From an uncultured SAR86 cluster bacterium (GTDB taxonomy: Bacteria > Pseudomonadota > Gammaproteobacteria > Magnimaribacterales > D2472), in assembly GCA_902511575.1 (NCBI GenBank), contig CABXFU010000004.1:1-64000 (forward strand): a stretch of 64,000 nucleotides of DNA, written 5' to 3'. The position numbers were made by a program, and so were the translations under genes. The notes under the pieces were generated by a model. The model was given only the letters and a program-made list of their open reading frames with translations. It was not told where the DNA came from and searched no databases. This document shows, one piece after another, positions 1-64,000 of the stretch; within the stretch, counting starts at the first letter, position 1; each line of letters opens with the position of its first letter.

Positions 1-57
1 GAAGAGACACAAACAGAAGAGTCTGAAGAAGAGTCTTCAGATGATGAGAAAAAATAG
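1..57 (+). CDS. rpsP: 30S ribosomal protein S16, C-terminal end (partial)
   Basis: Frame 1 is open from the window edge to a TAG at 55-57 and encodes an 18-residue, almost entirely acidic tail (EETQTEESEEESSDDEKK). No conserved S16 core is visible. The assignment rests on position, because rpsP directly precedes rimM-trmD-rplS in gammaproteobacteria and the rimM start overlaps this stop. An acidic tail is not part of the short E. coli S16; it parallels the acidic extension on L19 three genes downstream. The 5' part lies outside the window. Confidence 0.7.
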   Translation, partial: EETQTEESEEESSDDEKK

Positions 58-580
58 TTCAGTCGATCTTTCACTTTTTCTCCTAATTGCCAAAATAGGC
101 AAGACAAGAGGTCTCAAGGGCGAGTTTTTTCTTAGATCATTTGCTCAAAACCCAGAGGCGCTATTTTCTTTTAAGAAATTCTATGCTCTTTCATCATCTA
201 AAATGCAAGAAGTGCAGTTTGAATTCATGAAACAAAATAATGCAAATATTGTTGCAAAACTTAAATCTATTAATGATATTGATGAGATCAAGGCGTTTGG
301 TCAAAAAGACATATTTATACTGAAATCAGAGCTACCTGAATTAGAAGTTAACGAAGCTTATTGGTTTGAGTTAGAGGGTATGCAAATTATAAACCTTGAA
401 GGATGCCATCTTGGTCAAGTCCAGGAAGTGAATAATTTTGGAGCTAGCGATGTGCTAGCGGTCAAACCCAATAACAAACAAAAGAAAAATATTTTAATCC
501 CATTTATTAAAAATAGAGTAATTATTTCAATTAATAAATCAGAGAATTCAATTTTAGTTGATTGGCAGGAAGATTATTAA
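41..580 (+). CDS. rimM: 16S rRNA processing protein RimM
   Basis: RimM binds S19 in the 30S head and helps mature the 3' domain of 16S rRNA. The 179-residue product has the usual family length. An N-terminal beta-barrel opens with IAKIGKTRGLKGEF (about residues 17-30), and a PRC-barrel half follows from about residue 105 (EAYWFELEGM, then GQVQEVNNFGASDVLAV). Two adjacent ATGs at 41 and 44 can serve as start; both lie inside the end of rpsP, which implies translational coupling. The gene lies between rpsP and trmD as in E. coli. Confidence 0.95.
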   Translation: MMRKNSSVDLSLFLLIAKIGKTRGLKGEFFLRSFAQNPEALFSFKKFYALSSSKMQEVQFEFMKQNNANIVAKLKSINDIDEIKAFGQKDIFILKSELPELEVNEAYWFELEGMQIINLEGCHLGQVQEVNNFGASDVLAVKPNNKQKKNILIPFIKNRVIISINKSENSILVDWQEDY

Positions 581-585
581 GCCTT

Positions 586-1317
586 ATGAATATAAATATA
601 ATCACTTTATTTCCTGAAATATTTGAAGCACTAAATTATGGATTGCTTGGCCAAGCCATAAATAGAGAAGATATAAAAATTAATATTTTTAATTTACGAA
701 AACATCAAATTAATAAGCATGGTCAAGTTGATGACAAGCAATATGGTGGTGGACAGGGTATGGTGCTCATGGCAGAGCCTTTGGAGAAATCAATTAAGGA
801 TATTCCAGCTGATATCTTAGGCAAGGTAATTAACCTTTCTCCTCAGGGCAACCTTTTAAATCATGATAAATCAAAAGAGCTTTCCTCACTTGAAAGCATA
901 ACAATTATCTCAGGCAGGTATGAGGGAATTGATGAGAGATTTATTTCACAGTATGTTGATGAGGAAATTTCAATTGGTGACTTTGTTCTAAGTGGAGGAG
1001 AATTTGCTGCATTGAGCCTTATAGACTCATTATCAAGGTTTATTCCAGGAGTCATTGGTAATAAAAGATCCGTTGACCTTGATTCATTAAGTCAAGGTTT
1101 TTTAAAGGGGCCTGTGTTTACAAGACCAGAAAATTTTAACTCTGAGTCAGTACCAGAGGTATTATTGTCAGGAGATCATAAAAAAATACAAGAATGGAAA
1201 GACAATCAAGCTTTAATAAGAACTTTTGAAAGAAGACCTGAATTGTTAAAAAATATAAAATTAACAAAAAAACAAAAAAAACTCTTGGAAGATTTGGCTT
1301 CTAAGCGTATCCTATAG
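586..1317 (+). CDS. trmD: tRNA (guanine-N1)-methyltransferase TrmD
   Basis: TrmD methylates G37 of tRNAs that have G at position 36, using S-adenosylmethionine, and so prevents +1 frameshifting. The trefoil-knot SAM site is visible as [11 protein letters not shown] and [11 protein letters not shown]. The N-terminus [13 protein letters not shown] is typical. The ORF track starts at a TTG (562), but ATG 586 gives the family N-terminus, lies just after the rimM stop and follows an AGGA-like ribosome site; product 243 residues. The usual GGGPGM loop reads GGGQGM here. Confidence 0.96.
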
Positions 1318-1337
1318 CTCATTTTTTAGGCAAAATC

Positions 1338-1961
1338 ATGGCAGATAAAGATAACGAAAATTTAGATACAACAACAACTGAAAATGTTGATGTAAAAGAA
1401 ACTGTATCAGAGGAATCATCATCTGAAGAAGCATCTGTGGGAGCTACAGAATCCTCTGAAGTTTCGCCAGAAGAGTCAGTAGCGGAAGAAGCTCATTCAG
1501 ATGAAGACTCAGTATCAGATGCTCCTATAGAAGAAGCATCTACAACTGATGAATCCGCGGCAGATGATCAGCCTGAAGAAGCATCTGTTGCAGTAACAAC
1601 TGATGAAAGAACACCTGCACAAATCATTGAATCATTTGAGGCAGACCAATTAAAAGATGACATCCCATCATTCAGACCTGGCGACACGGTTGTAGTATCT
1701 GTAAAAGTCAGAGAAGGAGATAGAACTAGACTCCAGGCTTTTGAAGGGGTGGTTATGAATATTAAAAATGCTGGCTTAAATTCTGCATTTATAGTTAGAA
1801 AAATTTCCAGTGGTATAGGTGTTGAAAGAACTTTTCAACTTCATAGCCCAATGATTGATTCCATTTCTGTTAAAAGAAAAGGTGATGTTAGGCAAGCAAA
1901 GCTTTATTACCTCAGAGAAAGATCAGGACGATCTGCAAGAATCAAAGAAAGATTAGATTAA
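1338..1961 (+). CDS. rplS: 50S ribosomal protein L19 with long acidic N-terminal extension
   Basis: L19 sits at the 30S-50S interface. The conserved protein starts near residue 95 ([23 protein letters not shown]) and runs to the normal end [18 protein letters not shown]. Before it are about 93 extra residues made almost only of E, S, D, A, T and V, with no aromatic residue and a recurring EEAS element. E. coli L19 is about 115 residues; this product is 207. ATG 1338 has AGGCAAAATC ahead of it, and no ATG lies near the start of the core, so the extension is probably translated. Last gene of the rpsP operon. Confidence 0.95.
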
Positions 1962-1965
1962 TCTT

Positions 1966-2868
1966 ATGTCTTCTGACTTAAAAAAGGATCCATTAGTAGA
2001 TTCTTTTTTATCATCCTTGCGACTTGAGAAAGGCTTATCTGAAAATACGATAAAAGCTTATTCAAATGACTGCCAGGCTTTTAAAAAATGGTTGTTTTTA
2101 AAACAAAGATGTGACCCTATGGATTCAACTGAATCTGACATAGAAAATTATCTTAAGTATTTGAAAGGCGTCAATCTATCCAATTCTACAATTAATAGAA
2201 AACTATCATCTTTAAAACATTTTTTTAATTATTTAAGCAAAACAAAACTTTTAAAATTTAATCCTGTTGTAAATATATCAGGACCCAAGAAAAGTATGTC
2301 ACTTCCAAAATCTCTATCAATCATTGACATAAATAGCTTAATCGATGCTCCAGACTGCTCTAACTTTATCGGATTAAGGGATAGAGCTATGATTGAGCTA
2401 CTTTATGCCACAGGCGTCAGAATCAGTGAGCTGATTAATCTAGAATATAGCAATATTGATTTAAATAGATCTTTGATAAAGGTAATGGGCAAGGGCGGAA
2501 AAGAGCGAATGATTCCATTTGGAGATGATGCTCTCTCATGGCTAATTCATTACATAGAGTTCAGGCGAAAAAATAATCTATCGCTTAATTCACGAGATTT
2601 TTTTATTAGTCAACAAGGTAAGAAAATTACCCGACAGGCATTTTGGCACAGGATTAAGATTTATTTAAAAGCTTCAGGACTTTCCATGGATGTTTCTCCT
2701 CATACTCTCAGACATGCATTTGCAACACATTTATTAAATAATGGTGCAGACCTCAGATCAGTTCAAATGTTATTAGGTCATAGTGATCTATCCACAACTC
2801 AGATATATACTCACATTGCAAAACAAAGGCTAAGCGATATGGTCAAACAACATCATCCAAGAGGTTAA
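1966..2868 (+). CDS. xerD: Tyrosine recombinase XerD
   Basis: Site-specific recombinase that, with XerC, resolves chromosome dimers at dif under FtsK control. An N-terminal SAM-like core-binding domain (about 1-100) precedes the catalytic domain with all six active residues: R152 (TGVRISEL), K176 (MGKGGKER), H246 and R249 (HTLRHAFATH), H272 (LLGHSDLSTT) and nucleophile Y281 (QIYTHI). The end, KQHHPRG, matches XerD rather than XerC. It lies next to dsbC as in E. coli, which supports the symbol. Length 300 is normal. Confidence 0.93.
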   Translation: MSSDLKKDPLVDSFLSSLRLEKGLSENTIKAYSNDCQAFKKWLFLKQRCDPMDSTESDIENYLKYLKGVNLSNSTINRKLSSLKHFFNYLSKTKLLKFNPVVNISGPKKSMSLPKSLSIIDINSLIDAPDCSNFIGLRDRAMIELLYATGVRISELINLEYSNIDLNRSLIKVMGKGGKERMIPFGDDALSWLIHYIEFRRKNNLSLNSRDFFISQQGKKITRQAFWHRIKIYLKASGLSMDVSPHTLRHAFATHLLNNGADLRSVQMLLGHSDLSTTQIYTHIAKQRLSDMVKQHHPRG

Positions 2869-2874
2869 TTTTTA

Positions 2875-3585
2875 ATGAAGCGATTATTACTTATATTAAT
2901 TTTAATTTTTTCATCAGATATGAAATCTGATGAGCTTTTAATTGCATCAAAAATAAATGAAGTGCTTCCCGACGGAATGTCTGTTCAAAGCGTGAAAGAA
3001 TCTCAGATAGAAAATTTATTTATAGTTGATATTGGTGATTTACAACCTATTTATGCTTCGAAAAATGGAGAATTCTTTTTTTATGGCGAGCTATATGCTG
3101 TTAATGGAAATATGCTTCAAAACACAACAAAAGATGAGGTAAATTTAAAACGCAAAAGCATTTTAGATGAAACATTATCTGAGGATGATTTTATTAGCTT
3201 TAAATCTGAAAATGAAAAACATAGCGTTACTATTTTTACAGATGTTGATTGTGGTTACTGCAGAAAATTTCATAATGAAATTCAAGATTTTAATGATCTT
3301 GGTATAACGGTAAATTATGTTGCATTTCCAAGATCGGGATTGGATTCTGTTTCCTATAATAAAATTGTTACAGCTTGGTGCTCAAAAGATCCCAAAAGTG
3401 TTCTAACAAAAATGAAGCAAGGCCAAGATGTTCAGTTATCAATGTGCCAAAACCATCCAGTTGAAGCTCATTTTCTTCTAGGTCAAAAGATTGGCATTAC
3501 TGGTACTCCAGCTATAATTAAATCAAATGGAGAGCTGCTTCCAGGATACCTTCCTCCAGAAGAGCTATTAACTAGATTAAATTAA
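2875..3585 (+). CDS. dsbC: Thiol:disulfide interchange protein DsbC
   Basis: Periplasmic disulfide isomerase. A short N-terminal hydrophobic segment (LLLILILIFSS) serves as the export signal. An N-terminal dimerisation domain (about 20-85) and linker helix lead to a thioredoxin fold with CGYC at 126-129 and the cis-proline loop GITGTPAII (T211-P212). A second cysteine pair, C169 and C191, has the same 22-residue spacing as the structural disulfide of E. coli DsbC. Sits between xerD and hom, a common gammaproteobacterial order. DsbG is a less likely alternative. Confidence 0.92.
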   Translation: MKRLLLILILIFSSDMKSDELLIASKINEVLPDGMSVQSVKESQIENLFIVDIGDLQPIYASKNGEFFFYGELYAVNGNMLQNTTKDEVNLKRKSILDETLSEDDFISFKSENEKHSVTIFTDVDCGYCRKFHNEIQDFNDLGITVNYVAFPRSGLDSVSYNKIVTAWCSKDPKSVLTKMKQGQDVQLSMCQNHPVEAHFLLGQKIGITGTPAIIKSNGELLPGYLPPEELLTRLN

Positions 3586-3586
3586 T

Positions 3587-4840
3587 ATGGCTAAATTAAA
3601 AATAGGTATTTGCGGTTGGGGAAATGTTGCAACTGGATTATATGAGCAATTAGTTAATGGAGATGAGATTTATGCTGATTGGGAAATATGCTGTATCGGT
3701 GCGCGACGTGATAACCCAAAATGCAATCCAGGCTCAACAAAAATTTTAAGAGATATTTTCGAGGTAGTTGAAGAGGATATAGATGTTCTTGTTGAATTAA
3801 TCGGTGGAGTTGAGATAGCTAAAGATTTAATTACGCGAGCGCTTAGTTCAGGCAAACATGTTGTCACTGCAAATAAAGCGGTGATTTTTGAGCATGGTGA
3901 AGAGCTAATTAATTTAGCAAAAAAAAATAATGTTGAGCTATTATTTGAATCTGCTGTTTGCGCAGGTACTCCTGCCATTAAGATGTTTTCAAATGATTTA
4001 ACCGCAAATAAAATTTCTAAAGTTGCAGGAATGCTAAATGGGACAACTAATTTTATATTAAGCAATATGGAAGAAGGGGCCTCTTATGAATCTGTTTTGC
4101 AGGAAGCTCAAGAAAAGGGATATGCTGAACCTGATCCAAGTTTAGATGTGAATGGAACTGATGCTGCGCACAAAATTGGAATTCTTGCAGCTTTAGCTTT
4201 TAATAGTGGCCTTCCTGCACCTAGTTTTTATGTTGAAGGTATAGAAGATATTCAATCTCAGGACTTTACATATGCGAATGATTTTCATTTGACCGTTAAG
4301 CATTTGGCTGTTGCTAAATTAAATGATGAAGGAATCGAATTAAGGAGCCACCCAGTGATGCTTAGCAAGGACTCAAGTTTGGCAGGATTAAAGGGTGTAA
4401 GGAATGGCATTCAATTTGATACTAACCTATTAGGAGAATTTCATGTTGCAGGTTCTGGTGCTGGACGAGAGTCAACTGCATCTGGATTAATCTCTGACAT
4501 ATTTGCGCTTTCAAGGTCGAATGGATCTTCTCCTATGCGCTATCCAGATTTTTCTAAAAAACCTAATCTGCTCAACTTTGATGATTTAGTTTTTAAATAC
4601 TATGTTTATTTAGAAGTTAAAGATGAGCCTGGTGTTTTAGCGTTAATTAGTAAAATATTTGCAGATCAAAGTATTGGTTTTGATAAGGTTATTCAAAAAG
4701 ATCAACTAGGTAATGGCAATGTTCCAGTGGTAATTTTTACTGACCCAATTGTTGAAAATGAGATGCAAACCGCCTTAAAAGATTTAAAAAATAATCCAGT
4801 TATTTTAAGCTCTAAAATTATTAGAATTGAGGACCTTTAA
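3587..4840 (+). CDS. hom: Homoserine dehydrogenase
   Basis: NAD(P)H-dependent reduction of aspartate semialdehyde to homoserine, the branch to threonine and methionine. The Rossmann motif GICGWGNVATG (about 7-17), the signature GTTNFILSNM and the catalytic-domain segment EAQEKGYAEPDPSLDVNGTD are present. A C-terminal ACT domain (YYVYLEVKDEPGVLALIS, about 340-417) suggests allosteric control by threonine. This is the monofunctional form without fused aspartokinase, 417 residues. It starts one base after dsbC and its stop overlaps the thrC start (TAATG). Confidence 0.96.
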   Translation: MAKLKIGICGWGNVATGLYEQLVNGDEIYADWEICCIGARRDNPKCNPGSTKILRDIFEVVEEDIDVLVELIGGVEIAKDLITRALSSGKHVVTANKAVIFEHGEELINLAKKNNVELLFESAVCAGTPAIKMFSNDLTANKISKVAGMLNGTTNFILSNMEEGASYESVLQEAQEKGYAEPDPSLDVNGTDAAHKIGILAALAFNSGLPAPSFYVEGIEDIQSQDFTYANDFHLTVKHLAVAKLNDEGIELRSHPVMLSKDSSLAGLKGVRNGIQFDTNLLGEFHVAGSGAGRESTASGLISDIFALSRSNGSSPMRYPDFSKKPNLLNFDDLVFKYYVYLEVKDEPGVLALISKIFADQSIGFDKVIQKDQLGNGNVPVVIFTDPIVENEMQTALKDLKNNPVILSSKIIRIEDL

Positions 4841-6216
4841 TGCTTTTTCACTCAACCAGAGGTAAAGATTCTGATAAAGACTTTGCATCCATTCTCATGC
4901 AAGGTCTTGCTAAGGATGGTGGCCTCTTTATGCCTGATTATTGGCCTCAAATAGATTTAGACGAAATTAAGTCTAAGACATCATTTGTAGAGATAGCTAA
5001 ATGTGTAGTACCTTTATTTACTTCATCATCTTTCTCTTATGATGAGACGATCAGAATAGTTGAATCTACTTGGCATGATTTTGAACATCAAGATCTGATT
5101 GGCATAAGAGAATTTAATTCAGTATCAATTCTTGAGCTCTTTCATGGCCCCACTGCGGCATTTAAAGATTTTGGGCTTCAGCTTGCTGCAGCCTTTTTTA
5201 ATAAGGTCTTAGAGTCTGAAAATAAAACTGCAATTGTTCTCGGAGCAACATCTGGTGACACCGGCTCAGCAGCAATTGATGCATGCAAGAGTTATGAAAG
5301 AATTAAGAGCTTTATTATGCTTCCGAATGGCAATATGTCAGAAGTTCAACGAAGACAAATGAGTACCATCAAGTCTTCGAACGTTTTTGCTCTAAGAATT
5401 AATGGAACATTTGATGATTGCCAAGACTTGGTAAAGCTTGCTTTCAAACAGCGTGATTTTTTGAAAACCGATCAATATTTATTAGCAGTTAATTCAATAA
5501 ATTGGACTCGAATTATCGGTCAAATTTGTTATTACTTTTATGCTTATAATCAACTGCATCAAAAAGGAAATCTAAGCTTCTCCATCCCAACAGGAAATTT
5601 TGGTAACGTATTTGCTTGTTACTCTGCTCATAAAATGGGTTTGCCTATCAACAAAATTTCAGTTGCTGTAAATGATAATGATATTTTACATCGATTCTTC
5701 AGCAGTAATGATTATTCCAAAAAATTGGTTCATGAAACCATATCTCCTAGCATGGATATTAGCGTAGCTAGTAACTTTGAAAGGCTGGTATATGACTTCT
5801 TCTTGAACAGGGACTCATCTAAATGTGCAAAAATGTTTGATAACTTTCCAATTAAACCTATAGAGCTAGATGTTGAAACTTGGCAAAGGAAAGATAGTCT
5901 TTTCTCATCCAGCAAAGTTGATGATTTGGAAACTACAAAAACTATTCAAGAAATATATCAGGTAAATGGTTATATCTTAGATCCACATACTGCCGTTGCA
6001 GCTGTTGAGGCTATTAAGAAAAGCGATTCAAGCAATCATTTTGTTGTTCTATCTACTGCTCATCCAGCAAAGTTCCCAAAAGTGTACGAAGAATTAAACA
6101 TAGAAATAAATTCACTGCCTGCTGCATTAAGTGGTCTCTTTAAAAAAGAAGAGCATTTGCATTCTTTTGATTCGGACTATAATCAAGTTACTGATTTTAT
6201 TAAACTTAATAATTAA
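4840..6216 (+). CDS. thrC: Threonine synthase
   Basis: PLP enzyme converting O-phosphohomoserine to threonine, the step after homoserine kinase. The PLP lysine is in GPTAAFKDFGLQLAAAFF and the cofactor phosphate loop in GATSGDTGSAAIDA. Length 458 fits the long gammaproteobacterial/yeast-like class. The start codon overlaps the hom stop, so the two are probably translationally coupled. The homoserine kinase (thrB) is not in the window. Confidence 0.96.
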   Translation: MLFHSTRGKDSDKDFASILMQGLAKDGGLFMPDYWPQIDLDEIKSKTSFVEIAKCVVPLFTSSSFSYDETIRIVESTWHDFEHQDLIGIREFNSVSILELFHGPTAAFKDFGLQLAAAFFNKVLESENKTAIVLGATSGDTGSAAIDACKSYERIKSFIMLPNGNMSEVQRRQMSTIKSSNVFALRINGTFDDCQDLVKLAFKQRDFLKTDQYLLAVNSINWTRIIGQICYYFYAYNQLHQKGNLSFSIPTGNFGNVFACYSAHKMGLPINKISVAVNDNDILHRFFSSNDYSKKLVHETISPSMDISVASNFERLVYDFFLNRDSSKCAKMFDNFPIKPIELDVETWQRKDSLFSSSKVDDLETTKTIQEIYQVNGYILDPHTAVAAVEAIKKSDSSNHFVVLSTAHPAKFPKVYEELNIEINSLPAALSGLFKKEEHLHSFDSDYNQVTDFIKLNN

Positions 6217-6225
6217 ATATTTTTT

Positions 6226-6804
6226 ATGAACACTCCAAAGATAGTCCAAGCATCAATTATTGATTTGCACAAAGTGAAGGGAGTTTTAACGCTTGGCTTT
6301 GCCTCTGATGCGCTATTGAGATGGGTTTTTCCTGATGCATCTTCATATCTGAAGAGTTTTGCTATTTGGATGGAAGAATTTTCAAAAATTTCTTTTGATA
6401 ACAATATTGTTTACTCAGAAGAGAATTTTTATGGATCTGCTCTATGGCATCCTCCTGGGGTTGAGTTCGATAATTCAGCGTTAGAGCCAACTTTTGACTC
6501 TATTCCGTTAGATCGGATCGAGGTAGTTATAAAGTTTTTTGAAGAATTTGAAAAATATCACCCTGAAGATGCATGGTACTTGCCATTCATTGCTGTTGAC
6601 CCAGCTCAACAAAGAAAAGGTATAGGATCCTTTTTACTAAAAGAGGCTTTGAAGATGATTGATGAGAGAGGGGACAGGGCTTACCTGGAAGCATCTAATG
6701 AGCAGAATAAAGCTTTGTATGAAAGGCATGGATTTGTAGAAATTGGTAGAGTGCAATTTGAAGACTCACCTCCTGCTTTTCCTATGATTAGAGAAGCGCA
6801 ATAA
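6226..6804 (+). CDS. GNAT-family N-acetyltransferase
   Basis: The acetyl-CoA pyrophosphate loop QQRKGIGSFLLKEAL (about residues 126-140) and the following NEQNKALYERHGF strand-helix identify a GNAT fold. The N-terminal third (about 1-90) is less conserved and probably sets substrate choice, which cannot be read from sequence. Length 192. It starts 9 bases after thrC and could be cotranscribed with it; the role in that context is unknown. The ORF on the opposite strand (6213-6404) is a shadow. Confidence 0.85.
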   Translation: MNTPKIVQASIIDLHKVKGVLTLGFASDALLRWVFPDASSYLKSFAIWMEEFSKISFDNNIVYSEENFYGSALWHPPGVEFDNSALEPTFDSIPLDRIEVVIKFFEEFEKYHPEDAWYLPFIAVDPAQQRKGIGSFLLKEALKMIDERGDRAYLEASNEQNKALYERHGFVEIGRVQFEDSPPAFPMIREAQ

Positions 6805-6902
6805 ATTTATTGTTAATTCTCTAAAATAATTTTTTTAAGTAAGCATATCTTTATCTCATTAGCTATTTCATAGACTCGATAAAGATATTAAAATGCAACT
6901 CT

Positions 6903-7998
6903 ATGGAAATAGGTGAAATAAAATCAATCCTTAATGATCTCAGAGATCGCATGAATGATCTCCGGGGGCATCTTTGACGTTGCTCAAAAACAAAGTTCTT
7001 TAGAAGATATTCATTCAAAACTGTCTGACGAGTCAACTTGGTCTAATTTAGAGCTATCGCAGTCTCTTAATAAAGAAAAAGCAGATCTAGAAAAATTTTT
7101 AGATCTTTTTTTGTCAGTTGATGAAGCAATCAGCGATAGTCTCGATTTTCTAGATATTGCAATAGAAGAATCAGATGACGCATCTATAAATGAAATTAAT
7201 GAGGAGGCCCAAGCTCTTATTTCAAGTGTAGAAGACCTAGAATTTAATAGAATGTTTTCTAACAAAATGGATCCTAACTCAGCGTTTATTGATATCCAAT
7301 CTGGTTCAGGTGGAACCGAGGCTCAAGATTGGGCTGACATGCTTCTTAGAATGTATACAAGATGGGCTGAAAAACATGAATTTTCTGTTTCTGTAATTGA
7401 GCATTCTCCTGGAGAAGTTGCTGGAATAAAATCAGCCTCGTTATTGATTAAAGGGAGTTATGCGTATGGGTGGCTCAGAACAGAAACAGGAGTCCATAGA
7501 TTGGTAAGGAAATCACCATTTGATTCTGGCAGCAGAAGACACACATCCTTTGCATCAGTGTTTATTTCTCCAGAAATTGACGAATCAATTGAGGTTGAAT
7601 TGAACCCTGCTGATGTTCGAATAGATACTTACAGAGCTTCTGGAGCTGGTGGCCAACATGTCAACAAAACAGATTCAGCAGTACGTTTAACCCATGCTCC
7701 CACAGGGACGGTTGTTCAGTGTCAGAATGATCGATCTCAACATAAAAATAAAGATAATGCTTTTAAGCAGCTTAAATCAAAACTTTATGAGCTAGAATTG
7801 CAAAAGCAGAAAGATGAACAACAGGTATTGGAAGACAGTAAGTCTGATATTGGTTGGGGAAGCCAAATTCGTTCATACGTTTTAGATCAATCTCGTATTA
7901 AAGACTTAAGAACCAACCTTGAAAGTGGTAATATCTCTTCAATCCTAGATGGAGATATAGATATATTTATTAAAGCTAGTCTAACCCAGGGAGTATAA
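6903..7998 (+). CDS. prfB: Peptide chain release factor 2 (programmed +1 frameshift)
   Basis: RF2 releases peptides at UGA and UAA. The zero frame starts at ATG 6903 (MEIGEIKSILNDL) and runs 24 codons to a TGA at 6975-6977. Skipping its T moves into the frame listed as ORF 6955-7998 (DVAQKQSSLEDIH), giving 364 residues, the usual RF2 length. The GGQ catalytic motif is in SGAGGQHVNKTDSA and the SPF stop-recognition tripeptide in VRKSPFDSG. An ORF caller alone gives a false N-terminus (MISGGIF). The stop abuts lysS, as in E. coli. Confidence 0.97.
6963..6978 (+). promoter_or_regulatory. prfB: RF2 autoregulatory +1 frameshift site
   Basis: The bases CGGGGGCATCTTTGAC contain a Shine-Dalgarno-like GGGGG six bases upstream of the slippery CTT-TGA-C. 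This is the same arrangement as the E. coli prfB site. When RF2 is scarce, the ribosome pauses at UGA and shifts +1; when RF2 is ample it terminates after 24 codons. Confidence 0.96.
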
Positions 7999-9489
7999 AT
8001 GAGTGATTCAAATATTGGCGGCGAAGCTTCTATCTTAGAAGAAAGAAGAAGAAAGCTTGAGGAGCTTAGAGAGCACAATATAGCTTATGTAAATAATTAC
8101 ACTCCTACTAACAAAGCTCAGGAATTGCATGATGCTCATGGACAGCTGAGCAAAGAGGAGCTTGAAAATAAAAAGATTACTAATTTATCTGTTGCTGGAA
8201 GAATAGTCCTTAAAAGGGTTATGGGTAATGCCAGTTTCGTAACAATTAGAGATGGTTCTGGTGATATTCAGGTATACATTAGTAAGAATAATATAGATCC
8301 TGAGCTATATAAAAATTTTAAATCTTGGGACCTTGGAGATATTATCGGCATAACTGGCAATTTATTTAAAACGAAAACAGAAGAGCTAACAATTGAGGCC
8401 CATTCAATTATTCTAATCACCAAATCGCTTAGACCAATGCCAGAAAAGCATAAAGGCTTAGCTGATATTGAAATTAAATATCGACAAAGATATTTAGATT
8501 TAATGAGTAGCCCTGAATCCAGGGAGATTTTTATTAAGCGCTCTAAAATTGTTTCATCCATAAGATCTTCAATGCTGGAAGATGGTTTTCTTGAGGTAGA
8601 AACACCTATGATGCACTCCATACCTGGAGGAGCTGTTGCTAAGCCTTTCATCACAAAACACAACGCTCTTGATAGAGAGCTTTTTTTACGGATTGCTCCT
8701 GAACTTCATCTTAAAAGGTTGCTGGTTGGTGGTTTTGATAAGGTATTTGAGATTAATAGAAGCTTCAGAAATGAAGGCCTATCAACGAGACATAATCCTG
8801 AATTTACGATGCTAGAGTTTTATGCCGCTTTTGCTACATTTAATGGAACTATAGACTTTGCTGAGAAAATTATTAAGTCAGCATCAGAGGCAGTAGGAAA
8901 TAATAGTAAAATTGAATGGGATGGTGACAAAATAGACCTCTCAAATTTTTCTACTAAAACTCTTAATGATTTAGTAATAGAGCATAACTCTGATCTATGC
9001 GCTGACGATTTAATGAATTTAGATAAGCTTAGGAGTTACTCTAAATCAATCAAAATGCCCTATAAGGATTCATGGGGTGTGGGGAAAGTTTTGTTAGAAA
9101 TTTTTGAAAAATCAGTTGAAGCCAATCTTATTCAGCCAACTTTCGTTACAGAGTATCCTGTAGAGGTTTCACCCTTGTCTAGAAGAAATAATGAAAATCC
9201 ATCAATTGCTGACAGATTTGAGTTATTTATTGGTGGCAAAGAAATTGCCAATGGTTTCTGTGAGCTAAATGATCCTGATGACCAGGCGGAAAGATTCAAG
9301 GAGCAGGTTAAAGCAAAAGCAGATGGTGATGATGAGGCTATGGGCTATGACGAAGACTATATTACTGCTTTGGAGCATGGCATGCCTCCTGCGGTAGGGG
9401 TTGGTGTTGGGGTAGACAGATTAGTTATGATGCTAACAAATCAAAGCTCTATAAGAGATGTGATTTTATTTCCTCAATTAAAGTCTTAA
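7999..9489 (+). CDS. lysS: Lysyl-tRNA synthetase, class II
   Basis: Charges tRNA-Lys. An N-terminal OB-fold anticodon-binding domain (about 60-150, with VAGRIVLKRVMGNASFVTIRDGSG) precedes the class II catalytic core. Motif 2 is FRNEGLSTRHNPEFTMLEFY and motif 3 is GVGVGVDRLVMMLT. Length 496, close to E. coli LysS. ATG 7999 directly follows the prfB TAA, so the two are one operon. Confidence 0.97.
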   Translation: MSDSNIGGEASILEERRRKLEELREHNIAYVNNYTPTNKAQELHDAHGQLSKEELENKKITNLSVAGRIVLKRVMGNASFVTIRDGSGDIQVYISKNNIDPELYKNFKSWDLGDIIGITGNLFKTKTEELTIEAHSIILITKSLRPMPEKHKGLADIEIKYRQRYLDLMSSPESREIFIKRSKIVSSIRSSMLEDGFLEVETPMMHSIPGGAVAKPFITKHNALDRELFLRIAPELHLKRLLVGGFDKVFEINRSFRNEGLSTRHNPEFTMLEFYAAFATFNGTIDFAEKIIKSASEAVGNNSKIEWDGDKIDLSNFSTKTLNDLVIEHNSDLCADDLMNLDKLRSYSKSIKMPYKDSWGVGKVLLEIFEKSVEANLIQPTFVTEYPVEVSPLSRRNNENPSIADRFELFIGGKEIANGFCELNDPDDQAERFKEQVKAKADGDDEAMGYDEDYITALEHGMPPAVGVGVGVDRLVMMLTNQSSIRDVILFPQLKS

Positions 9490-9499
9490 CCTATCAATT

Positions 9500-10150
9500 A
9501 TGTATCTCACTTTACTCATTACCGTTGGAGTGCCTTTATTTATTGTCTTTGCAATAATTTATTCAGATAGATTTAGAGAGCCTACTGACTTAGCTATCAA
9601 AACTTTCTTTGCGGGAGTCATCATATGTTTTCCAGCCGCAGAGTTAAATCATCTACTGATTCCATCCTATGAATATTCATATCGTGCTGGATTTACAGAA
9701 GAAATGTTAAAGTTTTTGGTGCTATATTTTTATATCAGACCTAAAAGTGCATTTAATGAGCCCATGGATGCAATTGTTTATGGTGTGTTAGTTTCGCTAG
9801 GTTTTGCAACTTTTGAAAATATTACATATGTGTATCAAGGAAATTTTGAAGTTGATTCTTTTTCTTTAGCAATTACGAGAGCGGTAAGCGCAATCCCATT
9901 GCATGCAACGTGCGGCATTATTATGGGTTATTTTTTTGGTTTATATGCCTTTACTCACTCCAAGCAATTTTTAATTAAAAGCATAATCTTTCCAATAGGA
10001 ATTCATGCAATTTATAACTTTTTAACAAGCTATGATTTCTTCTTTCTGTATTTTTTAGTTGCTGTAATGATCTATGCAAGAGGTCTTCATACAGAGCTTT
10101 CCGAGCTTCAATCAAAGAAAGCAAGAGAGGACGAAACCAAGGTAATTTGA
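9500..10150 (+). CDS. PrsW-family glutamic intramembrane protease
   Basis: Multi-pass membrane protein (about 6-7 hydrophobic helices). It carries the PrsW signature residues E67-E68-x-x-K71 (TEEMLKF), the FENITY motif (E106, N107) and a helix with a conserved histidine H135 (IPLHATCG). PrsW in Bacillus cleaves an anti-sigma factor at site 1; family members elsewhere have mostly unknown substrates. No partner gene is next to it: lysS ends 10 bases upstream and the next gene is convergent. The start lacks a clear Shine-Dalgarno sequence. Confidence 0.8.
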   Translation: MYLTLLITVGVPLFIVFAIIYSDRFREPTDLAIKTFFAGVIICFPAAELNHLLIPSYEYSYRAGFTEEMLKFLVLYFYIRPKSAFNEPMDAIVYGVLVSLGFATFENITYVYQGNFEVDSFSLAITRAVSAIPLHATCGIIMGYFFGLYAFTHSKQFLIKSIIFPIGIHAIYNFLTSYDFFFLYFLVAVMIYARGLHTELSELQSKKAREDETKVI

Positions 10151-10155
10151 AGAAA

Positions 10156-10605
10156 TCACCATCTAAATTTTTCAAAGTTTTCTGGATTGGCCCAACCCTC
10201 AGGATTATTCCAGCCTCGTTTATTGTTATAAGTTTTTAGGTTATATGAATAAACTCTTGCTTGAGTAATTTCAATATCATGAGTGAAACCTAATTCTAAA
10301 AAGCTTTGATGCTCGCTATCATCTTTTGTTGCTTTCAAAATTAATATTTTTTGGGCAAGAATATTCTTTACTATGCCAATTTGAGTTTTTGATATTGGCA
10401 TATCATCAAAAATTACGCATAAGTCGCAGGACTCAGCATTATTAGAATCAAGATGAGTAAGATTTATAATAGATAAACTTTTTAGAGAGTCTTCGCATAG
10501 ATTCGCAAAGGAGCTTAAATCCCTTGTTGTGACAGCTAAAACTGATTCGACTTTCTCACTGTGGATGATCTCAAGAAGAAAATCATTTAACCCACTTTTA
10601 TTCAT
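10156..10605 (-). CDS. Conserved hypothetical protein, possibly DUF6231-like
   Basis: 149 residues with no signal peptide or membrane segment. The middle alternates strands and helices (SVLAVTTRDL, CDLCVIFDDM, KILILKA) in a Rossmann-like manner. It ends with a conspicuous W/N/P-rich motif, RGWNNPEGWANPENFEKFRW, that resembles the end of the gammaproteobacterial DUF6231 family as remembered; this was not searched. It starts at the base next to the malate dehydrogenase stop, so the two are probably cotranscribed. Function unknown. Confidence 0.7.
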   Translation of the reverse strand: MNKSGLNDFLLEIIHSEKVESVLAVTTRDLSSFANLCEDSLKSLSIINLTHLDSNNAESCDLCVIFDDMPISKTQIGIVKNILAQKILILKATKDDSEHQSFLELGFTHDIEITQARVYSYNLKTYNNKRGWNNPEGWANPENFEKFRW

Positions 10606-11604
10606 TTATGTCAATAGATCCTCAACAGCCGCTCTTTCGTCAATTAGCTCATCAGTTGAAATTTTTATTTTTTCTTTCGCAAAGTCCGACAATATTATGT
10701 CTCTTACAATTTCAACTCTACCATCAAGAGTAGTCATTAAAGGCATACCGCAAATAATCCCCTCGGGCAGATTATAACTTCCATCCGAAATTACAGCTGC
10801 GCTAAAACAATCTCCGGACTGAGTTGGTCTCTCACAAGCCATCACAGTATCTAGAGCGGCTTTTGCAGCTGAAGTTGCTGAGGAAGCACCTCGAGAATCA
10901 ATAACAGCCTTGCCTCGCTGCTGAACGACTGGTAAAAATTCGTTCTCAACCCAACTCATATTATCGATGAGATCTTTTCCTGCTAACCCGTTAACCATGA
11001 TATTTTCAAAATCAGGATACATGGTCGGGCTATGATTGCCCCATATAATCATTTTACTAATTTCTCCAATTCCAATATTAAGTTTTTTAGATAAGACTGA
11101 TCTAGCTCTGCTCGAATCTAACATTGTCATTGCCATCCATAATTGAGATTCATTATTGGCTGCATGTCTTCCTATCAAAGCGTTTGTATTGGCAGGATTT
11201 CCTACCACCAAGATTTTTGCATCTGGTTTACCAAATTTACCAATTGCTTGGCCTTGGCCTACAAAAATACCACCATTGATTTGCAGTAAGTCAGCACGCT
11301 CTTCAATTTTTTTACCATTGAAAACAATTCCTCTAGGTATGCTCCCTACCAAGAGGAACCAGTCTGCATCTTTTGCAGCTTCTTCAAAGTTTGCTGTGTA
11401 ATTTACATTTCCCATATTAGGAAAATTAGAATCTTCTAGCTCCATTACTAGCCCCTCTAATTTTTCAACCACCTGAGGAATTTCCACTAGTTCAAGATCG
11501 ACAATTTTATCCCCAAAAGTATGTCCGTCCACCAATCTAGGTATTAAAGAATAACTGATCTGACCAGCTGCGCCGGTTACAACAACTTTGACTCTATCTT
11601 TCAT
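10606..11604 (-). CDS. mdh: Malate dehydrogenase, divergent active-site loop
   Basis: NAD-dependent oxidation of malate in the TCA cycle. The nucleotide loop TGAAGQI (10-16), acidic E41 for NAD preference, D163/R166 (MLDSSRARS) and catalytic H191 (WGNHSPTMYPD) follow the cytosolic-type (type 2) MDH pattern. The mobile substrate loop is unusual: after PRG (90-92) comes IVFNGKKIEERADLL, about 5-6 residues longer than the typical PRGPGMERADLL, and I89 sits where family members have K, R or M. Length 332. It could act on a related 2-hydroxyacid, but MDH is the simplest call. Confidence 0.85.
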   Translation of the reverse strand: MKDRVKVVVTGAAGQISYSLIPRLVDGHTFGDKIVDLELVEIPQVVEKLEGLVMELEDSNFPNMGNVNYTANFEEAAKDADWFLLVGSIPRGIVFNGKKIEERADLLQINGGIFVGQGQAIGKFGKPDAKILVVGNPANTNALIGRHAANNESQLWMAMTMLDSSRARSVLSKKLNIGIGEISKMIIWGNHSPTMYPDFENIMVNGLAGKDLIDNMSWVENEFLPVVQQRGKAVIDSRGASSATSAAKAALDTVMACERPTQSGDCFSAAVISDGSYNLPEGIICGMPLMTTLDGRVEIVRDIILSDFAKEKIKISTDELIDERAAVEDLLT

Positions 11605-11612
11605 AAAAATCC

Positions 11613-12209
11613 TTAAAAATTATTTTTGTCTATTATATTCCTAAACGTTAAATTAATTCGTGGGCCAATGACTTTTTGTGTCTTTTTTATTGAATGTTGC
11701 CAATTTTTTTGAGTTTTACCATCAATCAATATCAAACAGCCATGAGCCTGAGCAATTGAGTGAGTCTCTTTGCTAATTTTATTTCTGAATACCAGATCTC
11801 TTTCACTTCCAAAAGAAATTGAGGCTATGGTTGGATTGGGTCCAAGCTCTTTCTCATCATCAGAGTGCCAACCCATTGAATCTCTTCCATCTCTGTAATA
11901 ATTTATAAGCACAGAGTTAAAATCAATTTTAAATTCCTCATATACTTTTTCTCGAATCATTGTTAAATCTCTGGTCCAGCTTTGTCGGTTTAATTTTTTG
12001 CCTGAATATTTATAATCACATCCTTCATCACCTATCCAGCACTGCAATCTAGGGATCGTCATGTTCCTTCCAAACATTTTAATTATCATTGATTCCCAGG
12101 GCAGATTTGATATTAGTTTTGTGAGCAATTCATCAGAATCAGTTGCATTAAAAAAATTCTTCTCGATTCGAACTTTTAGATCGTTGTGAGCTACAATTTC
12201 ATTCTTCAT
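11613..12209 (-). CDS. AlkB-like 2-oxoglutarate/Fe(II) dioxygenase
   Basis: Oxidative demethylase of alkylated nucleic acid bases. The iron ligands are H115 and D117 (MGWHSDDE) and H172 (WQHSIKK); R184 and R190 (PRINLTFRNI) are the 2-oxoglutarate and structural arginines. N-terminal IPRLQCWIGD and SVLINYYRDGRDSMGWH resemble the ALKBH2/3 subgroup more than E. coli AlkB. 198 residues. It lies 8 bases upstream of mdh on the same strand and is divergent from the FAD oxidoreductase. Confidence 0.9.
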   Translation of the reverse strand: MKNEIVAHNDLKVRIEKNFFNATDSDELLTKLISNLPWESMIIKMFGRNMTIPRLQCWIGDEGCDYKYSGKKLNRQSWTRDLTMIREKVYEEFKIDFNSVLINYYRDGRDSMGWHSDDEKELGPNPTIASISFGSERDLVFRNKISKETHSIAQAHGCLILIDGKTQKNWQHSIKKTQKVIGPRINLTFRNIIDKNNF

Positions 12210-12258
12210 AACAGAGTTAGTATAGATATGTTTTCATTAAATCCAATTGGTCAATTCA

Positions 12259-13482
12259 ATGAGTAAAGTATTAATCGTTGGAGGAGGGCATGCTGGCGCT
12301 AATACAGCCTTTACCTTAAGAAAAGATGGCTTCGACGGAGATATAACTATCATCAGCGATGAGGACTACCTTCCTTATCACAGACCACCACTTTCCAAAG
12401 ATTTTTTAAAACAAAATGTAGCCATTGAAAAGCTAAGCTTTAAATCTTCTGATTTCTATAAAGAACAAAATATCTCTCTCAATCTAAATACTAGAATCGA
12501 TTTCATTGACCTAGAATCAAACCATGCTAATGCAAAAGATACATCATTTGATTTTGATTATTTAGTTTTTGCAACTGGAGCATCTCCAAGATTGCTACCT
12601 ATGGAAAATGCTGATGCTAAAAACTTATTTTATTTGAGGCAGATAACAGATGTTTTATCTATTCAAAAATCAATTGCGTCAGCTAAAAACATAGTATTGA
12701 TTGGTGGAGGCTATATAGGCCTTGAGGTAGCTTCTGCAATGATTGAGTTAGGCCTTAATGTAATTATTCTAGAGGCAGAGAAACGTATTCTTCAGAGGGT
12801 CACAAGCCCTGATGTATCAAAGTTCTATAATGATTTTCACACCAAAAAGGGGGTTGAAATCATTTGTAATGCTAGGGTCAGCAGTTTGAATGCTGAAAAT
12901 AAACTTATTAATTCCGTGTCTTTAGAATCTGGCGAGAGTATTTCTGCTGATATGGTTTTAGTAGGCATAGGAGCAATTCCTAATACACAACTTGCAGATT
13001 CAATAGGCTTAGAGTGTGAAAATGGGATTAAGACCGATCAATATTGCAGAACATCTACTCCAAATATCCTTGCAGTGGGTGACTGCACTTCTTCATTTAA
13101 TACTCTGTTTAATAAGGAATTTCGACTTGAAAGTGTGCCAAATGCCTTAGCGCAATCAAAAGTTGCATCTTCTTCGATTATTGGGAATGAGCTTTTTAAT
13201 AATGAGATGCCATGGTTCTGGTCTGATCAATATGATTTAAAATTACAAATGGCTGGCTTATCTAGTGGCTATGACGAATGCCATATTTTCGGAGAAATTG
13301 ACTCTGCCGAATTTATAGCTTGTTATGGAAAAGATGGGTATTTGATTGCGGTTGATAGCGTCAACAAGTCCAAGCAGTTCATGTTGTTTAAAAAAGCCCT
13401 TGGCAATGGTTTTCAGCTAGAAATGAGTCTTATAAAAGATAAAAATTTTCAACCTGAATCCATTTTTTCTGGTTCAAATTAG
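12259..13482 (+). CDS. FAD-dependent ferredoxin/rubredoxin reductase family protein
   Basis: Pyridine nucleotide-disulfide oxidoreductase fold: the first FAD-binding GxGxxG is in VLIVGGGHAGANTA, the NAD-binding one in IVLIGGGYIGLEVASAMIELG, and the second FAD site in ILAVGDCTSS. There is no redox-active CxxxxC, so it is of the ferredoxin-reductase type that feeds electrons from NADH to a ferredoxin or rubredoxin, for example for a P450 or ring-hydroxylating oxygenase. The track ORF starts at TTG 12247; ATG 12259 (MSKVLIV) gives the normal N-terminus. No ferredoxin gene is adjacent. Confidence 0.88.
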   Translation: MSKVLIVGGGHAGANTAFTLRKDGFDGDITIISDEDYLPYHRPPLSKDFLKQNVAIEKLSFKSSDFYKEQNISLNLNTRIDFIDLESNHANAKDTSFDFDYLVFATGASPRLLPMENADAKNLFYLRQITDVLSIQKSIASAKNIVLIGGGYIGLEVASAMIELGLNVIILEAEKRILQRVTSPDVSKFYNDFHTKKGVEIICNARVSSLNAENKLINSVSLESGESISADMVLVGIGAIPNTQLADSIGLECENGIKTDQYCRTSTPNILAVGDCTSSFNTLFNKEFRLESVPNALAQSKVASSSIIGNELFNNEMPWFWSDQYDLKLQMAGLSSGYDECHIFGEIDSAEFIACYGKDGYLIAVDSVNKSKQFMLFKKALGNGFQLEMSLIKDKNFQPESIFSGSN

Positions 13483-13513
13483 TTAAAATGAAAATACCAT
13501 TAGGGAGATAACT

Positions 13514-14419
13514 ATGACTATAAAATTTGATGACAAAGTAGCAATCGTAACAGGTGCAGGCGGAGGCCTAGGAAAACAACATGCGCTTGAATTTGCTAGA
13601 AGAGGAGCCAAAGTTGTTGTTAATGACCTTGGTGGCGCTGTTGATGGTTCCGGTGGTGCAAGCGATGCAGCCAATTCTGTTGTGGAAGAAATTAAAGCTG
13701 AGGGCGGAGAAGCTATTGCAAATGGCTCAAGTGTTGCAGACAAAGAGGGAGTTTCAAAAATGATTGCGGAAACCATGGAAAAATGGGGCCGCATAGATAT
13801 TTTAGTAAACAACGCAGGAATCTTGCGTGACAAAAGCTTTCATAAAATTACAACAGAAGAGTTTGACCAAGTAATGGATGTACATTTTCAAGGAAGTTTC
13901 TATGCATCTCATGCTGTTTATCCAATTATGAGAGAGCAAAATTTTGGTAGAATCATTTTTACCACTTCCTCAGGTGGTCTGTGTGGAAATTTTGGGCAGG
14001 CAAACTATGGCGCAGCAAAAATGGGAATGATTGGGTTAATGAACTGTTTAAAAATAGAAGGCCAAAAGTATAATGTATTCTCAAGCGCCGTTGCTCCAGT
14101 TGCTTTGTCTAGAATGACAGATTCTTTATTTCCTGAGGGTATTGGAGAGAGATTTATGCCCGAGTATGTAACCCCAGCTGTTATTTATCTAGCCAGTGAA
14201 GAAAGCCAAAATGGTGCCATTATTGGTGCTGGAGCAGGAGTATTTACAAGATTTAGAATCTTGGAAACAATGGGTCTTTCTCTTGGTACAGGTGATGAAA
14301 TGACACCTGAAAATATAGCTGCTGGCTGGGATTCAGTTTCTAACATGGACGATGCAAGAGAATTGTTTAGCGGGCCTGAGCAAACTATTAAAATTCTTGA
14401 GCAGGCTGATAAAGCTTAA
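13514..14419 (+). CDS. SDR, (3R)-hydroxyacyl-CoA dehydrogenase type
   Basis: Short-chain dehydrogenase with TGAGGGLG (about 14-21), NNAG, and the catalytic S-Y-K of TSSGGLCGNFGQANYGAAK. The long insert GGAVDGSGGASDAA after the second strand and the C-terminal extension to 301 residues are typical of the dehydrogenase part of peroxisomal multifunctional enzyme 2 (HSD17B4). The likely role is fatty acyl-CoA beta-oxidation or related 3-hydroxyacyl-CoA oxidation. It has a good AGGGAG ribosome site. Exact substrate unproved. Confidence 0.86.
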   Translation: MTIKFDDKVAIVTGAGGGLGKQHALEFARRGAKVVVNDLGGAVDGSGGASDAANSVVEEIKAEGGEAIANGSSVADKEGVSKMIAETMEKWGRIDILVNNAGILRDKSFHKITTEEFDQVMDVHFQGSFYASHAVYPIMREQNFGRIIFTTSSGGLCGNFGQANYGAAKMGMIGLMNCLKIEGQKYNVFSSAVAPVALSRMTDSLFPEGIGERFMPEYVTPAVIYLASEESQNGAIIGAGAGVFTRFRILETMGLSLGTGDEMTPENIAAGWDSVSNMDDARELFSGPEQTIKILEQADKA

Positions 14420-15027
14420 GCAGAAAAACTTGGTCTCAATGACATTAATTGGGTGTGCCTTTCAATTTCAGGATAATCTCCAAGAGTTAGCTGGTTTAGT
14501 CCAATAAAAAAATCAGTGGTTGTGATCATTTGAATATCAGCAAAAGTATATCTTTCACCGGCAACAAATTCGGACTCTGAAAGCACGCTATTAAAATACT
14601 TCAGTGATTTTATCCCTATGCTTTTTTGGGTCTCTCCATAATCCTTATTTTGTATTTCTAAACCAGACATCGCCGGATGAAGGTGCCTAAAACCCATTGC
14701 TAAAGGTAGCATAAGCTCGTTATATATTCTGGCTTGCCACATTTCAATTGAAGCAATTTCTAAGGGGTTCTCTCCAAACAAGTTTTGCTCTGGGTACAAA
14801 GATTCAACATACCTACATATCGCAGTTGATTCCATAATGACAGTACCATCATCAAGCTCAAGAGCAGGAATTCGAGAATTAGGAGCAAGCGCTCGATATT
14901 CAGGAGTTTTGTGTTCACCTTTCATCAGGTCAATATCAATCATTTCAATATCAGTAATATTTTTTTCAGCCAAAAACATTCTTACTTTTCTTGGGCTATT
15001 TGCCATTTTATTGTTGTAGAGCTTCAT
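14416..15027 (-). CDS. Glutathione S-transferase family protein
   Basis: Thioredoxin-like N-terminal domain (1-80) with the glutathione-binding segment NSRIPALELDDGTVIMESTAICRYVE, followed by an all-helical C-terminal domain containing the N-capping motif FADIQM. Length 203. Convergent with the SDR gene: the two stops overlap by four bases. Substrate unknown; detoxification or a glutathione-dependent catabolic step are both possible. Confidence 0.88.
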   Translation of the reverse strand: MKLYNNKMANSPRKVRMFLAEKNITDIEMIDIDLMKGEHKTPEYRALAPNSRIPALELDDGTVIMESTAICRYVESLYPEQNLFGENPLEIASIEMWQARIYNELMLPLAMGFRHLHPAMSGLEIQNKDYGETQKSIGIKSLKYFNSVLSESEFVAGERYTFADIQMITTTDFFIGLNQLTLGDYPEIERHTQLMSLRPSFSA

Positions 15028-15127
15028 ATTTATAATTCCTTTTTGATCACTATATTTTAGAGTTGGCGTTAAATTTAATGTTATTGTTAGCCTGCTTAAT
15101 TGTATCGATATACATTACAGGAAAATC

Positions 15128-16474
15128 ATGGACAAAAGAACTGAAAACATGCTCAAGGAGCCTATATTTCCTTTGTTGGTATATATGTCAGCACCAAACA
15201 CAATTGCATTTTTAGTTCAAGCTGCTGTTGTATTGACTGAGGTTTGGCTAATAGGAAGACTTGGAACAAGTGCATTAGCCGCAGTGGCATTAGCATTCCC
15301 AGTAATTATGCTTACTCAGCAGATGGCATTTGGAGCGCTTGGAGGTGCAGTAAGCTCTTCTCTAGCTAGAAGCTTGGGCGCTGGAGACAAACAACGAGCA
15401 GAGGAACTTTTATGGCATGCATTATTCCTTGCTGCTTTTGGAGCCTTATTTTTTTTGTCAGTATTTTATATATCAGGCGAGCTTCTATTGCAGATTCTGG
15501 GAGGAAAGGGTGAACTTCTGGAGCAAGCAATTGTTTATTGCAGAGTCTTTCTTCTTGGAGCAATAGTTATTTGGCTCTCAGGCACTTTAAGTGCAGCGCT
15601 AAGAGGTATTGGCAATATGCGATTTCCTGCTCTGTTAATTATTTTTGGATCAGGTTTGCAGGTGACATTAGCGGGCGGCTTAATTTTGGGGTGGTTTGGC
15701 TTGCCTCGTTTAGGAATTATTGGCGCTCCATTAGCCGCAATACTCTCAGGTATTTTTATGTCTTCAGCAATGTTGATAAAGCTATCATACTTTTCCCAAG
15801 AAGTTGAATTAACCCTTAAACGCTTTTCGCTTAAAAAAGATTTATTCGAAGATATTTTTAGCGTTGCATTACCAGCATCATTATCTCCAATCTTTACAGT
15901 AGCTACAATTCTTGTACTAACAGCTTTTGTTGGTCAGTTTGGAGCCTCTGCTCTGGCTGGATATGGCATTGGTTCAAGAATTGAGTTTTTGATGATTCCA
16001 TTAGTTTTTGGCATAGGCACAGCCATGACTACCATGGTTGGAACAAATATGGGGGCAAAAAATATTCATCGAGCCGAAAGAATAGGTTGGCTAGGCGGAT
16101 CACTTGCTGGCTTTTTCTCAGGAATCATAGGCCTGCTTTTAGCTATCTCAGCAGATTATTGGATTAATTTTTTTACCACAGATGAGAGTGCCTATGAGGC
16201 TACAAAAGCTTACATTCAAATTGTAGGGCTTTGTTTTACTTTTCAGGGTTTCGGTCTCTCTCTATATTTTGCTTCCCAGGGTGCCAATGCAATGAAATGG
16301 CCTATGATTGCAACAGGTTCAAGATTTATTCTTGCTTCATTAGGGGGTTGGCTTGCCATTAACTATTTTTCCATTGGCTTGAATGGAGTGTTTTATTCCG
16401 CTGCTTTAGCTATGACTCTTTATGGCTTGATCTTAGTCATTTCTTTAAAGTTAGGTGCCTGGAGAAAGAATTAA
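15128..16474 (+). CDS. MATE-family efflux transporter
   Basis: 448-residue inner membrane protein with about 12 hydrophobic helices and the internal duplication of MatE domains: EVWLIGRLGTSALAAVALAFP in the first half and GQFGASALAGYGIGSRIEFL in the second. These transporters export cations, drugs or metabolites against Na+ or H+ influx. It is divergent from the GST gene with a 100-base gap that must hold both promoters. Confidence 0.92.
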   Translation: MDKRTENMLKEPIFPLLVYMSAPNTIAFLVQAAVVLTEVWLIGRLGTSALAAVALAFPVIMLTQQMAFGALGGAVSSSLARSLGAGDKQRAEELLWHALFLAAFGALFFLSVFYISGELLLQILGGKGELLEQAIVYCRVFLLGAIVIWLSGTLSAALRGIGNMRFPALLIIFGSGLQVTLAGGLILGWFGLPRLGIIGAPLAAILSGIFMSSAMLIKLSYFSQEVELTLKRFSLKKDLFEDIFSVALPASLSPIFTVATILVLTAFVGQFGASALAGYGIGSRIEFLMIPLVFGIGTAMTTMVGTNMGAKNIHRAERIGWLGGSLAGFFSGIIGLLLAISADYWINFFTTDESAYEATKAYIQIVGLCFTFQGFGLSLYFASQGANAMKWPMIATGSRFILASLGGWLAINYFSIGLNGVFYSAALAMTLYGLILVISLKLGAWRKN

Positions 16475-16481
16475 TTAAATT

Positions 16482-16730
16482 TTATTCTTTACCAGCTTTT
16501 TTATTATTGTAATAGCCTTTAAATGCAATGTAAGTTTGTATTAGATTAGCTATAACAAATGCAGGCAGATCAACAAAGAGGAAAACAACTGCACCAGCAA
16601 ACCTGCTGATTCCTGTCAAAATATATCCATTCAGTCGAGTCTCGTGCTTTACTGAACTTACCAATGCTAAACTGAGGATACTCAGCACCAAGATTATCCA
16701 TTGCCCATATTGTAAAAAACTCTCAATCAT
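16482..16730 (-). CDS. Small two-helix membrane protein
   Basis: 82 residues with hydrophobic stretches at about 8-26 and 37-68 and a basic C-terminus (YNNKKAGKE). Its ATG overlaps the stop of the upstream MFS gene (ATGA), so it is translationally coupled to the transporter and may assist it. Family not recognised. Confidence 0.65.
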   Translation of the reverse strand: MIESFLQYGQWIILVLSILSLALVSSVKHETRLNGYILTGISRFAGAVVFLFVDLPAFVIANLIQTYIAFKGYYNNKKAGKE

Positions 16731-18055
16731 GAAGGCTCACTTTTTGCTAATTCAAGATTATTTTTTTCAGCTGTTGCCCAATCTTCAGGAAGTTTATGCG
16801 CAACAACCAAAAAGCTAATAATTGATGGGATAAATACAAGTGAAGTTACAGTCATAGCATATCTAATGGATTCAACCTCACCATTATTAGCTTTAAATAT
16901 ATCAATCATCCAGCCTGAAATACTCGGCCCAAGACCCAAACCAATCATATTTAAAATAAAAAAGAAAAGGGCAGTGGACATAGCACGCATATGGATTGGA
17001 GCTAAAGTTTGGGCAATTGCAAAACTTGGCCCTAGGTATATTCCCATAAAGATTAAAAATAATGATGTGAATACTAGATTCATCTCAACAGAAGTCGACC
17101 ACCAAGCAGCAATTCCTAGAGGCAGACAAAGCGCAATCGATATAGCTGGAAGCCATCCATAGGCTCTGATATCTTTTTTACCCCAGCTATCAGCTAGCCG
17201 TGCTCCAAAGAATGCTCCACCTGCATATGTGAGCCCGTTTACAAAACCCAGAATAATAACCAGAGTCTGGAAATCAAAACTTGGATCTAAAGTAACTAGA
17301 TATTTGGTATGGAAGGCAGACTTGGAATAAGAAACAAAGGATCCAAAAGCGATGCCAAAACACATTGCCCACCATGCTGGAATCTTAAGAAGTGTTTTTA
17401 GAGATTCTAAAAAGGGAGGTTTGGCAATTTCTCTTTGATCATTGAATTCCATTGCTCCACGAATCGGTTCGCGTATTGTTAATTTAACTACTATAGCCAA
17501 AAGAACTCCTGTAACTCCCAAGAAAACGAATATTTCTCTCCAATTTACATCCTCGCTGGATGCTCCTATGAGGGCTGCAGTGACAAAATAGGCAGCCATA
17601 ATCCCAAGTGGTATACCCATAGCATATACACCCAGAGCACTGGCTCTCTCTTCTTTTGGATACATGTCAGATATAATTGAATGAGATGGCGGGCTTCCAC
17701 CTGCTTCACCAATGCCAACTCCCATTCGAGCAAGACCAATCTGAACAAAATTAGTTGCTAGGCCAGTTAACGCTGTAAACCCACTCCATGTTGCAAGAGC
17801 TATAGAAAGTATATTAACTCTGTTATACCTATCTGCTAGCCATGCTATTGGGATGGCAACAGTTGTATAGAATATTGCAAATGCTAAACCTATTAATAAT
17901 CCTAATTCTGTATTAGTTAGATTTAAGTCTTCTTGGATAAAAGGAGCTAGTATCCCAACAATTTGCCGATCTATAAAATTGAATCCATAGACGACGGTTA
18001 ATAGTATTAATACAAAAGTACGATAGCCTTTTGTTGGCTGATGAGTATCAGTCAT
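16727..18055 (-). CDS. MFS transporter, Spinster-like
   Basis: 442 residues with 12 predicted transmembrane helices. The MFS loop 2-3 signature is WLADRYNRVNILSIAL, and the N-terminus YGFNFIDRQIVGILAPFIQEDL is typical of the Spinster-like group common in marine and hydrocarbon- or sterol-degrading proteobacteria. ARMGVGIGEAGGSPPS is the conserved helix 4/5 segment. Substrate unknown; organic anions or lipids are likely. Confidence 0.88.
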   Translation of the reverse strand: MTDTHQPTKGYRTFVLILLTVVYGFNFIDRQIVGILAPFIQEDLNLTNTELGLLIGLAFAIFYTTVAIPIAWLADRYNRVNILSIALATWSGFTALTGLATNFVQIGLARMGVGIGEAGGSPPSHSIISDMYPKEERASALGVYAMGIPLGIMAAYFVTAALIGASSEDVNWREIFVFLGVTGVLLAIVVKLTIREPIRGAMEFNDQREIAKPPFLESLKTLLKIPAWWAMCFGIAFGSFVSYSKSAFHTKYLVTLDPSFDFQTLVIILGFVNGLTYAGGAFFGARLADSWGKKDIRAYGWLPAISIALCLPLGIAAWWSTSVEMNLVFTSLFLIFMGIYLGPSFAIAQTLAPIHMRAMSTALFFFILNMIGLGLGPSISGWMIDIFKANNGEVESIRYAMTVTSLVFIPSIISFLVVAHKLPEDWATAEKNNLELAKSEPS

Positions 18056-18135
18056 TTGAATCTTCCCCTAGTTTAATATGCTGTAATTATAGCCTAGGGA
18101 TAAGAAATATATCGATCCAACAATCAGTTATTGCT

Positions 18136-19380
18136 TCACTCCCAGTTTAAAGCGCCACCTGTTTGATATTCAATGACCCTGGTCTCAAAGAAGTTCTTTT
18201 CTTTTCTAAGATCCATGATCTCTGACATCCATGGGAAGGGATTAGTCGCACCTTTGAACTCTTCGTCCAGTCCAATCTGCGTTAGCCTTCTATTAGCGAT
18301 GAATTGTAGGTATTCTTCCATCATGGAGGCATTCATACCTAGAACACCTCTCGGCATGGTGTCTCTTGCATACTGAATTTCAAGCTCCGTTCCTTCAAGA
18401 ATCATCTGCGCTGCCTCACTTTTCATCTCTTCATCCCAAAGATGCGGGTTTTCAATTTTAATTTGATTGATGACATCAATTCCAAAATTTACATGCATGG
18501 ATTCATCTCTTAAAATGTACTGAAATTGCTCAGCAGTTCCTGTCATTTTATTTCGTCTTCCCATTGATAAGATTTGAGTAAAACCACAATAAAAGAATAT
18601 GCCTTCAAGAACACAATAAAAAGCTATGAGGTTTCTTAAGAGCTGTTTATCTGTCTCGGTTGTTCCTGTTTGGAAGGTTGGATCAGAAATTTGTTGTGTA
18701 TATTTCAAACCCCACGCAGCCTTTTTAGCAACGCTTGGGATTTCTCTATACATATTAAATATCTCTCCTTCATCCATGCCAAGTGATTCGATGCAGTACT
18801 GATATGCATGTGTGTGTATAGCTTCTTCTAAGCTTTGTCTCAAAATATATTGTCGGCATTCAGGATTTGTCACCAATCTATAAAGAGCAAGCACAAGATT
18901 ATTTGCAACTAGGGAGTCTGCAGTTGAAAAGAATCCAAGATTTCTTTTTACTATTGTTCTCTCATCATCAGTTAAACCGTCCTCTGATTTCCAGAGAGCT
19001 ATATCTGCAGTCATGTTAACTTCTTGCGGCATCCAGTGATTAGCGCTTCCATCAAGATACTTTTGCCAAGCCCAGTCATACTTGAATGGAACTAACTGAT
19101 TAAGGTCTGCCTTACAGTTGATCATAGCTTTGTCATCAACTTGAACTCTGCCATTGTGCATTTCATCTAGCTCTTTCACACCTTCTGATGCATCAAAGGT
19201 TTCCATAGCTTTTCTTGCTGCCTCTGCTCTTGATCCTGCCTCAATAGTTGCAGGAGAGGCTTCAGCTACTGGCTCCGGTTGAGCTACAGGCTCAACATGC
19301 TTAGGTGCCTCTGGCACTGTGTTTTTGATTGCAGGTGCTACCTGAGTCTCTTCTTTATTGTATTCATCCCAATTTAACAT
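18136..19380 (-). CDS. nrdB: Ribonucleotide reductase class Ia, beta subunit
   Basis: Houses the diiron centre and tyrosyl radical for dNTP synthesis. Iron ligands are in [10 protein letters not shown] (E and H, with the radical tyrosine in the same helix), VLEGIFFY and [10 protein letters not shown]. The C-terminal tail needed to dock NrdA is present. The first ~65 residues are a Pro/Ala/Glu-rich linker, so the product (414 residues) is longer than E. coli NrdB (376). ATG follows GGAG and starts 14 bases after nrdA. Confidence 0.96.
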
Positions 19381-19394
19381 TTCTTTCTCCGTAT

Positions 19395-22289
19395 TTACTG
19401 ACAGGCTTCGCAGTCAGGATCATCCAAGGAACATGCTTCTGGCACAGGTGCTGGCGCACCAAGTTCATGAGGAACTTCTGGTGCTGATTCAGCCTGAGCG
19501 CTTACCGCATTTAAGCTACCTTGGTTGATGGTTGATTTTTCTGTTGTTGTTGCTGCTATAGATCTAAGATAGTAAGTAGTTTTTAAGCCCGAATACCAAG
19601 CCATTCTGTAAGTAAGATCTAGTTTTTTACCATTGGCATTACCGATATATAGATTTAATGATTGAGCTTGATCTATCCACTTTTGCCTTCTGCTTGCTGA
19701 TTCAACAATATATTGAGGTTCCACTTCAAATGCGGTGGAAAAAAGTTTTTTAATATCATCAGGAATTCTTGATATTTCACTTAAGCTGCCTTCAAAGTAT
19801 TTGAGGTCATTAATCATTACATCATCCCATAAATCTAGCGCCTTTAGTTTTCTTACTAGGTGTGGATTCACGATAGTGAACTCACCAGAAAGATTAGATT
19901 TAACGTATAGGTTTTGATAGGTGGGTTCAATTGATTGAGTTACCCCAGTAATGTTAGAAATTGTTGCCGTAGGTGCAATTGCCATTACATTGGAGTTTCT
20001 CATACCATCTTTTTTTACCTTTGCACGTAATTTTTCCCAGTCCAGCGTTTCGGATCTATCAACTTTTATAAATTCACTGCCACGATTCTTTTCTAAAATG
20101 TCTATTGAATCTTTTGGAAAGATTCCCTGACTCCATAGTGAGCCATCATATGATGGGTATGTACCTCTTTCTTTTGCAAGCTCGCTTGATGCATGAATTG
20201 CATAGTAACTGATGGCTTCCATGCTGCGATCTGCAAACTCTATGGCGTCATCAGAACAGTAGGGTGCATCTTGCATGTAGAGCGCATCCTGGAAGCCCAT
20301 AAGCCCCATTCCCACTGGACGATGTTTAAGGTTTGAGTTCTTTGCTGTATCTACAGAGTAATAATTTATATCAATAACATTATCCAGCATACGCAGGGCA
20401 GTGGTTACTGTGCGTTTTACCTTTTCTTGATCCAAGACCCCATCTTTCATATGTTGAGGAAGGTTCACTGACCCAAGATTACAAACAGCTATTTCATCAT
20501 TGCTTGTGTTGAGAGTAATCTCAGTGCATAAGTTAGAAGAATGAATTACTCCAATGTGCTGTTGCGGCGAACGTAAATTACATGAGTCTTTAAAAGTTAT
20601 CCATGGATGACCTGTTTCAAACAGCATGGTAAGCATTTTTCTCCATAGATCTTTAGCTGGAATAGTCTTGTGTTGATCCATTTTTCCTTCAGCAGCTAGA
20701 GCTTCATATTCCTCATATCTTTTTTCAAATGCAAGGCCGGTAAGATCATGCAAGTCTGGGGCTTCGCCAGGAGAAAAAAGAGTCCAATTTTTATCTAACT
20801 CAACCCTTTTCATGAATAAATCAGGTACCCAGTTGGCAGTATTCATATCATGAGTTCTTCTTCTATCATCACCAGTATTTTTTCTGAGATCCAAGAATTC
20901 CTCTATGTCCAAGTGCCATGTTTCTAGATAAGCGCACATAGCTCCCTTTCTTTTGCCGCCTTGATTAACTGCAACAGCTGTATCATTAGCAACTTTCAAG
21001 AAGGGAACAACGCCCTGACTTTTGCCATTTGTTCCTTTGATATAAGAACCCAGTGCTCTAACGGGTGACCAGTCATTTCCTAATCCTCCTGCCCACTTTG
21101 ACAGCAATGCATTATCTTTCATTGCTCCAAATATTCCATCAAGATCATCTGGAATGGTTGTTAGGTAGCATGAGGAGAGTTGAGGACGCAAGGTTCCAGA
21201 ATTAAAGAGCGTTGGTGTTGAGCTCATATAATCAAAGCTTGAAAGCAATCTATAGAATTCAATGGCTCTTTCTTCTTTTTGGTCTTCTTCTACGGCTAGA
21301 CCCATAGCAACTCTCATAAAAAATATTTGCGGAAGTTCATACCTTGTGTCCTGATAATGAATAAAATATCTGTCGTAGAGTGTCTGCAGTCCTAGGTATG
21401 TGAATTGATAGTCTCGGTCATGGTCAATAGCTTCCCCTAATTTTTTTAAGTCGAATTCTTTTAAGACTGGGTCTATCATTTCCAATTCGATGCCTTTTTC
21501 AATATATGCTAAGAAAGCTTTTGGATAATAGTCTTGCATTTCAGGATGTGAACTTTCTTCAGCTATGCCGAGAAAGGAAAGCGCTTCACTTCTTAGTTCA
21601 TCCAGTAGAATTCTAGCGGTTACATAACTGTAATTTGGTTCTTGCTCCACTTTAGTCCTAGCTGACATGACAAGGGCTGATTTCATATCGCTAATTGAAA
21701 CGCCGTCATACAGATTTTTGATGGATTCTTCTAAAATTGCATCAGCACTGACATCCTCTAAACCTTCGCATGCATGATTAACCACAGAGGCCAATCTTTC
21801 AATATCAAGAGGCACCTGTGACCCATCTTTTTTTGTAACAGAAATTTTTGGTGCATCAATATTGGTCTGTGATGGCGCATCTTTTGTTCTTTCTGCAGCT
21901 CTTTCTTCTCTATATAGGATGTATTTTCTGGCTACAACATACTCTTCATTGCGCATGAGCTGGAGTTCTACTTGATCCTGTATCTCTTCAATGTGCAAAG
22001 TGCCGCCTGAGGGCATTCTTCGTTTGAAAATCTCTTGTACTTCGGCAGTTATTTCTTCAACTTTTCTGTGAATTCTTTCACTTGCCGCAGCGTTTCCAGA
22101 TTCGTTGGCTAGAAAAGCTTTGGTAACAGCAACTTTAATCTTGTCTTCTTCAAAAGGCACAACTTTTCCATTACGCTTTATTACGCGAAGTTTTCCAGGC
22201 GCTGTAATGTTTAGGTCTTCTGATGGTATTGTTCCGATTGCTTCTTGCCCAGCACCTTCTTGAGTCTTCCCTAACTCTTGTATTGTCAT
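19395..22289 (-). CDS. nrdA: Ribonucleotide reductase class Ia, alpha subunit
   Basis: Catalytic subunit, 964 residues against about 760 in E. coli. The extra length is a duplicated N-terminal ATP-cone (about 32-135, [20 protein letters not shown], and 150-240, [18 protein letters not shown]), as in Pseudomonas NrdA. Active-site cysteines are in [21 protein letters not shown] and VCNLGSVNL; a C-terminal cysteine tail ([12 protein letters not shown]) accepts electrons from thioredoxin or glutaredoxin. It has an AGAGGA ribosome site. Upstream lie two NrdR boxes and two DnaA boxes, so expression is probably tied to dNTP status and replication. Confidence 0.97.
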
Positions 22290-22401
22290 TTTTATCCTCT
22301 ATGTTTATTTCTTTCGTTGGCCAATTTAATAAAAATTTACCAATGGGTGGGGTCAAAACGTCTTTTTTAAATCTCTTTAACCAATGACAATATTCTTACA
22401 T

Positions 22402-22410
22402 TGTGGATAA
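22402..22410 (-). promoter_or_regulatory. DnaA box (perfect) in nrdA upstream region
   Basis: TGTGGATAA is the reverse complement of the strict DnaA consensus TTATCCACA. It lies between nrdA and the NrdR boxes. In E. coli, DnaA boxes upstream of nrdAB take part in its regulation. Confidence 0.7.
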
Positions 22411-22425
22411 ATAATCAAGTGAAAA

Positions 22426-22441
22426 ACACAATATATTGTGA
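22426..22441. promoter_or_regulatory. NrdR box 1
   Basis: ACACAATATATTGTGA matches the NrdR consensus acaCwAtATaTwGtgt at nearly every position. It is 137 bases upstream of nrdA. NrdR is a Zn-finger/ATP-cone repressor of ribonucleotide reductase operons; its gene is not in this window. Confidence 0.88.
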
Positions 22442-22456
22442 ATTCTTTTAAATTTT

Positions 22457-22472
22457 TCACAATATGCTGTAT
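22457..22472. promoter_or_regulatory. NrdR box 2
   Basis: TCACAATATGCTGTAT is a weaker copy of the NrdR palindrome. It is centred exactly 31 bases from box 1, the three-helical-turn spacing known for paired NrdR sites. Confidence 0.8.
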
Positions 22473-22511
22473 AAATGGTGTTTATTGATTGTGAGGATAA
22501 AGTGAGTAAAT

Positions 22512-22520
22512 TGTGGATAA
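22512..22520 (-). promoter_or_regulatory. DnaA box (perfect) upstream of glpK
   Basis: A second perfect TGTGGATAA, 110 bases from the first and 21 bases before the glpK start codon. The two flank the NrdR pair. Whether it serves nrdAB, glpK or neither cannot be told from sequence. Confidence 0.6.
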
Positions 22521-22541
22521 CTTAAAAATATTGGAGCTGAT

Positions 22542-24005
22542 ATGTCTATATTAATAGCTATTGATCAAGGCACAACAAGCACCAGAACGGTGGCGTTTGA
22601 TAAAGATCTAAATATCATCCATTCAGAGCAAAAGGAATATCCTTTAATTTATCCCAATGATGGTTGGGTGGAGATTGCGCCTGAGGAATTAATGAGTTCC
22701 GTCTATGCAACCATTGATCCTGTGATAGAAGCTTGCTCAGATATATCCGCTATAGGAATAACAAATCAGCGTGAAACAACTTTGGTATGGGATGCCGATT
22801 CTGGAGAGCCTATATACAACGCAATTGTTTGGCAGGACAGAAGAACGGCAGAGCAATGCATGCAACTGAAGAAAGCTGGTCATGAAGAGGCAATAAAGAA
22901 TGCAACTGGCCTGTTGCTTGATCCATATTTCTCATCTACAAAAATATCCTGGATTTTAGATAATGTTGATGGCGCAAGGAAAAGAGCTGAAGCAGGCAAG
23001 TTAAGGTTTGGGACAGTGGATACGTATTTGCTGTGGCAACTGACTCATGGGGAGATTTATAAGACTGATGTTACCAATGCCTCTAGAACTAATTTATACA
23101 ATATACATTTTAAGGAATGGGATTCAGAGCTTCTTAAGATTTTCAATATTCCAAGATCAATGCTTCCTGAGGTGCAGTCATCCGACAGTAATTACGGGAC
23201 ACTGGTGAGAGGTAATAAAACCATTAAAATTTCAGGGGTGATTGGAGACCAGCAAAGCGCGTTAGTAGGGCAAAGGTGTTTTCAATCAGGTCAAATGAAA
23301 GCAACATTTGGAACAGGATGTTTTTTGATGGTGAATACCGGTGATGAATCTCTGCTATCAACTTCAGGTCTTCTCAACACTCTTGGATACGGCCTCTCAG
23401 GCAAGGTATCTTATGCATTGGAAGGAAGTATTTTTTCGGCTGGGACCATCATTCAATGGCTACGAGATAATATGGAATTTTTTCAAGATTCTGCAGAAAG
23501 CATAAATTTACTAGATACAAGGGGTGAGTCCAATGGTGTTTTGTTTGTTCCTGGTTTTACAGGAATTGGAGCTCCTCACTGGAATGCAGAAATTAGAGCA
23601 AGTTTCTATGGCATCACAAGGGACTCAACCAAAAAAGATATGGTTACGGCTGCATTTAAATCACTAATTTATCAAGTCATGGATATTAAAGAAGCTTTAA
23701 AGGTTGATGGTATACAAATTAAAAATTTATCTATTGATGGGGGTATGGCCGCGAATTCAGGTTTTTGTCAGCTATTGGCAGATTTTTTAGGTCAGGAGGT
23801 GCAGGTTCCCTCAAGCTTAGAGTCCACGGCGATAGGCGCTGCAATTACTGCCGGCTTAGGGGCTCATTTTTTTTCTATCAATGATTTGCAGAACAACCAA
23901 TCAAGCAATGCAACTATTTATCAACCAAGAGTGAAAGTTTTTGATCCAAATGATCTGACTGAATGGAGAAAATTTCTCAGAGTCCTTCTGGACGCATACA
24001 ATTAA
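22542..24005 (+). CDS. glpK: Glycerol kinase
   Basis: ATP-dependent phosphorylation of glycerol to glycerol 3-phosphate. The FGGY-family N-terminus IAIDQGTTSTRTVAFD, the substrate loop NAIVWQDRRTAEQC and the C-terminal SIDGGMAANSGFCQLLADFLG are all present. Length 487, slightly shorter than E. coli GlpK (502). No glycerol facilitator or glpD lies next to it. It is divergent from nrdA and shares the 252-base control region. Confidence 0.95.
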   Translation: MSILIAIDQGTTSTRTVAFDKDLNIIHSEQKEYPLIYPNDGWVEIAPEELMSSVYATIDPVIEACSDISAIGITNQRETTLVWDADSGEPIYNAIVWQDRRTAEQCMQLKKAGHEEAIKNATGLLLDPYFSSTKISWILDNVDGARKRAEAGKLRFGTVDTYLLWQLTHGEIYKTDVTNASRTNLYNIHFKEWDSELLKIFNIPRSMLPEVQSSDSNYGTLVRGNKTIKISGVIGDQQSALVGQRCFQSGQMKATFGTGCFLMVNTGDESLLSTSGLLNTLGYGLSGKVSYALEGSIFSAGTIIQWLRDNMEFFQDSAESINLLDTRGESNGVLFVPGFTGIGAPHWNAEIRASFYGITRDSTKKDMVTAAFKSLIYQVMDIKEALKVDGIQIKNLSIDGGMAANSGFCQLLADFLGQEVQVPSSLESTAIGAAITAGLGAHFFSINDLQNNQSSNATIYQPRVKVFDPNDLTEWRKFLRVLLDAYN

Positions 24006-24177
24006 AAATATGCTTTATTGCATGTAATACATAAAAAGATTTCCCTAGGATGATTTCTGAGCTTCCTGCATGAGACATTTTTAAATTTCTTTAATTAAAT
24101 AGTTTTAAATGTTTTTGTTTGATATTTATTGTAATAAACTAACTCCACTTTTAATTAAGTCCCCCTGACTGGAAAAC

Positions 24178-25362
24178 ATGTTTAATTTTAAAACTTTCAA
24201 TAATATTGCTGAAGATGGTCTAGATATTCTTCGCAAAAATAAATTTAAAGAGGTATCTGAGAACCCTGAAGGGATATTGCTCAGAAGTCATAATCTTTTA
24301 AAGGAAGATTTTGAGGACAATCTTTTATGCATAGCTCGAGCAGGAGCAGGTACAAACAATATACCTAAAGATGATGCAACCAAACAAGGAATTGTTGTTT
24401 TTAATACTCCAGGCGCAAATGCAAATGCAGTAAAGGAGCTTGTCATCTGCGGGATGTTGCTTTCTTCTCGGGGTATTGTTGAGGGCATTGAATTTGCAAA
24501 GAATCTTGATCTTGAAGACTCTGCAGGTTTAAACCAAGCAATGGAGGCTCAAAAGAAAACATTTGCAGGTAATGAGCTGGCTGGAAAGACACTTGGAATA
24601 GTGGGCCTTGGATCAATTGGATCAATGCTTGCACAAGCAGCTCACACCCTTGGAATGAAATTGGTAGGATATGATCCTTACATTTCTATAGAGGGTGCAT
24701 GGAGGCTACCTCGAGAAGTTGAAAAAGCTGAAACAATGGAGGCTCTTTTACAGCAATCAGATTATGTCTCACTCCATGTTCCTCTTGTTGAGGATACAAA
24801 AAATCTTATTAACGGATCAAATTTAAACAAATTCAAAAAAGGCGCTAGGCTAATCAACCTATCTAGAGGAGGGATAGTTAATACTGATGACGTCATAGCT
24901 GAGCTAGAGAATGGAAATCTAGGTAGATTTGTTACAGATTTTCCAACTCCTGAGCTGATCAAGCGTTCTGCAGAGAAGAATGATGTAGTTCTCCTCCCTC
25001 ACTTGGGCGCAAGCACAAAAGAAGCTGAGATAAACTGTGCTGTTATGGCTGCAAATCAAATGGTTAACTATCTACAAGATGGCACAATATTAAATTCAGT
25101 AAATTTTCCAAGAATCTCGCTTTCGCGAGGTACTAATCATCGTTTGGTTATTATTAATCACAATGAACCAGGAATGATTGGTAAAATTGCTGATTCAATT
25201 GCTGCCTGTGATATCAACATTGCTGAGATGACAAATAAAAGTAGAGATGAAATCGCTATTAATTTAATTGATCTGGAATGTCAGGCAAGCGAGGAATTGA
25301 TTAATCAACTTCGATCAGTCGAGCATGTAATGAGTGTCAGGTCTTTAGATATAAGCAGTTAG
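24178..25362 (+). CDS. serA: D-3-phosphoglycerate dehydrogenase (SerA-like)
   Basis: First step of serine synthesis. Substrate domain with IARAGAGTNNIPKDDA, NAD-binding GIVGLGSIGSMLAQAA, catalytic arginine in NLSRGGIVNTDDV and histidine in LLPHLGASTKEAE, then a C-terminal ACT domain (about 320-394, LVIINHNEPGMIGKIAD). 394 residues, the short PGDH form with ACT only. The 172 bases before it show no obvious gene or terminator. A related 2-hydroxyacid dehydrogenase is the alternative; the ACT domain favours SerA. Confidence 0.9.
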   Translation: MFNFKTFNNIAEDGLDILRKNKFKEVSENPEGILLRSHNLLKEDFEDNLLCIARAGAGTNNIPKDDATKQGIVVFNTPGANANAVKELVICGMLLSSRGIVEGIEFAKNLDLEDSAGLNQAMEAQKKTFAGNELAGKTLGIVGLGSIGSMLAQAAHTLGMKLVGYDPYISIEGAWRLPREVEKAETMEALLQQSDYVSLHVPLVEDTKNLINGSNLNKFKKGARLINLSRGGIVNTDDVIAELENGNLGRFVTDFPTPELIKRSAEKNDVVLLPHLGASTKEAEINCAVMAANQMVNYLQDGTILNSVNFPRISLSRGTNHRLVIINHNEPGMIGKIADSIAACDINIAEMTNKSRDEIAINLIDLECQASEELINQLRSVEHVMSVRSLDISS

Positions 25363-25366
25363 GGCT

Positions 25367-26473
25367 TTACACGTAGTTCTCAACAAAACTTTTATCAAAA
25401 GGCACGATTTGGTCCTCTTTCCCATCTTGAACTTTATTAGCCCAATCAGGATCAGATAAAAGCGCTCTTCCAACAGCAATTAAATCAAATTCAGACTTAT
25501 TGAGCTTCTCATGCAGGATATTTAGATCTACAGTTTGGGTCTTATGGTCCCCAGAATAAAGTTTAATAAAATCTTTGTCCAAACCAACACTACCTACACT
25601 AATAGTAGGAAGTCCAGTTGCCTCTTTTGCAACTCCAGCCAAGTTAAGGCCTTTAGTGTTAAATTCGCCTTCCCAAAAACGACGATTGCTACAATGGATA
25701 AAATCAGCCCCTGCACTCTTTAAAATATTAAAAAATTTATTTAACTCTTCTGCATCAGAAGTAATTTTTGCTTCATAGTCCTGTTGCTTCCACTGTGAAA
25801 CTCTTATTCCAATCTTGAAGCTTTCAGAGGTTATTTTTTGTGATGCCTCAAGAATTTCTTTCGCAAGTTTAGATCTATTTTCGATGGAGCCACCATATTC
25901 ATCAGTCCTTAAATTTATCTGATCCCAAAAAAATTGATCAATTAAATAGCCATGCGCACCATGAATTTCCACCCCATCAAATCCAATCTCTTCACAAATC
26001 TTTGCATCTTCAGCATAAACCTCGATCAATTCTTTGATTTCCTCATGCGTCATTTCATGCGCCACTTTCTTTCCAGGAACCACATAACCAGATGGAGTAA
26101 ATCCTGGAACTTCTGGTATAGGGGGCATGCCTAGTTTTCTAATTCCACCCACATGCCAGAGTTGACAGAAGATAGAGGAATTATTTTTATGAACCTCATT
26201 GACGACTTTTTCCCACATTTTTTTTGCTTCATCTGTTTCTAAATTTGGGCAATTCGGATAGCCGCTTGCAGCTTGATGACTCACTTCCACTCCCTCAGTT
26301 AGTATCAAACCTACACCACCTTGAGCTCTTCGTGCATAGTAGGTTGGAGCATAATCTTTGGGTATTCCATTTGGTGAAAAGTTCCTTGTCATAGGAGCCA
26401 TCACAACTCTATTTCTTAGATTTAAACCATTCAAGTTGTAGGCAGAAAAAAGCGCGTTTTTTTGATCATTCAT
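25367..26473 (-). CDS. NADH:flavin oxidoreductase, Old Yellow Enzyme family
   Basis: FMN TIM barrel, 368 residues. N-terminal LRNRVVMAPMTRNFSPNG, the active-site segment EIHGAHGYLIDQFFWDQINLR (H-x-x-H type), and C-terminal LIAVGRALLSDPDWANKV mark the OYE fold. Family members reduce activated C=C bonds of enones or related compounds with NAD(P)H. Physiological substrate not deducible. Convergent with serA (4-base gap) and divergent from ung. Confidence 0.9.
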   Translation of the reverse strand: MNDQKNALFSAYNLNGLNLRNRVVMAPMTRNFSPNGIPKDYAPTYYARRAQGGVGLILTEGVEVSHQAASGYPNCPNLETDEAKKMWEKVVNEVHKNNSSIFCQLWHVGGIRKLGMPPIPEVPGFTPSGYVVPGKKVAHEMTHEEIKELIEVYAEDAKICEEIGFDGVEIHGAHGYLIDQFFWDQINLRTDEYGGSIENRSKLAKEILEASQKITSESFKIGIRVSQWKQQDYEAKITSDAEELNKFFNILKSAGADFIHCSNRRFWEGEFNTKGLNLAGVAKEATGLPTISVGSVGLDKDFIKLYSGDHKTQTVDLNILHEKLNKSEFDLIAVGRALLSDPDWANKVQDGKEDQIVPFDKSFVENYV

Positions 26474-26622
26474 ATGGATTATTTATGGTTACTATAAAGA
26501 GGATGTATTCTAATTTATTTTTTTTTAAAAAAATACTTGCCCACAGAACTAAATAGTGTTATTGACTCTTCATTAATATTTACCAAAAGATGGATTAATC
26601 TGAACTAAACGTAACATAAGTT

Positions 26623-26694
26623 ACTGATTTAAGGTTATTTAATTATTAATTGATTAGTTTTTGATCAATTTGCATGAAACCTTATTAAATCAGT
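26623..26694. repeat. Nested inverted repeat
   Basis: The outer arms ACTGATTTAAGGTT (26623-26636) and AACCTT-ATT-AAATCAGT (26678-26694) are complementary apart from a three-base bulge. Inside them AATTGAT (26648-26654) pairs with ATCAATT (26664-26670). The whole could form a long hairpin in RNA or a cruciform in DNA. No protein-coding role is apparent. Confidence 0.75.
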
Positions 26695-26727
26695 CTAAAA
26701 TATAAGAATATTAACTTATCCCAAGCT

Positions 26728-26750
26728 TTATCCACAGTTTCTGTGGATAA
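26728..26750. promoter_or_regulatory. Convergent pair of perfect DnaA boxes
   Basis: TTATCCACA (26728-26736) and TGTGGATAA (26742-26750) form a perfect 9-base inverted repeat with a 5-base spacer, 28 bases upstream of the ung start. It could bind DnaA, or equally fold as a small hairpin in the ung leader. Confidence 0.65.
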
Positions 26751-26778
26751 AATTTAAGCATTTTTTAGAGTAATTTTT

Positions 26779-27453
26779 TTGAATATTTTTAACTTTCCTG
26801 ATACTTGGTTAGAGCCTCTGGGCAAGCGGTTTTGTATAGATTTTTTAAATGAAATGGAGTCAAAATTTTTAAAATCAAATACTGAAAATATAGCTATATT
26901 TCCCCCAATTCCATCTGTATTCCGAGCCCTAGAATTGGTTCATTTCAATGAAGTTAAAGTATTAATTTTAGGGCAAGATCCATACCATGGTTTCGGACAA
27001 GCAAACGGCCTGTCTTTCTCAGTCAATAAAGAAATTATGATTCCGCCATCCCTAAAAAATATCTTTCTTGAACTAAAAGATGATTTAAATATTCCTATTT
27101 CTCAACACGGCGATTTAACTTCTTGGGCTCAACAAAAAATCTTGTTATTAAATTCTGTTCTAACTGTAGAGCATGGAAAACCAAACTCACATCAGAAATT
27201 AGGCTGGGATAAATTAACGAACAAAATCATTTCTCGGTTAAGTCAAAGAGGAAATATGATTTTTGTTTTATGGGGCAACAGTGCTCAAAAAAAATTAAAT
27301 TTAATTGACGACAAGGAAAATAAAATTTTATCCGCTCCTCACCCATCTCCTCTTTCTGCTTATAGGGGATTTTTTGGATGCAAGCATTTTTCAGAAATTA
27401 ATAAAATCTTAATAAAGAATGGCTCTAGTGAAATTAATTGGAAGCTTAATTAA
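26779..27453 (+). CDS. ung: Uracil-DNA glycosylase (family 1)
   Basis: Removes uracil from DNA. The catalytic water-activating loop is LGQDPYHGFGQANGLSFSV, the uracil pocket VLWGNSAQ, and the minor-groove leucine loop HPSPLSAYRGFFGCKHF. 224 residues. The start is TTG 26779: the first ATG in frame would remove conserved N-terminal helix residues. No strong Shine-Dalgarno sequence is seen. Its stop region overlaps the end of the convergent ygfZ. Confidence 0.95.
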   Translation: MNIFNFPDTWLEPLGKRFCIDFLNEMESKFLKSNTENIAIFPPIPSVFRALELVHFNEVKVLILGQDPYHGFGQANGLSFSVNKEIMIPPSLKNIFLELKDDLNIPISQHGDLTSWAQQKILLLNSVLTVEHGKPNSHQKLGWDKLTNKIISRLSQRGNMIFVLWGNSAQKKLNLIDDKENKILSAPHPSPLSAYRGFFGCKHFSEINKILIKNGSSEINWKLN

Positions 27454-28219
27454 TTTTATTAGAAAAACTATCTATTTTTCCAAAGCAAGATGAGAATATT
27501 GTTTCCTGGATTTTGTAGCTCTTTCCAATAATTATAAATTCAGAAACCTCTATTTGATTTGAGTGAACAATTAACCTTGTTTCTTTTTTTAATTTTCCTA
27601 GATACTCCATTCTTGCAATTATTTCTTGCCCTTTAAAGCAGCCCTTAGTAAAACTAACCCTAGTATTGTGCTGTCCTAATTCGTGAGGTCTGTACTTGCC
27701 TGTTTCCTCAAGTTCAATTTGATGATCGCCCATAATTTTTCGATTAATAGCCCAGTTCTCTGTGCTGAGAATATCTAAATTATCTTGAGATTTATTGTTT
27801 TTATCAATCGATAGCGATAAATATGCAATATCTGAGCTTAAAACCAGATGTTCATTTGGAAGCATTGCTTGACCTTTTTTTCTTGTAAAACCTATCACTT
27901 TAGAGTTTAGTGGCTCAGCTGAGACTTTATAAAAAGGCAAAAATTTAGTTATTTCGTTTAAAAAAACATCTTTAAGACCATTTTCAATGATAATTAACCA
28001 CTTGCTTTGATCAAAAATCACTTCAAAGTTGCATAAAATAAAACCCTTTTCGTTGCACAAAGAAGAGATTTGACCTAATTGTTCTTTGATTAGAGTGCAA
28101 TCTGACGTTACCTGTCCTTGTAAAAGACTTAAGACAGAGTCAAAATCACCATTTAAATGAATTGCTGTACTATCCTCAAGATTTACAGCCCCATATTTTA
28201 TAAATTTAGAATTTAACAA
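27446..28219 (-). CDS. ygfZ: YgfZ/GcvT-fold folate-binding protein
   Basis: Folate-dependent factor for maintaining some iron-sulfur enzymes and tRNA thiomethylation. The family signature K-G-C-[FY]-x-G-Q-E appears as TKGCFKGQEIIARMEYLGKLKK (about 189-210). 257 residues, shorter than E. coli YgfZ (326). It faces sdhE across 47 bases, the same pairing as ygfZ-ygfY in E. coli, which supports both calls. Confidence 0.88.
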   Translation of the reverse strand: MLNSKFIKYGAVNLEDSTAIHLNGDFDSVLSLLQGQVTSDCTLIKEQLGQISSLCNEKGFILCNFEVIFDQSKWLIIIENGLKDVFLNEITKFLPFYKVSAEPLNSKVIGFTRKKGQAMLPNEHLVLSSDIAYLSLSIDKNNKSQDNLDILSTENWAINRKIMGDHQIELEETGKYRPHELGQHNTRVSFTKGCFKGQEIIARMEYLGKLKKETRLIVHSNQIEVSEFIIIGKSYKIQETIFSSCFGKIDSFSNKIN

Positions 28220-28266
28220 TTTATTTAATTAACAATTTCAATAAAGATACTATATTAGATTAATAA

Positions 28267-28515
28267 ATGAATACAGACATCAATAAAACAAAATGGAAGT
28301 GCAGAAGAGGTCTGAGAGAGCTAGATTTGCTGTTTAGAAGGTACAGTGAAGATAATCTAGAGTCTCTTTCTCAAAAAGATTTTAAGATGTTTAATAGTAT
28401 TTTGGATCTAGAGGATCAGCCTTTATATGATTTTATATTTAAGAATGAATCTTTAAATAGCCCAGAGAAAGAAAACTTCATTTTAAATAACATAAAAAAC
28501 TTCACAGATAATTGA
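28267..28515 (+). CDS. sdhE: FAD assembly factor SdhE
   Basis: Promotes covalent FAD attachment to succinate dehydrogenase. The invariant RGxxELD motif is seen as CRRGLRELDLLFRRY (about 13-27), followed by the typical acidic helix FNSILDLEDQPLYDFIF. 82 residues, the usual size. Located between ygfZ and rpoE. Confidence 0.92.
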   Translation: MNTDINKTKWKCRRGLRELDLLFRRYSEDNLESLSQKDFKMFNSILDLEDQPLYDFIFKNESLNSPEKENFILNNIKNFTDN

Positions 28516-28557
28516 AACTATTTCATTTCATCTTTGTCCAAATGATCGAGGAAACAT

Positions 28558-29127
28558 ATGGGGATTAGCAAAGGGGATGAAGTGTTTGTAAATGAAATTA
28601 AAGCTGGAAACGCGATGGCATTTGAAGCCATGGTTCTAAAGTATCAACCAAAACTCATGTCTTCTTTGATCGGATATACAAAATCTCGAGATCAGGCAGA
28701 GGAGCTATGCCAAAAGACATTTATTAAAGTTTGGCAAAAAATTGACTCCTTCAGGGGAGATAGCGCTCTTTTTACCTGGATTTATAGGATAGGAATAAAT
28801 CTGGCAAAGAATGATTTTGCTAGTAGTTTTTCTAAAGGTTCCAAGATTACTGATTCATTAGATCAAAATGAACACGATGTTCCTCAATATCTTTCACCAG
28901 AAACGGAACTTATAGCAATGGAGTCTGAAAATAAGATTATGGAATTCATTCAAGCTCTTGATACTGACACTAAGACAGCTTTTACGCTTAGAGAGATTGA
29001 TGGAAGAACCTACGATGAGATAGCTCAAATACTTAAATGCCCAATTGGCACTGTTAGATCAAGAATATTTAGAGCTAGGCAACTTATATTAGAATTTATG
29101 AATCAGGAGAATATTTTAAATGGATAA
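28558..29127 (+). CDS. rpoE: RNA polymerase sigma factor RpoE (ECF)
   Basis: Envelope-stress sigma-E. Region 2 is visible in FEAMVLKYQPKLMSSLIGYTKSRDQAEELCQKTF...TWIYRIGINLAKN, and region 4 in FTLREIDGRTYDEIAQILKCPIGTVRSRIFRARQ. 189 residues, same size as E. coli RpoE. A GAGGA ribosome site is at proper distance. The next genes encode its membrane anti-sigma factor (overlapping start) and a DegP-type protease, the classic sigma-E locus. Confidence 0.95.
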   Translation: MGISKGDEVFVNEIKAGNAMAFEAMVLKYQPKLMSSLIGYTKSRDQAEELCQKTFIKVWQKIDSFRGDSALFTWIYRIGINLAKNDFASSFSKGSKITDSLDQNEHDVPQYLSPETELIAMESENKIMEFIQALDTDTKTAFTLREIDGRTYDEIAQILKCPIGTVRSRIFRARQLILEFMNQENILNG

Positions 29128-29812
29128 AGACTTAGAAAAACTATCTGCTTTATATGATGGGGAGCTTTCGTCTAAAGAAATTCAAGAGAGTCTTACGAAG
29201 ATGAATGCAGATGATGGCTTGAAAAATACTTTCCAAAACTTTGGGCTTATCTCAGACATTGTTCAAAGACATTCGGAACAAAAAACTCCAAAAGTTTCAT
29301 TTTTGAAAGATTACCTCAGCAAGATCAATCCTGTGATGAGTAATTTGATAACTGCGGCAGCAACTGTCCTTATCACATTAATAATATTGTATCAGTTTGA
29401 TGAAGATCGCTTTCAGGTGGATAGAGATAGCTCTTTGCAGCTTTCATCCGCACTTTCAAGCGATCAGGCCAAAAATCAATTGCTAAATGCAGATCAAAAC
29501 ATCATGGAGCACATGATTCACATTATGCAATCTAATAAGTCTCATAATTCCCAACAGGTTTCTAAAAACTGGATCCCAGTAGGCTTTTCAGTCAATCCAA
29601 ATAACCCCAATCAATATTCAAATGGAAGAAATAATTTATTTTTCCATCTTGAAAATAAACAACTTGGTATTAAAAAGGTAAAATACTTTAAAGCAAATAA
29701 TAATTGGATTTATTTAATTCCCTTGCAAGATGGAAGACTGTTAACTGCTTATGGGGATGTTCCTCCATCTGTAGCTGATCCTATGATCCAATCAATTTAT
29801 CAAAGGAAATAA
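29120..29812 (+). CDS. rseA: Sigma-E regulatory membrane protein, RseA with RseB C-terminal-like domain
   Basis: Residues 1-60 (LEKLSALYDGELSSKEI) match the cytoplasmic anti-sigma domain of RseA/MucA. One transmembrane helix follows at about 74-92 (SNLITAAATVLITLIILYQF). The periplasmic part ends with about 80 residues (WIPVGFSVNP, LFFHLENK, YGDVPPSVADPMIQSI) that recall the C-terminal domain of RseB/MucB. No separate rseB is present before mucD. The gene may thus be a fusion that has lost the lipoprotein-sensing N-terminal half of RseB; this is an inference from motif shape. The start overlaps rpoE by 8 bases. Confidence 0.8.
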   Translation: MDKDLEKLSALYDGELSSKEIQESLTKMNADDGLKNTFQNFGLISDIVQRHSEQKTPKVSFLKDYLSKINPVMSNLITAAATVLITLIILYQFDEDRFQVDRDSSLQLSSALSSDQAKNQLLNADQNIMEHMIHIMQSNKSHNSQQVSKNWIPVGFSVNPNNPNQYSNGRNNLFFHLENKQLGIKKVKYFKANNNWIYLIPLQDGRLLTAYGDVPPSVADPMIQSIYQRK

Positions 29813-29814
29813 AA

Positions 29815-31212
29815 ATGAATCTTTTTAAAAATAAGATCGCTCTTATACTCGTTCTAGGCCTCACATCCTCTATTAATGCAGCGTTGCCTTCCAATATTTC
29901 AGAACTAGTTGAAAATTCTGCCCCTGCTGTTGTAAATATAACTTCTCGTAAAGAAGTGAAAATGCAGAACTCAATGAGAGGGTTTGATGAATTTGAAAGA
30001 TTTTTTGGTATTCCGCGGGGTAGAGGCTTCCCTCAACCTCAACAGCCTGAAACGAGGGAGGCTGTAGCATATGGCTCTGGCTTCATTTTTAAAGATGGTT
30101 ATTTATTGACAAACTTCCATGTTGTTGATGAGGCAGAAGAAATTACGGTTTCTTTAAATGACAGAAGGGAGTTTTCTGCTGAGGTGGTTGGAATTGATCC
30201 TCTCTCAGACCTCGCCGTTTTAAAGATTAAGGGTAAAAATTTACCAAAAGTTTCTATTGGCGACAGTGAGAAACTCAAGGTTGGAGATTGGGTTGTTGCA
30301 ATTGGCTCTCCTTTTTCTTTTGATTTTTCTGTCACCGCAGGGATTGTCAGCGCAAAAGGAAGAAGTATTCAAAATCAAAATATTGGAAATTATGTCCCAT
30401 TTATTCAGACTGATGTTGCAATCAATCCAGGTAACTCTGGAGGACCATTATTTGATTTGGGTGGAAGGGTTGTAGGAATTAATTCTCAAATCTATTCTCG
30501 TAGCGGAGGTTATCAAGGTCTTGCTTTTGCAATACCTATAGATGTTGCTATGGAAGTTGCCAGCCAGATCATCGAAGATGGTAGTGTTGCTCGAGGATAT
30601 CTTGGTGTCAGGGTTGGTGAAGTGGACAATGATCTTGCCGAAGCATTGAGTATGGAAAAACCTTATGGCGCATTAATTACTGATGTTGAAAAAGGTGAGT
30701 CTGGTGACGATGCTGGTCTTCAAGCAGGAGACGTAATCATTGAATTTAATGGCAAAGAAATTAAATTTGGTTCAGATTTGCCTCATGTTGTTGGAAGAAT
30801 CCAACCTAAAACAAAAGCAAATGCAAAAGTTATTCGTGATGGAAAAAATGTTAACTTGAAATTTGTTCTAGGCGAACTGCCTGCTGATGAAAGAACATTT
30901 ATTCCAGCTAAAACTGAAATTTCCTCCGATCCATTAGGGTTAAAGATTGAAGATCTGTCTGAAGATAATTCTCGACCAAGCGATCCTGAAAATGGGGTAT
31001 TAGTTCTAAGAGTGAACAATGGATCTCCGGCTTATGGAAAATTAACTCGGGGAGATATTATCACTGAAGTTATTTCTCAAGGTAAGCGATATGCCATTGA
31101 GGATGCAGAGTCTTTTGAGGAATTAATTGAGCGATTTGATGAAGGGGATAAATTAGCAATTGTAGGTCGTCGAAATAACAATAGATTTTTTGTTGCAGTA
31201 ACCGTAGATTAA
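29815..31212 (+). CDS. mucD: DegP/MucD-family periplasmic serine protease
   Basis: Envelope quality-control protease. Signal peptide 1-22 (ending SINA), trypsin-like domain with catalytic H102 (LLTNFHVVDEA), D132 (DPLSDLAVLKI) and S208 (NPGNSGGPLF), then two PDZ domains (about 255-345 and 365-465, the first starting ARGYLGVRVGEV). Length 465. It is the last gene of the sigma-E operon and is followed by a strong hairpin. MucD is preferred to DegP because of its position behind rpoE-rseA. Confidence 0.93.
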   Translation: MNLFKNKIALILVLGLTSSINAALPSNISELVENSAPAVVNITSRKEVKMQNSMRGFDEFERFFGIPRGRGFPQPQQPETREAVAYGSGFIFKDGYLLTNFHVVDEAEEITVSLNDRREFSAEVVGIDPLSDLAVLKIKGKNLPKVSIGDSEKLKVGDWVVAIGSPFSFDFSVTAGIVSAKGRSIQNQNIGNYVPFIQTDVAINPGNSGGPLFDLGGRVVGINSQIYSRSGGYQGLAFAIPIDVAMEVASQIIEDGSVARGYLGVRVGEVDNDLAEALSMEKPYGALITDVEKGESGDDAGLQAGDVIIEFNGKEIKFGSDLPHVVGRIQPKTKANAKVIRDGKNVNLKFVLGELPADERTFIPAKTEISSDPLGLKIEDLSEDNSRPSDPENGVLVLRVNNGSPAYGKLTRGDIITEVISQGKRYAIEDAESFEELIERFDEGDKLAIVGRRNNNRFFVAVTVD

Positions 31213-31228
31213 ATCCATCTTAAATGCA

Positions 31229-31261
31229 TAAGAAAAGCTGATAACAGATCAGCTTTTCTTA
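31229..31261 (+). terminator. Terminator after mucD
   Basis: A perfect 14-base inverted repeat (TAAGAAAAGCTGAT, loop AACAG, ATCAGCTTTTCTTA) begins 17 bases after the mucD stop. The 3' arm is T-rich. It separates the sigma-E genes from lepA, 27 bases further on. Confidence 0.85.
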
Positions 31262-31287
31262 TAGAATAGTCTTGCATTTATTAGAAG

Positions 31288-33078
31288 ATGAAAAATATTA
31301 GAAACTTTTCAATCATTGCCCATATTGATCATGGGAAATCGACCCTGTCTGATCGATTGATAGAGTATTGCGGAGGCCTTTCTCAAAGAGAAATGTCTGA
31401 GCAAATTCTTGACTCAATGGATATAGAAAGAGAGCGTGGAATTACCATAAAAGCTCAAGCTGTAACTCTTGATTACGAGAGAGGTGGAGAAACTTATCAA
31501 TTAAATTTTATTGATACGCCTGGGCATGTAGATTTTTCCTATGAAGTTTCTCGTTCATTATCAGCTTGTGAGGGAGCATTGCTGGTTGTTGATGGGTCTC
31601 AAGGTGTAGAAGCTCAAACATTAGCTAATTGTTACACAGCAGTCGATCAAAACCTTGAGGTGTTGGCTGTAATCAATAAAATCGATTTGCCTCAGTCAGA
31701 ACCAGATAGAGTAAAGCAAGAAATTGAAGATATGATTGGAATTGATGCAACTTCAGCTCCATTAGTAAGCGCTAAGACTGGTCAAGGAATAGAGGAGCTG
31801 CTTGATCTTTTGGTGGATAATATTCCATCGCCTGAAGGAGATCCAAGTGCAGATTTTGAGGCCTTAATTATTGATTCTTGGTTTGATGCTTACCTTGGAG
31901 TCGTCTCCTTGATCAAAGTAATAAACGGGTCCATCAAACAGGGCCAAAAAATTAAGGTTTATACAACCCAACAATCATATCTAGCAGATCAAATCGGAAT
32001 TTTTTCTCCAAAAAAAATTGCAAAGAAAGAATTAAATGTTGGTCAGGTTGGCTACATGGTTGCTGGCATCAAAAATATTCAGGGAGCCCCGGTTGGCGAC
32101 ACTATTCTGGATTCAAAAAATGATACATCTAAGCCTTTACCTGGATTTCAAAAAGTTCTACCAAAAGTTTTTGCATCTTTGTTCACGGTTGACTCTGATG
32201 AGTATGAAAAGTTTCGAGATGCGCTCTCAAAACTAGTATTAAATGATTCTGCTTTGATATATGAGCCTGAGGTATCCGATGCATTGGGGTTTGGTTTTAG
32301 ATGTGGTTTTTTAGGAACCCTGCATTTAGAAGTTGTTCGAGAAAGACTTGAAAGAGAATACGATCTAAATCTAATATCTACAGCTCCATCTGTTCAATAT
32401 CAAGTGGTAAAGACTGATGGTGAGGTCATAGACTGCGATAGCCCATCTCAACTTCCAGGTCTTAGTAATGTTAGTGAAATCAGAGAGCCTTATGTTCTAG
32501 CAACCATCTTGACTCCAAAAGATTATGTCGGGAATGTTATTACATTGTGTACACAAAAAAGAGGCACTCAGAAAGAAATGACATATTTTGGTAATCAAGT
32601 CTCTATTGTGTTTGAAATGCCTCTTGCAGAAGTCATCATTGATTTTTTTGATCGACTAAAATCTACCACCAAAGGCTATGCATCTATTGAATACAATATC
32701 ACTGAATTCAAAGCATCAAATTTAATTAAATTAGACGTTTTGCTGAATAATGATGTTGTTGATGCTTTGTCTATTATTATCCACAAAGATTTCGCAATGA
32801 GTCGAGGAAGAGAAGTGGCAAAAAATTTACAAAAACTTATTCCTCGTCAAATGTTTGATATACCCATACAAGTTGCTTTGGGGTCTAAAATTATTTCTCG
32901 CGAGACAGTGAAAGCTCTTAGAAAGAATGTTACTGCAAAATGTTATGGTGGAGATATCACGCGTAAAAAGAAATTGCTTGAGAAACAGAAAGAAGGTAAA
33001 AAGAAAATGAAACAGTTTGGTAGAGTCTCAATACCTCAGGAAGCATTTTTAAATTACTTCAATTCAGGAGAGAAATAA
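31288..33078 (+). CDS. lepA: Elongation factor 4 (LepA)
   Basis: Translational GTPase that back-translocates or rescues stalled ribosomes. P-loop [14 protein letters not shown], switch [20 protein letters not shown], and the LepA-specific C-terminal domain ([20 protein letters not shown], then [22 protein letters not shown]). 596 residues. Its stop overlaps the lepB start by one base. A DnaA-box sequence inside the gene (32777-32785) is at the chance expectation. Confidence 0.97.
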
Positions 33079-33953
33079 TGTTTGGTGATCCAATCTTCTT
33101 ATTATCTTTGCTGGCAGTATTTTGGCTCATAGGAGTTTGGATTTATCAGGTCTTGCAAGACACATTAACTGATCAGTCCCAGCAAATTATTTATATCGCA
33201 GGTCTTTCATCATCCCTGGTTGGCATCTATAGAATTTTTGTTAACGCAGGTGATTTGGGATCTGTTTTGTTAATTGGCTCAGTAATTTGCTTAATTATTT
33301 TGATGGTTGGTGTATTCACCAAAAATACTTTACTGAAAACAACAGGTAAAGGCTGGTTTGTTCCAGTTTTTCTAATTTTTGTCCTGCGAACCTTTATTTA
33401 CGAACCCTATCAGATTCCTTCTGGATCAATGATTCCTGGTCTTAAGGTTGGGGATTTCATTCTGGTCAATAAACATAGTTATGGGCTAAAGGTTAATAGA
33501 GTTGGCGATACTTTTGCTTTATCAGCAAATCCTGAATATGGAGATGTTGTTGTTTTTATCCCGCCGCATGTCAATGTGCCATTCATAAAACGTTTAATTG
33601 GTAAGCCTGGAGACACCATTGGTTATCTTAATAAAAAAATATACGTAAATGGTAAAGCTATACAGCAGGAACTTATTTCTACAACACAGGAAGAGACCTT
33701 TTTGAGAGAAACTCTAGGTAATTCAGAGCGAATAATCAGGATTGTAGGAGGAAGTTCCTCCTATCCAGAGGAGTTCATGGTGCCAGCGAATCATTATTTT
33801 GTTATGGGAGATAATAGAGATAATTCAAGCGATTCCAGATTCTGGGGATTTGTTCCAAAAGAAAACTTTATGGGTACTGGTGAATTAATTTGGATGTCAT
33901 GGGAGTGTTGGACTTGCTTGCCATCCTTTGAAAGAGCAGGCTTTATTCAATAA
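33078..33953 (+). CDS. lepB: Signal peptidase I with extra N-terminal membrane segments
   Basis: Cleaves signal peptides on the periplasmic face. Catalytic S117 is in YQIPSGSMIPGL and general-base K171 in PFIKRLIGKPGD; the MGDNRDNSSDSRFWG box is intact. The N-terminus has about four hydrophobic segments (5-22, 36-52, 61-80, 92-107) instead of the two of E. coli LepB. 291 residues. The lepA-lepB-rnc order is conserved in gammaproteobacteria. Confidence 0.95.
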   Translation: MFGDPIFLLSLLAVFWLIGVWIYQVLQDTLTDQSQQIIYIAGLSSSLVGIYRIFVNAGDLGSVLLIGSVICLIILMVGVFTKNTLLKTTGKGWFVPVFLIFVLRTFIYEPYQIPSGSMIPGLKVGDFILVNKHSYGLKVNRVGDTFALSANPEYGDVVVFIPPHVNVPFIKRLIGKPGDTIGYLNKKIYVNGKAIQQELISTTQEETFLRETLGNSERIIRIVGGSSSYPEEFMVPANHYFVMGDNRDNSSDSRFWGFVPKENFMGTGELIWMSWECWTCLPSFERAGFIQ

Positions 33954-33958
33954 ATTCT

Positions 33959-34612
33959 ATGAGTAAAAATTCTTTAGCAGTTAATAAATTATATTTGGAA
34001 CTGCCTTTATTTAAACAAGCCTTTGTCCATAAAAGTATTTCTTCAGACCAAAACAATGAAAGGCTGGAGTTTCTGGGAGATGCAGTTTTAGAGATTGTTG
34101 TATCTGAGTATCTTTTTAATCGTTTTACTGATTTGAATGAAGGTAAATTAACTCAAATGAGAGCATCCATGGTTAATACACAATCGCTGGCAGATATTTT
34201 TCAGCAACTGGATTGCAAAGACCTACTTCAAACCTCAAAGGGGACCAATAAATTAGATGAAACACACAAGCATTCAATTTTTGCTGGGACTCTAGAGGCC
34301 TGCATCGGAGCAATTTTCATTGAGCTGGGTTATGAAGAGAGCAAAGGCTTTATATTGCAGCTTTTTCATAATCGTTTTTCCCTTTTACATGCATCTGCAG
34401 AACTGAAAGATGCAAAATCAAGATTGCAAGAAGCCTTGCAGGTCAAAGGGGCTGAACTACCTAAGTATTTGGTAACATCTAATAAACAGGGTAATTATTT
34501 CGATTGCAGTGTGACGTTTAATGGTAAAATTTTTGAGGCATCTGATGCTATAAAGAAAGAATCTGAGCAGAAGGTCGCAGCATTGATTTTGATTGAATTG
34601 GGTCAATCATGA
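33959..34612 (+). CDS. rnc: Ribonuclease III
   Basis: Cleaves double-stranded RNA in rRNA and mRNA maturation. The catalytic signature NERLEFLGDAVLEIVVSEYLF (about 33-53) and downstream acidic ligand region HSIFAGTLEACIGAIFIE are present. A C-terminal dsRNA-binding domain (about 145-217) begins DAKSRLQEALQ. Its TGA overlaps the era ATG. Confidence 0.96.
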   Translation: MSKNSLAVNKLYLELPLFKQAFVHKSISSDQNNERLEFLGDAVLEIVVSEYLFNRFTDLNEGKLTQMRASMVNTQSLADIFQQLDCKDLLQTSKGTNKLDETHKHSIFAGTLEACIGAIFIELGYEESKGFILQLFHNRFSLLHASAELKDAKSRLQEALQVKGAELPKYLVTSNKQGNYFDCSVTFNGKIFEASDAIKKESEQKVAALILIELGQS

Positions 34613-35517
34613 AAAAGCAGTTTTGTGGATATATTTCTATTGTTGGTAAGCCCAATGTTGGTAAATCAACTCTGCTAAATACCATCTTAGATAAAAAAAT
34701 ATCTATCACCTCCCGTAAATCTCAAACTACTAGAAATAATATTCTAGGAGTAAAAACTGATGAAGAGTTCCAAATGATTTTCTTAGATACACCCGGAATT
34801 CATCTCAAAGCTACCAAAACCCTGAACAAGGTATTAAATCACTCGGCCTTAAGCGTTATTGAAGACTCTGATCTAGTTTTATTTGTGCTACAGCGAACCT
34901 CATTACAGGATCAGGATCGCCAGGTTCTGAAGAAAATCAAAGAGACTCAAGTTCCTTCTATTTGCGTATTAAATAAAGTTGATCAGGTGCAAAATAAGAA
35001 TGATCTTTTGCCCTTAATACAAGAGATAGATTCAATTTACTCTTTTAGTGACTATGTACCTATTTCTGCATTAAATCACGATGGCATTGAGGACTTGCTT
35101 GGGTGTATTAAAAAATCTTTACCAGAGAATAATCATTTATATCCAGCAGAACCTGAAGAAAAAGAAATTCCTGATAACTTTTTTATTAGTGAGCTTGTCA
35201 GGGAAAAGATTATTCGCTCGCTTGGAGATGAGTTGCCTCATGAAACCTATGTGGCAGTAGAAACAAAGGCCATGGAAGGAAAAATGTTGTCGATAGGAGT
35301 CATCATTTATGTTGCTAGAGATAGTCAAAAAAGTATTGTTATAGGTCATGAAGGCTCTAATTTAAAGAGAATAGGGCAGCAAACCAGAGTTGAGCTTGAA
35401 AAAATGATTCACAAAAAAGTTTTGTTAAAAACTTTTGTTAAAGTAAATAAGAATTGGAATAACGATGCTCAGTATTTAAGCAGCCTGGGAGTAGGTAGCA
35501 ACCAAGATGCCTCATAA
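34609..35517 (+). CDS. era: GTPase Era
   Basis: Essential 30S assembly GTPase binding the 3' end of 16S rRNA. P-loop GKPNVGKSTLLN, switch II DTPGIH, NKVD, then a KH domain (about 200-290, VGVIIYVARDSQKSIVIGHEGSNLKRIG) that contacts RNA. 302 residues. Overlaps rnc (ATGA) and recO (11 bases). Confidence 0.96.
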   Translation: MKKQFCGYISIVGKPNVGKSTLLNTILDKKISITSRKSQTTRNNILGVKTDEEFQMIFLDTPGIHLKATKTLNKVLNHSALSVIEDSDLVLFVLQRTSLQDQDRQVLKKIKETQVPSICVLNKVDQVQNKNDLLPLIQEIDSIYSFSDYVPISALNHDGIEDLLGCIKKSLPENNHLYPAEPEEKEIPDNFFISELVREKIIRSLGDELPHETYVAVETKAMEGKMLSIGVIIYVARDSQKSIVIGHEGSNLKRIGQQTRVELEKMIHKKVLLKTFVKVNKNWNNDAQYLSSLGVGSNQDAS

Positions 35518-36202
35518 CTGGGAGCATTGCTTTCTTTTGCATGCCAGGTCTTTTGGAGATACATCTATCATTGCAGATGTTTTTACCGAATCGTCTGGAA
35601 AAGTTTCTATCATGGCCAAGGGCGCAAAAAATCCTCGATCAAAGTTCTTTGGTCATTTACTGCCTTTCTCTGCTTTGAGAATCATTGTTACCGGTAAATC
35701 AGAGATGAAGACTTTGACCCAGATAGACTCAAATTTTCTTTCTCAGTCAGTTAAGGGGCCGCATGATCTTTATACCTATCTTTATGTAAATGAATTAATG
35801 ATACGTCTCTTGCCTAAAGGGCTACCAAATCAAGAGTTATATAACCTTTACCAAAGCTTTGTTGAACTTGCCAGAGCAGATGCGATTTCTGAGCTAGATT
35901 TAAGGGTCTTTGAGCTAGATCTTCTTGATGTGCTTGGTTATGGAATTAATTTTGATACAGATAGTAAAGAAAATTCAGAGTTTAAAGATTCAATCATCTA
36001 TTCATACATGCCAGAAAAAGGATTTCATAATGCAGGTGATGTTGAAGGATTCTCTTCTAAGGAGATTGCAGCTATTAAAAATAGAACCCTTGAAGGAATT
36101 GATAAGCTAAAATTAAAACAGTTATTACAGGTTGCTATTAGTTCATGCTTAGATGGAAGAGAGCTAAGCAGCAGAGACTTTTTTAAAAAAATTAGAATAT
36201 GA
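35507..36202 (+). CDS. recO: DNA repair protein RecO
   Basis: RecFOR component that loads RecA at gaps. N-terminal OB fold (HCFLLHARSFGDTSIIADVFTE, SIMAKGAKNPRSKFFGHLLPF) and an alpha-helical C-terminal region (LDVLGYGINFD) with no zinc cysteines, as in E. coli. 231 residues. Position between era and acpS is standard; the usual intervening pdxJ is absent here. Confidence 0.93.
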   Translation: MPHNWEHCFLLHARSFGDTSIIADVFTESSGKVSIMAKGAKNPRSKFFGHLLPFSALRIIVTGKSEMKTLTQIDSNFLSQSVKGPHDLYTYLYVNELMIRLLPKGLPNQELYNLYQSFVELARADAISELDLRVFELDLLDVLGYGINFDTDSKENSEFKDSIIYSYMPEKGFHNAGDVEGFSSKEIAAIKNRTLEGIDKLKLKQLLQVAISSCLDGRELSSRDFFKKIRI

Positions 36203-36576
36203 TTTATGGAATAGGCACAGATTTGGTAGATTTAGATAGAATCAGAAAAATTAAATCTTTATCTGCATTTGCTAACAAAATCTTGGGCGATCAAGAGCTT
36301 GAGCAATATGCAGAACTGGCAAATGGGCCAAAACAATTCTATCTTGGTAAACAATTTGCAGGCAAAGAAGCTTTTGTAAAAGCCCTTGGGACAGGCTTTA
36401 AAGATCCAATCTTCCCTAAAGATATTCAAATATTAAGAAATTCACTTGGGAAACCTGAAATCTTATTATCTGCTGGCGCAAAATCTTATGTTGAGGACTT
36501 GGGCATCACAAAATCTCATGTTAGTCTAGCCGATGAAAGCAACCATCTACTTGCATTTGCAGTATTAGAAACATGA
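36199..36576 (+). CDS. acpS: Holo-[acyl-carrier-protein] synthase
   Basis: Transfers 4'-phosphopantetheine from CoA to ACP. The N-terminal Mg-binding motif is GIGTDLVDLDRIRK and the second signature QFAGKEAFVKALGTGF. 125 residues, typical. ATGA overlaps on both sides (recO and adk). Confidence 0.95.
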   Translation: MIYGIGTDLVDLDRIRKIKSLSAFANKILGDQELEQYAELANGPKQFYLGKQFAGKEAFVKALGTGFKDPIFPKDIQILRNSLGKPEILLSAGAKSYVEDLGITKSHVSLADESNHLLAFAVLET

Positions 36577-37217
36577 ATAAAATACTTCTTTTAGGACCGC
36601 CAGGTGCTGGAAAAGGCACTCAGGCAGATATTATTTGTGAATCTCTCAGTATTCCCAAAATTAGCACAGGTGATATGTTGAGATCAGCCATAGCATCTGG
36701 CAGCGAGCTTGGTAAAAAAGTTACTGATATTATGAATTCCGGAGGCTTAGTTTCTGATCAAATTATTATCGAGTTAATTCTTGATCGCATTGACCAGGCT
36801 GATTGTGTGAACGGGTTTTTATTTGATGGCGGGATTAGAACGGTTGGCCAAGCAGATCTATGCGTAGAAAATAGCATTGAGTTTACTCATGTTATTGAAA
36901 TCAAGGTTGATGATAATGTAATCGTAGATAGGATGTCAGGTAGAAGGGTGCATCCAGGCTCAGGGAGAAACTACCATCTTGTTTATCAACCGCCTAAAAA
37001 TGAAGGCGTGGATGACATGACTGGAGAGCCTTTAATACAAAGGGAAGATGATATGCCTGAAACAGTCAAGCATCGCTTGCAAGTTTACCAAGATGAAACC
37101 AAGCCACTTGTTGCTTACTATCAATCTCAGGAAAGCAAAAGTTCTCTTAAGTATATTGCTGTGGATGGGTCCCAATCCGTTGAAAAAGTATTTGAGGATA
37201 TTGAGAAAAATTTTTAA
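36573..37217 (+). CDS. adk: Adenylate kinase
   Basis: Interconverts ATP+AMP and 2 ADP. P-loop LGPPGAGKGTQA, AMP-binding STGDMLR, and a LID region with GRRVHPGSGRNYH. 214 residues. The normally near-invariant DGFPRT of the AMP site reads DGGIRT (85-90): R89 is kept but the F-P pair is replaced by G-I. The LID lacks the four-cysteine zinc site, as in E. coli. Coupled to acpS by ATGA. Confidence 0.95.
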   Translation: MNKILLLGPPGAGKGTQADIICESLSIPKISTGDMLRSAIASGSELGKKVTDIMNSGGLVSDQIIIELILDRIDQADCVNGFLFDGGIRTVGQADLCVENSIEFTHVIEIKVDDNVIVDRMSGRRVHPGSGRNYHLVYQPPKNEGVDDMTGEPLIQREDDMPETVKHRLQVYQDETKPLVAYYQSQESKSSLKYIAVDGSQSVEKVFEDIEKNF

Positions 37218-37221
37218 TTGA

Positions 37222-37881
37222 ATGAAAATTTTATCCCTTGATGTCAGTGGAAATTACTCATCAATCTCCATGCTTAACGATGATGAGGTAAATACTTTCA
37301 CCCAAACCCATGACCGAAAAGACAGGCCTGATTGGGATAAACTTTTTTCAAGTATTGGTTTTGATTCAACAAAAGACTTTGATAACCTTGATGGAATGGC
37401 GTTTGCGCGTGGTCCAGGCTCTTACACAGCTCTCAGAATAACTGCCTCTTTTTTAAAAGCAATTGCTGAAGTAAAGAAATTACCGCTAATAGCAATTTCA
37501 AATCTCGAATCAATTGCGCATGAGGCGTCCAATTGGATTGATAAGATTGAAACAAAAATTTATGTCGCCATAGAGGCCGATACAAAAGAAAGTTATTTTT
37601 GCAGTTATCAGAAAAATGATCATAAGCTCAATCCAATTTCAGCTGAGGGCCTTTTGCAAATGGAAGAGCTATCAGACTTATTGAAGAGGGATGACTATTA
37701 TTTTGCTGGTACTGGCTGGCCAAAAGCTGCAGAAAACAATCCGCAGTTTCTATCTCAAGCCCTTGGAAGTGCTGAGCCAATTGCAAGAATAGCTAAATCA
37801 AGGCTAGAAACTGGTGAGTGTTTCCTCCCTGAAAATGCAAATCCTGTTTATCTTAAAACTCCTGATTATAAAAAATCATGA
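37222..37881 (+). CDS. tsaB: tRNA t6A biosynthesis protein TsaB
   Basis: Partner of TsaD in making N6-threonylcarbamoyladenosine at position 37 of ANN-decoding tRNAs. The ASKHA-type N-terminus is ILSLDVSGNYSSISML, and the conserved segment FARGPGSYTALRITASFLKAIA (about 62-83) identifies TsaB. 219 residues. Tightly packed between adk and uppP. Confidence 0.93.
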   Translation: MKILSLDVSGNYSSISMLNDDEVNTFTQTHDRKDRPDWDKLFSSIGFDSTKDFDNLDGMAFARGPGSYTALRITASFLKAIAEVKKLPLIAISNLESIAHEASNWIDKIETKIYVAIEADTKESYFCSYQKNDHKLNPISAEGLLQMEELSDLLKRDDYYFAGTGWPKAAENNPQFLSQALGSAEPIARIAKSRLETGECFLPENANPVYLKTPDYKKS

Positions 37882-38672
37882 TTTCAGATTTTTTTCTTGC
37901 ACTTCTTCTTGCCATGATTCAAGGCCTGACTGAATTTCTGCCTGTTTCCAGTTCAGCGCATTTATTGTTTCCATCATTGCTTTTTGGCGCTAAAGACTTT
38001 GGCATTGTCTTTGATATATCAGTTCATGCTGGAACCTTGGCAGCGGTCATTTATTATTTTAAAAAAGAAATTCATGGATTGTTCCAGGCTTGGAATCCCT
38101 GGACAAAAACTAGGAACATGGAAAATTTCTCACTGGGATTAAACCTCATTGCTGCAACTTTGCCAATTGTTTTGGTTGGGTTGCTTGCATCTGACTTGAC
38201 TGAGTCTAGATCTGCAAATATCGATTCAATCGCTTGGGCAAACCTCGTATTTGCTGGTTTGTTATACGCCGCCTTTAAATCCTCTAGTCAATCGAAGTCT
38301 TTGACTGAGTTAACCTTATTTGCAGCCTTGATAATTGGTTGTTTTCAGGCATTGGCTGTCTTTCCTGGGGCTTCTAGATCTGGTATGGCAATAACTGGAG
38401 CATTGATCATTGGATTAAACATCAAAGATACCTCAAGGTTTGCTTTTCTATTAAGCATTCCTACTATTATGGGAGCTTTGATATTAATGCTTGCGAAGGG
38501 CGCTTATTCAATTTCGTTTAGTGACATGCTCATAATGCTCACAGGCTTTATTGGCTCAGCTCTGATAGCATTTTTTACTATCAAGAGTTTTCTCCAATTT
38601 GTTGAGAAGATTGGAATGACCCCATTTGTTCTTTACAGAGTTGCTCTTGGTCTGGTGCTTTTGCTTATATGA
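37878..38672 (+). CDS. uppP: Undecaprenyl-diphosphatase UppP (BacA)
   Basis: Integral membrane phosphatase that recycles the cell-wall lipid carrier. The signature AMIQGLTEFLPVSSSAHL (about 12-29) and FPGASRSGMAITGALIIGL (about 159-177) carry the catalytic glutamate, serine and arginine. 264 residues, about 8 hydrophobic segments. ATGA overlaps with tsaB and rsmJ. Confidence 0.96.
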   Translation: MISDFFLALLLAMIQGLTEFLPVSSSAHLLFPSLLFGAKDFGIVFDISVHAGTLAAVIYYFKKEIHGLFQAWNPWTKTRNMENFSLGLNLIAATLPIVLVGLLASDLTESRSANIDSIAWANLVFAGLLYAAFKSSSQSKSLTELTLFAALIIGCFQALAVFPGASRSGMAITGALIIGLNIKDTSRFAFLLSIPTIMGALILMLAKGAYSISFSDMLIMLTGFIGSALIAFFTIKSFLQFVEKIGMTPFVLYRVALGLVLLLI

Positions 38673-39403
38673 TGCCTCCTCTTGTTTATGCATCAGGCAT
38701 TCAACAAAGTTTAGCTGAGGATACCGCAAAGATACTGGGAACTTCTGCAAACTCAAAGCAAGAATTCAATCATCTACCCCATCTCTATTTATCAGAAGTT
38801 GGACTATCATTTTTTCACCCAGAAGCAAGATCAACTAATCAATTTCGAATAGATTTTAATTCTGGCACAACAGGATGGCGAATCAAAAGAGCCAATCATG
38901 AGAAGCTGATCAAGAAAGCTTTGGGTAAGTCAGAGCGTCCATTGAACATCCTTGATTGCACGGCAGGGATGTTACAGGATACTTTATTATTTCTTAGCCT
39001 AGGCCATCAAGTCACAGCACTTGAGCAAAGTAAAATTTTATTTCATTTACTGCAAGATGGAATAAGTCGAAGTGAGGATCAGAATATTTTTATAAAACTT
39101 GATCTTATTCATGCAAATGCATGCTCTTATGCCGCTCACGCAAAAAATTTTGATGTGATTTACTTTGATCCCATGTATCCACCCTCAAAAAAGAATGCTC
39201 TAAGTTCAGGACAGCTAGAGTACATATCAAAAATTTTGGAAGTAGAGTCTTTAGAAAATAATGCAACAAAAGACTTTGAGGTTTTGCAATTAATCCCAGC
39301 ACGAAAAATGGTTGTTAAAAGACCTATTAAAGCCGAGCCTTTTTCCTTCCAAACGAACTATCAAGTCTCTGGTAAAACAACCAGGTTTGATATCTATATT
39401 TAG
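38669..39403 (+). CDS. rsmJ: 16S rRNA (guanine1516-N2)-methyltransferase RsmJ
   Basis: SAM-dependent rRNA methylase. Motif I is ILDCTAGMLQDTLLFLSLGHQVTALEQ (DxTAG in place of DATAG), the catalytic motif IV is YFDPMYPPSKKNAL, and KMVVKRP closes the fold. 244 residues. ATG 38669 overlaps the uppP stop; ATG 38672 is equally possible. The last gene of the rnc-to-rsmJ series; it runs to 6 bases from a convergent lipoprotein gene, with no clear terminator. Confidence 0.9.
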   Translation: MMPPLVYASGIQQSLAEDTAKILGTSANSKQEFNHLPHLYLSEVGLSFFHPEARSTNQFRIDFNSGTTGWRIKRANHEKLIKKALGKSERPLNILDCTAGMLQDTLLFLSLGHQVTALEQSKILFHLLQDGISRSEDQNIFIKLDLIHANACSYAAHAKNFDVIYFDPMYPPSKKNALSSGQLEYISKILEVESLENNATKDFEVLQLIPARKMVVKRPIKAEPFSFQTNYQVSGKTTRFDIYI

Positions 39404-39409
39404 CTCGGT

Positions 39410-41098
39410 CTAATCTGAGATTGTAATGCTACCACCCATACCTGAGTGAAGTGAGCAATAGTAATAAAGTGTAGTTCCATGGTGAGCGTGGCTGCTATTA
39501 AGTCTGGCTTCAATCACAGTGCTACCAGCAGTAGATGTGTTTACACCATCGGTGTATTCGCGAAGTTCTTGGCTTGGGTAACCACCAACAGTAGAGTGAG
39601 TTCCATCTGAGATAGTAGAAAACCTTAGGGGATGAGCCGTTGGATGGCTGAAAGTATAAGTTTTTCCAGCCTCAAGTGTCAGAGATTTCTTCTGCGTACC
39701 TTCAATTACGTAAACATTACCTGAGCCAGCATTATTAGCAGCCACGCTCACTGCAATTGTGACAGCCGAGGAATTTGGTGTAGGTGGAGCAGCGTTAGCT
39801 GTCGGCAACGAACTAAAAGTCAAGCCATCAAGGTACGCCTGAGTTGGATTCACTAGCACTCCATTGACAGTATCTTTAAATAATGTATGGGCCAGCGGTA
39901 ACTTTGTTTCCATTTCTGAGGCATTGATGATGGTCCATTCTGGAGATGCATCTGGAGCATACAGGGATTTTAAATCCCAGCCTGTTACTATCATCCAGTA
40001 TGCAAATTCTTGAGCAATAATTCTTTTATAGAGAGCAGGATCGCTATCAGATAAGCCGCCATAATTGTCTGAAGGATCATAGAAACCACCTGTGATTGCC
40101 TCATTCATCGCAAGAACCAACGCAGATGATTCATCTTCATATCCCCATGATGTATAGCTCTTATCAAATATTAATGTGATGGTATGAAGCAGATGCTCTA
40201 AGATCGCATTAATTTGATTAGCTTTAGTTCGCTCATCAGCTGGGGATCTATAAGTGGACTCCCAAATAAAATCTACAACAGCGTAATTATCATTAATAAA
40301 ATCCCAGCCAGCATAGTTGTCATTGTTAAGTGCTGGATCGTAGCTGCTCATATTGGTTTTTCCAACTCTTTGAAAGGCGTTGTATTGATTAAAATTATTA
40401 AGCAATAAATCTCTATCGACTGAGTTGGTGGAATCATTACTAGCGAGCATTTTATTAGCAATATTTAAAACATTTGTTACAAACCCATCCGTTACATCTG
40501 GCAGGGCGCCCACGATTAAATTGTAAGAAGTTCCATATTTTTCATATGGTTTGTAGGTATCATTTTTTAATAGCACACCATCCCAGGCGCTAGCTGTATC
40601 AGCTGAGGTGTCTTTAATTACAGAAATAGTGAATGCTTGTGAGGAACTGAGAGTTCCATCGCTAACAATAATATTAAAAGAATAGATGTTATCTGAATTG
40701 GTATCTTCAGGAGATTCGAAGTTAGGAGTTAAAATAAAACTTACAACAGCCTCATTAACTCCGTCTTTTTTAGAAATGTTCATTTTAGAAGCATCATCAC
40801 CTGACACTGAAAAGGCTATTGAGTCTCCTTCAGCATCTGATGCACTAACTGTAAATATAGAGGTTATTCCTTCTGGGCTAAAGTAGTCGTTGTTAGGTTC
40901 AAAGTAACAGCAAGCAACCTGAGTATTTGAATATGCACCAAGAATAGTTGGCGCTGTATTTGCAGCAATTGACCCACCAACTTCACCAACATAAGTTCCT
41001 CCATCGCTGCCTCCACCTCCGCCGCAAGCAGACAGGATGAACACAAATAAAAATGGAAGTATTGATTTAAATTTTAAATTTTTGATATAGCTAGTCAT
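39410..41098 (-). CDS. Surface lipoprotein with cadherin-like and cupredoxin-like domains
   Basis: Lipobox LSAC places lipidation at C25, followed by GGGGG. Residues about 45-165 look like a cadherin/Ig-type repeat (NTAPTI, VSASDAEGDSIAFSV, NIYSFNIIVSDGTLSSSQ). A central region of about 270 residues is unfamiliar and includes EHLLHT. The last ~110 residues resemble a cupredoxin: THPxxHP-type histidines in FSHPTAHPLRF, then C548, H551 and M554 (YYYCSLHSGMGG), the type-1 copper C-x2-H-x2-M pattern. Probably anchored in the outer membrane; role unknown, perhaps copper binding or electron transfer. Confidence 0.75.
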   Translation of the reverse strand: MTSYIKNLKFKSILPFLFVFILSACGGGGGSDGGTYVGEVGGSIAANTAPTILGAYSNTQVACCYFEPNNDYFSPEGITSIFTVSASDAEGDSIAFSVSGDDASKMNISKKDGVNEAVVSFILTPNFESPEDTNSDNIYSFNIIVSDGTLSSSQAFTISVIKDTSADTASAWDGVLLKNDTYKPYEKYGTSYNLIVGALPDVTDGFVTNVLNIANKMLASNDSTNSVDRDLLLNNFNQYNAFQRVGKTNMSSYDPALNNDNYAGWDFINDNYAVVDFIWESTYRSPADERTKANQINAILEHLLHTITLIFDKSYTSWGYEDESSALVLAMNEAITGGFYDPSDNYGGLSDSDPALYKRIIAQEFAYWMIVTGWDLKSLYAPDASPEWTIINASEMETKLPLAHTLFKDTVNGVLVNPTQAYLDGLTFSSLPTANAAPPTPNSSAVTIAVSVAANNAGSGNVYVIEGTQKKSLTLEAGKTYTFSHPTAHPLRFSTISDGTHSTVGGYPSQELREYTDGVNTSTAGSTVIEARLNSSHAHHGTTLYYYCSLHSGMGGSITISD

Positions 41099-41160
41099 TA
41101 ATCCCTCTCATTTTACTCAACCTCATATACTTAAAAGTGAGCTAAAAATTAGATAGAAAC

Positions 41161-41181
41161 AGCCCAGAATAAATCTGGGCT
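41161..41181 (-). terminator. Hairpin terminator after the second lipoprotein gene
   Basis: AGCCCAGA and TCTGGGCT pair perfectly around a 5-base loop (ATAAA). On the minus strand the hairpin lies 43 bases after the 638-residue lipoprotein stop and is followed by a modest T-rich stretch (GTTTC). It separates the two cupredoxin-type lipoprotein genes. Confidence 0.65.
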
Positions 41182-41223
41182 TTGCAGATCTTACTTTAAA
41201 GAAAATTAATATTACTAGTTTTT

Positions 41224-43140
41224 TTAGTAGCCTACTCCACTGTCACCGCCAGATGATTCAGGGCTATAGTGTGATTTTGTTTTAAATATAGTATCTGTTG
41301 TGACTGAAGAGGCTCCATGATAGCCCTGGTCGGCTGTCATATAAAAAGTTATACCAGGATATTCATTAAATTCATGAGTGTGAAAGCTATCTCCAGCATC
41401 AGCTTGCTTCAAGTAAACTTTGTGGGTAAATCCAGACGCACCTTTGAAAGGCCCCTTAGATACAGTTCCTCTTACCTGAAGATTTGAAGTATTATCTCCT
41501 ACATCAATTTTATTAACGTCAAATGACTCAACAATCTCGATCCTTCCTTTTGTGTACATGCCCGCATGCACACCACAGTGCGGATAAAGGGTCAGCGGAG
41601 TAGAGGAGTTAACTATTAACGTGGATGTGGCTTCATCCCAGCCCTGGTCGGGGCCAATGTTATTCACTCCGCTGGTGTCATTTTGAGTTGTAGATAATTC
41701 AAATGGATGGTTTAAAAATACCGCACTTGAGCTTGGATCAAAGACTATCCTATCTCCAACTTTTGCATATATTACAAGTTCTGTTGTGTCCGCATTCACT
41801 GCATCTACCGTATAGTAATCACTGCCCACATTATCAACAAAATATGTTGTAGTTGAGAGATATGCTTCGTTATCATTGTATGAAATAGAAGCTCCATCAT
41901 TTTGGTCAACAACTGAGTTAGTGGAAAATATCATAGAATTTAGTTCGGCTTCAGTGGCAGTTTCATTCACAATTTTCTGTAATAATGCATTGAGCTCACT
42001 GTTTGCAACGCTTGAGTAGTATGAGTGAGCAAATGTATCTCCGTCAGCATAGACTTTTTGGAGGTAAGATGAGATTGAAGCCGAAAGGTTTTCCCACATA
42101 GTATTATTCAATGTGAAACCGCTAAAAGCCCAATCACCAATTAAATTCTTAATAAAAGTAGTATCACCTAAACTTGTTTCAGCGCCAGATCTATCTGCTA
42201 TAGCTTGAGCTAGTTTATAGTTTGTTTTATTTTCTGCAGCAATATCCTCCCCATCTGGATCTATGGACAACAGGGCATTTTCTAGAATTGAAAGCTGAGC
42301 GTTGATCCTTGCAACTTTTTCATAAGTTCCATTTGCAAGATTGCTTAGTGGGTCTGTTGACTCAATAGTAAAACCTGAATCGATATTAAGTTTTGTTTTA
42401 AGAATAGATAAATCCACATTTGGATTTACATGTGCTAGGTTGCTCAATGGAGAAATAACATTAATACCGCTGTTTGAGGGGTTAGTCAGATACATGATAT
42501 TTGTTGAAGGGTAGGTTTGATTGGTTGTAATATCAAAACCTTCATTTGTTACTAATGCACCAGTAAAGTCTTGCGTGAGATTAAATGTCCCATCAGAGTT
42601 TGAAGTTGTTGTTGAGCTTGATCCTGCACACACTGCTCCAGCTTCTGCCTCGACACAAACCTTGGCACTTTGCACATAACCTGATCTTATAACTACCCCA
42701 TCGAAGGAAACTGAAACCACATCATCTGATGTGTCATTGGTAACAGTAATGGTAAAGCCTTGAGATGCGCTTAATGTTCCGTCGCTGACATTTACATTAA
42801 ATGAATAAACATTATCTTTATTATCGTCGGAAGGATTCTCAAAGTCAGGAGCAGAGGCAAAAGCCACGACACCCGATGTGCTGATGGACATATTCGAGGA
42901 GTCAGTACCAGATAATGAATATGATAGGGGGTTTCCATCAGCATCAGATGCGTTCACCATGAAGCCTGAAGTTTGATTTTCTTGAGTTGTATAGTCAGTT
43001 GAGCTGTTATTAATAGTTGGAGCTGCATTTGATGGTGGGGGAGAGTAATCAGAGCCTCCTCCGCCGCCTCCGCCGCCGCCACATGCGGCAAGGAATAATA
43101 CTAAGGATGTAGAAAGAAATGATTTATTTATATTGTCCAT
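41224..43140 (-). CDS. Surface lipoprotein with cadherin-like and copper-site domains
   Basis: Lipobox LAAC (C20) followed by nine glycines. A cadherin-like repeat (about 38-140) closely parallels the neighbour (SDADGNPLSYSLSGTDSS, DNVYSFNVNVSDGTLSASQGFTI). A middle region of ~270 residues is unfamiliar. A cupredoxin-like domain near 440-540 has NHPFEL and C522-G-V-H525-A-G-M528. A further C-terminal part contains HTHEF and GYHG, possibly a second metal site. 638 residues. Paralogous to 39410-41098 at both ends but not in the middle. Confidence 0.75.
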   Translation of the reverse strand: MDNINKSFLSTSLVLFLAACGGGGGGGGGSDYSPPPSNAAPTINNSSTDYTTQENQTSGFMVNASDADGNPLSYSLSGTDSSNMSISTSGVVAFASAPDFENPSDDNKDNVYSFNVNVSDGTLSASQGFTITVTNDTSDDVVSVSFDGVVIRSGYVQSAKVCVEAEAGAVCAGSSSTTTSNSDGTFNLTQDFTGALVTNEGFDITTNQTYPSTNIMYLTNPSNSGINVISPLSNLAHVNPNVDLSILKTKLNIDSGFTIESTDPLSNLANGTYEKVARINAQLSILENALLSIDPDGEDIAAENKTNYKLAQAIADRSGAETSLGDTTFIKNLIGDWAFSGFTLNNTMWENLSASISSYLQKVYADGDTFAHSYYSSVANSELNALLQKIVNETATEAELNSMIFSTNSVVDQNDGASISYNDNEAYLSTTTYFVDNVGSDYYTVDAVNADTTELVIYAKVGDRIVFDPSSSAVFLNHPFELSTTQNDTSGVNNIGPDQGWDEATSTLIVNSSTPLTLYPHCGVHAGMYTKGRIEIVESFDVNKIDVGDNTSNLQVRGTVSKGPFKGASGFTHKVYLKQADAGDSFHTHEFNEYPGITFYMTADQGYHGASSVTTDTIFKTKSHYSPESSGGDSGVGY

Positions 43141-43349
43141 AGCTCAATTACAAAATTTTTTTAATTATTTTTACTGAGCGTCCAATATGTGTAAGAGTAA
43201 TCTGTGCCCAGATTAATCAAGATAAAGGCAAAGCAGTTATGTAGTTGATTAAATATATTGAGCCTAGATTTGTCAATAATATATTTTTTTGCTTTACCTA
43301 AAGCATCTAAAGCCTTTTTTTTATGTAGCAATACTACAATCTTTATAAA

Positions 43350-44615
43350 TTAATCTCTGATTTGACCGTTTCCACTAACAATATATTTGAAACTAGTTAG
43401 TTGATTAATTCCTACTGGACCTCTGGCATGGAATTTGCCTGTAGCGATTCCAATTTCCCCACCGAGGCCAAATTCACCGCCATCAGCAAATTGTGTAGAT
43501 GTGTTGATCATGACAATTGCACTGTCTATCGAACTTGTAAATTTAGATTGCGCATTTTGATTTTCGCTAATAATTGACTCTGTATGTCCAGTTCCATATT
43601 TTTTAATATGATCAACCGCATCATCAATGCTCGCAACAGATTTTATACTGACAATTGGAGCGAGGTACTCTGTAGACCAATCATCAATTGATGCGGGTAC
43701 AGCCCTGTTGTCAAACTCGATTGTCTTTTCGCAGCATCTTACTTCACATTCTGCGTCTGCTAAAGTAGCTATAAGCTTTGGCATAAACAGCGAGACAATA
43801 TTTTCGTTAACCAATATCGTCTCTACAGCGCCACAAATACCAGTTCTACGCATCTTTGCATTTAAGCATACCGATATAGCTTTTTCTTGATCAGCATCTT
43901 CGTCTACATAAATATGACAAATACCTTCTAGGTGGCCAAAGACAGGCACTTTGGCAGATTTTTCAACTTCAGCAACAAGGCTTTTCCCACCTCTTGGAAC
44001 AATGACGTCTATGGCGCCATTGAGCCCCTCTAACATCATGGTTGCTGCTTTCCTACTCTCAGAGGGAACTATTTGTATGCACTCTTTAGGCAAGTCCGCA
44101 CTTATCAATGCATTTTGTAAAGAGTTAACAATGGCTTGGGCTGATCTCAGCCCGTCTTTACCACTTCTTAAAATTACTGCATTGCCAGATTTAAGACATA
44201 AACCTCCAGCATCAGCAGCAACATTGGGACGGCTTTCAAAAATTAAGCCTATAACGCCAAGAGGGGTAGCAACCCTTGAGATTTTCAAACCATTAGGTCT
44301 GCTCCATGAGGCAAGTACTTTGCCAACTGGATCCTCGAATGATCTTATTTCATCCAAGGTATCACATATTCCCTGCAGTCTTAGCTCATCTAAAGCCAAG
44401 CGATCGACAAAAGCCGCATCTTTCTGATTATCCTTTGCTGCTTTAATATCAACTTGATTGGCAGTAAGAATTAAATCAGTATCATCTTGAATTGCTGAAA
44501 CAGCATACTTAAAAAATTTATCTTTTTGATTGCTGGTCGCAGTATTTAATATCTCGCCAGCACTTCTAGCTTTAAGAGCCATTTCAGTTAGTAAAGTGGA
44601 AAGCTCTATATTCAT
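43350..44615 (-). CDS. proA: Gamma-glutamyl phosphate reductase
   Basis: Second step of proline synthesis, reducing glutamyl-5-phosphate to the semialdehyde. Aldehyde dehydrogenase superfamily: GVIGLIFESRPNVAADAGGLCLKSGNAVILR near the N-terminus, catalytic cysteine in RRTGICGAVETILV, and ADGGEFGLGGEIGIAT. The track ORF starts at 44630 (MVYKK), but ATG 44615 forms an ATGA overlap with the proB stop and gives a normal N-terminus. About 421 residues. Confidence 0.95.
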   Translation of the reverse strand: MNIELSTLLTEMALKARSAGEILNTATSNQKDKFFKYAVSAIQDDTDLILTANQVDIKAAKDNQKDAAFVDRLALDELRLQGICDTLDEIRSFEDPVGKVLASWSRPNGLKISRVATPLGVIGLIFESRPNVAADAGGLCLKSGNAVILRSGKDGLRSAQAIVNSLQNALISADLPKECIQIVPSESRKAATMMLEGLNGAIDVIVPRGGKSLVAEVEKSAKVPVFGHLEGICHIYVDEDADQEKAISVCLNAKMRRTGICGAVETILVNENIVSLFMPKLIATLADAECEVRCCEKTIEFDNRAVPASIDDWSTEYLAPIVSIKSVASIDDAVDHIKKYGTGHTESIISENQNAQSKFTSSIDSAIVMINTSTQFADGGEFGLGGEIGIATGKFHARGPVGINQLTSFKYIVSGNGQIRD

Positions 44616-45394
44616 TTTTTTATAAACCATGTCCCTTTGACTCTATTACTAATACCTCTAATTGGTTTTTTGTTTGCTCCAGAAGAAATCACCATTGCAC
44701 ATTTATTTTTTAAACAAATTTCAGCTGCTGCAATCTTTGAAATCATCCCACCTTTCCCCATTTCGCTAGCATGACCTGACATCTTTTTAACTTTAGAAGT
44801 TATATTGTTAACCTCTTTTATAAGAGAACCAAGTTTTTTTGTTTGTACATCCTCAGCAGATGTATAGAGTCCGTCAACTGTTGATAAAACAATAAGAAGA
44901 TCTGCACCTATAAGTTTGGCTACTTTTGCAGCCAAAAGGTCATTATCACCAAATTTTATTTCATCAGTTGCAGTGCTGTCATTTTCATTGACGATTGGCA
45001 GGCATCCGGCTTCTAATAATTTACTTACAGTTTGTTTGGCATTTCTTGATGAAAGTTTTAGCTCTGTATCTCTTGGCGTTAAGAGAATTTGGCCAATTGG
45101 AATAGAGAATTTGTTTAGATGTTTCTTCCATGCTGACATTAATTCTATCTGTCCATGAGCAGCCAAGGCTTGAGATTCGGCTAGACTTAAATTTTTAGGT
45201 AATTTTATTTTTTTCCTTCCTAGAGCTATAGCACCAGAAGACACGATTAACACCTCTTTATCATGTTTTAAAAGCCAGGCTATATCTTCGCTGATTGCAG
45301 CTAGAATTTTATGATTAACCATTCCATTGGAAGCTGAAAGAACAGCTGAACCTATCTTAATAACTATTCGATTATATGTATTTATATTGCGCAT
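44612..45394 (-). CDS. proB: Glutamate 5-kinase without PUA domain
   Basis: First step of proline synthesis. Amino-acid kinase fold: IVIKIGSAVLS, VSSGAIALG, VNENDSTATDEIKFGDND and the nucleotide part GMISKIAAAEIC. About 260 residues: the C-terminal PUA domain of E. coli ProB (367) is missing. The track start (45415, MYYLTKK) would leave only 17 bases to the divergent gene; the internal ATG at 45394 (MRNINTY) is preferred. Coupled to proA. Confidence 0.93.
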   Translation of the reverse strand: MRNINTYNRIVIKIGSAVLSASNGMVNHKILAAISEDIAWLLKHDKEVLIVSSGAIALGRKKIKLPKNLSLAESQALAAHGQIELMSAWKKHLNKFSIPIGQILLTPRDTELKLSSRNAKQTVSKLLEAGCLPIVNENDSTATDEIKFGDNDLLAAKVAKLIGADLLIVLSTVDGLYTSAEDVQTKKLGSLIKEVNNITSKVKKMSGHASEMGKGGMISKIAAAEICLKNKCAMVISSGANKKPIRGISNRVKGTWFIKK

Positions 45395-45432
45395 TTTTTT
45401 AGTCAAGTAATACAATAGAGAGGGTTGTAAAG

Positions 45433-47262
45433 ATGATATTTAAACACAATAAAAAAATTTCAAGAAATTTCATTGCATGTTTGATTTGCGCATTATTTGC
45501 TGCTGGTTGTGGAGGAGGGGGTGGCAGCTCGACTCCTCAAGTCAATCCTTTGACTTTTTCACTTACTGGATTGCCCTCATCAGTTGAAAGTTATGAGAAA
45601 GTCTCAATACAAGTTATCCCAAGCATTGAGGGGTGTAAATTTGAGGTTTTAGGCCCAGATTTATTTTGGATAAGCTCTTCAGATGATTTAAATTTTAATT
45701 TCAGGGCACCTATAATTTATACTGGAAGCAAGGAGTTTTCATTTGGTGTTCGTCCAGCTAACTTCACGGTTAAGCCAGAGTGTGCTGGGTCTCAGAATTT
45801 CACATTTAATGTTACAAGAAATCAAACAGAATTTATTCCGAATCCTGAGCCAAGTAATATTCCATATCTAAGTTCTCCATATTTTAATGCTCATGATATC
45901 GGGTTTGGGGGAATAGAAATCTCAGATAGGTATTCAGCCACTGTTTGTTACCCAACAGAAAATGATTGCGTTACATATGAGAATGAATTGTTTGGTCAAG
46001 ATGCTCACAATATTGCAACTGGCGATTTTAATGGCGATGGTTTTGAAGATTTTGTGGTTGCATGGGCCATCTTTCCCCATACCATCGATCAAAGTAAAAA
46101 AATTTACGGGCCCATCAATATTTATTTAAATGATCAAAAGGGTGGATTTGCAGAAGATTTAAATCTTTATTCCGCATCAGAACCTCCTAAACATCCGTTT
46201 GCCTATAGGCTTGTTGTTGATGACCTAAATGGGGATGGCTTAGACGATGTCTTTGCTGGATCAATGGGGCTGTCTGTTGAGCAAGACAAGGGATGGGGCA
46301 TTGATCCTTTCCCACATTTTTTATTGTTATCGAATGCACTTGGTAAGTTTGAAGAAAGCTCTGCAAATATTAATGATGAAAATAATGGCATGGGGCAGTT
46401 ATGCAGATTTGCCCATGATGCTAGTGGCGGAGACCCAGATGGCGATGGCGATATTGATCTTTTTGCTTGCAACATGTTATTGGTTAATGATGGCGAAGGT
46501 AGATTTACCATTCATCCATACCTTAATCTAGATTGGAATTATAAATATGGGAGCCCCATGAGTAGCCTGCTAGCAGATTTAAATAATGATGGGTTTGACG
46601 ATATTATCTTTTGGAACTTCAATGACAGATGGAATTTTAATCAAAATCCAGAGGAGGGCTTTGCTTTGCTTAGTAATGGCACCAAAGAGATTCAAAACTG
46701 GAGAAGAATATCCATACCCCCCGGTCCATTTGGTATCAATCAGACAAAATATAATCATGCAGCAAAAGGAGATTTAAATGATGATGGCTTTGTAGATGTG
46801 GCAGTAGGGATTACTAGAGCTGATCCCTATTATGAAGGCGCTTATGTACAAATCTTAATAAATGATGGTACTGGAAATCTGGTAGATGAGACCGATGCGC
46901 GTTTTACAAATCAAGAAAGAGCAGCCAATCATCACGGTGAGAGTAATATCTATATACGAGATATGAACTTAGATGGAGCTCTTGATATTATTCATTCAAC
47001 AAGAGATTTTCGAACTAGCTATCATGGTGCACATGTTGCAATTAATGATGGAGTTGGTAATTTTCGATCCTTACCAAATTCCACTTTCCCCAACCGACCG
47101 GTATTTTTTAGTGGAAACAACGATACCTTATTTAAAGGCGTCCCAATTGATGCAGACAAACTTGGTTGTCTTGACCTAATTTCTACGACCGACAGCTGGC
47201 AAGATGCAAGCACAACAAGAAACTATCTTTTTTCAATCTTGAATACTGATTGTAGTTACTAG
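45433..47262 (+). CDS. Lipoprotein with FG-GAP/VCBS repeats
   Basis: Signal peptide with lipobox ending AAGC (C26) followed by GGGGG. After an Ig-like stretch, six FG-GAP/VCBS-type repeats with calcium-binding DxNxDG loops can be seen: GDFNGDGFEDF, DDLNGDGLDDV, GDPDGDGDIDL, ADLNNDGFDDI, GDLNDDGFVDV and RDMNLDGALDI. This predicts a beta-propeller of integrin-alpha type on the cell surface, for adhesion or ligand binding. 609 residues. Divergent from proB across a very short gap. Confidence 0.88.
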   Translation: MIFKHNKKISRNFIACLICALFAAGCGGGGGSSTPQVNPLTFSLTGLPSSVESYEKVSIQVIPSIEGCKFEVLGPDLFWISSSDDLNFNFRAPIIYTGSKEFSFGVRPANFTVKPECAGSQNFTFNVTRNQTEFIPNPEPSNIPYLSSPYFNAHDIGFGGIEISDRYSATVCYPTENDCVTYENELFGQDAHNIATGDFNGDGFEDFVVAWAIFPHTIDQSKKIYGPINIYLNDQKGGFAEDLNLYSASEPPKHPFAYRLVVDDLNGDGLDDVFAGSMGLSVEQDKGWGIDPFPHFLLLSNALGKFEESSANINDENNGMGQLCRFAHDASGGDPDGDGDIDLFACNMLLVNDGEGRFTIHPYLNLDWNYKYGSPMSSLLADLNNDGFDDIIFWNFNDRWNFNQNPEEGFALLSNGTKEIQNWRRISIPPGPFGINQTKYNHAAKGDLNDDGFVDVAVGITRADPYYEGAYVQILINDGTGNLVDETDARFTNQERAANHHGESNIYIRDMNLDGALDIIHSTRDFRTSYHGAHVAINDGVGNFRSLPNSTFPNRPVFFSGNNDTLFKGVPIDADKLGCLDLISTTDSWQDASTTRNYLFSILNTDCSY

Positions 47263-47274
47263 TATTGGGAAAGA

Positions 47275-47359
47275 TGGTGCCCCATACCTGAGTCGAACAG
47301 GTACTCCCGAAGGAACGCGATTTTGAATCGCGCGCGTCTACCAATTCCGCCAATGGGGC
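47275..47359 (-). tRNA. tRNA-Leu (anticodon CAA)
   Basis: On the minus strand the 5' acceptor GCCCCAT pairs with ATGGGGC, followed by discriminator A and an encoded CCA. The D-arm is GGCGGAATTGGTAGACGC; the anticodon stem-loop CGCGA-TTCAAAA-TCGCG gives anticodon CAA; a long variable arm (TTCCTTCGGGA) marks class II; the T-arm has GTTCGACTC. 85 bases including CCA. Confidence 0.96.
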
Positions 47360-47368
47360 ACGGCGGTC

Positions 47369-47397
47369 ATTGTAGCTGAGTTCAACATCTTTTAGAA
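47369..47397 (-). promoter_or_regulatory. Probable promoter of tRNA-Leu
   Basis: On the minus strand a TACAAT -10 box (47374-47369) is followed by a GC-rich discriminator (GACCGCCG) just before the tRNA. The -35 (TTCTAA) is weak. GC-rich discriminators are typical of stringently controlled stable RNA genes. Confidence 0.5.
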
Positions 47398-47409
47398 TTA
47401 GCACCTCCC

Positions 47410-49543
<2,134 letters not shown>

Positions 49544-49552
49544 GGAGATTAC

Positions 49553-49864
49553 ATGAACGAGACACAGCAACAATTACCATGGTGGTTACCGGATCCTATC
49601 ATTGTTTTTTTTATAGGTTTTCTAGCCCTGATGTATTTTATGACCATTCGACCTCAGCAAAAGCGCATGAAGGCTTTGCAAGAAATGATGGACGGACTTG
49701 AAAAAGGTGATGAGGTCGTAGCAGCAGGTGGAATTATTGGCCGAATTAAAGAAATTAAAGGTCCTTATGTTTCCATTGAAGTCAGTGAAAATATTACTTT
49801 TAAGCTTCAAAAAACTGCTATCGCGAATACTTTGCCAAAAGGTACCATCGCATCAATTGACTAA
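49553..49864 (+). CDS. yajC: Sec translocase accessory subunit YajC
   Basis: Single-helix inner membrane protein associated with SecDF. One hydrophobic segment (PIIVFFIGFLALMYFMTIRPQQKR) followed by the YajC core (LEKGDEVVAAGGIIGRIKEI). 103 residues. Good GGGAG ribosome site, 9 bases after tgt. Confidence 0.96.
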   Translation: MNETQQQLPWWLPDPIIVFFIGFLALMYFMTIRPQQKRMKALQEMMDGLEKGDEVVAAGGIIGRIKEIKGPYVSIEVSENITFKLQKTAIANTLPKGTIASID

Positions 49865-49873
49865 AACAAGATC

Positions 49874-51736
49874 ATGAATAGATTTTCAATCTGGACATAT
49901 ACATTCATATTGATGGTTTTGTCTATTGGCGTAATCTATTCTTTGCCAAATTTATACCCTGCCAAGCCAGCAATTCAGGTTGCCTATACTGACTCAGGCA
50001 AATCAGCTGACCAGATTTTATTAAATCAAGTTAAAGATATATTAGAAGATCAAGCTACAGCAGTCGAATCAGTTGGGCTCAAAGACAATAACATCATTGC
50101 AAAGTTTAATTCTTTTGATGATCAGCTTGCTGGCAAAGCCGCTTTGCAGAAAATCTTACTTGATGAAGCAGTTGTTGCATTAAACCTTGAACCAACCACA
50201 CCCCAATGGCTCAAAAATATTGGCGGCGGGCCACTAAAACTAGGCTTAGATTTGTCTGGTGGGGTGCACTTTTTATTAGAAGTAGACATCGATAGTGCCC
50301 TAGATAATCGCCTCGAGTCATTACTAAATGAATACAGGAAGAAATTTAGAGATGATCGTATAAATGTTGAAAGCTCTAGAAAAGATAATAAGGATTTAGT
50401 TTTTTCTTTTGCCAGTGATGAAGATTACAACAAAGCGTTAAGAATTTTTAATGAAGATAATATTACTCCCCTTGGAACTCCTCTTTATGATTTGATGTCA
50501 AATTCAGCGAGAAACCTTATTGAACTTGCTTATTCGCAGTCTGCAATAAAAGAGATTAGAGACTATGCTGTTGGGCAAAATCTTATGACTCTAAGAAATA
50601 GAGTTAATGAGCTTGGAGTGAGTGAGCCAATTGTTCAGCGGCAAGGTAGCAGCAGGATTGTTGTTCAGTTGCCTGGTGTTCAGGATACCACCGCAGCAAA
50701 GAAAATTATTGGAAAAACTGCAAATTTAGAATTTAGACTAGAGGCTGCATCCACTACATCAAGGCTAAGAAAAGAGGAGTTTGATTGGCAGGACGAGCGA
50801 ATGGGTTCAGCTTTTTTAGAAAAAAATATTATTGTTGCTGGAGAAAGAGTAACCAATGCAAGCTCTGGTTTTGATGAAAGTGGATTTGCACAAGTTAATA
50901 TTACTTTGGACATGCAAGGCGGACGCGCAATGCAAAAAGCAACCAATGGAAACATTGGCAGACGATTAGGTGTTCTTTTTGTTGAGCAAAAAAACAAATC
51001 AGTTCTTACTCAGGATGCAGATGGTAATGATGTTATCGAACAAACCTCTTACATTGAAAAAGAGATTATCAGTCTTGCCACTGTTCAAGCCGTTCTTGGA
51101 ACTGCATTTAGAATTACAGGAGTAGGCTCACCTCAAGAAGCAAGCGAGCTAGCATTGCTCCTTAGAGCTGGAGCATTGGCAGCTCCAATGAAATTCGTTG
51201 AAGAAAGAACGGTTGGACCAAGTCTTGGAAAAGAGAATATTGAATTAGGAGTTCGATCCATCATTATTGGTTTACTCTCCGTTATTGCTTTCATGCTTTT
51301 TTATTATCGCTGGTTTGGTTTTGCTGCAAATATTGCTCTTTTTGCCAATGTTGTCTTGATTACAGGTTTTATGTCTCTGTTAGGAGCAACACTAACTCTT
51401 CCAGGAATTGCAGGGATTGTCCTTACCATTGGTATGGCAGTTGATGCCAATGTATTGATTTTTTCTCGGATCAGAGAAGAGCTCAAAGATGGAAAAGATC
51501 CACAGACAGCTATTCAAGAGGGCTTCTCTAGAGCATTTGTAACTATTGTGGATGCTAATGTTACTACGTTGATTGCATCGATTGTGCTTTATGCAATTGG
51601 AACCGGCCCTGTTAAAGGGTTCGCAATAACTTTATCAATTGGTATTTTAACTTCTATGTTTACTGCCATCTTGGGAACCAGAGCAATTATTAATTTAATG
51701 TATGGAAATAAAAATATTAAGGAGCTGAGAGTCTAA
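49874..51736 (+). CDS. secD: Protein translocase subunit SecD
   Basis: Proton-driven aid to Sec export. One N-terminal helix, a large periplasmic domain with LKLGLDLSGGVHFLLEVD and NELGVSEPIVQRQGSSRIVVQLPG, then the RND-type helices containing GLLSVIAFMLFYYRWFG and TIGMAVDANVLIFSRIREEL. 620 residues, as in E. coli. The TAATG junction couples it to secF. Confidence 0.97.
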   Translation: MNRFSIWTYTFILMVLSIGVIYSLPNLYPAKPAIQVAYTDSGKSADQILLNQVKDILEDQATAVESVGLKDNNIIAKFNSFDDQLAGKAALQKILLDEAVVALNLEPTTPQWLKNIGGGPLKLGLDLSGGVHFLLEVDIDSALDNRLESLLNEYRKKFRDDRINVESSRKDNKDLVFSFASDEDYNKALRIFNEDNITPLGTPLYDLMSNSARNLIELAYSQSAIKEIRDYAVGQNLMTLRNRVNELGVSEPIVQRQGSSRIVVQLPGVQDTTAAKKIIGKTANLEFRLEAASTTSRLRKEEFDWQDERMGSAFLEKNIIVAGERVTNASSGFDESGFAQVNITLDMQGGRAMQKATNGNIGRRLGVLFVEQKNKSVLTQDADGNDVIEQTSYIEKEIISLATVQAVLGTAFRITGVGSPQEASELALLLRAGALAAPMKFVEERTVGPSLGKENIELGVRSIIIGLLSVIAFMLFYYRWFGFAANIALFANVVLITGFMSLLGATLTLPGIAGIVLTIGMAVDANVLIFSRIREELKDGKDPQTAIQEGFSRAFVTIVDANVTTLIASIVLYAIGTGPVKGFAITLSIGILTSMFTAILGTRAIINLMYGNKNIKELRV

Positions 51737-52650
51737 TGAACTTTAATATTCCGTTCATGAGGTATCGAAGGTATGCAACGATAGGTTCTTTGGTGTTGCT
51801 TCTTTTGTCAGTGGGTTCGCTTAGCTTTAAAGGTCTGAATCTAGGTTTAGATTTCAGCGGCGGTACCCTCATCGAGGTTTCATACGAGGAAGCTGCAGAC
51901 TTGATTGATATAAGAGATCTGATGACCAACAATGGTTTTGATGATTTTCAGGTTGTAAATTTTGGTTCAAACTCTGATGTGCTTATCAAAGTTGCTGACA
52001 AAAATGGTAACAGTCAGCTGGGAGATGTAATTTATAAATTTTTGCAGGACGCTGACCCATCAACCGAGCTTAAAAGAATTGAATTTGTTGGACCTCAGAT
52101 TGGCTCAGAACTTCGAGACCAGGGCGGGTTAGGAATGCTTGTCGCATTGGGCATGATATTGCTTTATGTTGCGTTTAGATTTCAGTACAAGTTTGCACTT
52201 GGTGCTGTAGCAGCGCTTGCTCATGATGTGGTAATTATTCTTGGATTATTCTCATTGCTTTCTTGGGATTTTGATTTAACTGTTTTAGCAGCTTTGCTCG
52301 CAGTGATTGGTTATTCTCTTAACGATACGATTGTTGTTTCTGATAGGATTAGAGAAAATTTTAGAGGCGAAAGAGGGTTTGAACCTGATCAGATCGTCAA
52401 TCGTTCTATCAATCAAACGCTTTCTAGAACATTGATTACCTCATTAACTACTTTGCTAGTTTTGTTTGCATTGTTTCTCTTTGGTGGAGACATGATTAAA
52501 GGCTTTAGCCAAGCCTTAATTATTGGAGTTTTAGTAGGTACATATTCTTCAATATATGTTGTAGCTAATATGCTGCTAGGCCTTTCTATTACTCAAGATG
52601 ATCTTGCCATACCCGAGCCTGAAGGAGCCGAGTTTGACGATATGCCCTAA
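51736..52650 (+). CDS. secF: Protein translocase subunit SecF
   Basis: Partner of SecD. LNLGLDFSGGTLIEVSY near the N-terminus and AVIGYSLNDTIVVSDRIRENF in the transmembrane core are SecF signatures; six hydrophobic segments. 304 residues. Convergent with suhB; the two stop codons overlap by four bases. Confidence 0.97.
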   Translation: MNFNIPFMRYRRYATIGSLVLLLLSVGSLSFKGLNLGLDFSGGTLIEVSYEEAADLIDIRDLMTNNGFDDFQVVNFGSNSDVLIKVADKNGNSQLGDVIYKFLQDADPSTELKRIEFVGPQIGSELRDQGGLGMLVALGMILLYVAFRFQYKFALGAVAALAHDVVIILGLFSLLSWDFDLTVLAALLAVIGYSLNDTIVVSDRIRENFRGERGFEPDQIVNRSINQTLSRTLITSLTTLLVLFALFLFGGDMIKGFSQALIIGVLVGTYSSIYVVANMLLGLSITQDDLAIPEPEGAEFDDMP

Positions 52651-53447
52651 TGGGCTTTGAAATTTGGTTTGATGGCTTCAAGCATTTGCTTAAAGCATTT
52701 TGGAGTAGCACATAGATAATGGTCGCTTTTTTTGTAATCAGGATCCCCTAAAAAATTACTAGTTAATGCACCGGCTTCTTCGGCAATCAGCATGCCGGCA
52801 GCAATATCCCAAACCCCAAGGCCATTCGCCCAAAATCCATCAAGTCTTCCCGCTGCAACATAGGCTAGATCTAATGCTGAACAGCCCGACCTTCTAATAG
52901 TTAAGCTGTGTTTATATAAAGCTCTGAAGGTTGCAATATTTTCAAAGGTGTAATCTTGTGAGTCGTTCACATGAGAAGTATTTCCTATCAGTGAATCTTT
53001 CAAACCATTTCGAGTGCTAACCCTAATTCTTTCTCCATTTAGTTCAGCGCCTTTGCCTCTAGATGCGCTAAATTCTTCTCTGCGAGTGGGATCAATAATA
53101 ACGGCATGTTGCGTTTGACCATTTACAACACATGCAAGAGAAATGCAGTATTGAGGATAGCCATGGATAAAATTTGTTGTGCCATCTATGGGATCAAGAA
53201 TCCATGTTGTTTCAGAAGTATTAACTTCATGCCCAGATTCTTCTCCTAAGAAATTATCATCAGGATAATATTCCTTAATCTTCTCAAAGACTATCTCTTC
53301 AACCCTTCTATCAACCTCCGTAACATAATCAGTCGGACCTTTTTTCATAACATTGAGCTTATGCACTTTTTTTACAGCAAATTCGAGTTCCGCTGCTCCA
53401 ATATTTGCAGCAATAATAGCGACGTTTAGTAGTGCAGGCTTTGACAT
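52647..53447 (-). CDS. suhB: Inositol-1-monophosphatase family protein SuhB
   Basis: Mg-dependent phosphatase fold that in E. coli also acts with the Nus factors in rRNA antitermination. Metal ligands: GEESG, WILDPIDGTTNFIHGYPQYC and GVWDIAAGMLIAEEAGA. The track ORF extends to 53510, but the extra 21 residues overlap trmJ; ATG 53447 (MSKPALLNVAI) gives the family start and about 266 residues. It faces trmJ as in E. coli. Confidence 0.94.
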   Translation of the reverse strand: MSKPALLNVAIIAANIGAAELEFAVKKVHKLNVMKKGPTDYVTEVDRRVEEIVFEKIKEYYPDDNFLGEESGHEVNTSETTWILDPIDGTTNFIHGYPQYCISLACVVNGQTQHAVIIDPTRREEFSASRGKGAELNGERIRVSTRNGLKDSLIGNTSHVNDSQDYTFENIATFRALYKHSLTIRRSGCSALDLAYVAAGRLDGFWANGLGVWDIAAGMLIAEEAGALTSNFLGDPDYKKSDHYLCATPKCFKQMLEAIKPNFKAH

Positions 53448-53483
53448 GTCGCATATTGTACTGGAAATGACGATAATAGTTAT

Positions 53484-54209
53484 ATGAATCCGATTAATCG
53501 TTATGTGCAAATAGTTTTAGTTGAGACCTCTCATCCAGGCAACATCGGGTCAGTTGCTCGCGCGATGAAAAATATGGGTTTAGCTAACTTAGCTTTGATT
53601 AATCCAAAAAAATTTCCTCATCAAGACGCCACAGCTCTTGCAGGCAATGCACAGGACGTTTTAGATAACGTCAATATTTTTAGTTCTATACAGGAGGCTA
53701 TAAAAAGCTCAAAAATGATCTATGCGACATCGGCGAGAGATCGAACAATTGAATGGCCAACACTAACTGCCAATGAGGCTGCATCGGAGATACAGGAATT
53801 GGTTTCGAATGAAATTGAGGTTTCAATATTATTTGGTCGAGAGGATAGGGGACTCACCAATGAAGAGCTGCAACTTGCGAATAAACATTTAATTATCCCA
53901 GCGCATCCTGATTACCCAGTCTTAAATATTGCTATGTCGACTCAGGTGGTTTGTTATGAGCTTTATCAGGCTGCACAAAAAAATTTTGTAGAGTCTTGGC
54001 AAGATTTTCCAGAATACACATCTGAAGAATTGAATAACCTCATTGAGCACTTCAATGAAACGGTAAAAGCCTTGGAACTTGTAGATCCTAAAAATCCAAA
54101 ACAAATTATGACCAGAATGGAAAGAATGTTTCGCAGGCTCTACCCAGATCAAATGGAAGGCAACTTTCTAAGAGGCTTTTTAAAAGCTGTAAATAAGAGA
54201 ATTAAATAG
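53484..54209 (+). CDS. trmJ: tRNA (cytidine/uridine-2'-O-)-methyltransferase TrmJ
   Basis: SpoU-class knot methylase modifying position 32 of tRNAs. Motif 1 is VETSHPGNIGSVARAMKNMG, motif 2 LFGREDRGLTNEEL and motif 3 VLNIAMSTQVVCYEL. A C-terminal helical extension matches TrmJ length (241). Neighbour suhB supports the call over other SpoU enzymes. Confidence 0.94.
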   Translation: MNPINRYVQIVLVETSHPGNIGSVARAMKNMGLANLALINPKKFPHQDATALAGNAQDVLDNVNIFSSIQEAIKSSKMIYATSARDRTIEWPTLTANEAASEIQELVSNEIEVSILFGREDRGLTNEELQLANKHLIIPAHPDYPVLNIAMSTQVVCYELYQAAQKNFVESWQDFPEYTSEELNNLIEHFNETVKALELVDPKNPKQIMTRMERMFRRLYPDQMEGNFLRGFLKAVNKRIK

Positions 54210-54220
54210 CTCTTTAAACC

Positions 54221-54249
54221 TTTTCAAGTAGCTTATTAGCTTTTATAAT
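54221..54249 (+). promoter_or_regulatory. Probable promoter of tRNA-Glu
   Basis: A perfect TATAAT -10 box (54244-54249) is 17 bases from a TTTTCA -35 and is followed by a GCCGC discriminator, about a dozen bases before the tRNA 5' end. The layout is that of a strong stable-RNA promoter. Confidence 0.7.
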
Positions 54250-54261
54250 TGCCGCAATCTA

Positions 54262-54337
54262 GTCCCGTTCGTCTAGAGGCCTAGGACACCGGGTTTTCAT
54301 CTCGGCAACAGGGGTTCGACTCCCCTACGGGATGCCA
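54262..54337 (+). tRNA. tRNA-Glu (anticodon TTC)
   Basis: Acceptor GTCCCGT pairs with ACGGGAT (one G-T at the end), discriminator G, encoded CCA. Anticodon stem-loop CCGGG-TTTTCAT-CTCGG reads TTC; T-arm AGGGGTTCGACTCCCCT. 76 bases. A strong hairpin terminator follows at once. Confidence 0.97.
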
Positions 54338-54346
54338 ATTTCTTTG

Positions 54347-54386
54347 AGAACCCTATAGATATAACGTTTATAGGGTTCTTTTTTTG
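54347..54386 (+). terminator. Rho-independent terminator after tRNA-Glu
   Basis: AGAACCCTATA and TATAGGGTTCT form a perfect 11-base stem around an 11-base loop, followed directly by a run of seven T. It ends the single-gene tRNA-Glu transcript. Confidence 0.93.
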
Positions 54387-54668
54387 GCATTGAGTCCACA
54401 GTTGAGTCCATTCGTGTAATAACTTTTAGTGTATTATTTGGTAATGGATGACATTCCTCTTAAAGTTTTAATAAAAGCATTTATTGCTGATATGAACCCC
54501 TTTACTAAAAAGTTAATAAAATTATTTATTGCTATAGTATTTCTAATGCTTATCTACAAATATATATGATATTTTGTCATTTTTATCTATATACTTTATG
54601 AAACTAAGTAATTGAAAATTAAATTCCATTGAATTACTTCAATACAGTTATACAAATAAGGAGAAGTT
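54387..54668. other. Largely non-coding stretch between tRNA-Glu and the DUF1508 gene
   Basis: About 280 bases, very A+T-rich. Contains a direct repeat TTGAGTCCA at 54390-54398 and 54402-54410 (12-base period) and one possible 41-codon ORF. No recombinase gene is nearby. The promoter and leader of the DUF1508 gene must lie at its right end. Confidence 0.7.
54444..54569 (+). CDS. Possible tiny membrane peptide (41 aa)
   Basis: ATG 54444 to TGA 54569, too short for the ORF track. The peptide has a polar N-terminal half and one hydrophobic segment LIKLFIAIVFLMLIYKYI near the end. There is no convincing Shine-Dalgarno sequence, and A+T-rich DNA yields such ORFs by chance, so this is only a possibility. 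Confidence 0.25.
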   Translation: MDDIPLKVLIKAFIADMNPFTKKLIKLFIAIVFLMLIYKYI

Positions 54669-54983
54669 ATGTTTCAAATATATAAAGATAAAGCTGGCAA
54701 ACACCGTTTTCGCTTAAAAGCAAAAAATGGAGAAAATATTATTTCATCACAAGCTTATGCATCACGAGCAACATGCATGAAAGGTATTAAATCTGTTGCG
54801 AAGCATTCTAATGAAAAAGAAAATTTTAAATCCAAAGAAAATAAGGGTGGTAAATGGAATTTTAATTTAGTAGCTGCTAACAATAGAGTTATTGCTTCAT
54901 CTCAAAGCTATGCAGACAGATCTTCTATGAACAAAGGAATCAAGAGCGTTATGACTAATGCTCCAAAAATGAAAATCTCATAG
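54669..54983 (+). CDS. DUF1508 (YegP-like) protein
   Basis: 104 residues built from two tandem DUF1508 repeats: FQIYKDKAGKHRFRLKAKNGENI...SSQAYASRATCMKGIKSV and GGKWNFNLVAANNRVIASSQSYADRSSMNKGIKSV. The family is widespread, small and without a firmly known function. A strong AAGGAGAAG ribosome site precedes ATG 54669. It sits alone behind tRNA-Glu and converges with the ceramidase-like gene. Confidence 0.92.
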   Translation: MFQIYKDKAGKHRFRLKAKNGENIISSQAYASRATCMKGIKSVAKHSNEKENFKSKENKGGKWNFNLVAANNRVIASSQSYADRSSMNKGIKSVMTNAPKMKIS

Positions 54984-55013
54984 CAAGTCTTAAAAATAAG
55001 TTTGATTTATTAT

Positions 55014-55047
55014 AAAAAAAGCTAAAAGAATCTAAGGTTTAGATTCT
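55014..55047. terminator. Bidirectional terminator between DUF1508 and ceramidase-like genes
   Basis: AGAATCTAA (55027-55035) and TTAGATTCT (55039-55047) make a perfect 9-base stem with a 3-base loop. On the minus strand it is followed by TTTTAGCTTTTTTT. The stem includes the stop codon of the ceramidase-like gene (55032-55034). Confidence 0.75.
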
Positions 55048-56528
55048 TCTATCAACTGAATTACAGTTTGATGAATAACAGGTGCAGTTTTAGGGCCTAA
55101 GGATACAACCTCCCCATAAGTTTCTTCACTCTCATCATAGATCCATGGAGCGTCTTTGTCCCATTCACTCTTAGGAATAATGTAACCGATAGCATCATTT
55201 GCTAAGTTCACCATGAGGTTTAACTTGCCTGGAAGTTGACTGCGCAAAGGTGGTACTTCTTGAGGCTCTAAAGCGAAATCAGCACCCTTTGGGTTTTCTA
55301 TCCCACCCACAGCAATTTCTGGATATAGTTCGCCAGGTATTCCTGTAATAGTTGCATCACCTAATTGGATGAATGCCACCTCACTAAGATATCTTATAAA
55401 TGGAGGCATTAGATGAAACTGTGGAGTGCTATCGACAACGCCAAGGAGAGTGCCTAACGACAACATGAAATTCTCTATTCCTAATTCTACCTCAATAGCG
55501 CTGAAAGTTATTTTAGGCTCTGGACTAGGCACAAACCTATTTTCATTGAAAGCATCAATGACGCTGTTTGCAAGACTATAACCAAAGGTACGGGCTTTAG
55601 AGTGTCCTGGCTCAGTAAAGTTTTTCTTTAAAAAAGGATCATAGATGGTATCACTTGGCCCAGAAGTCATTAAGCCTCCAATATTGCCGGTCAGCCATAA
55701 TGTCGTTCCACCCAGTCCAGACTTAAATAACTCGTCATCATAATAAATACCTTCACTGAGTCCTCTTCTAAGATATCCGGCCACATCTGCTGTTAATTCT
55801 AGATTTTTATCCCAAGCAAGCTCTACATGAATTCCAAAATTAACTAATGTACCTATCACTGAACCATCAGGTCGGCTAAATAATAATGCTCGAATGTCCT
55901 CATCTATCACGATGGGCTTACGTTTATCTTTAATTGGCGTTAATGGGCTGGTTGGAATGCGTGCCATACTCATCTGCGCAGGTTCTAAGTTGTCTATGGC
56001 TTCACTCAGTGCATCTAGAATATTTTGTTGTAATTGCTGCATATAATCAGGATCAACACCGGAGCTCAAAAAACTTGGCCCCCAAAGACCTTGAGTATCG
56101 GGACCTTCATGATTGTGAGTTGCATGCACCATAAGATAATCTATACCCCACTCTGCAGGCACAGCTTCGCGAACACCAAGCACAAATTTACGCATCAAGC
56201 CGACCGTATCTGCAGTTACAATTCCAATACGATTTTTACCATCATCAATTACTACGGCCACTGCCATAAGGTTGTCTTTGATGCCCTGAGCAGGTCTTTG
56301 CTTTTGAAAACCCGCCATCCACACAGCATCAAATTTTTCATTACCATTCACATCTGTCCATACATCAATATCAGGATCAAACTGGGCATCATTATTTACA
56401 TCAACCCAATGGTCTATAAGGTCAGGAGTAATAGATAGCTGTGCAAACCCAACCTTTAATTCTTCTGCTTGAGCTCGAGTAATTATAAGAATCCCAAAAA
56501 TTATTAATGTTAGAAAGTTTTTTTTCAT
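55032..56528 (-). CDS. Secreted neutral/alkaline ceramidase-like hydrolase
   Basis: Signal peptide about 1-21 (ending AQA). The segment LMVHATHNHEGPDTQGLWGP (about 132-151) and VNFGIHVELAWDKN resemble the zinc-ligand regions of neutral/alkaline ceramidases, and ITGIPGELYPEIAVGGI their later catalytic-domain segment. Near the N-terminus, residues 43-67 hold two Asp/Asn-rich loops (DVNNDAQFD, DVNGNEKFD) of calcium-binding character. 498 residues, shorter than the ~640-670 of two-domain ceramidases. Amide-linked lipids are a likely but unproved substrate. Confidence 0.75.
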   Translation of the reverse strand: MKKNFLTLIIFGILIITRAQAEELKVGFAQLSITPDLIDHWVDVNNDAQFDPDIDVWTDVNGNEKFDAVWMAGFQKQRPAQGIKDNLMAVAVVIDDGKNRIGIVTADTVGLMRKFVLGVREAVPAEWGIDYLMVHATHNHEGPDTQGLWGPSFLSSGVDPDYMQQLQQNILDALSEAIDNLEPAQMSMARIPTSPLTPIKDKRKPIVIDEDIRALLFSRPDGSVIGTLVNFGIHVELAWDKNLELTADVAGYLRRGLSEGIYYDDELFKSGLGGTTLWLTGNIGGLMTSGPSDTIYDPFLKKNFTEPGHSKARTFGYSLANSVIDAFNENRFVPSPEPKITFSAIEVELGIENFMLSLGTLLGVVDSTPQFHLMPPFIRYLSEVAFIQLGDATITGIPGELYPEIAVGGIENPKGADFALEPQEVPPLRSQLPGKLNLMVNLANDAIGYIIPKSEWDKDAPWIYDESEETYGEVVSLGPKTAPVIHQTVIQLIEESKP

Positions 56529-56540
56529 AACTAATATTTT

Positions 56541-56921
56541 TTATTTCTGTTTCCACAGATAATGCAATCCAAGAATTGCCGGCAAGTAGCAACATAATGA
56601 AAAGATGAAAATTAGCACAATCAAATTAGGGTCTTTAAAAGAGAAAAAAACTGGAGCATCTATTAAATCAGTAATAAGCCTCACAAGGATTAAAATAAAT
56701 AACATAGCTGCATTCCTCATAAATATAGCAACAAGAAAGGCCATTCCAACTGCAAGGTTTCTAGCAATATAAAGACTAGAGCTTAATGTAATCTCAGATC
56801 CCGCAAAAAATGTAGGGTTATTTAAAGCTATATATGGACCAACAAACATTGGCCAAATTAGCATGAAGAGTATCAATAAAAACCACCAAGTGAAGGTAAT
56901 TTTTTGATTTGAGAATCCCAT
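56541..56921 (-). CDS. Small four-helix membrane protein
   Basis: 126 residues with hydrophobic segments at about 11-33, 50-68, 70-88 and 98-120, in the manner of DUF4345-like proteins (not verified). It lies between two exported-protein genes on the same strand with gaps of 12 and 3 bases, so it is probably in one operon with the ceramidase-like gene. Function unknown. Confidence 0.7.
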   Translation of the reverse strand: MGFSNQKITFTWWFLLILFMLIWPMFVGPYIALNNPTFFAGSEITLSSSLYIARNLAVGMAFLVAIFMRNAAMLFILILVRLITDLIDAPVFFSFKDPNLIVLIFIFSLCCYLPAILGLHYLWKQK

Positions 56922-56924
56922 AAT

Positions 56925-57218
56925 TTAAATATTACAAATTAATTTTCCAAGCAGATTATTGCTTGTAAAAATTTTTTTATTATCTTTGGTATTAGTTTCA
57001 AGTAACTTAAACTCAATTGAATTTTTTGAGCTGTTAATCTTAGCTATTGAGCCCTGACTAATAATCGTATCACTTTTCAAAACTGTAAATTTTTTTGTAT
57101 CAAGGTCTAAAGCAATTTGATATTTATTTTTAATCTTATCAACACAACCAATAGTAAAGTGATTATGATCATCAGCTTGAGCAAAGGTTGATAGAAGCAG
57201 TAAGATTAGTTTTTTCAT
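56925..57218 (-). CDS. Small exported protein, unknown function
   Basis: The better start is the inner ATG at 57218 (MKKLILLLLSTFAQA), which gives a clean signal peptide; the track ORF adds MGQP. The mature part is about 80 residues, hydrophilic, with two cysteines (GCVDKIKN and the final LICNI) that could form a disulfide. No family recognised. Three bases upstream of the membrane protein gene. Confidence 0.65.
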   Translation of the reverse strand: MKKLILLLLSTFAQADDHNHFTIGCVDKIKNKYQIALDLDTKKFTVLKSDTIISQGSIAKINSSKNSIEFKLLETNTKDNKKIFTSNNLLGKLICNI

Positions 57219-57237
57219 AGGCTGCCCCAAATTTTTA

Positions 57238-58206
57238 TTAAATCATTAATAATTCTTTCTGAATGTTTTCATCAAGCAATTTTAATACCTCTGCGCTCTC
57301 TAGATTTTCTTGTAATTGCTCCATTTTGGATGCTCCCAGAATTACAGTTGAAACATTTTCATTCAAAAGACACCAAGCAATAGCCAGTTGAGACATGCTA
57401 ACATTTAATTTTTCTGCAATTGGAACCAATGAAGTTACTCTTGCCATTCTTTCTTGCCCACGATCAGACTCAACCATACTCTTCTTAAGCCACTCATAGC
57501 CTGTCAACGATGCTCTTGATCCATTGGGTATCCCATCTAAATATTTGCCTGTCAATGCACCAGATGCTAAAGGCGACCAAGTAGTTGTTCCAAGCCCATA
57601 TTTTTTGTAAAGAGGGCTATATTCTTTTTCGAACCTATTCCTATCAAGAAGATTGTATTGAGGTTGCTCCATAGATGGGGGAGTCAGGTGATTTGAGTAA
57701 GCAAATTCATAAGCTTCTATAATTTCCTCTGCACTCCATTCTGATGTACCCCAATAAAGTATTTTCCCTTGTGTTACGAGATTATGCATTGCCCAAACAG
57801 TTTCGCTAATAGGAGTTTCGGGATCCGCTCGATGACAAAAATATAGATCTAAATAATCAACCTGCAACCTTTTCAAAGCTTGATGGCAAGCTTCCGCAAT
57901 ATGCTTTCGGCTAAGCCCTATTTGTGTTGGCAAGGGGTTTTCTTTGGCACCAAAAAATACTTTTGAAGATACACAATATGAGTCCCGAGGATTGCTGAGC
58001 GCTTTAAGCGCCTTGCCCATTACCACTTCAGATTCTCCTCTTTCATATCCTTCGGCATTATCAAAAAAATTAATACCAGCTTCTAAGCAAGTTCCAAACA
58101 TTCTTTCGGCTAAATTTTTATCTACTTGTTTATTAAACGTAACCCAAGACCCAAATGATAGCTCCGAAACTTTTAATCCTGATTTGCCTAGATTTCTATA
58201 TTTCAT
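57238..58206 (-). CDS. Aldo/keto reductase (potassium-channel beta-subunit type)
   Basis: NADPH-dependent TIM-barrel reductase. MKYRNLGKSGLKVSELSFGSWVTF, the catalytic-region FFDNAEGYERGESEVVMGKAL (D and Y), KVFFGAKENP and the later GTTTWSPLASGALTGKY are typical of the AKR6/YghZ group. 322 residues. Substrate unknown. Same-strand neighbours at 7 bases on both sides. Confidence 0.9.
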   Translation of the reverse strand: MKYRNLGKSGLKVSELSFGSWVTFNKQVDKNLAERMFGTCLEAGINFFDNAEGYERGESEVVMGKALKALSNPRDSYCVSSKVFFGAKENPLPTQIGLSRKHIAEACHQALKRLQVDYLDLYFCHRADPETPISETVWAMHNLVTQGKILYWGTSEWSAEEIIEAYEFAYSNHLTPPSMEQPQYNLLDRNRFEKEYSPLYKKYGLGTTTWSPLASGALTGKYLDGIPNGSRASLTGYEWLKKSMVESDRGQERMARVTSLVPIAEKLNVSMSQLAIAWCLLNENVSTVILGASKMEQLQENLESAEVLKLLDENIQKELLMI

Positions 58207-58212
58207 TTAACT

Positions 58213-58545
58213 CTATTGTTTTTTGCAATATGCTTCAAAATTTTTTGCAAAGTTTGCAGCAAGTTCTGCTAATGCCCTAGCTTCTGAGAATGCTTTTTCA
58301 GCATCAATTTGATTTCCATCTTTCTCAAGGGAAGAGCGTTTTTTAAAAGCTTCACCTGAAAAATAAAGATACGCACCAGAGGTTTGGCTTATCTTTTTGC
58401 AGTCTTCAGGTTTCCACATTCCTCTTTTTTCCATTTCCATTTTCTTTGTTTCTTTGTTTGATTTATCGCCTTTCAAAGCATGATGGTCAGCAGAAATTAC
58501 CAATGATGTAGATAAAAGAAGTAATAAAGGTATTTTTTTATGCAT
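58213..58545 (-). CDS. Small exported protein, unknown function
   Basis: The track ORF begins at 58593, but ATG 58545 (MHKKIPLLLLLSTSLVISA) has an AGGAG site and yields a signal peptide; product 110 residues. The mature protein is charged and helical, with one cysteine near the middle (PEDCKKIS) and one at the end (EAYCKKQ), a likely disulfide. Family not recognised. Confidence 0.7.
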   Translation of the reverse strand: MHKKIPLLLLLSTSLVISADHHALKGDKSNKETKKMEMEKRGMWKPEDCKKISQTSGAYLYFSGEAFKKRSSLEKDGNQIDAEKAFSEARALAELAANFAKNFEAYCKKQ

Positions 58546-58599
58546 ACAGGGGTCTCCTAAAAATTCAGCAAGATTCAATCTTACTCCATACAAAAAAAA

Positions 58600-59499
58600 T
58601 TAGTCTACTGTCTTTAATGGTTTTTTGTTTCTAAAAAAAGTCAGAAAAGGAATAAAGAAAAGCCATGTCTTGTGATAATGTTTGGGAAATAATCTTTGTG
58701 AAAGATCTAAGAGTTTTGCATCTAACCCAATAAAAATCCTACTCTTATTTTTTTTCACCCCATTAAGAATAATTTGTGCAGCCTTGCTTGGATGCATACC
58801 TCCTTCTCTAAATAATTCCCCCATTTCTTGTTGTGTTTTCGGGGCATTCTTTGTGAAGATTGATGATCGTGGTTGAGTGCTTTCAAAATCTTCATCACTC
58901 ATTCTGGCCGTAGCAGCAATATTAGTTCCAATATGCCCTGGGTGAACACAGTGTATTTGCAAATTAGGGTTTGTCTGCGCCATCTCTAGTGCAAGACTTT
59001 CTGTAAATCCTCTCACAGCAAACTTAGTAGCATGATAGACAGTTTGTCCGGGTACGGTCACCATTCCAAAGATTGATGACGTGTTAACAATTGCCGCCTC
59101 AGTGTTATTTATTAGATGAGGTATAAAAGCCCTTGTGCTGTTAACAACTCCATCAAAATTAATGCCCATGACCCAATCCCAATTATTTTCATCCATGTCT
59201 TTAAAATGAGCTCCAGTTGTAACACCTGCATTATTAAATACTAAGTCTACTTTTCCATGTTGATCTATTACTTTTTGAGGCAATGCTTCTATTGACTCTT
59301 TATCAGAGACATCTAAAAGATGAGAAGAAACTGAAATATTGTATTTTCTGAGCATAGCCACCGTTTCGTTCAATGTTTCTTCATTTACATCGCAGACACA
59401 GACATCAGCCCCATCTTTTGCAAGGAGCACAGCCAAATATCTTCCCATGCCAGAACCGGCTCCAGTAATTACTGCTACTTTTTCTTTAAAATTTTTCAT
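58600..59499 (-). CDS. Short-chain dehydrogenase/reductase
   Basis: Classical SDR: cofactor motif TGAGSGMGRYLAV, NNAGVTTG, catalytic S (NTSSIFGMV) and YHATK. The C-terminal ~50 residues form a hydrophobic/basic tail (KTWLFFIPFLTFFRNKK) that may associate with the membrane. 299 residues. It starts one base overlapping the SnoaL-like gene, so the two probably form a unit. Substrate unknown. Confidence 0.9.
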   Translation of the reverse strand: MKNFKEKVAVITGAGSGMGRYLAVLLAKDGADVCVCDVNEETLNETVAMLRKYNISVSSHLLDVSDKESIEALPQKVIDQHGKVDLVFNNAGVTTGAHFKDMDENNWDWVMGINFDGVVNSTRAFIPHLINNTEAAIVNTSSIFGMVTVPGQTVYHATKFAVRGFTESLALEMAQTNPNLQIHCVHPGHIGTNIAATARMSDEDFESTQPRSSIFTKNAPKTQQEMGELFREGGMHPSKAAQIILNGVKKNKSRIFIGLDAKLLDLSQRLFPKHYHKTWLFFIPFLTFFRNKKPLKTVD

Positions 59500-59903
59500 T
59501 ATTGAGTATTCGAAGTAAGAGTTATCATATTAAGCTTTTCATAAAGGGTTAATAGATCTCCAACTCCTCGTTGATTTACAATCTTGCCATCTTTTATTGT
59601 GAGAACAGTTACATCTCTAAAGCTAATTTCATCACCGCTTACCGGGTGTGAGCCATTAATTGATAAAATAACAATAATTTTATCTCCAGCATCGATCAGT
59701 TGGTCAATATTTTCTGTGTAACCCGGAAGATCGCTGTGAACCTGAGTTGCCAGATTACATAGACCCTCCAAACCATTACCCCAGTCTGTGTGAGGATAGT
59801 CAGCCTCAAAATTATCAGAATAGAACTCATTGACCCTAGAGACATCGCACTCATTCCATATTATTTGCATGGCATCGCGCACTAGCTGTTCATTTTTTGT
59901 CAT
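59499..59903 (-). CDS. SnoaL-like/ester cyclase family protein
   Basis: 134 residues with the NTF2-like cone fold of SnoaL-type polyketide cyclases and related proteins: WNECDVSRVNEFYSDNFEADYP, LATQVHSDLPGYTENIDQLIDAGDKIIV and VLTIKDGKIVNQRGVGD. Many such proteins have no known reaction. One-base overlap with the SDR gene suggests a shared small-molecule pathway. Confidence 0.82.
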   Translation of the reverse strand: MTKNEQLVRDAMQIIWNECDVSRVNEFYSDNFEADYPHTDWGNGLEGLCNLATQVHSDLPGYTENIDQLIDAGDKIIVILSINGSHPVSGDEISFRDVTVLTIKDGKIVNQRGVGDLLTLYEKLNMITLTSNTQ

Positions 59904-59948
59904 CTTATCTTCATAATATGTATTTAAAATTATTGTATATTTATAGCT

Positions 59949-60461
59949 ATGAAAAGTATCCTCCTTCCTTTAATTCTTCTTTCAACTTATTCCTTTGGAA
60001 TTGTTAGTGAGCTTGCCTTTGATCAAAGCACTGACATCATTGGCAAACCTGAAATTACTGATGGAGATACTATTGTGATAGATGATATTAGAATTAGATT
60101 CACTGGAATTGATGCCCCAGAAAGTTATTTTTTTGGTAAAACTCAAACTTGCATAGATGGCGTGGGTCAAGAGTGGGAATGTGGCAATGCAGCAACAGAG
60201 AAACTTAAGCAGCTAATTAATAATCAAACAGTCAGATGTACTGATGAGGGCAAAGACAGGTATGGTAGAACATTGGGGATCTGTTATGTAGGAGAAATGG
60301 ACTTGCAAGCTGAAATGGTGAAATCTGGCATGGCAGTAGCCTATTTAAGATATTCAGATAGATATGAACAAGAACAAAACTTTGCTAAAAAAGTTAAGGC
60401 TGGAATGTGGGGTGGAGAATTTCAAGAGCCTGAAACTTGGCGCAGAGAAAATAGAGATTAA
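59949..60461 (+). CDS. Exported staphylococcal-nuclease-like endonuclease
   Basis: Signal peptide 1-16 or so, then an SNase (OB-fold) domain. The equivalents of the five SNase active residues are visible: DGDTI, IRFTGIDAPE (Arg, Asp, Glu) and DRYGRTLG (Arg). Two cysteine pairs (TCIDGVGQEWEC, CTDEG...GICY) suggest disulfides in the periplasm or outside. 170 residues. Likely degrades extracellular nucleic acids. Confidence 0.9.
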   Translation: MKSILLPLILLSTYSFGIVSELAFDQSTDIIGKPEITDGDTIVIDDIRIRFTGIDAPESYFFGKTQTCIDGVGQEWECGNAATEKLKQLINNQTVRCTDEGKDRYGRTLGICYVGEMDLQAEMVKSGMAVAYLRYSDRYEQEQNFAKKVKAGMWGGEFQEPETWRRENRD

Positions 60462-60477
60462 TTAAGATCTTTAATAA

Positions 60478-61728
60478 TTATATTTGAAGCTTTTTTCTTA
60501 AACTTTTAATTGCGTCTGATTGCTTAACTTCTTTTGTTTTAAAAAACAATTCGTGGTTTTCTTCTAAAGTATCTAGGTTATATAAATAATTGACCATGAC
60601 TCCTTTTGATTGCATTAACCCTTTGGAGGATAGATCAGCATTTAAATTTATCCTTTCTAAGATAGCTCCGTTGCCCAAATGAAATTTCGCTACAGGATCA
60701 TTAGGCAGCCCATCTTCTCGGTCAGAAGTGGTCAGATAAATTAGAGCTTGCTTAAGCAGCATGTCTTCATCTGAGTCTAAGTTTATTGAGTTTTCTTCAA
60801 GCCACCGAACAAAGCTCGGAGCAGGTGAAAGCGTTACAAATTTATCCAAGCCATCGTTTTCTTGTTTGAGTTTATGCGCAACCTGCTTAATTAAAAAATT
60901 ACCAAATGAAATGCCTGAAAGACCCTCTTGGCAATTTGAAATAGAGTAGAAAACTGCCGTATTAATGTCTTGGTTAAGAGTAACACTTCTATCAATGGTA
61001 ATAATTTCATTGATGGTATTTGGTATTTTGTTGCTGAGAGCTACTTCAACAAAAATCAAAGGCTCATTAGGCATAAGAGGATGAAAAAAAGCGAAGCATC
61101 TTCTGTCTTCTGGTGCCAGCCTCGCTCTGAGATCATCCCATGAGTTAATTTCATGGACAGCTTCATAAGCAATAATTTTTTCTAAGATATTGGCAGGAGT
61201 GGACCAGTCTATGCTTTCTAGGACTAAAAATGAGGGATTGAACCAATGTTTAAATAGCTTTAAGAGACTTCTATCGAAGAATTCAAGACTTGGGCTTGCT
61301 TGCTTCAAAGATCTAATTCTTTCTCTCAGCCGAACCAATCTGAGAGTTCCTTCTGAGACTGTATTTAGTCTTTTAAATAGCTTCACCCATTGGGGCTCAG
61401 AGGCTTGAAAAATGAGTTCTAAGTTTTTTTGAGTTTTCTTTTTAGAATACTCATTTGATGCTCGAAGCAAAGCCTCTGCATCTAAATCATATTTTGCATG
61501 AAGAGTTTCAAAGAACTCGATAAATTCCTCATCATTGAGAGCTTCTATCAAACTTGATAGATGTTCTGCAAATACCAAAGATGAGATCTCTCCACTTTTG
61601 GACATAACAGACTCCAAAGCTTTATTGATATCTTCATGGAGAATGCCAAAATCCTTTGAGCGAAAATAGCTACTTTTTAGCAGCGACCGCTCCATTATTG
61701 ATGAAAGTAGATTTTGAAAAAAGCTCAT
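60478..61728 (-). CDS. Malonyl-CoA decarboxylase
   Basis: Converts malonyl-CoA to acetyl-CoA and CO2. An N-terminal four-helix region (about 1-130) leads to the GNAT-like catalytic domain with CFAFFHPLMPNEPLIFVEVAL, FYSISNCQEGLSGISFGNFLIKQV, VTLSPAPSFVRWL and DPVAKFHLGNGA (catalytic Ser and His regions). 416 residues, like the free-standing alphaproteobacterial/mitochondrial enzyme. No malonate transporter or malonyl-CoA synthetase is adjacent; it is divergent from fhs. Confidence 0.93.
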   Translation of the reverse strand: MSFFQNLLSSIMERSLLKSSYFRSKDFGILHEDINKALESVMSKSGEISSLVFAEHLSSLIEALNDEEFIEFFETLHAKYDLDAEALLRASNEYSKKKTQKNLELIFQASEPQWVKLFKRLNTVSEGTLRLVRLRERIRSLKQASPSLEFFDRSLLKLFKHWFNPSFLVLESIDWSTPANILEKIIAYEAVHEINSWDDLRARLAPEDRRCFAFFHPLMPNEPLIFVEVALSNKIPNTINEIITIDRSVTLNQDINTAVFYSISNCQEGLSGISFGNFLIKQVAHKLKQENDGLDKFVTLSPAPSFVRWLEENSINLDSDEDMLLKQALIYLTTSDREDGLPNDPVAKFHLGNGAILERINLNADLSSKGLMQSKGVMVNYLYNLDTLEENHELFFKTKEVKQSDAIKSLRKKLQI

Positions 61729-61927
61729 ACGCGTTTATGAATTTATCATAAAAATTAATAAATTTTAAAATTAGCTATTACTTACTTGAAATTACTTTCT
61801 ATTGATAATTAATACGCTTTTATATTTGTGAAAACAACGAGTGCATAGAAATGTTTTTTGTGTAACTATTAAGTGTTAAATATTGTTTGTTGCACCAATT
61901 TGGTGGTATGGAGGATGATATTTCATT

Positions 61928-63601
61928 GTGAAAACTGATATAGATATAGCCAGAGCGGCTGAAATCAATGCGATTGAAACCATTGCTGCTAAAGTCGGTA
62001 TTGGTGATGAGTATCTTGAGCAATATGGCAAATATAAGGCCAAAGTTAATCTTTCAATCATTCCTGAGAAACTAAAAGATCATAAAGATGGCAAATTAAT
62101 CTTAGTTACTGCCATTTCACCCACACCAGCTGGCGAAGGTAAAACAACCACTAGTGTTGGTTTGGTAGATGGGCTTTGTCACATTGGTAAAAAAGCAATG
62201 ATTTGTCTTAGGGAACCAAGCTTGGGTCCATGTTTTGGTATGAAGGGCGGTGCTGCTGGTGGAGGATTTGCCCAAGTCATTCCTATGACAGATATTAATC
62301 TTCATTTCACTGGCGATTTTCATGCGATTGGCGCAGCTCATAACTTATTATCTGCTTTGATCGACAATCACATCCATTGGGACAATCAATTAAATATTGA
62401 TCCTAGGAGAATTACTTGGAAAAGAGTGGTTGATATGAATGACAGATCATTGCGGGACATTACATGTGGTCTAGGTGGAACTGGTAATGGAATACCTAGA
62501 CAAAGTGGGTTCGACATCACTGTTGCATCAGAGATTATGGCTGTGTTTTGCTTGGCATCAGATATAGATGATCTGAAAAAAAGAATTGGAAATATAGTTA
62601 TTGGCTATACCAAATCCAATGAGCCAGTAAGAGCAAAACAGCTCAATGCTGACGGAGCTATCATTGCATTATTACAAGATGCCTTTCAGCCCAACCTCGT
62701 TCAAACCCTTGAAAATAATCCAGCATTTATTCATGGCGGACCATTTGCCAATATAGCGCATGGCTGTAATTCAGTTATTGCAACCAAAACAGCTTTAAAA
62801 CTTGCTGACTACGTCGTAACAGAGGCTGGATTTGGAGCAGATCTGGGCGCAGAGAAATTTTTTGATATTAAGTGCAGAAAATCAGGATTGAAACCAGATG
62901 CTGTTGTTTTGGTCGCTACTACCAAAGCGTTAAAGATGCATGGAGGCATTCAAAAAGATGATCTTGGATCTGAAAATGTTGATGCTGTTACCTTGGGTTG
63001 CAAGAATCTAAAAAGGCACATTGAAAATATTAAAAAATTTGGTGTTCCTGTTGTGGTTGCGATCAATGATTTCATCACCGACACAGAAAAAGAGCATGCT
63101 GCAATAATCGATTTTTGCAAAAAAATTGGTATTGAATGCAAAATTTCTTCTCATTGGGAAAAAGGTGGCAAAGGTGCATCTGACCTTGCAGAAGAGGTTG
63201 TGAAGATTGCTGATTCAAATTCAGCTGAGTTTAAAACTTTGTATGACAATGAAATGTCTCTTTGGGATAAAACGCAACATATAGCTCAAAATATTTATGG
63301 TGCTGCTGAAATAATTGCTGATAAAAAAGTTCGCAATCAACTCCAGAAATTAGAGGATGATGGGTTTGGGGATTACCCCATATGTATGGCAAAGACCCAA
63401 TATAGTTTTTCAACAGACCCATTATTGATGGGTGCTCCGTCAGGACATGATGTGCCAATCAAAGAAGTTAGATTATCTGCAGGTGCAGAATTTATTGTTG
63501 TTGTGTGTGGTGACATTATGACCATGCCAGGCTTACCAAGAGTGCCTGCTGCAGAAAATATAGATGTTGATGGGGAGGGATTAATTCAAGGATTATTCTA
63601 G
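61928..63601 (+). CDS. fhs: Formate-tetrahydrofolate ligase
   Basis: ATP-dependent formation of 10-formyl-THF from formate. P-loop [16 protein letters not shown], the segment [26 protein letters not shown] and [27 protein letters not shown] are diagnostic. 557 residues. The start is GTG 61928: no in-frame ATG is close upstream, and a GGAGG lies 13 bases before it, rather far. A small dyad CACCA-ATT-TGGTG sits just before that site. The next gene is NAD-formate dehydrogenase. Confidence 0.96.
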
Positions 63602-63626
63602 AAATTTAATTTAAGAGGAGAGAAAA

Positions 63627-64000
63627 ATGAAAATATTATGTGTCTTATATGACGACCCAAAGGGCGGGATGCCATCAAGTTACCCGTTAAAGGAATTACC
63701 AAAACTTGAAAAATATCCTGATGGCATGACATTGCCAAGTCCTAAGGGAAGAGATTTCATCCCGGGAGAATTGCTTGGTTGTGTATCAGGTGAACTGGGC
63801 TTGAGGAAGTTTTTAGAAGACAGAGGACATACCCTCGTTGTCACATCTGACAAGGATGCTGATGGGTGTACTGCAGATAAAGAATTGGTAGATGCAGATA
63901 TTGTGATCTCTCAACCTTTTTGGCCTTATTACCTGACAAGGAAGAGAATGGAGAGTGCACCTAACTTAAAAATGGCCATTACAGCTGGTATTGGCTCTGA
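63627..64000 (+). CDS. fdh: NAD-dependent formate dehydrogenase, N-terminal part (partial)
   Basis: Open to the window edge, 124 codons, absent from the ORF track because it has no stop here. [61 protein letters not shown] and [16 protein letters not shown] are the N-terminal signatures of the metal-free formate dehydrogenase of methylotrophs and plants, which oxidises formate to CO2 with NAD. Strong AGAGGAGA ribosome site, 25 bases after fhs, so an operon is likely. Confidence 0.93.

What the first reader, a model, noticed from the sequence alone, without database searches (positions are those of the whole stretch)
39410..41098. Cadherin-cupredoxin surface lipoprotein with an unknown central domain
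Seen: lipobox, GGGGG linker, cadherin-like repeat, ~270 unfamiliar residues, and a C-terminal cupredoxin-like domain with C548-x2-H551-x2-M554. Known: this is the type-1 copper ligand pattern. Inference: an outer-membrane copper protein for electron transfer or copper capture; the central part may be a new domain.
Basis: partly seen in the sequence, partly recalled or inferred. Interest (0 to 1): 0.65.

Follow-up and report, generated by a model that had tools for sequence, protein, structure and literature searches.

The report
SAR86 lipoprotein sharing phage baseplate domains
A surface lipoprotein of an abundant uncultured ocean bacterium (SAR86) ends in a genuine copper-protein-like domain, and its 'unknown' middle is a new, probably metal-binding domain; both are also found in the tail baseplates of marine phages, which suggests a surface-contact role rather than the electron carrier first proposed.

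Summary
Window 39410-41098 (-) encodes a 562-aa SAR86 lipoprotein: lipobox L22-S-A-C25, poly-Gly, cadherin-like domain, about 260 unknown residues, and a C-terminal cupredoxin. Structure prediction plus Foldseek puts the C-terminus with rusticyanin, pseudoazurin and plastocyanin (prob 1.00). All four type-1 copper ligands are in place (H489, C548, H551, M554).

The central domain (171-432) has no Pfam, NCBIfam or PDB relative. AlphaFold models it confidently (pLDDT 93.8). The best though weak fold matches are zincins: anthrax lethal factor chains and Bacteroides metallopeptidase 4l7a. Its motif is E301-H302-x-x-H305 with E364, not HExxH. One SAR86 branch lost E301, H302 and E364 together, the only 3 changes among 22 invariant columns, which points to one metal-type site.

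Both domains also occur in marine contractile-tail phages: about 30% identity over the central domain in 28 IMG/VR contigs and 85 cyanophage isolates, mapped to the baseplate in those inspected; and the cupredoxin in tail fibres and gp9. Three cyanophage isolates (two genera) carry both in one baseplate protein. In SAR86 the cupredoxin is a mobile accessory module, also fused to subtilases. This argues against a simple electron carrier and for a surface-binding or processing protein. Function remains inferred.

The parts
39410..41098 (-). CDS P0001, 562-aa predicted outer-membrane lipoprotein
   Evidence: purifying selection; conserved synteny
41024..41098 (-). Signal peptide with lipobox L22-S-A-C25 (Gly at +2, so outer membrane expected by the Lol rule)
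   Evidence: sequence; sorting rule from general knowledge
40970..41023 (-). Gly-rich linker after the lipidated Cys
   Evidence: sequence
40604..40969 (-). Cadherin/bacterial-Ig-like domain (aa 44-165)
   Evidence: orthologues pass Pfam Cadherin and Big_9 cut-offs; 51% identical to the P0002 segment
39803..40588 (-). Central domain (aa 171-432): new family, predicted zincin-like fold, shared with phage tail and baseplate proteins
40184..40198 (-). E301-H302-L-L-H305 motif on the long helix 122-144 of the model
40007..40009 (-). E364, putative third ligand on helix 184-203 (IAQEFAYW)
39887..39889 (-). H404, near-invariant histidine of the central domain (Tyr in the cyanophage isolates and in the KP branch)
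39413..39799 (-). C-terminal cupredoxin domain (aa 434-562)
39632..39634 (-). H489, first copper ligand
39437..39457 (-). C548-x2-H551-x2-M554 ligand loop (amicyanin-type spacing)
41224..43140 (-). CDS P0002, 638-aa tandem neighbour: lipobox, poly-Gly, Big_9/cadherin, own middle region, cupredoxin, C-terminal tail
41557..41832 (-). Cupredoxin domain of P0002 with H478 and C522-x2-H525-x2-M528
41161..41181 (-). Terminator-like hairpin between P0002 and P0001
   Evidence: consensus scan only

Best explanation
P0001 is a lipid-anchored, surface-displayed SAR86 protein. A cadherin-like spacer carries a zincin-like domain with an altered metal site (E301, H302, H305, E364, perhaps H404) and a C-terminal cupredoxin able to bind one type-1 copper. 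It most likely binds, and possibly processes, a polymer or surface component outside the cell, with the copper domain as an accessory (stabilising, binding or redox-sensing) module. The same two modules serve marine contractile-tail phages in their baseplates. Shown by computation: architecture, cupredoxin fold, homology of both modules to phage tail proteins, co-loss of the site residues. Inferred: zincin fold, metal occupancy, and function at the surface.
For: Cupredoxin: Foldseek rusticyanin E 2.5e-4, prob 1.00; pseudoazurin with amicyanin loop prob 1.00; ligands HCHM. Central domain: pLDDT 93.8, pTM 0.92, with long helix 122-144 carrying EHLLH and helix 184-203 carrying QEF; lethal factor chains make up about half of the top 25 PDB matches and 4l7a two more, though none has E below 0.27. 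Of 22 columns invariant in 30 EH-type sequences, only E301, H302 and E364 change in the branch L008/L009 (K, P, D), and that branch is nested inside SAR86 (96/97). Phage relatives: 28 IMG/VR contigs, 85 isolates, with baseplate, sheath and tube neighbours. Both modules in one protein in Syn33, S-RIM2 and S-RIM12 and in an independent SAR86-order protein, L164. The cupredoxin is fused to subtilase plus P-domain elsewhere.
Against: The motif is EHxxH, not HExxH, so classical peptidase activity may be absent. Sequence profiles find no metallopeptidase. Viral contigs that carry the central domain mostly lack the cupredoxin within the fetched flanks. No expression, localisation or binding data exist.
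Confidence: 0.5

Rival explanations
1. Copper protein proper: the cupredoxin transfers electrons or captures copper at the outer membrane, and the other domains only display it.
For: Full type-1 ligand set and cupredoxin fold; the neighbour P0002 also carries one.
Against: Same module in phage tail fibres and gp9 and as an accessory to subtilases; no redox or copper-handling gene among the neighbouring ORFs; SAR86 relatives of the central domain exist without it (L036-L039).
Confidence: 0.15
2. Phage-host interaction protein: SAR86 displays phage-baseplate-like modules as a decoy, exclusion factor or shared receptor-binding device, or phages took the modules from such lipoproteins to contact the same target.
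For: Same module pair in cyanophage baseplate proteins; viral copies form one group (91/94) apart from SAR86; the more distant EE-type relatives are bacterial, one of them a lipoprotein, which favours bacterium-to-phage transfer.
Against: The divergence is old (about 30% identity), so no recent exchange; the phages with known hosts infect cyanobacteria, not SAR86; no defence neighbourhood was seen in the window ORFs.
Confidence: 0.15
3. The central domain is not a zincin at all but a new alpha/beta scaffold whose conserved E, H and D residues are structural or bind another ligand.
For: No Foldseek hit below E 0.001 in PDB or BFVD; no profile match.
Against: Lethal factor chains dominate the top PDB ranks and 4l7a aligns over nearly its whole length; the E-[H/E]-x-x-H helix with a downstream Glu is kept even in remote EE-type relatives.
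Confidence: 0.2

Closest known systems
Type-1 copper proteins (rusticyanin, pseudoazurin, plastocyanin; amicyanin-type ligand loop)
   Same: Predicted beta-sandwich fold and His / Cys-x2-His-x2-Met ligand set
   Different: Lipoprotein-anchored accessory module next to a cadherin and a new domain, shared with phage tails; sequence too distant for a significant profile match (best PDB E 0.58)
Zincins of the anthrax-lethal-factor-like group and Bacteroides putative metallopeptidase 4l7a
   Same: Best fold matches (weak), one long motif helix and a downstream Glu on a second helix
   Different: Motif E-H-x-x-H (or E-E-x-x-H in remote relatives) instead of H-E-x-x-H; no sequence similarity detected; not a toxin context
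Cyanophage baseplate wedge protein between gp9 and gp8 (Syn33_094 family)
   Same: Contains the central domain and cupredoxin halves in one protein
   Different: 1713-1721-aa virion protein with a YHYH domain; H404 is Tyr and one cupredoxin copy has lost its ligands
phrog_677, baseplate wedge tail fibre connector (gp9)
   Same: C-terminal about 100 aa homologous to the P0001 cupredoxin, ligands kept
   Different: Phage structural protein, no lipobox, no central domain

Membership tests
Type-1 copper cupredoxin | Cupredoxin beta-sandwich fold | tested here: met
   Foldseek prob 1.00 to rusticyanin, pseudoazurin and plastocyanin; model pLDDT 78.9
Type-1 copper cupredoxin | His, Cys, His, Met ligands in order | tested here: met
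   H489, C548, H551, M554; HCHM in 94 of 95 homologues
Type-1 copper cupredoxin | Binds copper, blue absorbance | not testable with these tools
   needs purified protein
Zincin metallopeptidase (lethal-factor-like) | Zincin fold | tested here: inconclusive
   Top Foldseek matches are lethal factor chains and 4l7a but E is 0.27 or more
Zincin metallopeptidase (lethal-factor-like) | HExxH motif | tested here: not met
   EHLLH in P0001, EHxxH in SAR86 and viral relatives, EExxH in remote ones
Zincin metallopeptidase (lethal-factor-like) | Third ligand (Glu) on a downstream helix | tested here: inconclusive
   E364 on helix 184-203 is conserved and lost together with E301/H302; geometry not measured
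Bacterial cadherin/Ig domain | Profile match above the curated cut-off | tested here: met
   Orthologues L035 and L033 pass; the P0001 copy itself does not
Outer-membrane lipoprotein | Signal peptide, lipobox Cys, no Asp at +2 | tested here: met
   L22-S-A-C25-G26
Phage-derived gene or prophage part | Lies among phage genes | tested here: not met
   Housekeeping neighbours (proA, rsmJ, uppP), synteny kept in two genera

The most novel reading that the evidence does not exclude
The central domain is a new metal-dependent family (E-[H/E]-x-x-H...E) that, together with a type-1 copper cupredoxin, is a portable two-part surface-contact device used both by ocean bacteria on their outer membrane and by contractile-tail phages in their baseplates, so that metal chemistry at the phage-host contact is a shared and exchangeable trait.
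Probability: 0.2. Interest if true: 0.85.

Novelty: new variant of a known kind. Interest (0 to 1): 0.56.

Why it matters
The central domain is in none of the family libraries searched here, yet it sits in 85 sequenced cyanophage genomes and on the surface of SAR86, one of the most abundant uncultured ocean lineages. Its pairing with a copper-ligand-complete cupredoxin in both settings makes a testable link between metal-binding surface modules of bacteria and phage baseplates. Iron in marine phage tail fibres is already discussed as part of host recognition (PMC11705849); a type-1 copper site in tail fibres and baseplates would extend that idea to copper. I found no paper on it in the held library.

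Tried and rejected
Pfam and NCBIfam scans of the protein and of the central domain: nothing above chance. PDB sequence search with P0001, A1, A3, A5 and A6: nothing convincing; the weak hit to a phage baseplate centrepiece (8fqc, E 0.063) has too little alignment to use. BFVD fold search: nothing. Rejected: prophage remnant (housekeeping neighbours, conserved synteny); recent phage transfer (viral copies form a separate group); pseudogene (dN/dS about 0.11), although the G039 copy is split (L007). Literature: no paper on SAR86 with such a protein, nor on cupredoxins in phage tails. Wider taxonomic search: only remote EE-type relatives in 2 of 349 phylum-level genomes apart from the window's own, and no other gammaproteobacterium among 369.

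Full report
What is there. The window lies in a SAR86-type gammaproteobacterial genome: the nearest named relatives are SAR86 cluster bacteria, 97% identical in this protein. ORF 39410-41098 on the minus strand is intact, 562 aa. It has a lipobox L22-S-A-C25 followed by poly-Gly, a cadherin/Ig-like domain that passes Pfam thresholds in its orthologues, a central domain (171-432) and a C-terminal domain (434-562). Next to it, P0002 (41224-43140) has the same layout and its own C-x2-H-x2-M cupredoxin. P0002-type proteins of about 636 aa occur across most of the family; P0001-type proteins occur in eight of 107 family genomes, two of which lack the cupredoxin and one of which is split. P0001 keeps its place beside rsmJ in two SAR86 genera, and between proA and rsmJ where both flanks are on the contig. 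It is under purifying selection.

The C-terminal domain is a cupredoxin. The model of aa 434-562 hits rusticyanin, pseudoazurin with an amicyanin loop and plastocyanin with Foldseek probability near 1. H489, C548, H551 and M554 match the type-1 ligand set with the short amicyanin spacing. Ninety-four of 95 distinct homologous domains keep all four; the pattern scan that gathered the viral ones favours H489 and C548, so the unbiased part is H551 and M554, plus the SAR86 and gp9 copies found by other means.

The domain is not confined to electron-transfer settings. It sits in other SAR86 proteins of 565 to over 2148 aa, most with a poly-Gly lipobox where the start is visible, two with Peptidase_S8 and P_proprotein domains. 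It matches the C-terminus of phrog_677, the baseplate wedge tail fibre connector, tail fibres of cyanophages and pelagiphages and at least 317 IMG/VR loci. I read it as a mobile accessory module with a copper-competent site.

The central domain is a new family. Pfam, NCBIfam and PDB sequence searches give nothing. It occurs in a minority of SAR86-order genomes, alone in a lipoprotein in L037-L039, and in no other gammaproteobacterium of 369 tested. But 28 IMG/VR contigs and 85 isolated cyanophages encode it at about 30% identity. In the phage records inspected it lies in baseplate proteins next to gp9 and gp8 (Syn33, S-RIM2, S-RIM12) or annotated as wedge initiator (RN05-S); in the IMG/VR contigs inspected it lies beside a baseplate wedge subunit (L046) or tail sheath and tube genes (L056). 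In Syn33, S-RIM12 (Brizovirus) and S-RIM2 (Nerrivikvirus) one protein of about 1715 aa holds cupredoxin segments and the central domain, and the neighbouring gp9 holds a further cupredoxin; in RN05-S only the central domain is found. A separate SAR86-order protein (L164) also joins central-type domains, a cadherin-like stretch and a cupredoxin. The pairing thus recurs in different protein contexts.

Fold and site of the central domain. AlphaFold with 27 SAR86 and viral sequences gives pLDDT 93.8 and pTM 0.92. PDB matches are weak, but about half of the top 25 are anthrax lethal factor chains and two are Bacteroides putative zinc metallopeptidase 4l7a. The long helix 122-144 carries E301-H302-L-L-H305 where zincins have HExxH, and helix 184-203 carries E364. 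E301, H302, H305 and E364 are invariant in 30 EH-type sequences; H404 is nearly so. Remote relatives in two other proteobacterial genomes and in L164 read E-E-x-x-H with the same downstream Glu. In one nested SAR86 branch (L008, L009, which also lacks the cupredoxin) E301, H302 and E364 become K, P and D, and these are the only changes among the 22 invariant columns (Fisher p 0.0026; the ligand set was in part chosen after seeing the alignment, so this p is optimistic). H404 becomes Tyr in the same branch. Tree: viral copies form one group (91/94) and the KP branch lies within SAR86 (96/97). Coordinates of the model were not available, so the geometry is inferred.

How it most likely works. 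The protein is displayed on the outer membrane by its lipid anchor and cadherin-like spacer. The central domain binds a metal or a ligand through a modified zincin-like site and contacts, perhaps cleaves, an extracellular polymer. The cupredoxin is an accessory that may stabilise, bind or sense. Recurrence of the two modules in phage baseplates points to surface contact as the common theme. Whether phages took it from bacteria is unproven; the more distant EE-type relatives found are all bacterial, which leans that way.

Limits. No experiment, no expression data, no site geometry; host of most viral contigs unknown; the IMG/VR assignment of contigs as viral was checked only through neighbouring tail genes of two loci and through isolate genomes.

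Noticed in passing
window 41224-43140 (-): P0002, the tandem neighbour, is the more widely conserved SAR86 protein (about 636 aa in most genomes of the family) with a cupredoxin and a conserved C-terminal tail (sub-threshold Bflower_3 match).
   Followed up: partly
window 45433-47262 (+): A third poly-Gly lipoprotein within 8 kb, with four FG-GAP repeats (Pfam E 6.7e-20).
   Followed up: no
L007:1501-3070: The P0001 orthologue in G039 is split into two overlapping frames (144 and 389 aa): a frameshift or an assembly error.
   Followed up: no
L164:222-3878: A protein of over 1391 aa in the same order with an AHEYFH (HExxH) domain, an EH-type central domain, a cadherin-like stretch, an EE-type central domain and a cupredoxin in one chain.
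   Followed up: partly
L070:6754-11919 (Syn33_094): The cyanophage baseplate protein also carries Pfam YHYH (E 6.4e-14) in two stretches that appear to be interrupted by the cupredoxin and central domains.
   Followed up: no
L166:85-6528 and L168:3270-7001: SAR86 surface lipoprotein of 2148 aa and a 1244-aa chain that fuse subtilase (Peptidase_S8), cadherin, cupredoxin and P-domain.
   Followed up: partly
L036:4983-6020: Directly upstream of the KP-type gene lies another poly-Gly lipoprotein that looks like a polyester/feruloyl-esterase-type hydrolase (reading of the sequence only).
   Followed up: no
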